NCBI GenBank assembly: GCA_022361395.1
Contig: JAKSAX010000424.1
Span: 1-37,731 of the forward strand
Length of the DNA stretch: 37,731 nucleotides
DNA from: Desulfobacterales bacterium
GTDB lineage: Bacteria > Desulfobacterota > Desulfobacteria > Desulfobacterales > Desulfobacteraceae
Direction of reading: 5' to 3'
In this document: positions 1 to 37,731 of the stretch, piece by piece
Position numbering within the stretch: position 1 is the stretch's first letter
Layout: the number at the start of each line of letters is the position of its first letter
The notes under the pieces: generated by a model
Databases searched by the model: none
The model's input: the letters and a program-made list of their open reading frames with translations, nothing else
Told to the model about the DNA's origin: nothing
Made by a program: the position numbers and the translations under genes

Positions 1-134
1 GAATGTTTACGCAGCGCATCCAGAGCATCATCACCGTTGGAGAAATCAAGGCATTGATCCCCGCGGTCCTCGATAATGATCTTAATAAACGAACGCACAT
101 CCCTGTCATCGTCTGCCAGTACAATCACTGCCAT
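1..134 (-). CDS. Response regulator receiver domain, N-terminal part (cut by window edge)
   Basis: Only the first 44 or so codons are inside the window. They begin MAVIVLADDDRDVRSF, the typical first strand and acidic pocket (ADDD) of a CheY-like receiver, followed by an ENG-like SNGDDALDALR helix. The phospho-acceptor aspartate would lie beyond the left edge. The ATG at 132-134 is preceded on the minus strand by AAGGAT, a reasonable ribosome-binding site seven bases upstream. The gene is divergent from fdhD, with a repeat element in the shared intergenic space. The output domain, if any, cannot be seen. Confidence 0.8.
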   Translation of the reverse strand, partial: MAVIVLADDDRDVRSFIKIIIEDRGDQCLDFSNGDDALDALRKH

Positions 135-243
135 AGATACATCCTTATCTGCTGGTAGGCTTGTGGCATTGCCTCTGTTGTTTTCGTAAGATTTTCCTAT
201 TTTATTCAGATCAGGGTCTCATGTCAAGTCGGCGCAGCCGGCA
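135..243. other. Divergent intergenic space next to the repeat element
   Basis: Non-coding stretch between the divergent response regulator and the repeat element at 244-390. It should hold the regulator's promoter, but I see no convincing -35/-10 pair. No inverted repeat longer than a few bases stands out. The rest of the 135-469 gap is the repeat element and about 80 bases before fdhD. Confidence 0.5.
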
Positions 244-390
244 CAGGCTCAACGCATTTAACCTTTCAGACCCAATGATTCCAATAGGTTACCTTTGTAC
301 AGGCAACCCCAGACAAAACCTGGATAAGGCATAAGTGTCCAAATCCTTTGGAAATTTGGAACCGTGCCAAGTTTATGGACGATTGCCCCG
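244..390 (-). repeat. MITE-like dispersed element, copy 1 (oldest-looking)
   Basis: Read on the minus strand, this 147-bp block starts CGGGGCAATCG and ends GTTGAGCCTG. It aligns along its whole length with the element at 19010-19154 and, apart from a missing internal piece, with 15372-15481. Shared blocks include TTGGCACGG, TTATGCCTTATCC, GCCTGTACA and GAATCATTGGGTCTGAAAG. The ends differ by one base each from CAGGG...CCCTG, and the flanking 9-mers (CAGCCGGCA and GCCTGTAGC) do not match, so any target duplication has decayed. A 66-codon open frame overlaps it on the minus strand, but it is not kept open in the other copies, so I treat the block as non-coding. Confidence 0.85.
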
Positions 391-469
391 GCCTGTAGCC
401 AACCATTGCAAAGCCATCCAAGGGGTGATAAATTAAAACCCATTGACCAAATTTTCAAAAGGACAGGAA

Positions 470-1270
470 TTGGATACCGAACACCCCTTTGGAGAGCTTG
501 TACCCCAGCCCATCACCCGTTACAGGACGGGGAAATTAACCCGGGAAGAAAGTCTTGTGGCCGTGGAAATCCCTCTGACCTTTGTGGTAAACGGACACGA
601 GACAGCCACTTTGCAGTGTACCCCGTCCCATTTGAAAGCCTATACATACGGATTCCTGTTCACATCAGGCATGGTTAAATCTGCTGAAGATATACTTGAA
701 TGGGAAGTTGATAAAAAAAAATGGCGGGTGGATGTTCGGGTGAAGGACTTCATCGATCCGGAACTCCTGGGACGGCGGGTGTACACCTCGGGCTGCGGCA
801 AAGGGGTGATGTACACCTCAATGATGGAACTCTCATCCCGCCACCCCATCCGGACCACTGCCAGAATCAGCGGCCAGGCCATTATCAATGCCATGGGATG
901 GCTGGCAAAATGCTCGGAGCTCCATAAAAAAACCGGAGGGGTCCATTCCGCAGCCGTAAGCATCAACGGCAGGATGCCGGAGTTCCACATTGACGACATC
1001 GGCCGGCACAACGCAGTGGACAAGGTCATCGGCACCCTAATGATGGAAGGCACACCCACAGACGACCTGATGCTTCTGGGCACAGGCAGAATTTCCTCGG
1101 AGATCCTGCACAAGGCCAGACGGCTGGACATTCCCGTCCTTGCCTCAAGGGGGGCGCCCACCCATCAGAGCGTGCTTCTGGCCAAAGAGATGGGGATGAC
1201 CATTGTCGGATTTGTCAGGCCCACCAACTTTGCGGTTTTTACCCACCCGGAACGTATAACAGCTCCCTGA
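470..1270 (+). CDS. fdhD: FdhD-family formate dehydrogenase accessory sulfurtransferase
   Basis: FdhD passes sulfur from a cysteine desulfurase to the molybdenum/tungsten bis-MGD cofactor of formate dehydrogenase in the cytoplasm. Family signatures visible are TGGVHSAA, the near-invariant DIGRHNAVDKVIG, TGRISSEILHKA and PVLASRGAPTHQSVLLA, spread over about 267 residues, the usual length. The mobile-loop cysteine motif is unusual: the expected CxxC (CGVCG type) is replaced by TSGCGKG with one cysteine. There is no ATG near the 5' end. The first in-frame start is TTG at 443, but TTG at 470 has a better placed AGGACAGG just upstream, so I chose 470. No formate dehydrogenase structural gene is in the window. 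The family call is firm; sulfurtransferase activity is less certain. Confidence 0.88.
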   Translation: MDTEHPFGELVPQPITRYRTGKLTREESLVAVEIPLTFVVNGHETATLQCTPSHLKAYTYGFLFTSGMVKSAEDILEWEVDKKKWRVDVRVKDFIDPELLGRRVYTSGCGKGVMYTSMMELSSRHPIRTTARISGQAIINAMGWLAKCSELHKKTGGVHSAAVSINGRMPEFHIDDIGRHNAVDKVIGTLMMEGTPTDDLMLLGTGRISSEILHKARRLDIPVLASRGAPTHQSVLLAKEMGMTIVGFVRPTNFAVFTHPERITAP

Positions 1271-1315
1271 TAAAATCAGGTCAAATCAGGGTTAACCCGA
1301 ACAAGGGAGGAAAAA

Positions 1316-1816
1316 ATGGATTCTCAGGATATATTTACCCAGGCACTAAGCTATGAAAAAAAAATCAGGGATCTTTACCAGGGCGCCGTGAATACCATTG
1401 ATGACGACCGGGGAAAGGCCATCTTCCAGGCCCTGGCCGATGACGAGCAATCCCATGTGGATTTCCTGGAATATGCCCTGGATCTTCTGGCATCTGAGGG
1501 AGAAATCGATATCAACCGCCTTGTCACGAATATCCCCAAACCGGTTGAAGCGGAGATCCGGGCCATGACAGCTAAAATACCCGAACGGATGCTGGGGGAC
1601 ACCAAGCGGGTGCTGAATGCTGCCCTGGCAATGGAGGTTGAAACCAGTCAGTTCTACGAAAATGCCTGCAAACAGACAACAGGGAAAATTTCAGATATCC
1701 TTAAAAAATTCTATGAGATTGAACAACGCCATGTGGAAGTGGTCCAGATCGAACTTGACCATGCCGTGGGGAACGGCCACTGGTTCAACTTCATGGAAAT
1801 CGATATGGAATATTAA
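1316..1816 (+). CDS. Ferritin-like / rubrerythrin-type diiron protein
   Basis: A 166-residue, all-helical protein with two E...ExxH pairs: E14 with EQSH near residue 44, and E107 with EQRH near residue 137. This is the ligand arrangement of the ferritin-like four-helix-bundle diiron family, and it lacks the C-terminal rubredoxin domain of classical rubrerythrin. In anaerobes such proteins usually deal with peroxide or iron; the substrate cannot be fixed from sequence. The start follows a strong AGGGAGG site, and there is no signal peptide, so it should be cytoplasmic. It lies 45 bp after fdhD and is followed by a perfect hairpin before trmB. Confidence 0.85.
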   Translation: MDSQDIFTQALSYEKKIRDLYQGAVNTIDDDRGKAIFQALADDEQSHVDFLEYALDLLASEGEIDINRLVTNIPKPVEAEIRAMTAKIPERMLGDTKRVLNAALAMEVETSQFYENACKQTTGKISDILKKFYEIEQRHVEVVQIELDHAVGNGHWFNFMEIDMEY

Positions 1817-1827
1817 CCGGAAAAAAC

Positions 1828-1860
1828 CGGTCCATGGTAAGTAAGTTTCCCCATGGACCG
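1828..1860 (+). terminator. Hairpin between the ferritin-like gene and trmB
   Basis: CGGTCCATGG (1828-1837) pairs perfectly with CCATGGACCG (1851-1860) around a 13-base loop. There is no U-tract after it, so it may be a weak or processed terminator or an RNA-stability hairpin. It sits just before the trmB start and could separate the two units. Confidence 0.6.
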
Positions 1861-1868
1861 TAACTGAT

Positions 1869-2570
1869 ATGCCAAAGACAAAAACCCGAAAATACGCACG
1901 CGTCAAAGAACTGCCCAATGTGATCATTCCGGACCCGGCACTGCCGCCGGAGCCCCTTCCATGGACCTCACCTGCATACGCCGATAAAAAAACCGTTCTT
2001 GAACTGGGATGCGGCAAGGGTGAGCACAGCCTCGGATTTGCAGCGGCAGCTCCGGGGAAACTCTGCGTGGGGGTGGACTGCAAAAGCCACCGTCTCTGTA
2101 CGGGAGGAGAGAAAGGCCTGGCCCTGGGCCTTGACAATCTCTTTTTTCTCAGGGCACAGGTTGAAGAGATCAGGACCTATTTCCCAGACCGATCCATCCA
2201 TGAAATCTGGCTGACTTTTCCGGACCCCCACCCAAAGCAGCGATCCATTAAGCACAGGCTGTCATCTGAAAAATTCCTGGAGATCTATTCCCGCCTGCTT
2301 GTTCCCGGCGGGCAGGTACACTTAAAAACCGACAGCAGCCTTCTCTATACCTATACCCGGGAATCTGTGGCATACTGGGGCGGACAGATAAAAAGCTACT
2401 CTGATAACCTCCATGGTGAAAATCACGCCTTTACCGGTGCCAGGGATATTGTTTCCGCCTTTGAAAACAAGGCAACCGCCCGGGGGGAAACCATTAAGTT
2501 TCTCTCCTTTACATTAAACGAGGACCCCGTGAACCAAGGAGCTGTCAATGATCCCCTGGGAAGAGATTGA
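1869..2570 (+). CDS. trmB: tRNA (guanine-N7-)-methyltransferase
   Basis: TrmB methylates N7 of G46 in the tRNA variable loop using S-adenosylmethionine. The SAM motif I is ELGCGKGEHS around residues 45-54 and the family hallmark FPDPHPKQRSIKHRL lies at about 117-131. The later TDSSLLYTYT segment also fits the family. At 233 residues it is a normal length with an extra proline-rich N-terminus. The 3' end overlaps the next gene by 23 bases, which suggests translational coupling with the second SAM-dependent protein. The ATG at 1869 has only a weak Shine-Dalgarno (GTAACTGAT). Confidence 0.92.
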   Translation: MPKTKTRKYARVKELPNVIIPDPALPPEPLPWTSPAYADKKTVLELGCGKGEHSLGFAAAAPGKLCVGVDCKSHRLCTGGEKGLALGLDNLFFLRAQVEEIRTYFPDRSIHEIWLTFPDPHPKQRSIKHRLSSEKFLEIYSRLLVPGGQVHLKTDSSLLYTYTRESVAYWGGQIKSYSDNLHGENHAFTGARDIVSAFENKATARGETIKFLSFTLNEDPVNQGAVNDPLGRD

Positions 2571-3243
2571 CCGGGCAAAGGTCCCGGGCCAGGAAAGTGA
2601 GCTGATCCTCCGGAAACGGGGCGGGGAATTTTCCATCCGCACCGGGGGAACGGAACTGATGAACAGCCGGATTCACGGGTCTGAGGAGGCCCTGGCCGGC
2701 CTTGCCCTGAAACGGATTCATCCAAAACCGGTGCAGAACATCCTGGTGGGCGGCCTTGGCATGGGCTATACCCTGGCTGAAACGCTGAAATTGTCACAGC
2801 CGGAGACCCGGGTCCTTGTTGCGGAACTGATACCGGCAGTGATTTCCTGGAACAGGGATCATATCGGGCACCTGGCAGGAATGCCCCTGGATGATCCAAG
2901 GGTCCGGGTGGAACCATCAGATGTTGCAGCAATCATCAACAGGCAAAAAGCCCTATGGGATATTATCCTCCTTGATGTGGACAACGGCCCTGCCGGATTG
3001 ACCCGGAAAACCAACAACCGGCTTTATTCGGATACCGGCCTGAAAACCGCCTTTAAGGCGTTGACCCCGGGCGGGGTTCTCGCCATATGGTCGGCAGGGG
3101 ATGACCCCGCCTTTACCCGCAGCCTTGCCAGATGCGGATTCAGGGCAGAACCGGTCTCAGTCAGGGCCACCTCTTCGGGCAAGGGCAGCAGGCACACCAT
3201 ATGGGTTGCCGTAAAACCCGGATCAAAAGGAAAGAGTTCATGA
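2548..3243 (+). CDS. Spermidine-synthase-like class I methyltransferase fold protein
   Basis: A 231-residue protein with the Rossmann motif ILVGGLGMGYTL at 65-76, an acidic end of strand 2 (VAELIPAVISWN, about 91-102) and DIILLDVDNGP near 138-148. This layout is typical of spermidine synthase-like SAM-fold proteins found in many bacteria. The aminopropyltransferase pocket (GGGDG...D and later acidic pair) is not clearly present, so polyamine synthesis is not established. It starts inside trmB behind AAGGAG and its stop overlaps the slyX start (ATGA). The three genes should be cotranscribed. Confidence 0.75.
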   Translation: MIPWEEIDRAKVPGQESELILRKRGGEFSIRTGGTELMNSRIHGSEEALAGLALKRIHPKPVQNILVGGLGMGYTLAETLKLSQPETRVLVAELIPAVISWNRDHIGHLAGMPLDDPRVRVEPSDVAAIINRQKALWDIILLDVDNGPAGLTRKTNNRLYSDTGLKTAFKALTPGGVLAIWSAGDDPAFTRSLARCGFRAEPVSVRATSSGKGSRHTIWVAVKPGSKGKSS

Positions 3244-3434
3244 ACAACCACCGGCTGGAAAACCTTGAGATTAAACTGGCGTTTCAGGAAAAGGCCATAA
3301 AAGACCTCAACGATGTACTCTATGAGCAGCAAAAAGAGATAGACCGGCTGACAAGCCTGGTAGAGGCCCTGATGAAGGAGAGGGCAGACCGGGAGACCCC
3401 GGGACCGGCCAATGAAAAACCGCCCCACTATTAA
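3240..3434 (+). CDS. slyX: SlyX-family coiled-coil protein
   Basis: A 64-residue protein, MNNHRLENLEIKLAFQEKAI..., with a continuous heptad pattern (LENLEIKLAFQEKAIKDLND, then VLYEQQKEIDRLTSLVEAL) and a short proline-rich tail ending PPHY, as in E. coli SlyX. The function of SlyX is unknown. The start is the ATG that overlaps the previous gene's TGA (ATGA), with AAAGAG upstream. A longer open frame reaching back to 3132 lies inside the previous gene and is not needed. Confidence 0.85.
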   Translation: MNNHRLENLEIKLAFQEKAIKDLNDVLYEQQKEIDRLTSLVEALMKERADRETPGPANEKPPHY

Positions 3435-3575
3435 CCACCTCAGGGAAGCGTGATATACGCAAGTATGTTACACTGCCCCATCTTTATACTTGAAAAAGCA
3501 ATCCTTTCCGGCATAAGATCCCCGAATTGACCAACGAGTATCACGTCTTGCAATCAGGAGGGACAGGAGACCGCT

Positions 3576-4883
3576 ATGGAACCTGAAGCGACAGTTTCTA
3601 AGGCAGACAAGGAAAAGGCGGAATGGGTAAATAAGAATACAAAAAACTGTTTTGGCGTTGTGTTCAACAGCGGCAGGGATATTGAAATGCTTTGGGAGGT
3701 CATGCCGGACGCGGCACCAAGGCTGAAAGCGGTAAACCAGGCGCTTTTAACGCGGCTGAGCAAATACGGATTCAACTATGCTGAACAGGATTTGATCGGC
3801 AAATATCCCATAGAAGTGATGAACCTCCTGGGTGCGGACCATGCCGCAATCAAGTTATGCGTGGAGCGGTATGAAACAGCACTGGCAACAAAAACACCGG
3901 TGGAGTATGAGATCCTGCACTATGTATCCGGGAAAAAATACCACGCCGAAAACCAGATGATTCCCATCCTTGATGATCGTGGCAATTGTACCCATTTATT
4001 TTACAACTCCCATGACCTGACAAATATTAAGCGGATTGAAGCGAATTTAAAAGAGTACGACATCCGGTACCGTTCCCTGGTCAATACCATGCAGGAGGGC
4101 CTGGTCAGAGTAGACCGGGATTGGCGCATCATATACGCAAATCAGCGGTTCATAGGAATGTCGGGCTATGACAGGACAGACCTCCTGGAGACATCTTTCC
4201 TGGACTTCCTCAGCCCGGAGTCCTTTGAAGAGGCAGAGGAAAAACTGAAAAACAAAAACGGCAGGGGCATTTATGAATTTGAGTTCATGAAACCCGACGG
4301 GGAACGACTCTATCTGTCCGTGTCCACAAGCGCCCTTTGTGAGGATACAGCCGGCCATCTTGGCGAGGTATGGGTGATTTCGGATATCAGTGACCGGAAA
4401 ATTGCAGAAGAAGAGCTGACACGGCTGAACAGATCCCTTGAGTGCAAGGTGAAAGAACGGACAAATGAACTGAAGTCCCTGAACACAGCCTTGAAAGTGC
4501 TTTTAAAAAAACGGGAAGAGGATAAGAAAGAGATTGAAAAAAACATATTTAAGAACTGGGAGATGGTTGTGCAGCCCTTTCTCCAGAGCCTTAAGGATAC
4601 ATTAAAGGCCGATGACCAGCTTCATCTGTTCAGCATCCTGGAAAACAGCCTGAAAGAACTTATCACACCCTTTTCGAGAAAAATGACCGACCCCATGATC
4701 AGCCTGACCCCGGCAGAGGTCAGGATTGCCGCCATGATCAAACAGGGTTTCACAAACAAAGAGATTGCAGACGCACTCCACAACTCTCCCAAAACCATAA
4801 AGAACCACAGGGAAAATATCCGCAAAAAACTCGGTTTGAAACACAAGGGGATCAACCTGCGTACATTTCTGCAAAGCGCCTGA
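3576..4883 (+). CDS. PAS-PAS-coiled coil-LuxR HTH transcriptional regulator
   Basis: A 435-residue soluble regulator. A degenerate PAS-like region (about 30-155) ends with LFYNSHDLTNIKRIEANLKE. A clear PAS domain spans about 166-280 (YRSLVNTMQEGLVRVDRDWRI, NQRFIGMSGYDRTDL, ending ISDISDRKIAEEE). A charged coiled coil (about 275-325) leads to a C-terminal LuxR/GerE helix-turn-helix with LTPAEVRIAAMIKQGFTNKE and HNSPKTIKNHRENIRKKLGL. There is no kinase domain and no transmembrane segment, so ligand sensing by PAS may control DNA binding directly. This architecture is common in Desulfobacteraceae. The start follows AGGAGGGACAGGAG. The next gene is a solute-binding protein in the same direction. 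Confidence 0.9.
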   Translation: MEPEATVSKADKEKAEWVNKNTKNCFGVVFNSGRDIEMLWEVMPDAAPRLKAVNQALLTRLSKYGFNYAEQDLIGKYPIEVMNLLGADHAAIKLCVERYETALATKTPVEYEILHYVSGKKYHAENQMIPILDDRGNCTHLFYNSHDLTNIKRIEANLKEYDIRYRSLVNTMQEGLVRVDRDWRIIYANQRFIGMSGYDRTDLLETSFLDFLSPESFEEAEEKLKNKNGRGIYEFEFMKPDGERLYLSVSTSALCEDTAGHLGEVWVISDISDRKIAEEELTRLNRSLECKVKERTNELKSLNTALKVLLKKREEDKKEIEKNIFKNWEMVVQPFLQSLKDTLKADDQLHLFSILENSLKELITPFSRKMTDPMISLTPAEVRIAAMIKQGFTNKEIADALHNSPKTIKNHRENIRKKLGLKHKGINLRTFLQSA

Positions 4884-4926
4884 TACAGGTAAGCCTATTG
4901 GCGGCCGGTGTGTCACAGCCCCATAA

Positions 4927-4973
4927 AAAGACCTAATTTCCATGGGCATAACCTAGGCCTGATTAGGGTCTTT
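4927..4973 (+). terminator. Candidate terminator after the PAS-LuxR gene
   Basis: AAAGACCTAAT (4927-4937) pairs with ATTAGGGTCTTT (4962-4973) with one bulged G, around a 24-base loop. The stem has a short T stretch at its 3' end. It would separate the regulator from the solute-binding protein gene. Confidence 0.5.
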
Positions 4974-5044
4974 CCGGGTATTGCCTTTATTTTCCAAACA
5001 GGCTACCTTTTTCCGACATAATCAAACATCAGATTCAAGGAAGT

Positions 5045-5818
5045 ATGTATTACCCGCAATTCTTAACATCATTCCTTTTTGCTGCTTTTATCCTGTGGTC
5101 TCCGGGCAGCTTAAAGTCCCAAACACTTGACGAGATCAAGTGGATCTCGGAAGAGCATCCGCCCCAGAACTATATGTCGGCAACACAACCGGCTGGAATT
5201 GCAGTGGAGGTCCTGACCGGCATCTGGAAAAGCGCCGGGTTGAACCTTACTCCCCGTGACATCCGCTTCCTCCCCTGGGCAAGGGGATACCTGATGCTGA
5301 AAAAGGATCCAAATACCTGTCTGTTCGCCATCAGCATGACCCGGGAACGTAAAAAGGAATTCAAGTTCGTAGGCCCGTTTATGACAGATGTCATCGGGGT
5401 CATTACCAAAAAATCAAAGCAGATCCGGGTAAAGAGTATAGCGGACCTGGCCGCATGCCGAACCATAGATACCATCGGTTCTATCCGGGAAGACATCGGC
5501 GGTCAGCTCCTCCGAGAACAGGGCTATCCCGGGGATAAGATCCATCTGGTAAATACCCTGCCAAGCCTGGTATCCATGGTGGAAATAGACCGTCTTTCAG
5601 CCGTTGCGCTTGGCTATGACACCATTGTCTGGGAAATGAAATCCAGGGGGATTGACCCCGGACAATACGAACTCATCTACACCTTCCGGGAAGTGGATAC
5701 GGGATTCGGATTTCATAAAGATGTTGCGCCGCACATCATCACCAGATTACAAAGCGCACTCGATCAAATGAAATCCGAAGGAAAGGTAGCCGCCATTATT
5801 AACAAATACCGCCGTTGA
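5045..5818 (+). CDS. Orphan family-3 (PBPb) solute-binding protein
   Basis: A 257-residue exported protein with a hydrophobic signal segment at residues 4-25 (FLTSFLFAAFILWSPGSLKS). The mature part shows the family-3 pattern: ISEEHPPQNYM opening strand, GIAVEVLTGIWKSAGL, PWARGYLML, FVGPFMTDVIGVITKK and a closing FREVDTGFGFHKD. These proteins bind amino acids or small organic acids in the periplasm. No permease or ATPase gene is next to it; instead it follows a PAS-LuxR regulator. That suggests a sensing role or a shared distant permease. The AAGGA before the ATG supports this start. Confidence 0.85.
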   Translation: MYYPQFLTSFLFAAFILWSPGSLKSQTLDEIKWISEEHPPQNYMSATQPAGIAVEVLTGIWKSAGLNLTPRDIRFLPWARGYLMLKKDPNTCLFAISMTRERKKEFKFVGPFMTDVIGVITKKSKQIRVKSIADLAACRTIDTIGSIREDIGGQLLREQGYPGDKIHLVNTLPSLVSMVEIDRLSAVALGYDTIVWEMKSRGIDPGQYELIYTFREVDTGFGFHKDVAPHIITRLQSALDQMKSEGKVAAIINKYRR

Positions 5819-5824
5819 TCCGCT

Positions 5825-5836
5825 GTTGGCGCCAAC
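5825..5836. repeat. Perfect 12-bp palindrome in a convergent gap
   Basis: GTTGGCGCCAAC lies in the 41-bp space between two convergent genes. It has no loop, so it is a poor terminator as it stands. It may be part of a larger hairpin or coincidental. Confidence 0.35.
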
Positions 5837-5859
5837 CTGGATATGAACCCGGGTAAATT

Positions 5860-6441
5860 TCAGCTGTCCTGAAAAAACTTCAGCAGGGGATCGGAGCTGA
5901 TAATATAATAGGCATCGCCCCTGAGTCCGGTCTGGGTTTTATCCATAATCTTGATTTCGGAGTTCAGCTTTACCGTGGCGAGGATGGCCAGCTGCTTCTT
6001 CTTTTCCTTGGCCATGTCAAACTGGTCAGCCGTGAACTTTCCCTTTTTTCCCCAGGCCCAGTAAACAACCTTGTCATGGGCAGAGACTGTGGGATCTTCA
6101 TAGGCGAGAAACAACTCCCCCACAAGCTCCTGGATCCCGGACTGGTCAATGCCCTCAAACTGCTCAAATATGACCAGCACCCGGTCGCTGGCACGGTCGG
6201 CCACAACGTTCAGGTCCTTGTCACGGAACTTGTATACCTTATTGGACTTGGCCTCCTGGAGATTTTTCCGGGCAAAGGCCTTCTGCTCCTCTGTGAGCTT
6301 TGCACAGAGCGTATACCCACCGCGTTGAATTTTCAGGGACTGGATAGTGGAAAACAGGTCTTCAAGCTCGCCGCCAAAAGCAGGCAGCGCCGTTAGAACC
6401 AACCCCAGGGACAGCAGGAACAGGCAAATCTTTTTTGTCAT
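5860..6441 (-). CDS. Conserved-looking periplasmic protein, function unknown
   Basis: A 193-residue protein with a clear Sec signal peptide (MTKKICLFLLSLGLVLTALPAFG, cleavage near residue 23). The mature part is hydrophilic and rich in Lys, Asp and Glu. It has only one cysteine and no CxxCH, so it is not a cytochrome. I do not recognise the family. It is the last gene of the minus-strand run carrying the HAO-like respiratory genes, 198 bp after that gene and separated by a strong hairpin, so it may be an accessory or an independent gene. The start has GAGG seven bases upstream. Confidence 0.7.
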   Translation of the reverse strand: MTKKICLFLLSLGLVLTALPAFGGELEDLFSTIQSLKIQRGGYTLCAKLTEEQKAFARKNLQEAKSNKVYKFRDKDLNVVADRASDRVLVIFEQFEGIDQSGIQELVGELFLAYEDPTVSAHDKVVYWAWGKKGKFTADQFDMAKEKKKQLAILATVKLNSEIKIMDKTQTGLRGDAYYIISSDPLLKFFQDS

Positions 6442-6455
6442 AATACCTCAAAAAG

Positions 6456-6498
6456 GTCAGGCAGGACAGGTCCCGGCTGTGGACCCGTCCTGCCTGAC
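6456..6498 (-). terminator. Hairpin terminator or attenuator before the small periplasmic protein gene
   Basis: GTCAGGCAGGAC (6456-6467) and GTCCTGCCTGAC (6487-6498) form a perfect 12-bp stem with a 19-base loop. On the minus strand the stem is followed at once by CTTTTT, a short U-tract, and only then by the Shine-Dalgarno and ATG of the gene ending at 5860. It should terminate most transcripts from the respiratory operon and let some through. Confidence 0.75.
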
Positions 6499-6534
6499 TG
6501 CATTGTTAGTTATTGCCTGGACGAAAACTCACCC

Positions 6535-6640
6535 GCTAAAACCTGAAATCCTCATGTACAAAAGTACACCCCGGTTTCAAACGTTCTCGCGCCTTGCATA
6601 TGCGCGGTTTTTCATCCAAGCGCAGTGTTTCGGTCCGCAC
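6535..6640 (-). repeat. Candidate dispersed non-coding repeat with TGTACTTTTGTACA core
   Basis: The region just downstream of the HAO-like gene holds the palindrome TGTACAAAAGTACA (6555-6568), flanked on the minus strand by CGCGCATATGCAAGGCGCG-type sequence and GAGGATTTCAGG. From memory, blocks with a TACTTTTGTACATGAGGATTT-like core recur between genes in deltaproteobacterial genomes. No second copy is in this window, so the repeat status is inferred. Confidence 0.4.
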
Positions 6641-8229
6641 TATTGGTTATAGCGCAGCTTGTTCTCTTCTTCAATAAGCTTCATGGTTTCAGCAGAACCG
6701 CCTGTTTTTATCCAGAGATGTTCGGGCCTTGCCAGAAGCGCTTTTATGTGTTTACGGTATTTTTCACCTTTGCCTGCATGGTCGGCCAGTTCCTGGACCT
6801 CAGGCAGAAATTCCTGGTAGAAATTTCTGGAGATCTCGTACATGCCGTGCCAATGGGTATAATCCGGTGCAAACATGGCTGCAGCCATTCTGGCCCTGCG
6901 GCCTTCATGATGCCAGATTTCAAACCAGGTGTAACCGATCTTGTGCTGGAACCCGGAGTTTTTCCAGATACCGTCTTTTTTCAGCATCTTAACCAGTTCG
7001 AGCCCGGGTTTGGCAAACTTGTCATTGTAAAGATTGACAAGGTCGTCGAGCTGTTTGTAAAAGTCCCTGACCTGGTTGACCCCATGGCAGGACTTACAGA
7101 CCTCCTGCATATTTTCACGGCGCTGTTTCCAGGTCACTACACTTGCGATGGTCTTTTCTTCAATGACTTTTTTCAGCTTGTCACCCTCACGGACATAGGA
7201 TTTTTTCTTGGCCTTCTGTCCTGCGCGGGGAGGCTGTTCACCGGTGATATCGGTAACCGAGCCGTCGGTAAAGGTCACCCGGTTCAACTTGGAAGAAACA
7301 GGGGCCCGCAGGTTCCAGGAAATTCTGTCACCCACGTTATGGCTGTTTTTGGCCACTGAGCCGTTAAGCTTGATAAAAGAACCCATGTGACAGGTGGAAC
7401 AGGTGGGTGCGGTGTGATAATCATCACCCAGGACCCAGGACCCGTCCTTGTAAATATTCATACCGTTGGGCTGGTTGCCCTTTTCAGCGGTGAAGAATGC
7501 AATACCGTGTTTGGATTCTTCGTAGATCTCTTTCTGGGGATGGTCCGGCCCCAGATGGCATTTACCGCAGTTCTCAGGCTGACGCGCCCTGGATGCGGAA
7601 AAATCATGTTTGGAATGGCAGGCATTACAAACACCTTTGGTGCCGTCGGGGTTGATCCGGCCGATACCGGAGTTGGGCCAGGTATTGTGATCCATCTGCG
7701 GTGCATCGGTTTTTGACCGTAACAATTTACCGTCCTTGTCCCTCTTCGGGGCAACCACGGAACCGTGACACTGCCAGCAGCCGCTTGCCATATTGGCTTT
7801 GTTGTTGGGCATGCCGCCGACAACTTCGGCCAGCATATTGTCAAGGGATGCCATGATCTCACCGGCTGTGGCATGGTGGGAAATCGCCATTTCCTTAGCC
7901 TCGGGTTCATGACATTTTGCACAGTCATTGGGAGAAAGGATGGCCTTTATAAAGGCGCCCTCATGCTGATATCCCATTTCATCACCCTTTTCCGCCGCAT
8001 GACAGGTAAAACAGCCGACCTGTCCTTCCTTGGCTGCTGCATGGGCTGAATTCTCCCACTGCAGGACCAGGGATTTATTTTCTTTTAAATGGCAGGTGAT
8101 GCATTTTTTGTTCATTTCCTGATTCTTGGGGTCTTTGACGTCAAAGGAGGCCTTGGTCAATGCCAGTGCCGTGCCTGTTGTCAGGAGCCCAAAAATAATC
8201 ATTACCAATAATGACCTTAGAACAGTCAT
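6640..8229 (-). CDS. Octahaem cytochrome c of the hydroxylamine oxidoreductase (HAO) family
   Basis: A 529-residue exported protein with eight CxxCH haem sites in order: CITCH, CFTCH, CAKCH, CWQCH, CNACH, CGKCH, CSTCH and CKSCH. The C-terminal part carries WHHEGRRARMAAAMFAPDY and THWHGMYE, strongly HAO-like. Classical HAO oxidises hydroxylamine in the periplasm; relatives in non-nitrifiers run in the reductive direction on nitrite or other N-oxides. Here it follows a quinol-linked NrfCD-type module, which favours reduction. Residues 6-24 are the signal peptide. The frame extends to a TTG at 8244, but that TTG is in the ribosome-binding site (GGAGGG), so the ATG at 8229 is the start. Whether the P460 cross-linking tyrosine is present needs an alignment. 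Confidence 0.9.
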   Translation of the reverse strand: MTVLRSLLVMIIFGLLTTGTALALTKASFDVKDPKNQEMNKKCITCHLKENKSLVLQWENSAHAAAKEGQVGCFTCHAAEKGDEMGYQHEGAFIKAILSPNDCAKCHEPEAKEMAISHHATAGEIMASLDNMLAEVVGGMPNNKANMASGCWQCHGSVVAPKRDKDGKLLRSKTDAPQMDHNTWPNSGIGRINPDGTKGVCNACHSKHDFSASRARQPENCGKCHLGPDHPQKEIYEESKHGIAFFTAEKGNQPNGMNIYKDGSWVLGDDYHTAPTCSTCHMGSFIKLNGSVAKNSHNVGDRISWNLRAPVSSKLNRVTFTDGSVTDITGEQPPRAGQKAKKKSYVREGDKLKKVIEEKTIASVVTWKQRRENMQEVCKSCHGVNQVRDFYKQLDDLVNLYNDKFAKPGLELVKMLKKDGIWKNSGFQHKIGYTWFEIWHHEGRRARMAAAMFAPDYTHWHGMYEISRNFYQEFLPEVQELADHAGKGEKYRKHIKALLARPEHLWIKTGGSAETMKLIEEENKLRYNQ

Positions 8230-8231
8230 AT

Positions 8232-8330
8232 TCAAACCCTCCAATAAGTTTAAATTTACGACAGCCGGGCCTTGCCATGTACCGGCTGCTTACGCCTTTC
8301 GCCCTGCATCACCTCCTTTCAGCATCTCTT
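8232..8330 (-). other. Intercistronic segment with hairpin and possible 17-codon ORF
   Basis: The 138-bp gap between the NrfD-like and HAO-like genes contains an AAAGGAGGTG sequence, closely followed by an ATG that opens a 17-codon frame beginning MQGERRKQPVHGK and ending at a TAA. The spacing of two bases is too tight for efficient initiation. The arms CAGCCGG (8263-8269) and CCGGCTG (8283-8289) form a hairpin inside it. It may be a processing or translation-control site; coding is doubtful. Confidence 0.3.
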
Positions 8331-8367
8331 TCTTTTTATGGTATTCATCTACGTCTTATTAAAAAAA

Positions 8368-9573
8368 TCAGGTTTCGCTTTCCCCTGCCCAGAAGGGAAA
8401 GATTTTGCCCAGGACCCAGAGAATGATAAAGGGAATGGACATGACAATGATCACGGCGAGAATGCCCTCCTTGTCAAACCATTCCGGATGGAACTCGGTA
8501 TACCCCCGGGCGCTTTTACTCATGAGCTGCCCGCCGATGACCACGTTCCAGCGCATGATCAGGACCTGGAGCAAAAGGATGGCCGAGGTGGTGGCTGCCA
8601 GGAAATTATAGAAAAATTCATCCAGCCGCATCAGGCCCATGATACCCAAAAGAACCAGGGGAATCACGGAGCAGATCTTAACCTGCCAGAGCCAGAAGGA
8701 CGAGGCCAGCGGGCCGTTGAGCAGCCCTTCAACCATGTGGTGGTATCCGGACTTGAGATAGGAGTGGGAAAAAACCTCAAGCATTTCAAAGGAAAAGGCC
8801 AGTATAAAAAACAGGGTCAATGTCTTGGCCATGGTTACGATGCAGTCATGGTCGATGGAGCGGCCTTTAAACTTCCGTATCAGGATATAGGCCAGGATGA
8901 TGGCGGATATCCCGGACACACAGGCGGAGAACAGAAAAATCACCGGCATGAGCGGTGTGGACCAGGTGGGATTGGCCTTTACCCCACCGAAGATAAATCC
9001 CACATAGCCGTGAAGCACAACAGCAATGGGAATGCCGATGCCCACGAGGAATTTGATGATCTTCCTGTCCAGGCGCATGGCCTCGTCGGACAGGTCAATG
9101 CTGTCAAAGGTGATCACCCGGTAAAGCACCTGGAGCCAGCCCTTTGAGGTGGCCCGCAGTTCCACCAGCACCGGCCTGTAGACAAAGAGAACAATAAAAA
9201 CCAGGACCCCCATGGACACGGCAAAGATATAGCCGAATCCGGCCATGGCCGACGAGGGGCTGGGGGTGAGCAACATGTTCAGGTTCCGTTCCGGCCGTGT
9301 TAAATGAAGCAGCAGCGGCAGGGTTGCACAGCTCAGGAATGCCAGGGCAAAAAGCAGGGAAAACCTTGCCACTGGCCTAAGGCTTTTCACATCAAACAGA
9401 TAGTACAGGGCAGCAATGATAAATGCCCCGTCCACCAGCCCTGTAATATAGGGATAAAGCACGATCATCATGGACCAGTGCACATGAAGGTCATTGGGAA
9501 ACACATAGTTGGAGACAAGCATGGTGGCTGACCCGATGCTGTCCCCTGCCGCCGAAGCCATTGCGTTATTCAT
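8368..9573 (-). CDS. nrfD: NrfD/PsrC-type integral membrane quinol subunit
   Basis: A 401-residue polytopic membrane protein with about ten hydrophobic helices, including YPYITGLVDGAFIIAALYYL, LFALAFLSCATLPLLLHLTR and LLGIMGLMRLDEFFYNFLA. The RPERNLNMLLTPSPSSAMAG loop after the third helix and the paired-helix pattern fit the NrfD/PsrC (polysulfide reductase membrane subunit) family, which binds menaquinol without haem. It should take electrons from the quinol pool and pass them to the Fe-S partner encoded just upstream. Its ATG overlaps that gene's stop by one base (TGATG), a sign of tight coupling. Confidence 0.92.
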   Translation of the reverse strand: MNNAMASAAGDSIGSATMLVSNYVFPNDLHVHWSMMIVLYPYITGLVDGAFIIAALYYLFDVKSLRPVARFSLLFALAFLSCATLPLLLHLTRPERNLNMLLTPSPSSAMAGFGYIFAVSMGVLVFIVLFVYRPVLVELRATSKGWLQVLYRVITFDSIDLSDEAMRLDRKIIKFLVGIGIPIAVVLHGYVGFIFGGVKANPTWSTPLMPVIFLFSACVSGISAIILAYILIRKFKGRSIDHDCIVTMAKTLTLFFILAFSFEMLEVFSHSYLKSGYHHMVEGLLNGPLASSFWLWQVKICSVIPLVLLGIMGLMRLDEFFYNFLAATTSAILLLQVLIMRWNVVIGGQLMSKSARGYTEFHPEWFDKEGILAVIIVMSIPFIILWVLGKIFPFWAGESET

Positions 9574-10409
9574 CAGACCACCTCCCTTCTTGCGCCTTTA
9601 TAGTACAGGGCAGGCCAGGTACCCATATCTTTTCTCAGTACGGTAAGCACGCCGGGCCCTTTGAGAATTTTATACACCTCGGAGTTTTTATCTTTAAGAC
9701 TGCCGAATTTACGCGACCCTGTGGGACAGACATCCACACAGGCCGGAAGCAGGCCCTTGCGTACCCTGTGGTAGCACCAGGTACACTTATCAGCCACACG
9801 GGATACCGGGTTCAGAAACCTTACCGAATAGGGACAGGCCTGGAGGCAATAGGCACATCCCACACACCGTTTTTTATCCACCAGGACAAACCCGTCCGGC
9901 GAGGTAAAGGTGGCGCCCACCGGACAGACCTGGACACAGGGGGCCTCTTTGCACATGTTGCAGAGCTTGGGCACGAAAAAGGTATCTCTTATCTCTTCCT
10001 TTATATCCGATCTCGGGGTCTGGTAACCGTCCAGTCCGCCGTTGGGCGCATCCACGTAGACCTGATCCGAATACCCCTTGACATAGCGTTCCACCCAGGT
10101 CCTGTAATTGCCGTCCGGTACGTTATACTCCCGCTTATCCGCCACACAGCATGAACCGCAGCCGATACACCGGGTAATATCCACGATAAAGGCAAAATCC
10201 TGATCCATGATGTCATACTCCCGGTTCCGGATGCCGGGCATCTGTTCCGGCGGCAGGTAAGCATCCGGCGGTTCAAGTACTTTTGATGACCCGGAAGATC
10301 CCGCACTCATGGGAAAGACCAGATAAAGGGAACCGGCAATGGTGCCGTTTAAAACCTTTTTCAAAAAGGACCGTTTTTTCATATCCGGTGTCGGCGGTTT
10401 CATCTTCAT
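9573..10409 (-). CDS. NrfC-type four-cluster Fe-S electron transfer subunit
   Basis: A 278-residue ferredoxin-like subunit with four cysteine groups: CIGCGSC, CNMCKEAPCVQVCP, CVGCAYCLQACP and CTWCYHRVRKGLLPACVDVCP. These would hold up to four [4Fe-4S] clusters, as in NrfC, PsrB and DsrO. The N-terminus KKRSFLKKVLNG followed by a hydrophobic stretch looks like a Tat signal with KR in place of RR, which would put it in the periplasm beside the cytochromes. The frame runs further upstream, but the ATG at 10407-10409 follows GGAGAAG and overlaps the previous stop (ATGA), so I use it. Confidence 0.92.
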   Translation of the reverse strand: MKMKPPTPDMKKRSFLKKVLNGTIAGSLYLVFPMSAGSSGSSKVLEPPDAYLPPEQMPGIRNREYDIMDQDFAFIVDITRCIGCGSCCVADKREYNVPDGNYRTWVERYVKGYSDQVYVDAPNGGLDGYQTPRSDIKEEIRDTFFVPKLCNMCKEAPCVQVCPVGATFTSPDGFVLVDKKRCVGCAYCLQACPYSVRFLNPVSRVADKCTWCYHRVRKGLLPACVDVCPTGSRKFGSLKDKNSEVYKILKGPGVLTVLRKDMGTWPALYYKGARREVV

Positions 10410-10942
10410 AGCGTCTTCTCCGTCAACCCTGTGATCTGTTTGGCCCGGTTGATATACTTTAACGGGGCATGGACATGGTGACATTGGTTGCAATTGTGAG
10501 TCAGCTTGACATGCTGGGTTTTCAAATGGTCAGGCATGGCAACTGTTTTAATCACCTGTTCCGGTCTGGCCTTGATTTCCGTATTGTGGCAGCGCAGACA
10601 GAGGGTGTTGATCTCTTTACCGGTTTTCACCGGCAGCGTACCTATTTTCTTATTGTTTCCCACATGATCTGCATAGGGGCCGTGACAGAACTCACAGGAT
10701 ATGGTCTGATGAAGACCGGCCTTGTGGACCTTTGCCTCATAGGCATGGCAGGAATAGCAGGAAACATTGGTACCGTGACGGACAGGAAGCACTGTCTCTT
10801 CCTGAATGGCATCTGCCCGGTAGGGCCCGTAAACCCCAAAAGATTCAGGCACCAGCAGTCCTTTAAGCAACAGACCGCTGCCGCCCATAATGCAGAGCCC
10901 TACAACCAGAACCACCAGACGCATCTTGTAGCTAAGACCCAA
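10406..10942 (-). CDS. Membrane-anchored tetrahaem cytochrome c
   Basis: About 178 residues with one N-terminal membrane anchor (RLVVLVVGLCIMGGSGLLL) and four CxxCH sites: CYSCH, CEFCH, CLRCH and CNQCH (followed by HVHAP). It lies first in the operon and should carry electrons between the quinol-oxidising NrfCD pair and the octahaem enzyme in the periplasm. It is not an obvious NrfH/NapC by spacing. Start choice: a GTG at 10948 lies inside the GGGAGG ribosome-binding site, so the TTG at 10942 (five bases from it) or ATG at 10924 is more likely. Confidence 0.85.
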   Translation of the reverse strand: MGLSYKMRLVVLVVGLCIMGGSGLLLKGLLVPESFGVYGPYRADAIQEETVLPVRHGTNVSCYSCHAYEAKVHKAGLHQTISCEFCHGPYADHVGNNKKIGTLPVKTGKEINTLCLRCHNTEIKARPEQVIKTVAMPDHLKTQHVKLTHNCNQCHHVHAPLKYINRAKQITGLTEKTL

Positions 10943-11233
10943 AAGCACCTCCCTCTTTTCCTAGGCCCGGATAAGCTGAGCAGGCCCGAAGATATGGAAC
11001 TTACAAATTAATTAACTCGTTTTTTATACGCAAAAGACGATTTTCGCATCAAGGAACGATTCTGTAACAATTGCAACATTATCATTACATCCGGGTTACG
11101 GCAAGAAAAAATCGAGATATTTCAGATCATTAATAGTAAAGCCTACCGGCCAGGTGCTGACTTAGGATTTGACCTGTAACACGGTTTTGGTCCATACTGA
11201 ACGGAAAACAGATCAGCAACCCAAGGAGGTGTC
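10943..11233. promoter_or_regulatory. Divergent promoter region between the HAO operon and metF
   Basis: A 291-bp AT-rich divergent gap that must hold the promoter of the respiratory operon (minus) and of metF (plus). TGTAACAATTGCAACA (11063-11078) is an imperfect palindrome built on CAATTG with TGT/ACA ends, and lies about 120 bp upstream of the cytochrome start; an Fnr/Crp-family site is possible but unproven. No clear -10/-35 pair could be assigned. Confidence 0.35.
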
Positions 11234-12052
11234 ATGTCATTTCTTTTATCTGATCCGGAGACATTTAAAATCACGTTGGAAGTCGTCCCCCCGGCCGGCC
11301 ATGATACCGGCCCCCTTATGGAAAAAATCACCCCTGTTTCACAACTGGGATTTGACGGATTCTCTGTGGCCTCCAATCCGGTTGCCAATCCAAGGATGTC
11401 TGCCATGGCCTTTTCCAATCTGATCCGGCAAAAAGCAGGAAAACCCGTCATTCTCCATTTCACGGTCCGGGATCACAACCGGCTCGGCCTCCAGGCCGAA
11501 CTCTGGGGAGCCAGGGCATTGGGGATTGATACGGTTATCGCCGTTACAGGAGACCCTTCCGCCCGAACCGGTGACAGGCCGGCCTCAACGGTAAACGACC
11601 TGAATGTCTGTGAACTGATTGCCATGGCCAGGGAATCGGGTCTGACCACGGGCGCGGTGCTGGACTACAGACCGGAGGTTGACGGCCTTGACCATGAGAT
11701 CAGGCGGGTTGAAAAAAAGGCTGAGGCCGGGTGCCAGTTCATCGTGACCCAGCCGGTCTATGACCCTGACACGGCCCGGAGAATCAGCCGGGGACTTGCC
11801 CACATCCGGATACCGGTTATCATGGGAATCCTCCCCCTGCTCACTGCCAGGCATGCTGTATTTCTCCACACAAAGGTGGCAGGCATTGCCGTTCCAGATA
11901 CCCTCCGGCGGGAAATGGCAAACAGCCCCGCCCCACTGGAGGCCGGAATCAGAAACAGCCGCGAGATGCTTGATCTGGCACGGGAAATGTACACGGGAGC
12001 CTGCCTTATGCCTCCCTTTGACAGGTTTGACATTCTTGGCGAAATCCTTTAA
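11234..12052 (+). CDS. metF: Methylenetetrahydrofolate reductase (MetF family)
   Basis: A 272-residue TIM-barrel protein that interconverts methylene- and methyl-tetrahydrofolate, used for methionine synthesis and, in many sulfate reducers, the Wood-Ljungdahl methyl branch. Family features are TLEVVPPAG near the N-terminus (containing the catalytic glutamate), PVILHFTVRDHNRLGLQAEL, VIAVTGDPSARTGD, GCQFIVTQPVYD and PVIMGILPLLTARHA. It is slightly short, typical of the MetF-like forms that may work with a partner subunit, but no MetV-like gene is adjacent. The start has a full AAGGAGGTG. Confidence 0.9.
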   Translation: MSFLLSDPETFKITLEVVPPAGHDTGPLMEKITPVSQLGFDGFSVASNPVANPRMSAMAFSNLIRQKAGKPVILHFTVRDHNRLGLQAELWGARALGIDTVIAVTGDPSARTGDRPASTVNDLNVCELIAMARESGLTTGAVLDYRPEVDGLDHEIRRVEKKAEAGCQFIVTQPVYDPDTARRISRGLAHIRIPVIMGILPLLTARHAVFLHTKVAGIAVPDTLRREMANSPAPLEAGIRNSREMLDLAREMYTGACLMPPFDRFDILGEIL

Positions 12053-12116
12053 AGTGGCGGCCATCTGAATTTGGAAGGGAAAAGTTATCAACTTATGGTA
12101 CTCAAAGGTTCGATAG

Positions 12117-13031
12117 GTGTCCGAATATTTTAGAGTCAGGCAGTCACAGGTCCAGTTTTTCAAAACCGTTCCGCTTTACTACCAGTCAAATGACGGCGAA
12201 TTTATCCTTTATAAAAAGACAGGCAAGGAACTGGGATCGGAACGAACCGACCAGACCCGTTATCCTCAGCTGTACTTTGACGGCAGGGATAAGGAAAAGG
12301 CCCTTAAGGAACTGACAAAGGGCCTGAACATCGAATTTGCAAAACAGGTGGCCGAAGGCGGACTTGTCCAGATTAAAAAAGCGCTGGGAAATATAGTCCG
12401 GGAAGCCCTTACCCCCGGCCAGGCAAGTGTTATGCTGGCCTTGCCGGAAACCATTGACATCCTGTTTAAAAATCTTGACCGCGATCATTCCACCATGGAT
12501 TACCTGTCAAAAATATCATCTGCATCCGATATGGTAATTGAGCACACGGTGAATGTGACGGCACTGACCCTCCAGTATTGTTTCAGGATGGGTCTGCCGG
12601 ACAAGGAAGCCTCAAACCTGGCCCTTTGCGCCCTGCTCCATGACGTGGGTACCTCAACCCTGGATGCAAGCCTCCTTGAAACGAAAAAAAGGCTGACCGA
12701 TAAGCAGTTCAAGCAATACCAGGCCCATTCGGAAGCCGGCCACGATATGATTATTCTAAACTCGGATTTTAATATTGCCGTGGCCAATGTTGCCCTGGAG
12801 CACCACGAACGCCTGGATAAAAGCGGGTATCCCAACGGTACAAACATCCTCTGCCGGGAGAGCCAGCTCATCGGATTTATTGACTGCTATGAGGCCCTTA
12901 CCTACCATGAAAAAGCTTTCAGAAAGGCAAAAAAGCCCTTTGACACCCTGAAACTGATTAAAAATGAAGTGATTGCAGGAAAATTTTCGCCCCGGATTTT
13001 TAAGGAATTCACGTCCTGCCTGATTCGTTGA
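12117..13031 (+). CDS. HD-GYP-type phosphohydrolase, partly degenerate
   Basis: A 304-residue soluble protein. The HD-GYP domain (about 130-300) contains LLHDVG with H175/D176 and HHERLDKSGYPNG starting at H229. The family binds two or three metals and usually hydrolyses cyclic di-GMP. The usual HDxGK reads HDVGT, so the lysine is missing, while the GYP part is intact. The N-terminal 110 residues match no domain I recognise. A TAG lies directly before the GTG at 12117, so no longer start is possible; AAAGG is eight to nine bases upstream. It may be an active phosphodiesterase or a c-di-GMP receptor. Confidence 0.82.
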   Translation: MSEYFRVRQSQVQFFKTVPLYYQSNDGEFILYKKTGKELGSERTDQTRYPQLYFDGRDKEKALKELTKGLNIEFAKQVAEGGLVQIKKALGNIVREALTPGQASVMLALPETIDILFKNLDRDHSTMDYLSKISSASDMVIEHTVNVTALTLQYCFRMGLPDKEASNLALCALLHDVGTSTLDASLLETKKRLTDKQFKQYQAHSEAGHDMIILNSDFNIAVANVALEHHERLDKSGYPNGTNILCRESQLIGFIDCYEALTYHEKAFRKAKKPFDTLKLIKNEVIAGKFSPRIFKEFTSCLIR

Positions 13032-13043
13032 GATTTCCGGGTA

Positions 13044-13433
13044 TCAGGATATGTTTACTACCCGTTTGACTTCCCTGACAAACTGCTCTTCTGTCACCGG
13101 TTTTACGATATAGGCGTCAGCGCCAAGCGCCAGGGCCTGGTTCATGGTCTTCTGAACCGCCTCCACCGTGAGCATGATAAAATGAATATCCCGGCATCCG
13201 GGGTCTGCCTTAACACGTTTCAGGAATTCCATGCCGTCCATCACAGGCATATTCAGATCTGAAATGATGATATCCAGGGGTTGAAACCGTGCAAGTTCAA
13301 GTGCGGACTGACCGTTTTCCGCCTCTGCAATCCTGGTGACCCCCTTGTTTTGTAAAAATTGCCGGACAATCCGGCGCATGGACCTGCTGTCATCCACTAT
13401 TAGAAACCGAAGTGCTGCAAATTGATCTGTCAT
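13044..13433 (-). CDS. Single-domain CheY-like response regulator
   Basis: A 129-residue receiver with all key residues: acidic pair D14/D15, phospho-acceptor D59 in IIISDLNMP, T89 in IMLTVEA and K111 in YIVKPVT. There is no output domain, so it works by protein contact. The AENGQSALELA helix and RRIVRQFL pattern are CheY-like. Its ATG overlaps the stop of the Nudix gene (ATGA), making it the third member of a coupled M48 / Nudix / receiver cassette. It converges with the HD-GYP gene with only 12 bp between their stops. Confidence 0.92.
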   Translation of the reverse strand: MTDQFAALRFLIVDDSRSMRRIVRQFLQNKGVTRIAEAENGQSALELARFQPLDIIISDLNMPVMDGMEFLKRVKADPGCRDIHFIMLTVEAVQKTMNQALALGADAYIVKPVTEEQFVREVKRVVNIS

Positions 13434-14011
13434 GAGTTCTCCTTGGGCGGCTTAAAGATAAGGTCCTTTATGTCAAAGGGGAATGCCCCGTTATTCGCGC
13501 CCTGTCCGTTATTACTTCCCCTGTCCCTGAAAAAATCAACCAGGGTCTGGCGGATCACCTCAAAAGCAATCTCATCCCAGGGAATCTCATCCTCAGAAAA
13601 AAGACAGACCTCCGTACTTTCGCTGGTCGGTCCGAAATCGTTTGTCAGCAGCTCCGCCCTGAACATCAGATAAATCTGATCCACAAAAAGGATATTGAAC
13701 ATCCTGTAGGGCCCAAGAAGCTTGACCCTGGCACGGGTCTCTTCCAGGGTCTCCCTTACAGCCCCGTCCTGAACCGACTCCCGGTTTTCAAGATACCCCG
13801 CCGGCAGGGTCCATTTCCCCTTTCTGGGTTCGATATTTCTGCGGCACATCAGAATCTTGTTCCCGGACACGGGAATGGTGCCGACAACCATTTTGGGATT
13901 TTCATAGTGGACATGATCGCAAAGGCCGCACACGGCCCTGATATGATCATCATCCTCCGGGATCTTTTGCTCCATGGTACTGCCGCATTGACTGCAGAAT
14001 TTAATACTCAT
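13430..14011 (-). CDS. Zinc-ribbon Nudix hydrolase
   Basis: A 193-residue protein with an N-terminal zinc ribbon (C6/C9 in CSQCG, C28/C31 in CGLC) followed by HYENPKMVVG and a Nudix box near 72-94 (AGYLENRES, GAVRETLEETRARV). This layout occurs in NADH pyrophosphatase-like and NUDT14-like families that cleave nucleoside diphosphate compounds. The box ends EETRA where EExG is usual, so the glycine is absent. The substrate is unknown. It is coupled by 4-base overlaps both to the protease gene upstream and to the receiver gene downstream. Confidence 0.9.
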   Translation of the reverse strand: MSIKFCSQCGSTMEQKIPEDDDHIRAVCGLCDHVHYENPKMVVGTIPVSGNKILMCRRNIEPRKGKWTLPAGYLENRESVQDGAVRETLEETRARVKLLGPYRMFNILFVDQIYLMFRAELLTNDFGPTSESTEVCLFSEDEIPWDEIAFEVIRQTLVDFFRDRGSNNGQGANNGAFPFDIKDLIFKPPKENS

Positions 14012-14862
14012 TTATTTTCACTTTCATTATTTGAAAAGATATCCCTCAGTTTATTTTCAACCCATTCATACCAGGATATTCCCTTTGCCGCCAGGGAATC
14101 AGGAAGAGAGCCCTCTTTTTCATCCCGGTTCTTTTCAGACCGCCTGATCCGTTCCGATCGCTTATCCGGGGCAGGATGGCTTGATAACAGGGAGTGGCTG
14201 TTTGAAGCCCTTGCCAGTTTTTCCAGGGCACCTGCCGCTGTTCCTGCCGGGTCAGGGAACCGGTTCAACTTCAAAAACGCCACACCATAGTCATCGGCCG
14301 CCTGCTCTTCCTGCTGTGAGAACCGGGCATTGGCCAGCGCCTGAACAAAAGCCCCCAGGGCAGAGCCTGCAATCTGGCCTGCAGTATTCTCCTGTGAGGC
14401 AATTCCTTTTCTCAGGGCTGAGGCAGCATAGGCCATGATCAGTTTCTTTTTAGTATGGTTTTCAGCCACATGTCCCATTTCATGACCGATGACAAACAGC
14501 AGTTCCCCGTCATCCATCCGGTCCATCAGGCCGCTGTATATCCGTATGGTGCCGTCGGCCATGGCAAAGGCGTTGATCTGGTCGGCAAGATATACCTTAA
14601 TATTATATTGGATATCCCCATTGGTACGGATCCCCTGTATCAGGCGCTCCAAACGCCGGCCATAATGTGATCCCGGGCCGGCAATCCTGTGCTGCCTGTC
14701 GGCCTCGCCTGCTGCCTGCCTGGCCAGAATCCGGACATCCCCGTCACTCAAGGTGACCGCTCTGACTGCGTCAATCCCCGCTTCCGTGGCGAGCCGCACA
14801 TTGGTATCCTCACATCCGGTGAGCAGAAAAAAAAGAATAAAAAGCCCTGAAAGTCGTTTCAT
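14008..14862 (-). CDS. M48-family metalloprotease lipoprotein
   Basis: A 284-residue lipoprotein with lipobox LTGC (C17) after a short hydrophobic segment, so it should be anchored in the periplasm. The zinc site is HEMGH at 127-131 with the downstream EEQAADDYG (near E186) supplying the third ligand, as in LoiP/BepA-type M48 peptidases that act in outer-membrane quality control. SSHPAPDKRSERI near the C-terminus is also a family feature. There are no TPR repeats. It is the first gene of the M48 / Nudix / CheY cassette. Confidence 0.92.
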   Translation of the reverse strand: MKRLSGLFILFFLLTGCEDTNVRLATEAGIDAVRAVTLSDGDVRILARQAAGEADRQHRIAGPGSHYGRRLERLIQGIRTNGDIQYNIKVYLADQINAFAMADGTIRIYSGLMDRMDDGELLFVIGHEMGHVAENHTKKKLIMAYAASALRKGIASQENTAGQIAGSALGAFVQALANARFSQQEEQAADDYGVAFLKLNRFPDPAGTAAGALEKLARASNSHSLLSSHPAPDKRSERIRRSEKNRDEKEGSLPDSLAAKGISWYEWVENKLRDIFSNNESENK

Positions 14863-14940
14863 ACCTCAACCCATATCGCAAAACCCCGGCACAGACAAGA
14901 GCAAAGCAAAAGTGCTCCATGACTTTTTCACCTGTGAGGA

Positions 14941-14969
14941 TTGCCTATCTATGCGGATTATAGTATCTT
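14941..14969 (+). promoter_or_regulatory. Candidate sigma-70 promoter for the single-domain receiver
   Basis: TTGCCT (14941-14946) and TATCTT (14964-14969) are spaced by 17 bases, 40 bp upstream of the receiver start. The match is moderate. It may also drive the DUF342 gene downstream. Confidence 0.4.
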
Positions 14970-15008
14970 AATCCATTACACCCGGAAGGAATACTGCGGA
15001 GAAAACAG

Positions 15009-15389
15009 ATGCCCAAAGTACTAATCATTGACGATGAAGCCTCCATCAGAATTATGCTGTCCACGCTGCTTGAAAAAAACGGTTACTCGATTGTTACAGC
15101 CGAAAACGGGGCCCAGGGATTTAACCTGTTTAAAACCCATCTTCCTGATCTGACCATTACCGACCTTATCATGCCTGAAAAAGAGGGCCTGGAATTAATC
15201 AGAGAGATCAAGACCCTGGATCCGGAGGCAAAAATAATAGCAATGTCCGGCGGCGGGACAGCCCAGCCTGACACCTATCTGAAACTGGCGGCAAGGTTCG
15301 GGGCCCAAAGAACGTTTTCCAAGCCCATTAACACGGAACGACTACTATCCTTTGTCCAAGAGGCGCTGGCCCAGGGCAATCGCATATAA
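15009..15389 (+). CDS. Single-domain response regulator, C-terminus supplied by a MITE
   Basis: A 126-residue receiver with D8/D9, phospho-acceptor D52 in LTITDLIMP, S80 in IAMSGGG and the lysine in FSKPINTERL. The last five residues (QGNRI) and the stop codon lie inside the inserted element that begins at 15372. Removing the element and one flanking repeat restores GAG GCG CTG GCC TAA, so the ancestral protein probably ended EALA. The core fold is unaffected. The gene was probably a close neighbour of the DUF342 gene before the insertion. GGAG lies seven bases upstream of the ATG. Confidence 0.9.
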   Translation: MPKVLIIDDEASIRIMLSTLLEKNGYSIVTAENGAQGFNLFKTHLPDLTITDLIMPEKEGLELIREIKTLDPEAKIIAMSGGGTAQPDTYLKLAARFGAQRTFSKPINTERLLSFVQEALAQGNRI

Positions 15390-15481
15390 ACTTGGCACGG
15401 CTTTTAATTTTTAAAGGTTTTAAACATTTATGCGTTATCCGGATTTTCCCTGCGATTGCCTGTACAAATGCATTGACCCTG
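15372..15481 (+). repeat. MITE-like dispersed element, copy 2 (internally deleted)
   Basis: A 110-bp element starting CAGGGCAATCGCATATAAAC and ending CATTGACCCTG. Relative to the other copies it lacks about 35-40 bp after GCCTGTACA. The subterminal parts GGCAATCGCA and TGCGATTGCC are inverted, so the RNA would fold. GCGCTGGCC occurs directly before it (15363-15371) and again at 15481-15489, an 8-9 bp direct repeat consistent with target-site duplication. It lies between the receiver and the DUF342 gene. Confidence 0.88.
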
Positions 15482-15536
15482 CGCTGGCCTAAGGCAATTG
15501 ACATAAACCCTAAAATTGTTTACTTTTCCTGGTGAT

Positions 15537-18044
15537 ATGACTTCTGATATCCATTCTCCCGATACGGCATCCGATCAACCGCCTGCATCCAATACCCGGC
15601 CCGCTCCGGGGGCGAAGATCTTTGGCAACGGCAATAAAGCCGTGATCACCCTGGCGCTCAAATGCCGTTTGATATCCCTTCACCAGGAAAACTTCCTTCT
15701 GGACACCCTTACCCGGAAGCAACAGGAGTTTCCGGAGTATACGGTTAATGACCTCTTTGAAGAGACCAACATCCTCTCCGAAGAGGACATCGCTTTTCTC
15801 TTTGCCGTCCGGGATCACCTGGAAATGAAAATGCTGGACAAAAAATTCGGAGAACTCGGGGTGGCCAACCATCTTGTCCAGCCGGAAAGCGTAAAAAGAG
15901 CCTTGGATATCCAGAGTGAAATTTTCAAAGAGACCAGCAAAAGTAAGCTTATCGGTGATATTCTTCTTGAAAACAAGGAGATCACCAGGGCGGATAAGGC
16001 AGCCATTCTCCTGACCCAGGACCGGATCAAGGACGAACTCCTCACCGAGGCCATGAACGACATCGCAGCCTCGGAGATTGAAAAACTCTCTTTAAACATG
16101 CGGTTTGGCGCCATTGCCGTTAAAAAGGATTTCATCACCATTGACCAGCTCAACCAGGCCCTGCAGGTCCAGGATTCAGAGGTCAAAACAGGCAGGGACA
16201 GGCGGTATCTTGGAATTATCCTAAAAGAGATGTTTGATCTTTCGGATAAAAAGCTTGACCGGATTCTCAAAATCCAGAAAGAGCTGGAGAAAAAAAGACT
16301 ATCCCTGGAGCTGGCCCTTGAAAAGTACAACTCTGAAACCAGTATCAACAGGCGGCTGGCTAAATTTTTTGAATACCGGTTTTCCAGAAACAAGCTTGAG
16401 GCATTTCTCAACCGGTCAAAACTGGGTTTTGAAGATATCCGGGTTGACGATCTCAAACGGTGGCTCACTTCAGTCGGCATCATCTTCGGTCTCTGTCCGG
16501 ATGAAGAGATTTCAGCCTTTTTAAAACAGAAGACAACCGGCAAGGAGATCAGGATCGCCAAAGGGATTGCTCCGGAAAAGGGCAGGGACGGCAGTATGGA
16601 GTTCTATTTTGATACTGAATTTCACATGTCCGGTGATACCCAGGATCCGGATGTTATCCCGATGGTTAAAAAGGGAGATGCCCTGGCCCAGAGAATACCG
16701 GCGGAACCAGGGAAACCGGGAAAGGATGTCAGCGGATTTACCGTGACGGCCCCTCCCCCCCTGACCATGGATCTGAATTGCGGAGAAGGGGTCATCCGGG
16801 CCCGGGATCTTTATCTTGCGGACCAGGACGGGGTTGCTGTTCTCTACCGGAAACGCACCCTGTTTGTAAAACCCCGTGAAATAACCGTTCCCATCCGTCA
16901 TTATACCGGATCGATTGATGCTGATCTGGGCGAGGAATACAAAGGCGCCCACCTCAAAGTAGAGGGCTCTGTTCTGAAAAATGCAAGGGTCCGCTGTCAT
17001 AACCTGGAAGTTTCCGGCAATATTCTGGGCCAGGTATCTGTGTCCGGCGATATCCGCGTCAGAGGAAACATCGGCCCGGAAAACGGGGAAGACGGATCCG
17101 GTGTCGAACCGGCACAGATCAAAGCAGAGGGAGATATCCTGGCCGGCAAGATAATTTCCAATGCCATCGTGATAACCGGAAAATGTCTGAAAGCCCCGAA
17201 TGCAGACCTGAAATCCACGGCCGTCCAGGCCTATGAAGATATTACGGTAAAAAATATTTTCAACACAGGCCCCAGGCCCTGTGTCCTGCAGACCGGAAAG
17301 GCCCCGAACCTGAAGGCTGAGGGTATTGATGCCCTGATCCGGGCGCGGCAGGCAGAGCTGGACCAGCTCCTTCATGCAGACGAATCCCGGGAGTTGGAAG
17401 CGTGGCTCACCAGAAAACTTGAGGTCAAGGAAACCTATCTCAACCAGCAGTCCTATTTAAAATACATCCTGGCCCTTGTCCGGTTCAGGCCTTTATCCGG
17501 TTTACCTGCCCTGTCAGACAAAATTCTGGCCGCAAAAAAGAATAAAGACAAGTGGCCGGACCTGCCTGAACTGCCCGTTGACACCAGTGCCTCTTTTGCA
17601 TCCTTTGAAAGGGAATTCCTTGAAGAAACCCGGGATATGGATGTGGCGGAACTTGAATCCCATTCCAGGGAACAGGCTGATATCAAATACGGGATGTACC
17701 GGGCAGCAGTCAATGCCACCCGCCGGTATAACAGGGAGTACGAAACAAGGAAAAAAATCATTCAGGACAAAATAGCAGGTCAGGAATCCGAAATTGCCAG
17801 GCTGGAGGAGACGATCAAAAAGCTGTCCATACGAAAAGATACCTTTCTGCTCAGCCAGGCCCATAAATCCCCGCCGGTTCCTCCGGCAGTCAGGGTAAAA
17901 AGCCAGGTGGCCAAAGGCACTGTCATCAAAGGAAGACATTCACTCCTGGCAGTGGACCAGGACATGTTCGGGGTCAAATTTACCGAAAGCGCAAAAACAG
18001 GCACAGATCCGTGTGAAATCATTATTGAAGGATTTTATGATTAA
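15537..18044 (+). CDS. DUF342 / FapA-family protein
   Basis: A protein of about 835 residues. The first 300 residues are helical and charged. The DUF342 part begins near 335 and includes KKGDALAQRIPAEPGKPGKD and GFTVTAPPP, then a beta-helix-like run (EGSVLKNARVRCHNLEVSGN, VSVSGDIRVRGNIG, IKAEGDILAGKI). A coiled coil near 690-780 and a small C-terminal segment follow. FapA-type proteins act in the cytoplasm; the best known affects polar flagella and polymers, but no flagellar gene is present here. The frame extends to a TTG at 15516; the ATG at 15537, behind GGTGAT, is more likely. The receiver gene upstream may control it. Confidence 0.85.
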   Translation: MTSDIHSPDTASDQPPASNTRPAPGAKIFGNGNKAVITLALKCRLISLHQENFLLDTLTRKQQEFPEYTVNDLFEETNILSEEDIAFLFAVRDHLEMKMLDKKFGELGVANHLVQPESVKRALDIQSEIFKETSKSKLIGDILLENKEITRADKAAILLTQDRIKDELLTEAMNDIAASEIEKLSLNMRFGAIAVKKDFITIDQLNQALQVQDSEVKTGRDRRYLGIILKEMFDLSDKKLDRILKIQKELEKKRLSLELALEKYNSETSINRRLAKFFEYRFSRNKLEAFLNRSKLGFEDIRVDDLKRWLTSVGIIFGLCPDEEISAFLKQKTTGKEIRIAKGIAPEKGRDGSMEFYFDTEFHMSGDTQDPDVIPMVKKGDALAQRIPAEPGKPGKDVSGFTVTAPPPLTMDLNCGEGVIRARDLYLADQDGVAVLYRKRTLFVKPREITVPIRHYTGSIDADLGEEYKGAHLKVEGSVLKNARVRCHNLEVSGNILGQVSVSGDIRVRGNIGPENGEDGSGVEPAQIKAEGDILAGKIISNAIVITGKCLKAPNADLKSTAVQAYEDITVKNIFNTGPRPCVLQTGKAPNLKAEGIDALIRARQAELDQLLHADESRELEAWLTRKLEVKETYLNQQSYLKYILALVRFRPLSGLPALSDKILAAKKNKDKWPDLPELPVDTSASFASFEREFLEETRDMDVAELESHSREQADIKYGMYRAAVNATRRYNREYETRKKIIQDKIAGQESEIARLEETIKKLSIRKDTFLLSQAHKSPPVPPAVRVKSQVAKGTVIKGRHSLLAVDQDMFGVKFTESAKTGTDPCEIIIEGFYD

Positions 18045-18085
18045 AGCGCTCCTTTAATCCTTTACGCAAAACAGGGTGCCGCCAC

Positions 18086-18862
18086 TCACGGCCCTCTCCC
18101 ATAAAGGCCTATGGTCCGGTCAAAGAGGTCCTGGTATCCCCCTTCCTCTTTTATCCGTTTTAACATTCGGGCAATGAGCGGAACCTTATCTTTGTGTTTT
18201 TCGTTGAGATACAGGTACATTGATTTTACGGCCAGGGGCGGATCACACTCATGGATGCCTTTAAACTTCCCGGTCTGTAAAATGTACTGCCCGGCATACC
18301 GCTCATAAAGGGCGATATCAATGCGGTTTAAATCCATTAAGGCAAACAATTGCCCGGGGTGGGCAACGGTGACGACCTCCGGGAAATTTACCAGGTTTTT
18401 TTCATAAATTTTCCATCCGATAATCATACCGATCCGCCTGGAACGGATCTCAGCAAAGGAGACCCCGGTGATTTTTTCCGGCTGCGAAAACGCTACAAAA
18501 GAATAGTCAAGCAGTTTTTCCGGCACCTGGACAATGTTGCCATACCTCTCTGACAACCCGCCTATCCGGGGCAGTTCCCCGTCACTCTCCCCGGTATTTA
18601 CATTGATCATTGCACGCTCCGCCGGCAGGCGGACAATTTCAAAGGGGATATCCAGACGTGTAAATACCTCTTTTATGAGAAGATCAAAAAAACCGGTTTG
18701 AGATTTCGTAGAAAAAGGGGGCTTAATGGATGTATTTATTTTTAAGCGGGTTTCAGGGTGAACCGGCCGGACAAAACCGATACAAAGAACAATAACAAAA
18801 ATATAAAATCGAGTTTTAACCGTCCGGCCAAAATACATGAGCGTTCCTGTTATCTTTATCAT
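18086..18862 (-). CDS. Second orphan family-3 solute-binding protein
   Basis: A 258-residue exported protein. The signal segment is FYIFVIVLCIGFVRPVHPE, preceded by a longer basic N-terminus. The mature part has INTSIKPPFSTKSQTGFFDLL, EVFTRLDIPFEIVRLPAERAM, GESDGELPRI and IALYERYAGQYIL, matching family-3 binding proteins. No transporter gene is adjacent; the hybrid kinase at 19344 is divergent from it. Convergent with the DUF342 gene with a 41-bp gap. The first 18 residues may be extra: an internal ATG at residue 9 is possible. Confidence 0.82.
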   Translation of the reverse strand: MIKITGTLMYFGRTVKTRFYIFVIVLCIGFVRPVHPETRLKINTSIKPPFSTKSQTGFFDLLIKEVFTRLDIPFEIVRLPAERAMINVNTGESDGELPRIGGLSERYGNIVQVPEKLLDYSFVAFSQPEKITGVSFAEIRSRRIGMIIGWKIYEKNLVNFPEVVTVAHPGQLFALMDLNRIDIALYERYAGQYILQTGKFKGIHECDPPLAVKSMYLYLNEKHKDKVPLIARMLKRIKEEGGYQDLFDRTIGLYGRGP

Positions 18863-19009
18863 TTTCCTAAATAATTAATCACGGTTTGAACCGGTATCCC
18901 AGTTATCGCATGGGAAATTCATGCCTCCAACCATCCATTTACCGTGGAAAATGAGAACTAATTGCATATCAGTATTTGAAATAGGTGTAAATATTAAAGA
19001 TCATTCAGC
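18863..19009. other. Divergent intergenic region, left part
   Basis: Part of the 481-bp gap between the solute-binding protein and the hybrid kinase. AT-rich, without a gene. It ends with TCATTCAGC (19001-19009), the left copy of the direct repeat that flanks the MITE-like element. No firm promoter was assigned. Confidence 0.5.
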
Positions 19010-19163
19010 CAGGGCAATCGCATTAAAATTGGCACGGTTTTTAATTTTTAAAGGTTTTGTGCACCTATGCCTTATCCGGATTTTGTCTGCGATTGCCTGT
19101 ACAGAAGTGACTTATTAGAATCATTGGGTCTGAAAGTTATATGCGTTAACCCTGTCATTCAGC
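19001..19163. repeat. 9-bp target-site duplication around element copy 3
   Basis: TCATTCAGC occurs at 19001-19009 and again at 19155-19163, immediately outside the CAGGG and CCCTG ends of the element. Perfect 9-bp direct repeats flush with both ends are the mark of transposition. Confidence 0.85.
19010..19154 (+). mobile_element. MITE-like element, copy 3, probably mobilised by an ISAs1-type transposase
   Basis: A 145-bp element with ends CAGGG and CCCTG. The termini form imperfect inverted repeats of about 21 bp: CAGGGCAATCGCATTAAAATT on the left against, on the reverse strand of the right end, CAGGGTTAACGCATATAACTT, given here in pieces of one shared pattern. It has no coding capacity and perfect 9-bp flanking direct repeats. 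From memory, ISAs1-family ends begin CAGGG and make 8-10 bp duplications; no such transposase is in the window. It sits between divergent genes and may alter their expression. Confidence 0.88.
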
Positions 19164-19343
19164 AACAGAGAATTTAATGGTTCCATTTGGATTATTTTGT
19201 TGTCAGAACACGTCAAATTGGTTACATAGACAGTTCTGCTTAAACTCTCTTTCTTATAGTTAAGATTGCAGACTATTGCATGAGATGAAAAATAACGGAC
19301 CCTTTAAATCCATGAAAACCTGCGTCTTAAAAGGCACAAAACC
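19155..19343. other. Upstream region of the hybrid kinase
   Basis: After the second TCATTCAGC the sequence is AT-rich and has no gene. A tiny 11-codon frame (19312-19347) overlaps the kinase start and is probably meaningless. No convincing promoter motif was found. Confidence 0.4.
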
Positions 19344-21893
19344 ATGAAGACAGAACATCTGGAAAACGGGAGTATCCGAAAAACCCTTAACCTTCAAATC
19401 GGATTGGTGGTGCTCAGTATCGGCATCACTGTGGGTATCCTGTTTCTTGTTTTCTCCTTTCGCCTGGAAAAGAATGACTTTCAGAACAGTATCACACTTC
19501 AGACAAAGCACCTTTCAGATACATTCACCCAGCAGCTATGGCTGTTTGATCTCAAGACAACCCAGCAGTTATGTGATCTTGCGGTGGATTCTCCGGGTAT
19601 CATCGGCCTGCGTTTATCCGACCAGAATAAAACCCCCCTTGTTGAAAGCGGCAGTTTCCTGAAAGACTCAGCCACCCGGATAGAAGAGGCGCTGCATTAT
19701 AAAGACGGTACCCTGGTCGGCTATATAGAAATCGCATTTATCAACACGGCCTGGAAAAAACACGGGTTAGTCATCATCCTTGTGGGCTGCTGCATGATGC
19801 TGTTCATCATTGCAGCCAGCTTTATGCTGATTTCATCTCTCCTGAAGCGCCACCTGGTGGTTCCCCTGGATAATCTTCAGAAAGACATGCTCTCCCTCAC
19901 CTCAGGTGAGTTTAAACGGTCAGAGCTGACCGGCCAGAAAACGGAAATCCAGAATATTATTGATAAATTCAACCTGATGGCCTCTGCCCTGGCAAGCCGG
20001 GAAAAATTAAAACAAAAAGCGGAAACAGCACTGGAAAAAAGCCAGCAGGAACTTTTAAGCATATTCCGCATCGCCCCCACCGGCATAGGCGTGGTAAAAG
20101 ACAGGGTATTTTACACCGTTAATGAAAAACTATGCGGCATGACAGGGTATTCACAAGAGGAACTTCTTGGGAAAAATGCCCGGATGCTGTACCCGACTGA
20201 TGAAGACTTTGACCATGTGGGAACGGAAAAATACAGGCAGATCCGGGAAAAGGGGACAGGCACGGTGGAAACGCGGTTCAAACGAAAAGACGGAAAAATA
20301 CTCCACATACTGATGAGTTCCACCCCCCTCAACCCCAATGACCTGGCCAGCGGGGTCACGTTCACGGCCCTGGACATTACAAAGCGGAAGAACGCGGAAA
20401 ATGCCGTGCGTGAAAGTGAAGAAAAGTACCGGTCCATTATGGATTCAATGGATGATGCCGCGTATATATGCTCGCCTGAGTACCGGATTGAATATATGAA
20501 CCCGTCAATGGAAAAAATGATCGGTCATGACGGGGTCGGCCAATGCTGTTATGAGACGATTTTCGGGACAGATGAAATATGCCCGGATTGTGTCTTTGAC
20601 CAGGTGAAGCAGGGAAGGATCCTGAAAAAGGAATTATTCAACAAAAAGAACAACCGGACCTATCATACCTCCAATTCCCCCATTACCCACCCGGACGCCT
20701 CGGTCTCAATGTTGACCGTGTTCAGGGATATCACTGATATCAAACAGATGGAGGGCATTGTTCAGCAGGCCCAGAAGATGGAAGCCATCGGGACCCTTGC
20801 CGGCGGGATTGCCCATGATTTCAACAACATCCTCTTTCCCATTATAGGTTTTTCGGAAATGCTTCTGGATGACATTCCCGACGATGACCAGTCCAGGGCA
20901 AGTATCAAGAATATTCACAAGGGGGCACTCAGGGCCAAGGAGCTTGTCCAGCAGATTCTGACGTTTTCACGTCAGGAGGACAATGAGGTGCGGCTGATGA
21001 AGATCCAGCCGATTCTCAAAGAGGCGCTGAAAATGATAAGGTCAACCGTTCCCTCCACAATAGATATCCGCCAGGATATTGATCCGGGATGCGATCCGGT
21101 AAAAGCGGATCCCACGCAGATTCACCAGATCATCATGAACCTGACAACCAATGCCTATCATTCCATGGAGGCAGACGGCGGTTCCATGGACGTGACCCTG
21201 AAACAGGTTGAACTTAAAAAGCAGGACCTGGTCAATCCGGAAATGGAAGCAGGATCCTATGCCTGCCTGACGGTCAGGGATACCGGGGTGGGAATGAGTA
21301 AGGCCCTGACTGAAAAGATATTTGACCCGTTTTTCACGACTAAGAAAAAAGGAAAAGGCACCGGAATGGGGTTATCCGTTGTCCACGGTATCGTCACCGG
21401 AATGGGAGGCGAGATTCAGATACGCACCAAACCGGGAAAAGGCAGTGAGTTCATCCTTTATTTTCCCATTGATAAAAATGCAATGAACACCAGTGAAATA
21501 AAGCCGGTAGAACCCATTCAGGGCGGTACTGAAAGAATTCTCCTTGTTGACGATGAAAAAAATATTGTTGAAATGGAAAAACTGGCCCTGGAACGCCTGG
21601 GGTATCATGTCACCTCCCACACAAACAGCATTCAGGCCCTTGAAACATACCGTGCACACCCTGAGAATTTTGACCTGGTGATAACGGATTTTGCCATGCC
21701 GAAACTGCCCGGAGACAAACTATCCGTGGAATTGAAAAAGATAACCCCTGACATCCCCGTGTTGCTCTGTACCGGTTTTAGCGAAAACATATCCCAGGAG
21801 AAAGCGGAAAAACTGGGCATTAAAGGCTTCCTTCTGAAACCGGTTGTGGTAAAAACGCTTTCAAAAAAGATACGCGAAGTCCTGGACGGTTAA
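19344..21893 (+). CDS. Membrane hybrid sensor histidine kinase (HAMP-PAS-PAS-HisKA-HATPase-REC)
   Basis: An 849-residue inner-membrane sensor. Membrane helix 1 is near residues 17-37, a periplasmic domain of about 100 residues follows, and helix 2 is near 140-165. A HAMP-like linker (HLVVPLDNLQKDMLSLTSGE) leads to PAS domains near 235-350 and 358-475. The phosphorylated histidine is H491 in GGIAHDFNN. The ATP-binding part shows NLTTNAYHSM, DTGVGMS and GKGTGMGLSVVHGIV. A receiver domain starts near 731 with D782 in VITDFAMP as acceptor. It could therefore pass phosphate to a separate phosphotransfer protein. The partner is not evident. AAAAGG lies about nine bases before the ATG. Confidence 0.93.
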   Translation: MKTEHLENGSIRKTLNLQIGLVVLSIGITVGILFLVFSFRLEKNDFQNSITLQTKHLSDTFTQQLWLFDLKTTQQLCDLAVDSPGIIGLRLSDQNKTPLVESGSFLKDSATRIEEALHYKDGTLVGYIEIAFINTAWKKHGLVIILVGCCMMLFIIAASFMLISSLLKRHLVVPLDNLQKDMLSLTSGEFKRSELTGQKTEIQNIIDKFNLMASALASREKLKQKAETALEKSQQELLSIFRIAPTGIGVVKDRVFYTVNEKLCGMTGYSQEELLGKNARMLYPTDEDFDHVGTEKYRQIREKGTGTVETRFKRKDGKILHILMSSTPLNPNDLASGVTFTALDITKRKNAENAVRESEEKYRSIMDSMDDAAYICSPEYRIEYMNPSMEKMIGHDGVGQCCYETIFGTDEICPDCVFDQVKQGRILKKELFNKKNNRTYHTSNSPITHPDASVSMLTVFRDITDIKQMEGIVQQAQKMEAIGTLAGGIAHDFNNILFPIIGFSEMLLDDIPDDDQSRASIKNIHKGALRAKELVQQILTFSRQEDNEVRLMKIQPILKEALKMIRSTVPSTIDIRQDIDPGCDPVKADPTQIHQIIMNLTTNAYHSMEADGGSMDVTLKQVELKKQDLVNPEMEAGSYACLTVRDTGVGMSKALTEKIFDPFFTTKKKGKGTGMGLSVVHGIVTGMGGEIQIRTKPGKGSEFILYFPIDKNAMNTSEIKPVEPIQGGTERILLVDDEKNIVEMEKLALERLGYHVTSHTNSIQALETYRAHPENFDLVITDFAMPKLPGDKLSVELKKITPDIPVLLCTGFSENISQEKAEKLGIKGFLLKPVVVKTLSKKIREVLDG

Positions 21894-21964
21894 CCCCGGC
21901 CGGCAGCCGCTTCAGTGCCGCGGCCCCCATGGATGGTTGTCATGCCCTGTTCGGCACCTCCCTT

Positions 21965-22180
21965 TTATTGTTCCTCTGTCTCTTTTCTCAACCGTTTGAT
22001 TATCTTTGCATTGGCACTTCTTAATTCACGAATCGTGGGTTTTTTTATCTCATAAAGAACATCTTCCATTTGCCCCATCAGGCTCAGCATCCTGTCAAGT
22101 TTTTCCTCGGAAGGCTTCTCCTTTGAGAGGTTCCTCATAAAATTGTACAATTGATTCTTAAATTCACCAAGCCTGTCCAT
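21965..22180 (-). CDS. Small charged helical protein, function unknown
   Basis: A 71-residue protein, MDRLGEFKNQLYNFMRNLSK..., predicted to be helical with mixed charge and a basic end (IIKRLRKETEEQ). There is no signal peptide or known domain that I recognise. It is supported by a strong GAGGAGGG ribosome-binding site and a candidate promoter upstream. It converges with the hybrid kinase and follows the iron transporter in the same direction. Confidence 0.65.
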   Translation of the reverse strand: MDRLGEFKNQLYNFMRNLSKEKPSEEKLDRMLSLMGQMEDVLYEIKKPTIRELRSANAKIIKRLRKETEEQ

Positions 22181-22244
22181 GATCCCTCCTCTAACTTAAT
22201 CCGGATATTTCCATCTTTATTAACAACCCCCGGAAAAAATTCCA

Positions 22245-22274
22245 AAATTAGGACAGGAAGAGGCTTTTTGTCAA
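22245..22274 (-). promoter_or_regulatory. Candidate sigma-70 promoter for the small helical protein
   Basis: On the minus strand TTGACA (22269-22274) and TAATTT (22245-22250) are 18 bases apart, about 65 bp upstream of the small gene. The -35 is a perfect match. Confidence 0.45.
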
Positions 22275-22293
22275 GGAAAGTATTGGGCCGCTG

Positions 22294-23328
22294 CTACGGA
22301 TCAGGCTCGTCAAACAGGCTGACCTTTCGGTTGCAGATGGAGATGCCGTACTCCAGCCCGGTTTTCAGGGGAGTCGGGCATTGGTCCAGGCATGAAAAAA
22401 GAGCGCCCGAGGCCAGTTCAAATGTGTGGAGACGGCCCGGGCCCCTGAAATGGGACTTTACCAGTCTGGCTTTTACCGGTGAATTCGGGTCAATCATCAC
22501 ATCTTCAGGACGGAGAAACAGGGTGACTGCCGAAGTATTGGAATTTATATTGCCAGGCCGGTCAAAACTGCCGATTTCAGTATCAATCATGCCGCTACGG
22601 GATACACGCCCGCTGATAAAGGCACCTTCACCCACAAAGGCGGCAACTTCACGGGATGCCGGGTGGTAGTACAGCCGGTCGGCCCTGTCCCATTGGAGGA
22701 GATTTCCGTCAGACATCACACCGATCTGGTCGGCCATGGCAAAGGCCTCGTGCTGGTTGTGAGTCACCAGAAGGCCTGTGATGCCGTATTCTTTCAGGAT
22801 AGATCCCACCTCTTCGGACAGGCTTTCCCTAAGAGAGATATCCAGATTCGAAAACGGCTCATCCATGAGCAGGAGACCGGGCTTCGGCGCAAGTGCCCTT
22901 GCCAGGGCCACCCGCTGCTGCTGGCCGCCGGATAGCTCATGGGGGTATTTTTTCTCGGATCCGCCCAGCCCCGTGACGGCGATCAGTTTTTCAAGTTCTT
23001 TTTTCCGCGGGCTTACCGGACCAAAGGTAATATTGTCAATCACGGTTAAATGGGGGAACAGGGCATAGTCCTGAAACACCATACCGGTTTTTCTCTGTTC
23101 CGGGGCAGTATCTGCTGCCGGAGAAAACACCTCTTTACCGCAGATATGAATGGTACCGGCATCCGGTGTTTCAAACCCGGCAATCATTCTCAGCAATGTG
23201 GTTTTCCCGCATCCGCTGGGGCCGATAAGTGCGCCCAGTTTTCCGTCATCAATGGTCAGGGATATGTCCCGGGCAACGACTTTATCCTTTTTATGCTGCT
23301 TATGAATGTGATGGATTGATAGGCACAT
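22294..23328 (-). CDS. fbpC: Iron(III)-type ABC transporter ATP-binding protein
   Basis: A 344-residue ABC ATPase with Walker A GPSGCGKTT, Q-loop FQDYALFPH, signature LSGGQQQRVALARAL, Walker B LLLMDEPFSNLD and H-loop VTHNQHEA. The C-terminal 110 residues form a TOBE-like regulatory domain, as in FbpC/PotA importers. It energises uptake through the permease encoded just upstream. The frame runs on to 23367, but the ATG at 23328 lies just after the permease stop (TGAGATG) with AAGGACGG upstream, so that start is used. Iron specificity is inferred from the binding protein. Confidence 0.9.
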   Translation of the reverse strand: MCLSIHHIHKQHKKDKVVARDISLTIDDGKLGALIGPSGCGKTTLLRMIAGFETPDAGTIHICGKEVFSPAADTAPEQRKTGMVFQDYALFPHLTVIDNITFGPVSPRKKELEKLIAVTGLGGSEKKYPHELSGGQQQRVALARALAPKPGLLLMDEPFSNLDISLRESLSEEVGSILKEYGITGLLVTHNQHEAFAMADQIGVMSDGNLLQWDRADRLYYHPASREVAAFVGEGAFISGRVSRSGMIDTEIGSFDRPGNINSNTSAVTLFLRPEDVMIDPNSPVKARLVKSHFRGPGRLHTFELASGALFSCLDQCPTPLKTGLEYGISICNRKVSLFDEPDP

Positions 23329-23329
23329 C

Positions 23330-24952
23330 TCAGTTTCCGTCCTTCCTGACCAGGGATAAAAATACAATGGGAATCATACCGGCGGCCACAAGGGTTAATG
23401 CCGGCAGTGCAGCCCTCTCCCATTCGCCTTCCGAGGTCAGTTCAAAAATTTTTACGGCTAGGGTATCCCAGCCAAAGGGCCTGAGCATAAGGGTAACCGG
23501 CATCTCCTTTATGATCTCTACCAGCACCAGAATACTGCCTGTAATTATCCCCCGCCGGATCAGGGGAAGGTGGACCTTTGTCAACAGTCCTAAACCTTTT
23601 ACCTTCATCAGCCTTGCCGCTTCGTCCATGGACGGGGTCAACCGGGTCATATTACTTTGAACCGGATTATATCCGGCGGTCAGGAACCGGATCATATAAC
23701 AGAGGGGGAGAAGGAAAAGGGATCCTTTCAGCAGCCCTGAAGTAATATCGAAACCTGCAAAACCAAGGGAAGCAACAAGAGCGTTGTCCGCCCGGGAAAT
23801 GACATTGATCATCCCGACAGCCAGCACGGTGCCGGGCAGGGCATACCCGGATAATGACAGTTTTGCGGCCATCCCTGTTTTCATATCCCTTGCTGTCCTG
23901 CCTGCATAGGCCAGAATCACAGCGACAATCATAGTAAAGCCGGTTCCCATCCCCCCCAGGGCAAAGGTATTTGCCAGCAGGCCCAGGTAGTGGCTTCCCA
24001 TTTCAACACCAAAAGATTCAACAGTCCATGCCATCAACTGCACCACAGGAACAACAAAGGCCAGGCAGAGGACCAGGGTACAGTATCCGGCAGCACACAG
24101 GGCCTGCTTCCTTCCGAGCCGTGTTCTGGGCATTGACCGGTGATGACCGGTGTTAAAGAACTGCTGCTTTCTTCTGAAATAAGACTCTGCCAGAAAAACC
24201 GCCAGCACAATCACCACCAGGATGCCGGCCAGCTGGGAAGCGGAATTGATTGAAAAAAATCCGTACCAGGCCTTGTAGACCCCGGTGGTAAACGTATCGT
24301 AATTAAACACGGAAACTGCACCGAAATCCGCAAGGGTCTCCATGAACACCAGGATAAGGCCGCCGAAAATCCAGGGCCTTGCCATGGGAATGGTTACATG
24401 GAACAGGGTGAACATCCGTCCGGCGTTCAGGGATTGGGAGGCTTCAATCATTGACCGCCCCATGGACCTGAACCCGCTGGACGCCATTAAAAACACATAG
24501 GGAAATATGGCCAGGGAGATCACCATGACCACTCCCCACGCCGACCGGATCTCAGGGAATACCGGGGCAAGGGCCGGCAGATGGCCGCGGAAAAAAGTCT
24601 GAACCGGTCCTGAAAAATCGAGCAGGCCCGTATAAATAAAGGCCATGACATAGGCGGGTATGGCCAGGGGTAGAAGTAAGAGCCGTTCAAACCAGCGCCG
24701 CCCCGGGAATTCGTAAAAAGAGGTCAGCCATGCCAGGGAGATCCCCAGCAGGGCCGTGGTAAAGATGACTCCTGCGACCAGCACGGCTGTATTTTTCAGC
24801 AAATCCGGCAGCACGTACTGCCGCAGGTGGGCCCAGATCTCATGATCTGCCTGAAACCCGGAGACCAGAATAAACAGAACCGGTGACAGGGTTATCAATG
24901 CGATGGTGCCGGCCAGGATAAAGCTGCGTTCTTTTTTCATTGATGGGATCAT
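23330..24952 (-). CDS. fbpB: Iron(III)-type ABC transporter permease (two fused permease halves)
   Basis: A 540-residue inner-membrane protein with about twelve helices and two binding-protein-dependent transport domains in tandem, as in FbpB/ThiP. The coupling-loop EAA-type motifs are visible as MIEASQSLNAGRMFTLFHVTIP in the first half, given here as MIEASQSLNAGR, and MDEAARLMKVKGLGLLTKVH in the second. It should move ferric iron or a related cation-anion complex with the ATPase downstream. No strong ribosome-binding site precedes the ATG; expression may be lowered by the hairpin between it and the binding-protein gene. Confidence 0.9.
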   Translation of the reverse strand: MIPSMKKERSFILAGTIALITLSPVLFILVSGFQADHEIWAHLRQYVLPDLLKNTAVLVAGVIFTTALLGISLAWLTSFYEFPGRRWFERLLLLPLAIPAYVMAFIYTGLLDFSGPVQTFFRGHLPALAPVFPEIRSAWGVVMVISLAIFPYVFLMASSGFRSMGRSMIEASQSLNAGRMFTLFHVTIPMARPWIFGGLILVFMETLADFGAVSVFNYDTFTTGVYKAWYGFFSINSASQLAGILVVIVLAVFLAESYFRRKQQFFNTGHHRSMPRTRLGRKQALCAAGYCTLVLCLAFVVPVVQLMAWTVESFGVEMGSHYLGLLANTFALGGMGTGFTMIVAVILAYAGRTARDMKTGMAAKLSLSGYALPGTVLAVGMINVISRADNALVASLGFAGFDITSGLLKGSLFLLPLCYMIRFLTAGYNPVQSNMTRLTPSMDEAARLMKVKGLGLLTKVHLPLIRRGIITGSILVLVEIIKEMPVTLMLRPFGWDTLAVKIFELTSEGEWERAALPALTLVAAGMIPIVFLSLVRKDGN

Positions 24953-24966
24953 TTTACAGGGCAGGC

Positions 24967-24994
24967 ACCGGTTGCCGGAGGTCAGGCAACCGGT
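24967..24994 (-). terminator. Intercistronic hairpin between binding protein and permease
   Basis: ACCGGTTGCC (24967-24976) and GGCAACCGGT (24985-24994) make a perfect 10-bp stem with an 8-base loop. It lies directly after the binding-protein gene on the minus strand and has no U-tract. Such hairpins commonly protect the upstream mRNA or partly terminate, giving more binding protein than permease. Confidence 0.7.
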
Positions 24995-25022
24995 GGTTTA
25001 AAAAGTTGGAACCGGTCAGGCG

Positions 25023-26024
25023 CTATTTATAACCGGCCATGTCCATGAGTTTAATGGCGTCAGCCTGAAGTTTGCCGGCCTGGGCAAGGTTGAGCTTGTT
25101 TTCCTTAAACGCCCCCCAGGCCCGGACATACTCATGGGGAGATACGCTCTCATTAACAGGATATTCCATGTTGGCATCCGCAAAGATCTTCTGGGCATCT
25201 GTCCCGGAAAGCCATTCGATAAACCGCCGGGCCTGGGCCTTGTTTTTCGAATGCGCCAGCACCCCGGCGCCGGATACGTTTACATGAACCCCTTTATCAG
25301 CCTGATCCGCCCAGAAAATACCCAGGGGAAGATCCGGATTCTTTTTCATCAGGCGGGCGTAATAATAGGTATTTACCACACCCACATCCCCCTGGCCTGC
25401 CGCAATGGCTTCAAGGACTTTTGTATCGCTGGAGTACGGCGGTGCCGCCAGGTTGTTTACCCAGCCTTCGACAACTTCCCTGGTTTTTTCTTCACCCAGG
25501 GTGGCGATGAGCATGGCCACCAGTGACTGATTATACACTTTTTTAGAGGTTCTCAGCAAAAGACGGTCTTTCCATGCCGGGGCTGCAAGGCCCTCATAGG
25601 TGGACAGGTCCTCTTTTTTCACCTTGCCTGTATTATAAACAAGGGTTCTTGCCCGGACTGAAAGGCCGAACCAGAGATTATCCGGATCCCTGTAATGGGA
25701 GGGGATATTTGCATCAAGCACTTCAGAGCTGACAGGAGCAAGCACCCCTTTTTGGGCGGCATGCCACAGGTTGCCCGCATCAACGGTCAGAAGAATATCC
25801 GCATCTGTATTTTCGCCTTCGGACAGGATTCTCTGAAGAAGAACCGCAGCTTTTCCTGTGATATATTTAACTTTCACCCCCTGCTCTTTCTCATATTTTT
25901 CGAACAGGTCTTTAATAAGGTGCTCTTTTCTGGCACTGTACACCACCAGCTCATTGTCTGCAGCATAGGCTGCACCGGAAAACATCACCATAAGGATTGT
26001 AAAGATAATCCCTGCTTTTTTCAT
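25023..26024 (-). CDS. fbpA: Iron(III)-type periplasmic binding protein
   Basis: A 333-residue exported protein with signal peptide MKKAGIIFTILMVMFSGAAYA. The mature part starts NELVVYSARKEHLIKDLFEKY and contains GLSVRARTLVYNT and the tyrosine cluster NTYYYARL used by FbpA-class proteins to bind ferric iron. It feeds the permease/ATPase pair. The start has AAGGAGCAG upstream. Relatives bind iron, thiamine or phosphonates, but the YY cluster and the YSAR opening favour iron. Confidence 0.9.
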   Translation of the reverse strand: MKKAGIIFTILMVMFSGAAYAADNELVVYSARKEHLIKDLFEKYEKEQGVKVKYITGKAAVLLQRILSEGENTDADILLTVDAGNLWHAAQKGVLAPVSSEVLDANIPSHYRDPDNLWFGLSVRARTLVYNTGKVKKEDLSTYEGLAAPAWKDRLLLRTSKKVYNQSLVAMLIATLGEEKTREVVEGWVNNLAAPPYSSDTKVLEAIAAGQGDVGVVNTYYYARLMKKNPDLPLGIFWADQADKGVHVNVSGAGVLAHSKNKAQARRFIEWLSGTDAQKIFADANMEYPVNESVSPHEYVRAWGAFKENKLNLAQAGKLQADAIKLMDMAGYK

Positions 26025-26077
26025 CGTACTGCTCCTTGTTTAAGGATATTAATAAACTTTGACAAAACTGAGATGGT

Positions 26078-26106
26078 TTTCTACAAAAGAATACTAAACT
26101 TGTCAA
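26078..26106 (-). promoter_or_regulatory. Sigma-70-type promoter of the iron transporter operon
   Basis: On the minus strand TTGACA (26101-26106) and TAGAAA (26078-26083) are 17 bases apart, 54 bp upstream of the binding-protein start. The -35 is perfect. A Fur box would be expected nearby; I did not find a convincing one. Confidence 0.55.
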
Positions 26107-26311
26107 GAATAAAGTTAGCACCCCAAAACATATACACCAGAGACGCCTTAAGTTAACATTCAAAACCATAGTATGACAGAACAACAAACATATTTTCTGC
26201 AGGCCGGAGAATAGATTTTCAACATCTGCTTGCTTCCGCAGCATCCATGTATTATTTTTTGATATTACGATTTCGGCAAATAATAATAAAATCCAGGTTT
26301 AACGCGGCCCT

Positions 26312-29300
26312 ATGATGCGAAAGATTTTACGGATATTTTTCCTGCTTGTCTTCTTTGCTCCGGGTATTACCCTTGCTGAAGATAACATCCTTGAAAAGGT
26401 AAGCCTCCAGCTTAAATGGTTTCACCAGTTTCAGTTTGCAGGGTATTATGCGGCCAGGGAACTGGGCTTTTACAAGGAGGCGGGCCTGGATGTAGACATT
26501 CTGGAAGGCGGGCCAAATGCAAAGGTATTAGACCTTGTAACCCGGGGGCACTCCCAGTTCGGCATCCTGGGTTCGGAGCTGTTATTCCACAGGGCCGGGG
26601 GAAATGATGTGGTGGTGCTTGCCCCGATCATGCAGCACTCAATCCGCACCCTCATTGTAAGAAGCGACAGGGAAATCACCTCCCTTCACTCCCTGACAGG
26701 CAAAACCATGATGCTCAATAAAAACGAAATGCCGGAATTCACCGCCATGTTTCTCAACGAAGGCATTGACATCAATTCTCTCAATATCCTCGGTAAAGAC
26801 AGAACCGCCAATAAGAAATTCATGGCCGGAGATGTTGACGCCATCAACGGCAGCATGGCAAACCAGCCCTATATATTTCAAAAGGAAAACGTCCCCTTCC
26901 ACCTGATCAAACCCATTACCTACGGCATTGATTTTTACGGGGACACCCTGTTTTCGACCTCTGCCCTGTTAAAGGAGAAACCGGACATGGTGGCGGCATT
27001 CATGGGGGCCAGTTTCAAAGGGTGGCAGTACGCATTTGATCACCCGGGGGAAATCGCGGATCTCATCCTCAGCAAATACTCCCGGAAAAAATCAAAAGCG
27101 CACCTGATGTTTGAACAGCAGCAGCTGAGAAACCTCATCCATCCGGATCTCGTGGAAATCGGCCATAACAACCCGGAACGGTGGCAGAGGATTGCAGATA
27201 CCTATATGACACTGAACCTTGTGGAAAAAGACTTCAGCCTGGACGGTTTTTTTTACGGGGATTACCAGAGGACAAGGCTGGCGGTCTGGATGCCCAGGGT
27301 GCTGTGGATACTTGCCCTTGTCTCAGTCCTGTTCACCCTTAACTTTCTGTGGAATTTCAGGCTGAGAAGGACGGTGAGAAAAATCACAGGAAAAATCCAG
27401 GAAAATGAAGAGAAGCTGAAAATCACCCTGAACTCCATCGGGGATGCCGTCATTGCAACGGATCTCTCAGGAAAGGTGACACGGATGAACCCCGTTGCCG
27501 AGCATTTGACGGGCTGGACTTTCAAGGAGGCCAAAGGGCTGCCCCTGACAGATATTTTCCGCATCATTCACACCCGGACAAGGGAGCCTGCCGGGAATCC
27601 GGTTGAAAAGGTGCTGGCCGGCGGCCAGGTCATCGGCCTTGCCAATCATACGGCCCTGATCTCAAAGGACGGAACCGAGTACCAGATTTCGGACTCCGGC
27701 GCCCCCATAAAAGACAGGCAGGGCAATACCATTGGCGTGGTGCTGGTGTTTCAGGACATGACAGAGGCGTACAAAACCCTTGAAACCTTAAAAACGAACG
27801 AACAAAAATTCAGAAGCTATATTACCAATGCCCCCCACGGGATTTTTGTCATTGATTCCGAAGGCAATTTCCTTGAGACCAACACCTCACTCTGCCGTAT
27901 ATCCGGGTATTCAGATCCGGAATTCTCAGCAATGACTCTCTGGGATATCCTGGCGGAACCGGAACATATACAGATCGCCCGGCTTGTCAAAGGGGCATTG
28001 GAGACAGGGGGCGCCCACGGAAAAACCCGCTTAATCACAGCAAACAGCCAAAGCATCGTCTGCGAGTTTGATTTTTCCAAAATCCCCGGTAACAGAATCC
28101 TGGGATTTGTCAATGACATCTCCCGCAGGCTGGCTGCGGAAACCGAGGCTGCCAGCCTGGAACGTTTTCCAAGGGAGAACCCCAACCCGGTTCTCAGGAT
28201 TTCACCGGAGTGCAAACTGCTCTACGCCAATAAGGGAAGCAGGGAACTGCTGACACACTGGGGCATCGACATCGGGGACCACATTCCGGACAACTGGAAA
28301 AAAAGGGTGACCGGTGTTCTGGACCGGAACCGGGCCGGCCAGTTTGAAGAGACATACGGCGGCAGGTGTGTTTCCCTTTTTGCCACCCCGGTTACCAGGA
28401 TGAACTATGTCAATATCTACGGCATGGACACCACTGCATTGAAAAAGGCGGAACAGGCCAAAGAGGGAATCATTGAAAACACCCCGGTCCCCATGGTCAT
28501 TGTAAACAACTCAGGCAAAATCATATCCTTTAACCGGAAATTCACGGCCAAATACGGTTATACCTCAGACGATATTGTCAGCAGAACCGCCAGGTGGAAA
28601 AATATTTATCCGGATCCCGGGTACAGGGAAAAAATAAACAGGGAGTGGCAGTCTGCCGCAGCCCGGTCCCTGGAAACCGGAAAAGTGGTGGAAGGGATCC
28701 TGTCGGAGATTGCCTGCAGGGACGGAAGCCGCGCCATTGTCGAATCAAGCATTATCAGCATGGACGAGGTCTCGCTCATCGTGATGGCCGATGTTACGGA
28801 GCAGCACAGGACCAGCCGTTTGCTGAAAGCCAGCGAATCAAAGTACAAGGAACTGGTTGAAGGCACCAATGACCTGATCACCAGTGTTGACGACTCAGGG
28901 AACTTTCTCTTTGTGAACAAAATGTCTGAAAAATTTATCGGCTCCGACCCTGAAAGCAGCATTGGCATATCTGCCTTTCAATTCATTCATCCGGATGACA
29001 GGAAAAAAACAGCAGCCTGGTTCAAAGCCTGTATCAAGAATCACATTCCGGGAAGCATGATAGAAAACAGGCAGGTCAACTCCCGGACCGGGGAGATCTT
29101 TCACATGCTTTGGACCTGCAATTTTCATTATGATGAGCAGGGCAGCCTGAAAAACGTGAACAGCGTGGCCCGGGATATTACCCAGAGAAAACGGTATGAA
29201 GACGGGCTTAAAAAAATCGCCCTTGAAAAACCCTATGAATCAGGCCGGCAATTTTTCAATACAGTGGTGACCCAGCTGGCCCAGATCCTCGGAGCGGATT

Positions 29301-31228
29301 ACACCATGATCGGCGAAGTCGTCTCTCATCCCAAAAAGATTAAAACCCTTTCCCTTTATGCGGATGGACAGATAGAAGCGAACCTCGAATATGAACTGGC
29401 CCACACCCCGTGTGAGAATGTCGTGGGAAAATCCATATGCACATACAAACACGGGGTTGCCAGGCTGTTTCCCAAAGATGTACTGCTGGAGCAGATGGGA
29501 GTCGAAGGCTATGTGGGCGCCCCCCTGTTTGATTCCCAGAAAAATGCCATTGGCCTTTTGGCGGCCTTATACAGAAAACCGGTTGAAGATATCAGCTTTG
29601 CCGCATCCTTTTTACAATTGGTTGCCTCACGGACAGCAGCGGAAATGGAACGGAGCAGGGTCGAGAAAGCCCTCAGGGAAAGTGAAAAGCGTTTCCGGGA
29701 TATATCCATGGGCATGGCGGACTGGATCTGGGAGATTGATGAGGCCTTGAATTTCACCTATGTTTCCCAAAGCGTAAAAAAAGTGCTTGGGTACCGGCCC
29801 GAAGAGATGCTGGGAAAATCGCCGTTCGAATTCATGGCTGAAGCAGACGGCAGCAATGCACGAACCTTGATGACCCGGATTGCAGGGAAAAAGAAAAGAC
29901 TAAAAGATGTTGAACATTGGTATACAGGCAAGCAGGGCAACCGGGTCTGCCTCCTTGAAAACGGAATTCCCGTTTTTGACGACGCGTACAACTTAAAGGG
30001 CTATCGCGGTGTAAATAAAAACATTACCCCCCAGAAGATTCTTGAGGCTGAGAAAGCAGAGGCAGAGCGTCATCTGCAGCAGGCCCTGAAAATGGAAGCT
30101 GTGGGTACGATTTCAGGCGGCATCGCCCACGACTTCAACAATATTCTGGGCATTATTATCGGTAACACGGAACTGGCCATGGATGATATACCCGAGTGGA
30201 ACCGTGCCAGGATGAATCTGAACGAAATCAGGACAGCCAGTCTCAGGGCCAGGGATGTGGTAAAACAGCTGCTCAGTTTCAGCCGTAAAACAGAACAGAC
30301 CAAAAAACCCCTGACCCTCCAGCCCATTATTGAAGAGTCCGTAAAACTGCTGAGAGCCTCTATTCCCGCTTCAATAGAGATAGAGGTGGATATCAGCCGG
30401 GAAACCGGAACCATTGAGGCAGACCAGACACAGATTCATCAGGTGCTGATCAACCTGTGCACAAATGCGGCCCATGCCATGGATAAAAACGGCGGCACCT
30501 TGACCATTCAACTCTCCGAAGTGGAACTGGACGGCCTGGCCGTTGGACAATTTCAGGAAATCCGGGCCGGCCGGTATGCCCGGTTAACCATCTCCGATAC
30601 CGGCCATGGTATAACCCCTGACCTGAAAGCCAAAATATTCGACCCTTACTTTACCACCAAAGAGATCGGGAAAGGAACGGGAATGGGGCTTGCCGTGGTC
30701 ATCGGCATTGTTAAAAGCCATAACGGGGATATCAGCGTACACAGTGAACCCGGAAAAGGAAGCACCTTTAATGTCCTGCTGCCCCTGATAGGCAAAAAAG
30801 AGAGGCCGGGAGCCACGGATACACCGGCAATACCAAAGGGTGAGGGACGCATCTTCTTTATTGATGATGAGCCGGCCATGGTTAAGATGGGTGCCGGAAT
30901 CCTCGAACGGATCGGCTATCGGGTGGACACGGAGACAGCGCCTCTAAGGGCTCTGGAAAAAATCAGGTCAAATCCCTTTGGGTTTGACCTGGTCATCACT
31001 GATATGACCATGCCGGAGCTCACCGGGGACCACCTTGCCCGGGAAATCCTCAGGATCAATCCTCAGCTGCCCATCATCATCTGCTCCGGATTCAGCAGCA
31101 AAATGGATCAGGAACGGGCCAGGGAAATAGGTATTGAAAGATACATAGACAAGCCCCTGAACAAAAACGAGATGGCCAGGGCTGTTTACGAGGTGCTTTC
31201 AAAACGAAAGATAGATACGGAGTTTTAA
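26312..31228 (+). CDS. Giant hybrid histidine kinase with fused NMT1-type binding domain
   Basis: A 1638-residue membrane sensor. A signal peptide (1-22) is followed by an NMT1/THI5-type periplasmic binding domain (about 28-320; LQLKWFHQFQFAGYYAAREL, GFYKEAGLDVDILEGGPNA). One membrane helix is near 326-348. PAS domains start near 369, 499, 615 (degenerate), 716 and 842; a GAF domain spans about 975-1115; a sixth PAS starts near 1126. HisKA carries H1273 in GGIAHDFNNIL, followed by the ATP-binding domain (DTGHGITP, GKGTGMGLAVV) and a receiver from about 1513 with D1564 in VITDMTMP. NMT1-type domains bind pyrimidine-like or sulfonate ligands in transporters. The HD gene follows three bases after its stop. 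There is no strong ribosome-binding site. Confidence 0.92.
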   Translation: MMRKILRIFFLLVFFAPGITLAEDNILEKVSLQLKWFHQFQFAGYYAARELGFYKEAGLDVDILEGGPNAKVLDLVTRGHSQFGILGSELLFHRAGGNDVVVLAPIMQHSIRTLIVRSDREITSLHSLTGKTMMLNKNEMPEFTAMFLNEGIDINSLNILGKDRTANKKFMAGDVDAINGSMANQPYIFQKENVPFHLIKPITYGIDFYGDTLFSTSALLKEKPDMVAAFMGASFKGWQYAFDHPGEIADLILSKYSRKKSKAHLMFEQQQLRNLIHPDLVEIGHNNPERWQRIADTYMTLNLVEKDFSLDGFFYGDYQRTRLAVWMPRVLWILALVSVLFTLNFLWNFRLRRTVRKITGKIQENEEKLKITLNSIGDAVIATDLSGKVTRMNPVAEHLTGWTFKEAKGLPLTDIFRIIHTRTREPAGNPVEKVLAGGQVIGLANHTALISKDGTEYQISDSGAPIKDRQGNTIGVVLVFQDMTEAYKTLETLKTNEQKFRSYITNAPHGIFVIDSEGNFLETNTSLCRISGYSDPEFSAMTLWDILAEPEHIQIARLVKGALETGGAHGKTRLITANSQSIVCEFDFSKIPGNRILGFVNDISRRLAAETEAASLERFPRENPNPVLRISPECKLLYANKGSRELLTHWGIDIGDHIPDNWKKRVTGVLDRNRAGQFEETYGGRCVSLFATPVTRMNYVNIYGMDTTALKKAEQAKEGIIENTPVPMVIVNNSGKIISFNRKFTAKYGYTSDDIVSRTARWKNIYPDPGYREKINREWQSAAARSLETGKVVEGILSEIACRDGSRAIVESSIISMDEVSLIVMADVTEQHRTSRLLKASESKYKELVEGTNDLITSVDDSGNFLFVNKMSEKFIGSDPESSIGISAFQFIHPDDRKKTAAWFKACIKNHIPGSMIENRQVNSRTGEIFHMLWTCNFHYDEQGSLKNVNSVARDITQRKRYEDGLKKIALEKPYESGRQFFNTVVTQLAQILGADYTMIGEVVSHPKKIKTLSLYADGQIEANLEYELAHTPCENVVGKSICTYKHGVARLFPKDVLLEQMGVEGYVGAPLFDSQKNAIGLLAALYRKPVEDISFAASFLQLVASRTAAEMERSRVEKALRESEKRFRDISMGMADWIWEIDEALNFTYVSQSVKKVLGYRPEEMLGKSPFEFMAEADGSNARTLMTRIAGKKKRLKDVEHWYTGKQGNRVCLLENGIPVFDDAYNLKGYRGVNKNITPQKILEAEKAEAERHLQQALKMEAVGTISGGIAHDFNNILGIIIGNTELAMDDIPEWNRARMNLNEIRTASLRARDVVKQLLSFSRKTEQTKKPLTLQPIIEESVKLLRASIPASIEIEVDISRETGTIEADQTQIHQVLINLCTNAAHAMDKNGGTLTIQLSEVELDGLAVGQFQEIRAGRYARLTISDTGHGITPDLKAKIFDPYFTTKEIGKGTGMGLAVVIGIVKSHNGDISVHSEPGKGSTFNVLLPLIGKKERPGATDTPAIPKGEGRIFFIDDEPAMVKMGAGILERIGYRVDTETAPLRALEKIRSNPFGFDLVITDMTMPELTGDHLAREILRINPQLPIIICSGFSSKMDQERAREIGIERYIDKPLNKNEMARAVYEVLSKRKIDTEF

Positions 31229-31231
31229 GGA

Positions 31232-31765
31232 ATGCCAACCTGGAATCAGGAAACATATATCAAAGCATGGAAATTCGCGGCCCGGGCCCATCTGGGCCAG
31301 ACGGTCCCGGGAAGTGATATTCCCTATCTCTTTCACATCGGTCTTGTGGCGGCAGAGGCCATGGGTGCGGCAACCTGTGAGGCGGTTGACAGCCCGGATC
31401 TCCTGGTCACCTGTGCGGTGCTTCACGATGTGATCGAGGATACGCCAAGTACCTATGAAGATATGCGGGCCGCCTTCGGCACTCAGGTTGCGGACGGTGT
31501 TCTGGCCCTGAGCAAACAAAAGGCATTGCCCACAAAAGAGGCGCAGATGAAGGACAGCCTGGACAGGATCCGGCAGCAGCCCGGGGAAATCTGGATGGTA
31601 AAGCTGTGCGACCGGATTACAAACCTCCTGCCTCCCCCGGCCCACTGGGACCGGACAAAAATACAGCAGTACAGGGATGAGGCCGGCCTGATACTGGAAA
31701 CGCTGGGAGGCGCAAGTCCCTACCTGTCAAAAAGGATGGCCCGTAAGATAAAAAATTATGGATGA
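31232..31765 (+). CDS. Small HD-domain protein resembling stand-alone (p)ppGpp hydrolases
   Basis: A 177-residue cytoplasmic protein, the size of Mesh1-type small alarmone hydrolases. It has AWKFAARAHLGQ, YLFHIGLVA, and LHDVIEDTPSTYEDMRAAFG, which fits the HDxxED pattern of the RelA/SpoT hydrolase domain, and the later VKLCDRITNLLPP. There is no synthetase, TGS or ACT part. The natural substrate may be ppGpp or another nucleotide. The start overlaps the end of the kinase operon: the stop lies three bases away and GGAG is nine bases upstream, so the two are very likely cotranslated. Confidence 0.78.
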   Translation: MPTWNQETYIKAWKFAARAHLGQTVPGSDIPYLFHIGLVAAEAMGAATCEAVDSPDLLVTCAVLHDVIEDTPSTYEDMRAAFGTQVADGVLALSKQKALPTKEAQMKDSLDRIRQQPGEIWMVKLCDRITNLLPPPAHWDRTKIQQYRDEAGLILETLGGASPYLSKRMARKIKNYG

Positions 31766-31910
31766 TACCTGTTTAGTCAGTAGCTGACCGGCCGGCCGCC
31801 CGGCATGGATCACTTATCCGCCCTGAAGCAGTCCAACAGAACAGCAGGCCCCTTTATCATGGGAAATTTATGTAACTGAGTCACTATAGATACGATACTG
31901 TCTCAGCTTC

Positions 31911-31943
31911 AAGTGTATCATTTTATACACTTTTTCTTATAAT
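31911..31943 (+). promoter_or_regulatory. Palindromic operator plus TATAAT box upstream of hemerythrin
   Basis: AAGTGTAT (31911-31918) and ATACACTT (31925-31932) are a perfect inverted repeat with a 6-base spacer, and TATAAT lies at 31938-31943. The repeat covers where a -35 box would be, as in a repressor or activator site. T residues after the right arm also allow a weak terminator reading. The 145 bp before it after the HD gene hold nothing else I can name. Confidence 0.5.
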
Positions 31944-31980
31944 CAGGGGGCAGTCCGGTAAATATAGGGGAACTTCACCA

Positions 31981-32067
31981 ATGGCACAGAACTTGTATTT
32001 TCAAAGCGCAGTTAAGCGCGATGTTGTTCGTCGCATTTGCAGTGAACCCACAACAGCAGGAGCATAA
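31981..32067 (+). CDS. Putative 28-residue leader peptide coupled to hemerythrin
   Basis: A 29-codon frame opening MAQNLYFQSAVKRDV and ending at a TAA one base before the hemerythrin ATG. It has its own AGGGGAA eight bases upstream of the ATG, better than many in the window. The peptide is basic and has one cysteine. Its position suggests a translational leader that opens the hemerythrin start or a small protein. Short length keeps confidence low. The NLYFQS string is a chance likeness to a protease tag. Confidence 0.35.
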   Translation: MAQNLYFQSAVKRDVVRRICSEPTTAGA

Positions 32068-32068
32068 A

Positions 32069-32497
32069 ATGAAAGAAATCACTTGGACCAAAGATTTATT
32101 TGTCGGGATAGAACTAATTGACGAACAGCACAAGATGCTGATAAGCCACCTCAACGACCTCAGCAGGGCATTGTCTTCACAGCAGGGGCCGGCAAAGATA
32201 GCATCCACCCTCAATTTCCTGATTGACTATACCCATTTTCATTTTACCGAAGAAGAGAAGCATATGAAGGCAAACGGGTGGCCGGAGCTGGAAAACCATA
32301 AAAAAATGCATGCCGCATTCAAGGCGACTCTGGCCAACCTTGAAGAGGACCTTGAGGAAGAAGGGGCGACACAGGCTCTTGCGGATTCAATTGACACCCT
32401 CCTGGTGAAATGGCTATTTGAACACATCAGTGAGGTGGATGTTGCTTTCGGACAATTCCTAAAAGAGAAAGGGGTGGAAATCCCCGAAGAGAAATAA
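32069..32497 (+). CDS. Bacteriohemerythrin
   Basis: A 142-residue single-domain hemerythrin with all seven iron ligands in place: H21, H58, E62, H77, H81, H119 and D124. It binds oxygen at a diiron site in the cytoplasm and in anaerobes is thought to scavenge or sense oxygen or nitric oxide. The ATG at 32069 follows AGGAGC; a longer frame from 32021 is unlikely because it has no site and crosses the leader frame. A hairpin follows the gene. The upstream palindrome and leader may control it. Confidence 0.93.
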   Translation: MKEITWTKDLFVGIELIDEQHKMLISHLNDLSRALSSQQGPAKIASTLNFLIDYTHFHFTEEEKHMKANGWPELENHKKMHAAFKATLANLEEDLEEEGATQALADSIDTLLVKWLFEHISEVDVAFGQFLKEKGVEIPEEK

Positions 32498-32511
32498 GAT
32501 TTCCAGGCAGT

Positions 32512-32541
32512 TGCAGGATGGCAATACGCTTCCATCCTGCA
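32512..32541 (+). terminator. Hairpin after hemerythrin
   Basis: TGCAGGATGG (32512-32521) pairs perfectly with CCATCCTGCA (32532-32541) around a 10-base loop. There is no U-tract. It lies 15 bases after the stop codon. Confidence 0.6.
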
Positions 32542-32654
32542 GCCGGCCGGAGATGCCTTTATGATTCACCCGGCATTAAGGATTTTCATTTATCCCCTAT
32601 GATGGTATAAGCTTGGCTTTAATACAAACTTAAGAAATCGTAAAAGGGGGTTTT

Positions 32655-33122
32655 ATGAAAGATTATAATGTTGTCATCATATCCGGATCAGACAGTGATC
32701 TGCCGCATATCAAAAAAATTCAGGAAGAACTGGGCAAATATACCATTGATTCAAATATCAGGATATGTTCCGCCCACAAGCAACCCGTTGCCTGTGAAAA
32801 TATCATCCGCGAATTAAATGAGTCTTCCGTACCGTCAATCATCGTATCCATTGCAGGAGCCACTGATGCTCTGTCCGGTGTGCTGTCCTTCCACAGCGTC
32901 CATCCGGTGATCAGCTGCCCGCCTGACAAAACCAACCATTTTTCCTGCGTTGACAACCCTCCGGGAAGTTCAAACTCCTTAGTCCTGAGGCCGGCGAATG
33001 TGGCAAAACATATTGCACAGATGCTCTGCCTGGTTGACCCGGGCTTCAAAAAAATAATCAGCGAAAAAAATGAACAGAAAATCTCAACCCTGATAAAAGC
33101 AGACAAAGAAAACAGGGGATAA
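32655..33122 (+). CDS. purE: PurE-family phosphoribosylaminoimidazole carboxylase, class II-like
   Basis: A 155-residue PurE-fold protein with GSDSD at 11-15 and SAHKQP at 39-44, where PurE usually has SAHRTP. The second core motif is AGATDALSGVLSF (67-79) followed by PVISCPP (84-90). That ending resembles class II PurE, which carboxylates AIR directly with CO2, rather than the GVP motif of class I N5-CAIR mutase. The G-x-S-N of class II is replaced by GATD. No other purine gene is near. A strong AAGGGGG precedes the start; agmatinase follows 14 bases after the stop. It may be a paralogue with another role. Confidence 0.8.
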   Translation: MKDYNVVIISGSDSDLPHIKKIQEELGKYTIDSNIRICSAHKQPVACENIIRELNESSVPSIIVSIAGATDALSGVLSFHSVHPVISCPPDKTNHFSCVDNPPGSSNSLVLRPANVAKHIAQMLCLVDPGFKKIISEKNEQKISTLIKADKENRG

Positions 33123-33136
33123 CCTAAGGAAAATAT

Positions 33137-34069
33137 ATGAGCTCGCCCCTCTGGAAAGATTCAAAAATATGGGCCGGCCTGAACAGGCCCGGACTGGCCA
33201 TGGAAGAGGCAGACCTGGCCATTTTCGGCATTCCCTATGACGGCAGCGTCAGTTTCAGGTCCGGGGCAGGTCAGGCGCCGGATGCCTTAAGGAACATCAC
33301 CTATACCATTTCCCCCACCACCGAGGATTTTACATCCTTTGCCGGCCTTGCATTAACGGATATGGGAAATATTGAAGGGGAGTCCCGGGAGGAAATCTTT
33401 TCCCGTGCCCGGTCCCTGGCATGCGACCTGGTAAAAAACCAGACCTTTTTCATCATGATCGGCGGGGACCATTCCGTGACCATACCGGTTCTCCAGGGCA
33501 TAGACAGGGCCCTGGACCAGCCCTTCGGGATTATCCACATTGACGCCCACTTTGACCTGTGCGACCACCAGGGCGGAGACCGGCTTTCCCACGGCTCCAC
33601 GGAACGCAGGGCATTGGAACTTGACAATGTCCGGGGGATCGAGGATATCTTCTTTCTGGGTATCCGGTCCATTGAATCCGATGAGCTGGATTTCTTCAAT
33701 ACCCGGCCGGTACAGGTGGTGTCGGCCAAGGAGATTGCCAGGCAGGGCACGGCCCGGGCCCTGGACCGCCTGAAAAAACAGCTGGGGCACCTGGAAAAAA
33801 TCTACCTGACCATTGACATAGACTGCCTGGATCCGGCTTATGCACCGGGGACAGGCACCCCCCAGTTCGGGGGACTGACCGCCAGGCAGCTTCTGGATCT
33901 CCTTGAGGGAATATTTGACCTGCCTGTCATTGGTATGGATATCGTGGAAGTCGCCCCCGGGCTGGACGATTCCCTGGTTTCCGTGTTTGCCGCCCGCAAG
34001 CTGGTGACAGAGGTCTGCGGATTCATCCACCAAAACAAATCGCCCCAGCCGGATATCAAGACCAGTTAA
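33137..34069 (+). CDS. speB: Agmatinase / ureohydrolase
   Basis: A 310-residue member of the arginase superfamily that releases urea from agmatine or a related guanidino compound using two manganese ions. Ligand motifs are GGDHSV (H112), DAHFD (D136, H138, D140) and DIDCLDP (D227, D229), all intact. The SGAGQAPDALR segment fits agmatinase-type proteins. Cytoplasmic. It starts 14 bp after the PurE gene behind AAGGAAA, so the two are cotranscribed. Guanidino-acid hydrolases have the same motifs, so substrate is by best fit. Confidence 0.88.
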   Translation: MSSPLWKDSKIWAGLNRPGLAMEEADLAIFGIPYDGSVSFRSGAGQAPDALRNITYTISPTTEDFTSFAGLALTDMGNIEGESREEIFSRARSLACDLVKNQTFFIMIGGDHSVTIPVLQGIDRALDQPFGIIHIDAHFDLCDHQGGDRLSHGSTERRALELDNVRGIEDIFFLGIRSIESDELDFFNTRPVQVVSAKEIARQGTARALDRLKKQLGHLEKIYLTIDIDCLDPAYAPGTGTPQFGGLTARQLLDLLEGIFDLPVIGMDIVEVAPGLDDSLVSVFAARKLVTEVCGFIHQNKSPQPDIKTS

Positions 34070-34117
34070 ACCTGCGCCACGGGCCTTCCTGATGCCGGAT
34101 TCATTCATACAGACCAT

Positions 34118-34150
34118 GACTGCTGCTGAGGTTCCACTGCAGCAGCAGTC
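34118..34150 (+). terminator. Hairpin after agmatinase
   Basis: GACTGCTGCTG (34118-34128) and CAGCAGCAGTC (34140-34150) form a perfect 11-bp stem with an 11-base loop. No U-tract follows. It marks the end of the purE-speB unit. Confidence 0.6.
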
Positions 34151-34214
34151 TGCCCGGGGAGTATAAGATCAGCCCGCTCCCATACTCTACATACAGAATT
34201 TAGCCTCTTTTTTA

Positions 34215-34243
34215 TTGAACCTGGAGTTGAAATGAGGTAGCAT
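34215..34243 (+). promoter_or_regulatory. Sigma-70-type promoter of the SDR gene
   Basis: TTGAAC (34215-34220) and TAGCAT (34238-34243) are spaced by 17 bases. The transcription start would fall near 34250, inside the palindromic operator. Confidence 0.55.
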
Positions 34244-34249
34244 CCAAAG

Positions 34250-34263
34250 ACTGACCGGTCAGT
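34250..34263. promoter_or_regulatory. TetR-type operator palindrome ACTGACCGGTCAGT
   Basis: A perfect 14-bp palindrome six bases after the -10 box of the SDR promoter. GACCGGTC-centred palindromes are typical of TetR/AcrR-family sites. A bound repressor would cover the start of transcription. No TetR gene is in the window. Confidence 0.6.
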
Positions 34264-34291
34264 GTAATAAATTTAAAACAAGGATCCAACC

Positions 34292-35074
34292 ATGAATTAC
34301 TCTGATAAAACCATTCTCATCACCGGTGCATCCTCAGGTATTGGTGCTGCCACGGCAATTGAACTGGCCAGGTTCAACAACCGGCTCATCATCACTGCAA
34401 GACGGGAGTCCCTGCTGGAAAAAATCGCCGGAGAAATCAGGGCTGCGGGGAGTGAGGCCCTGGCCATCTGCGGGGACGCAACCCTGGAATCCCACGGCAA
34501 AGAAGTGGTGCAGCAGATTATCAAAACCTATGGGGATATTGACATAGCCATACTCAACGTCGGTATCGGCCCCCCGTCAAATACCCTGACAGCCTCCCCG
34601 GATAAGATCAAGTTCTGCCTTGAAGCCAACTATTACAGTTTCGTCCACTTTTTCTGCCCCCTCATTGACCGGATGAAGCAACAATCCCGGCCCTGTATGA
34701 TCGCCCATATGAATTCCCAGGCCACCTGGTTCGGCATCCCCATGCAGGGGGACTATACCGCGGCCAAGGCAGCGGCCCGGATATTTCTGGATACGGCCAG
34801 GATGGAGTTGAGACATTTCGGATACAGGCATATCAGGCTCCAGACGATCCATCCGGGATTTGTGGATACCGAAGCGGTAAGGGACGACGGTATTCCGGCA
34901 CCCAATGAAATCAGCGAGCAGGAAGCGGCCGGATACGTCCTGAAGGGCCTGAAGAAGGAAATGCGGGAGAATATATTTCCCCCTGCAACCAAGTGGGCGA
35001 CAAAATTAGGCAAAATAATTCCCCACCGGATATTGACAAAAATACTGCTCTCCCAGACGCCGAAGGCATATTAG
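34292..35074 (+). CDS. Short-chain dehydrogenase/reductase (SDR)
   Basis: A 260-residue classical SDR with the nucleotide motif TGASSGIG (10-17), TARRESLLEKIAGEIRAAG after strand 2, ILNVGIG in place of NNAG, and the catalytic S...YxxxK as NSQA followed by YTAAKAA. The HPGFVDTEAV segment is also typical. The arginine after strand 2 favours NADP. It ends with a basic tail that may touch the membrane (KILLSQTPKAY). The substrate is unknown; lipid or ketone reduction is usual. The promoter has a palindromic operator, so it is probably induced by a small molecule. Confidence 0.88.
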   Translation: MNYSDKTILITGASSGIGAATAIELARFNNRLIITARRESLLEKIAGEIRAAGSEALAICGDATLESHGKEVVQQIIKTYGDIDIAILNVGIGPPSNTLTASPDKIKFCLEANYYSFVHFFCPLIDRMKQQSRPCMIAHMNSQATWFGIPMQGDYTAAKAAARIFLDTARMELRHFGYRHIRLQTIHPGFVDTEAVRDDGIPAPNEISEQEAAGYVLKGLKKEMRENIFPPATKWATKLGKIIPHRILTKILLSQTPKAY

Positions 35075-35110
35075 GGCAGGATGATACCTCTTCCCTGACT
35101 TTAGGGGATC

Positions 35111-35202
35111 GCGCAAGAATCAGTTCACGTTCTGTTTGCAATTGTCAACAGACTAGGTGAAGTTATTTTTGCGCGGCTCCTTACCAATGTTTCTGTTGAC
35201 AA
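35111..35202. repeat. Long imperfect palindrome upstream of the first B12 riboswitch
   Basis: GCGCAAGAATCAGTTCAC (35111-35128) pairs with GTGAAGTTATTTTTGCGC (35157-35174) at 15 of 18 positions. Nested inside, TCTGTTTGCAA (35131-35141) abuts its near inverse TTGTCAACAGA (35142-35152), and a third copy, TCTGTTGACAA, lies at 35192-35202 where it overlaps the TTGACA of a candidate promoter. It may be an operator array or the terminator of the SDR gene. Confidence 0.5.
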
Positions 35203-35227
35203 CCATCAGTGCAGGGAGTAGTACAAT
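35196..35227 (+). promoter_or_regulatory. Candidate promoter of the adenosyltransferase leader
   Basis: TTGACA at 35196-35201 and TACAAT at 35222-35227 are 20 bases apart, a wide spacing; TAGTAC at 17 bases is a weaker alternative. The riboswitch begins about ten bases later. Confidence 0.4.
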
Positions 35228-35232
35228 AAGTG

Positions 35233-35408
35233 TCCAGGTGCGTGTAAAAGCGCGACAGCAGCCGTTATGGCTGCCCAAGGGAATCCCGTGAAAATCGGGA
35301 ACGGGCCCGCCGCTGTGATCGGAGACGAACGCTGCTTAAAACCACTGGCTGACAGGCCGGGAAGGTGCAGTTGTAAGGATGACCCGAGAGTCAGAAGACC
35401 TGCCTGGG
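35233..35408 (+). ncRNA. Cobalamin riboswitch 1
   Basis: Conserved core elements appear in order: the P1 arm CCAGG (35234), AAGGGAATCCCGTGAAAATC, GGGCCCGCCGCTGTGATCGG, CCACTGGCTGACAGGCCGGG, and GAGTCAGAAGACCTGCCTGG closing P1. This is the classic B12-element. It is followed by a CCCCTG/CAGGGG stem (35420-35440) and then a strong terminator, so cobalamin binding should stop transcription into the adenosyltransferase gene. Confidence 0.95.
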
Positions 35409-35468
35409 AAAACAGATTACCCCTGCGCGGATAACAGGGGAGTTAATGATCTTGGAATATAAAGGGAT

Positions 35469-35510
35469 GCCCCGGATCGATATCGTATCGATCCGGGGCT
35501 TTTTTATTTT
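35469..35510 (+). terminator. Rho-independent terminator of riboswitch 1
   Basis: A 14-bp stem (35469-35482 with 35486-35499; GCCCCGGATCGATA pairs perfectly) with a TCG loop and TTTTTTATTTT behind it. It is the expression platform of the B12 riboswitch. Confidence 0.93.
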
Positions 35511-35540
35511 GGACACATGAATAAAGGGGATAATTCGCTT

Positions 35541-36065
35541 ATGGAAAAAGGCCTGCTGATGGTATTCACCGGAGATGGTAAAGGAAAGACCACGGCTGCC
35601 CTGGGTATGGCAATGCGCAGCGCAGGACACGGGTTCAGGGTCTGTGTGGTTCAATTCATCAAGGGAAGCTGGAAATACGGAGAGCTTGAGGCAGTAAAGC
35701 GGTTTGGAGCGGAAATCGATTTCCGGGTCATGGGAAGGGGATTTACCTTTAAATCCGATGATATTGAAAAGGACAGGGCCCTGGCGCACGAAGCCTGGGA
35801 ATATGCCCAGCTGGCCATGTTCAGCCGGGAGTATCACCTCATCATCCTGGATGAGTTCACCTATCTGCTGAATTACGGCATGGTTGGCCAGACCGAGTTT
35901 TTGGATGTCATGGCCCAGAAGCCGGAAAACCTGCATATCGCCGTGACCGGAAGATCAGCCCCCCACGCCGTCATTAAGGCAGCAGACCTGGTAACGGAAA
36001 TGCGGGAAATAAAACACCCCTTTAAAGAGCAGGGCATCCTGGCTCAAAAAGGCATTGAATTTTAG
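35541..36065 (+). CDS. cobO: Cob(I)alamin adenosyltransferase (CobA/CobO/BtuR type)
   Basis: A 174-residue cytoplasmic enzyme that adenosylates cob(I)alamin or corrinoid intermediates with ATP. It has the P-loop TGDGKGKTTAALGMAMRSAG (residues 10-29), VVQFIKGSWKYGELEAV, and the LIILDEFTYLLNYG Walker B-like segment of the CobA family. The frame begins at 35517, but the ATG there sits next to the terminator without a site; ATG 35541 has AAAGGGGAT upstream and starts MEKGLLMVFTG as family members do. It is under riboswitch 1. Confidence 0.93.
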   Translation: MEKGLLMVFTGDGKGKTTAALGMAMRSAGHGFRVCVVQFIKGSWKYGELEAVKRFGAEIDFRVMGRGFTFKSDDIEKDRALAHEAWEYAQLAMFSREYHLIILDEFTYLLNYGMVGQTEFLDVMAQKPENLHIAVTGRSAPHAVIKAADLVTEMREIKHPFKEQGILAQKGIEF

Positions 36066-36096
36066 GGTTAAACCGAAGACAGCAAAGCAGCAAAGC

Positions 36097-36114
36097 GGGG
36101 GGCGTCAGCCCCCC
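36097..36114. terminator. Shared hairpin between convergent cobalamin genes
   Basis: GGGGGGC (36097-36103), loop GTCA, GCCCCCC (36108-36114). It lies in the 62-bp convergent gap and can serve either strand. There is no long U-tract. Confidence 0.55.
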
Positions 36115-36127
36115 GGCAGGATAATGT

Positions 36128-37114
36128 CTATTTAAGATCGATACCGGCATCTTTTGCCGCATCACCGGCATGCCCGGCAAAGATCCCGGCAAAGTCACGG
36201 TTTTCCCCAAGGCCCTCGGCCCTGACAATCACTTCAAATCCGTTTTTCTCAAGAACGGTTTTCCAGGAATCCTCCTCGTCACCGGCCATATCGTTCATGG
36301 CATGATCTCCCGCAACCACCATGAAGGGTTTAAGAACCACCTTTTTGACGCCGTATAATCTTAAGAACTCCATTACATCTTCAAGTCCGGGAAACCCTTC
36401 CACATTACCGATGGTGGTCACAACACCGGAATAGGTCTTCCGCATTGCTGCAGCAAACTCAAGATACGCCCCTCCGGGAAAATATTCATTTCCGTGTCCC
36501 ATATATACGAGACCGGCTTTTTCCCTGGCTGCCAGCTTCGCATCAGGGGCCATTGCCTTTGCAAGCGCGGCGATATCCTCGGCATAGGGGAATTTCGTAC
36601 CATAGGTGCCCAGGGCAGGCCTGCCAAGGGCAACTTTCCGGAAGGGTTTGTATTTTCCCTTCTTAAAGGTGCCCATGTCCATCAGGGCTTTTACGTAAGT
36701 GTGCAGGTCAAGGAACTCCTCGCCCATGGACACATGGGTGGGCTGAATTACGATATTGTCATAGCCCTCATTCTGCAAATCGGCTATGGTTGCCAGCGGG
36801 GTTTTCACATGAAGGATATCCCTGGGGATTTCAGGGTGGGCTTTGATATAAGCGGGGTCTTTGGCCCTGCGCTGCCATTTTTTACGGATGATATTTGAGG
36901 TAAATGCCATCCGGACTTCAGTCTCCGGGAATTTCTTCTCGATTTCAGCACGGATATTGAGCAGGCTTTTCAGGGCAGGTTCAACACTTGTTCCGAACAT
37001 GGCAAGAACAACCGCGCTTTTGTGTTCAACGTGATAATCACCGCTGGCAAAACTGTTTGGGGCGGAAAACAGCAAACTGATGGCAACCGCGAAAAAAACT
37101 GACTTTAACTTCAT
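36128..37114 (-). CDS. cbiK: Exported anaerobic cobaltochelatase CbiK
   Basis: A 328-residue protein that inserts cobalt (and perhaps iron) into sirohydrochlorin or precorrin. The mature part shows AVVLAMFGTSVEPAL, IVIQPTHVSMGEEF with a metal-ligand histidine, LVYMGHGNEYFPGGAY with the catalytic histidine, and VVAGDHAMNDMAGDEEDSW. An N-terminal signal peptide (about 1-23, ending NSFA) would send it to the periplasm, as in the Desulfovibrio CbiK-P form. That is unusual because corrin synthesis is cytoplasmic. The upstream ATG at 37126 is part of the GGAG site; the ATG at 37114 is the start. Riboswitch 2 controls it. Confidence 0.93.
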   Translation of the reverse strand: MKLKSVFFAVAISLLFSAPNSFASGDYHVEHKSAVVLAMFGTSVEPALKSLLNIRAEIEKKFPETEVRMAFTSNIIRKKWQRRAKDPAYIKAHPEIPRDILHVKTPLATIADLQNEGYDNIVIQPTHVSMGEEFLDLHTYVKALMDMGTFKKGKYKPFRKVALGRPALGTYGTKFPYAEDIAALAKAMAPDAKLAAREKAGLVYMGHGNEYFPGGAYLEFAAAMRKTYSGVVTTIGNVEGFPGLEDVMEFLRLYGVKKVVLKPFMVVAGDHAMNDMAGDEEDSWKTVLEKNGFEVIVRAEGLGENRDFAGIFAGHAGDAAKDAGIDLK

Positions 37115-37141
37115 AAAAAACTCCATTCTTTCACGGCCTGG

Positions 37142-37178
37142 AAAATAAAAATCCAGACCAATTTAAAATTGATCCGGA
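37142..37178 (-). terminator. Rho-independent terminator of riboswitch 2
   Basis: On the minus strand TCCGGATCAATTT pairs with AAATTGGTCTGGA through 11 Watson-Crick and two G-U pairs, and is followed by TTTTTATTTT (37142-37151). It lies between riboswitch 2 and cbiK. Confidence 0.85.
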
Positions 37179-37237
37179 ATATCCCTTTCTTCTCCCAGAT
37201 ATGATATTGTCCGCACCTTGTCCGGAGAATGCGAACG

Positions 37238-37394
37238 ATTTACCAGGCAGGTCTTCTGACTTACGGATCATCCTTGTGCTGCGCCTTCCCGTTAATAACA
37301 GTGGCAGAATGCAGCGCTTGTCCCCGATTACAGCGGCGGGCCCGTTTCCGATTCCAACGGAATTCCCTATTCAGCCTTTCGGCACCAGGTAAAT
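37238..37394 (-). ncRNA. Cobalamin riboswitch 2
   Basis: Read on the minus strand, the P1 arm ATTTACC (37388-37394) pairs with GGTAAAT (37238-37244). Between them are the B12-element blocks GGTGCCGAAAGG, AATAGGGAATTCCG, GGGCCCGCCGCTGTAATCGG, GCCACTG, and AAGTCAGAAGACCTGCC. A terminator follows 60 bases later, so cobalamin should shut off cbiK. Confidence 0.95.
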
Positions 37395-37404
37395 TTGCTC
37401 TTCC

Positions 37405-37433
37405 TTGCTACAAATGAGCCGGCCAAATGTCAA
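37405..37433 (-). promoter_or_regulatory. Sigma-70-type promoter of the cbiK leader
   Basis: On the minus strand TTGACA (37428-37433) and TAGCAA (37405-37410) are 17 bases apart. The -35 box directly abuts the T-tract of the terminator of the upstream gene. Confidence 0.65.
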
Positions 37434-37470
37434 GAAAAAAAGGCCCGCCGGGCAATACCGCCAGCGGGCC
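37434..37470 (-). terminator. Rho-independent terminator of the outer-membrane protein gene
   Basis: On the minus strand GGCCCGC (37464-37470) pairs with GCGGGCC (37442-37448) through a longer GC-rich stem-loop, followed by seven or eight T residues (37434-37441). Confidence 0.85.
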
Positions 37471-37508
37471 CAAATAATCAGGAAAGGTCCTGATGTAAAC
37501 CCAGTACC

Positions 37509-37731
37509 TTAAAATTCAATCTGCCATTTGGCACCGCCGTAGGTGATCTCATCCTGTCCGGATTCATTATAATCCACCACACCGATCTCGGGAACGATAC
37601 TGACGCCTTCGGCCAGGGTTACGGGGGCGCTCAGGTAATAACTGTGCACTTCATCACTGTCATTCACGTACAGGCCGGCGTTGCCGTAGTCCAGGTCCAC
37701 GTATCCGTAACCGATTTCAAGGGAAAGCATA
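37509..37731 (-). CDS. C-terminal end of an outer-membrane beta-barrel protein (cut by window edge)
   Basis: The last 73 or so codons only. They alternate hydrophobic and polar residues with aromatic girdles (LEIGYGYVDLDYGNAGLYV, HSYYLSAPVTLAEGVSIVPE) and end WQIEF with the C-terminal phenylalanine used by the Bam complex. Most likely a porin-like protein. Its start lies beyond the right edge. It is upstream of the cbiK unit on the same strand but has its own terminator, so cobalamin control of it is not implied. Confidence 0.8.
   Translation of the reverse strand, partial: MLSLEIGYGYVDLDYGNAGLYVNDSDEVHSYYLSAPVTLAEGVSIVPEIGVVDYNESGQDEITYGGAKWQIEF

Follow-up and report, generated by a model that had tools for sequence, protein, structure and literature searches.

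A many-copy MITE family with ISAs1-type ends in a draft genome of the Desulfobacterales

Insertion sequences (IS) of the ISAs1 family generate target duplications of 8-10 bp. Type I MITEs of bacteria are thought to be mobilized by IS possessing the same terminal inverted repeats, according to a paper that employs the terms type I and type II (PMC3542288). The element described here lies within a stretch of 37,731 nucleotides (the window) and shares with type I MITEs its short length, lack of genes, high copy number, tip similarity to a resident IS, and target duplications, but it constitutes a sequence family of its own, its tips are imperfect, and one of them recurs internally. It resembles ISAs1-family IS (NF033564; the element of its own genome, L046, and that of a Desulfobacula MAG, L103) in the CAGGG/CCCTG tips and in the 9-10 bp duplications seen in relatives, whereas it lacks a transposase and aligns at the tips only. 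Elements of about 150 bp in sister species are alike in tips and length and, in one case (G003, locus L081), match the first 39 bp of the MITE at 88%; their interiors are unlike that of the MITE. In the literature covered, which lay outside most subscription journals, we noticed no earlier description of an ISAs1-linked MITE from these bacteria.

The element and its copies in the window

The features of the window are as follows.

244..388, - strand: decayed full-length MITE copy, inverted, 82% identical
15364-15371 and 15482-15489, both sides: perfect 8-bp duplication CGCTGGCC of the shortened copy (sequence reading)
15372..15481, + strand: shortened MITE copy, 110 bp (sequence reading)
19001..19009, strand not applicable: target duplication TCATTCAGC, 9 bp, left copy (sequence reading)
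19010..19154, + strand: full-length MITE, 145 bp, with ISAs1-type ends CAGGG...CCCTG (ORF listing, alignment, genome copies)
19013..19022, + strand: GGCAATCGCA, a portion of the left tip of the MITE (inverted-repeat search)
19088..19097, - strand: the left-tip motif again, internal and perfectly inverted, reading TGCGATTGCC on the + strand (inverted-repeat search)
19155..19163, strand not applicable: target duplication TCATTCAGC, 9 bp, right copy (sequence reading)

The perfect 9-bp repeat directly abuts the element on both sides (CAGGG from 19010, CCCTG to 19154), exactly as the first-pass annotation had it in both coordinates and repeat. None of the ORFs of at least 100 aa listed for the window overlaps these 145 bp, which agrees with the earlier description of a short MITE without transposase. 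Longer imperfect inverted repeats had also been described at the ends; the tips of the consensus are indeed alike at 15 of 20 positions, but among perfect inverted repeats the longest one reported, of 10 nt, joins the left tip (19013-19022) to the internal site (19088-19097) and not to the right end. The internal copy may be a transposase site or the relic of an older tip, both of which would fit. Between 18800 and 19400, promoter-like sites number two (1.8 expected), one lying within the MITE (19093-19121), and no terminator-like site is present; an internal promoter or terminator was rejected on these counts.

Both further copies claimed for the window are real, although the bounds of one shrink from 244-390 to 244-388, those of the other (15372-15481) being unchanged. 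The response-regulator ORF at 15009-15389 terminates within the shortened copy, its last residues being QGNRI. Among the three regions of relatives fetched for this site, that of G011 only held the response-regulator gene; the homologue (57.9% identical, and too divergent to define the insertion site) occurs in the same setting without a MITE copy, ends differently, and is followed by 250 bases in which no copy was seen. Comparison of the flanks of the 244-388 copy revealed no acceptable target duplication. This decayed copy is repeated on contig C433 of the same genome (G000) at C433:31-175; positions 1-418 of the window and of C433, both at contig ends and both holding the decayed MITE, are 98.3% identical in inverted orientation, and the duplicate segment is either a strain variant or a duplication.

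Copy number, target duplications and insertion sites

The suggestion that the family might be present many times in the genome is borne out. A first similarity search, in which 40 of 70 candidates were scored, returned matches to the MITE in 40 of 40; a 24-base core, allowing up to three mismatches, was found at 55 places, with none for the reversed-pattern control. A consensus search confined to the fetched loci identified 61 distinct places, of which 46 are complete copies with flanks and 15 are partial, some of the latter being short tips only. In a few cases a single insertion appears on two contigs (C78/C501; 244-388 and C433:31-175; C77/C92). The assembly is a draft in 611 contigs, with a listed contamination of 8.89%. 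We estimate the copy number at about 50 or above, possibly more. Divergence from the consensus is approximately 9% per column among the 38 copies aligned out of 43 rows (shortened and partial copies were dropped), and the spread of the MITE was therefore not one recent burst. On contig C287 (L192), two copies stand in tandem, in the same direction and approximately 10 bp apart (ATTATTGCCC).

An exact flush duplication of 8-10 bp borders 22 of the 46 complete copies versus 2 of 2070 mispaired left and right flanks, and the flush duplications are thus not due to chance; the two control matches presumably come from C78 and C501, which have one insertion site in common. Flanking duplications were what the first-pass annotation had proposed looking for in further copies. 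With a register slack of 4, exact duplications of at least 8 bp rise to 29/46 (control, 8/2070); lowering the minimum to 7 bp and tolerating one mismatch gives 41/46, a figure that stands without a control. At 45 sites (C78 was left out) the longest exact flush repeat measures 10 bp at 18, 9 bp at 3, and less than 7 bp at 24. The usual duplication length is accordingly 10 bp (18/21 exact cases), the 9 bp of the window being a minority form, which refines the 9 bp of the first-pass annotation. The 10-bp targets favor C at their final two positions (10/18 and 12/18). The 10 bases that close the left flank of the copy at C386:20928-21070 also open the right flank of the copy at C119:150-299, and the C119 copy's own two flanks do not pair, as if the two had recombined or been misassembled.

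The MITE is strongly under-represented in coding sequence: both flanks are open on one strand at 4 of 36 sites, as against 64.6% for control positions taken from these loci (n = 841; 36 of the 46 complete copies had the 240 bp of flank needed on each side; C78 was dropped). No exact empty site was found when 18086-19900 was compared with 18 congeners, scoring at most 17 candidates per genome; only two left-tip matches emerged. The duplicated segments among the fetched loci (C78/C501, C272/C433, C77/C92) all carry the element, that of C92 being cut by the contig end.

Relation to ISAs1 elements and to sister species

The host genome possesses one full-length ISAs1-family transposase, on contig C447 (NF033564, 444.7 bits, cut-off 70; domains PF13808 and PF01609), and two fragments besides.

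L046:95 (CAGGG) to 1586 (CCCTG), contig C447: the genome's own ISAs1 element (sequence reading)

The right end of the MITE consensus matches this IS at 20/22 bases, and its score of 34 is higher than any that 100 shuffles reached (at most 29). On the other strand the score, 24, falls inside the shuffle range. The left tip of the IS (CAGGGTTATCGCATATAGAA) agrees with that of the MITE at 16/20, so that the MITE and the resident IS have tips in common. The left end of the MITE aligns with the Desulfobacula MAG element (L103) at 18/19 (score 33 versus 27 in 100 shuffles), and L104 scored 28 versus 27, one point over the shuffles. Among the eight IS elements compared on both strands, the own element and L103 stand clearly above all shuffles and L104 marginally so, and the remaining five stay within theirs. 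Tip positions account for 15 of these 16 best alignments. The earlier expectation of a matching full-length IS is thereby upheld for the tips but not beyond them: the alignment spans no more than about 19-23 terminal bases, and nothing further stood out; a visible deletion derivative of an IS was rejected on this ground.

No matching duplication was found beside the own full-length IS, and its flanks may therefore have been rearranged, decayed or misassembled. At L046:1-95 the IS adjoins, across ATTATTGGCC, a MITE copy that is almost the same in sequence as the first of the C287 pair. Both L103 and L104 exhibit 10-bp duplications at their CAGGG...CCCTG tips, and together with two Clostridium loci they account for the 4 positive cases in the 15 of 40 ISAs1 loci that were tried. 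For the ISAs1 loci of G014, G015 and G016, duplications occur in 9/13 (eight of 10 bp, one of 9 bp); the remaining four, all of G014, show an internal pair only, which is not a tip duplication. The mostly 10-bp duplications of the MITE are congruent with the 9-10 bp of the relatives' IS. Among named-source matches, a listing from which records of the own genome were possibly excluded, the closest long relatives of the own transposase come from MAGs labeled Desulfobacteraceae, Desulfobacula or merely Proteobacteria, at 79-82% identity in the best segment. G014, a single-contig genome of the same genus, has 50 ISAs1 transposase family matches, 15 with an equal best score, perhaps a recent IS expansion.

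Because of the resident ISAs1 transposase, the right-end match to the own IS, and the like tips and 9-10 bp duplications in relatives, we assign the element to a non-autonomous ISAs1-type MITE family, with a probability of roughly 0.93; the ISAs1 link made in the first-pass annotation is in that respect retained. As far as can be judged from sequence, the element was very probably moved in trans, by the resident enzyme. The ISAs1 DDE transposase would bind the tips of the MITE in trans and cut the target at staggered positions 8-10 bp apart upon insertion, host repair would convert these into duplications, and copies breaking genes would be lost afterwards, leaving mostly intergenic ones.

Across 59 genomes, its own plus 58 relatives, with up to 14 candidates scored in each, the element was found in its own genome only, the first 39 bp being common to G003 at 88% and the first 36 bp to G001 at 86%. 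Order-wide, among 389 sampled genomes that included its own, the core was likewise confined to the own genome apart from one match each in G022 and G032, with three mismatches and within a long coding frame; these are at chance level, since the reversed-pattern control also yielded single matches, in G040 and in G177. Viral contigs gave no exact core match, and plasmid and phage records no match to the MITE. The G003 element, used as a query, finds at least partial matches in 8 of 19 congeneric genomes (counting the own one), with one to three matches per sister genome. Elements of about 150 bp with ISAs1-like tips are present in G003 (L081, L089), G012 (L082, L088, L091) and G002 (L083), and the two G003 copies have 10-bp duplications, judged by eye.

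These sister elements bear on how the MITE was assembled. It is possible, if rather doubtful, that an older symmetrical MITE of about 92 bp gained a second right end and spread as a unit: the internal TGCGATTGCCTG has the look expected of a symmetrical right tip, and the symmetrical G003 relative, with its 88% match to the MITE over the first 39 bp, ends in TGCGATTGCCCTG and has a 10-bp duplication. Yet the general consensus search disclosed no stand-alone copy of about 92 bp with duplications among the 61 places, the G003 interior is otherwise unlike the MITE, and the right part beyond about 23 bp aligns with no IS compared. The further step, that capture of a second ISAs1 right end produced a two-module MITE with three tip-like transposase sites and so may have enabled some 50 or more copies versus few in sister species, we consider a little less probable again.

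Departing from the ISAs1-type reading altogether, the MITE might be moved by a transposase of another family, its tips resembling ISAs1 by chance. The shortness of the stretch alignable with any IS compared and the lack of a duplication at the own IS would accommodate this, but tips and duplication length are the same as those of the relatives' ISAs1 elements (ISAs1 being the family that was searched), and such a coincidence appears very improbable.

Conservation, folding and significance

The best-conserved 24 bases (consensus 79-102) overlap the internal left-tip copy, a degree of conservation reached by 4/5000 column shuffles, which ignore shared ancestry; private changes, found in single copies, are spread fairly evenly along the element. 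In the 28 of 38 aligned copies used for the pair count, 95.6% of cells pair between GGCAATCGCA and 19088-19097. Changes on both sides occur in 1 of the 10 pairs, a number equalled in 109/500 shuffles, and compensating change is therefore not in evidence; 6 of the 10 pairs are invariant, hence uninformative on pairing. The forward strand folds like its shuffles (z = -0.98), and the reverse strand somewhat better (z = -2.58, 5/200 shuffles as good). No Rfam family reached its gathering score at 19010-19154. Elsewhere in the window there are two cobalamin riboswitches (RF00174), at 35219-35421 (+ strand, 102.4 bits) and 37229-37404 (- strand, 111.5 bits).

A hairpin or RNA function was rejected on the pair counts and the forward fold. 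The broader notion of a palindromic, non-transposed repeat (REP/BIME or ERIC-like) or small structured RNA, spread for a host function, could draw on the 10-bp perfect inverted repeat, the conserved central block and the reverse-strand fold, but it is largely refuted by the flush target duplications at many copies, the mark of transposition, as well as by the pair counts, the forward fold, the even private changes and the lack of an Rfam family, and is the least probable of the readings considered.

The non-autonomous ISAs1-type MITE is an ordinary kind of genomic parasite in a new host. With it, a high-copy MITE family linked to ISAs1 joins the other short, similarly tipped elements of several sister species in the genus, raising the question of why the MITE multiplied in one lineage. 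In annotation, it accounts for recurring intergenic sequence, the altered gene end at the 15372 copy, and probably some contig breaks.
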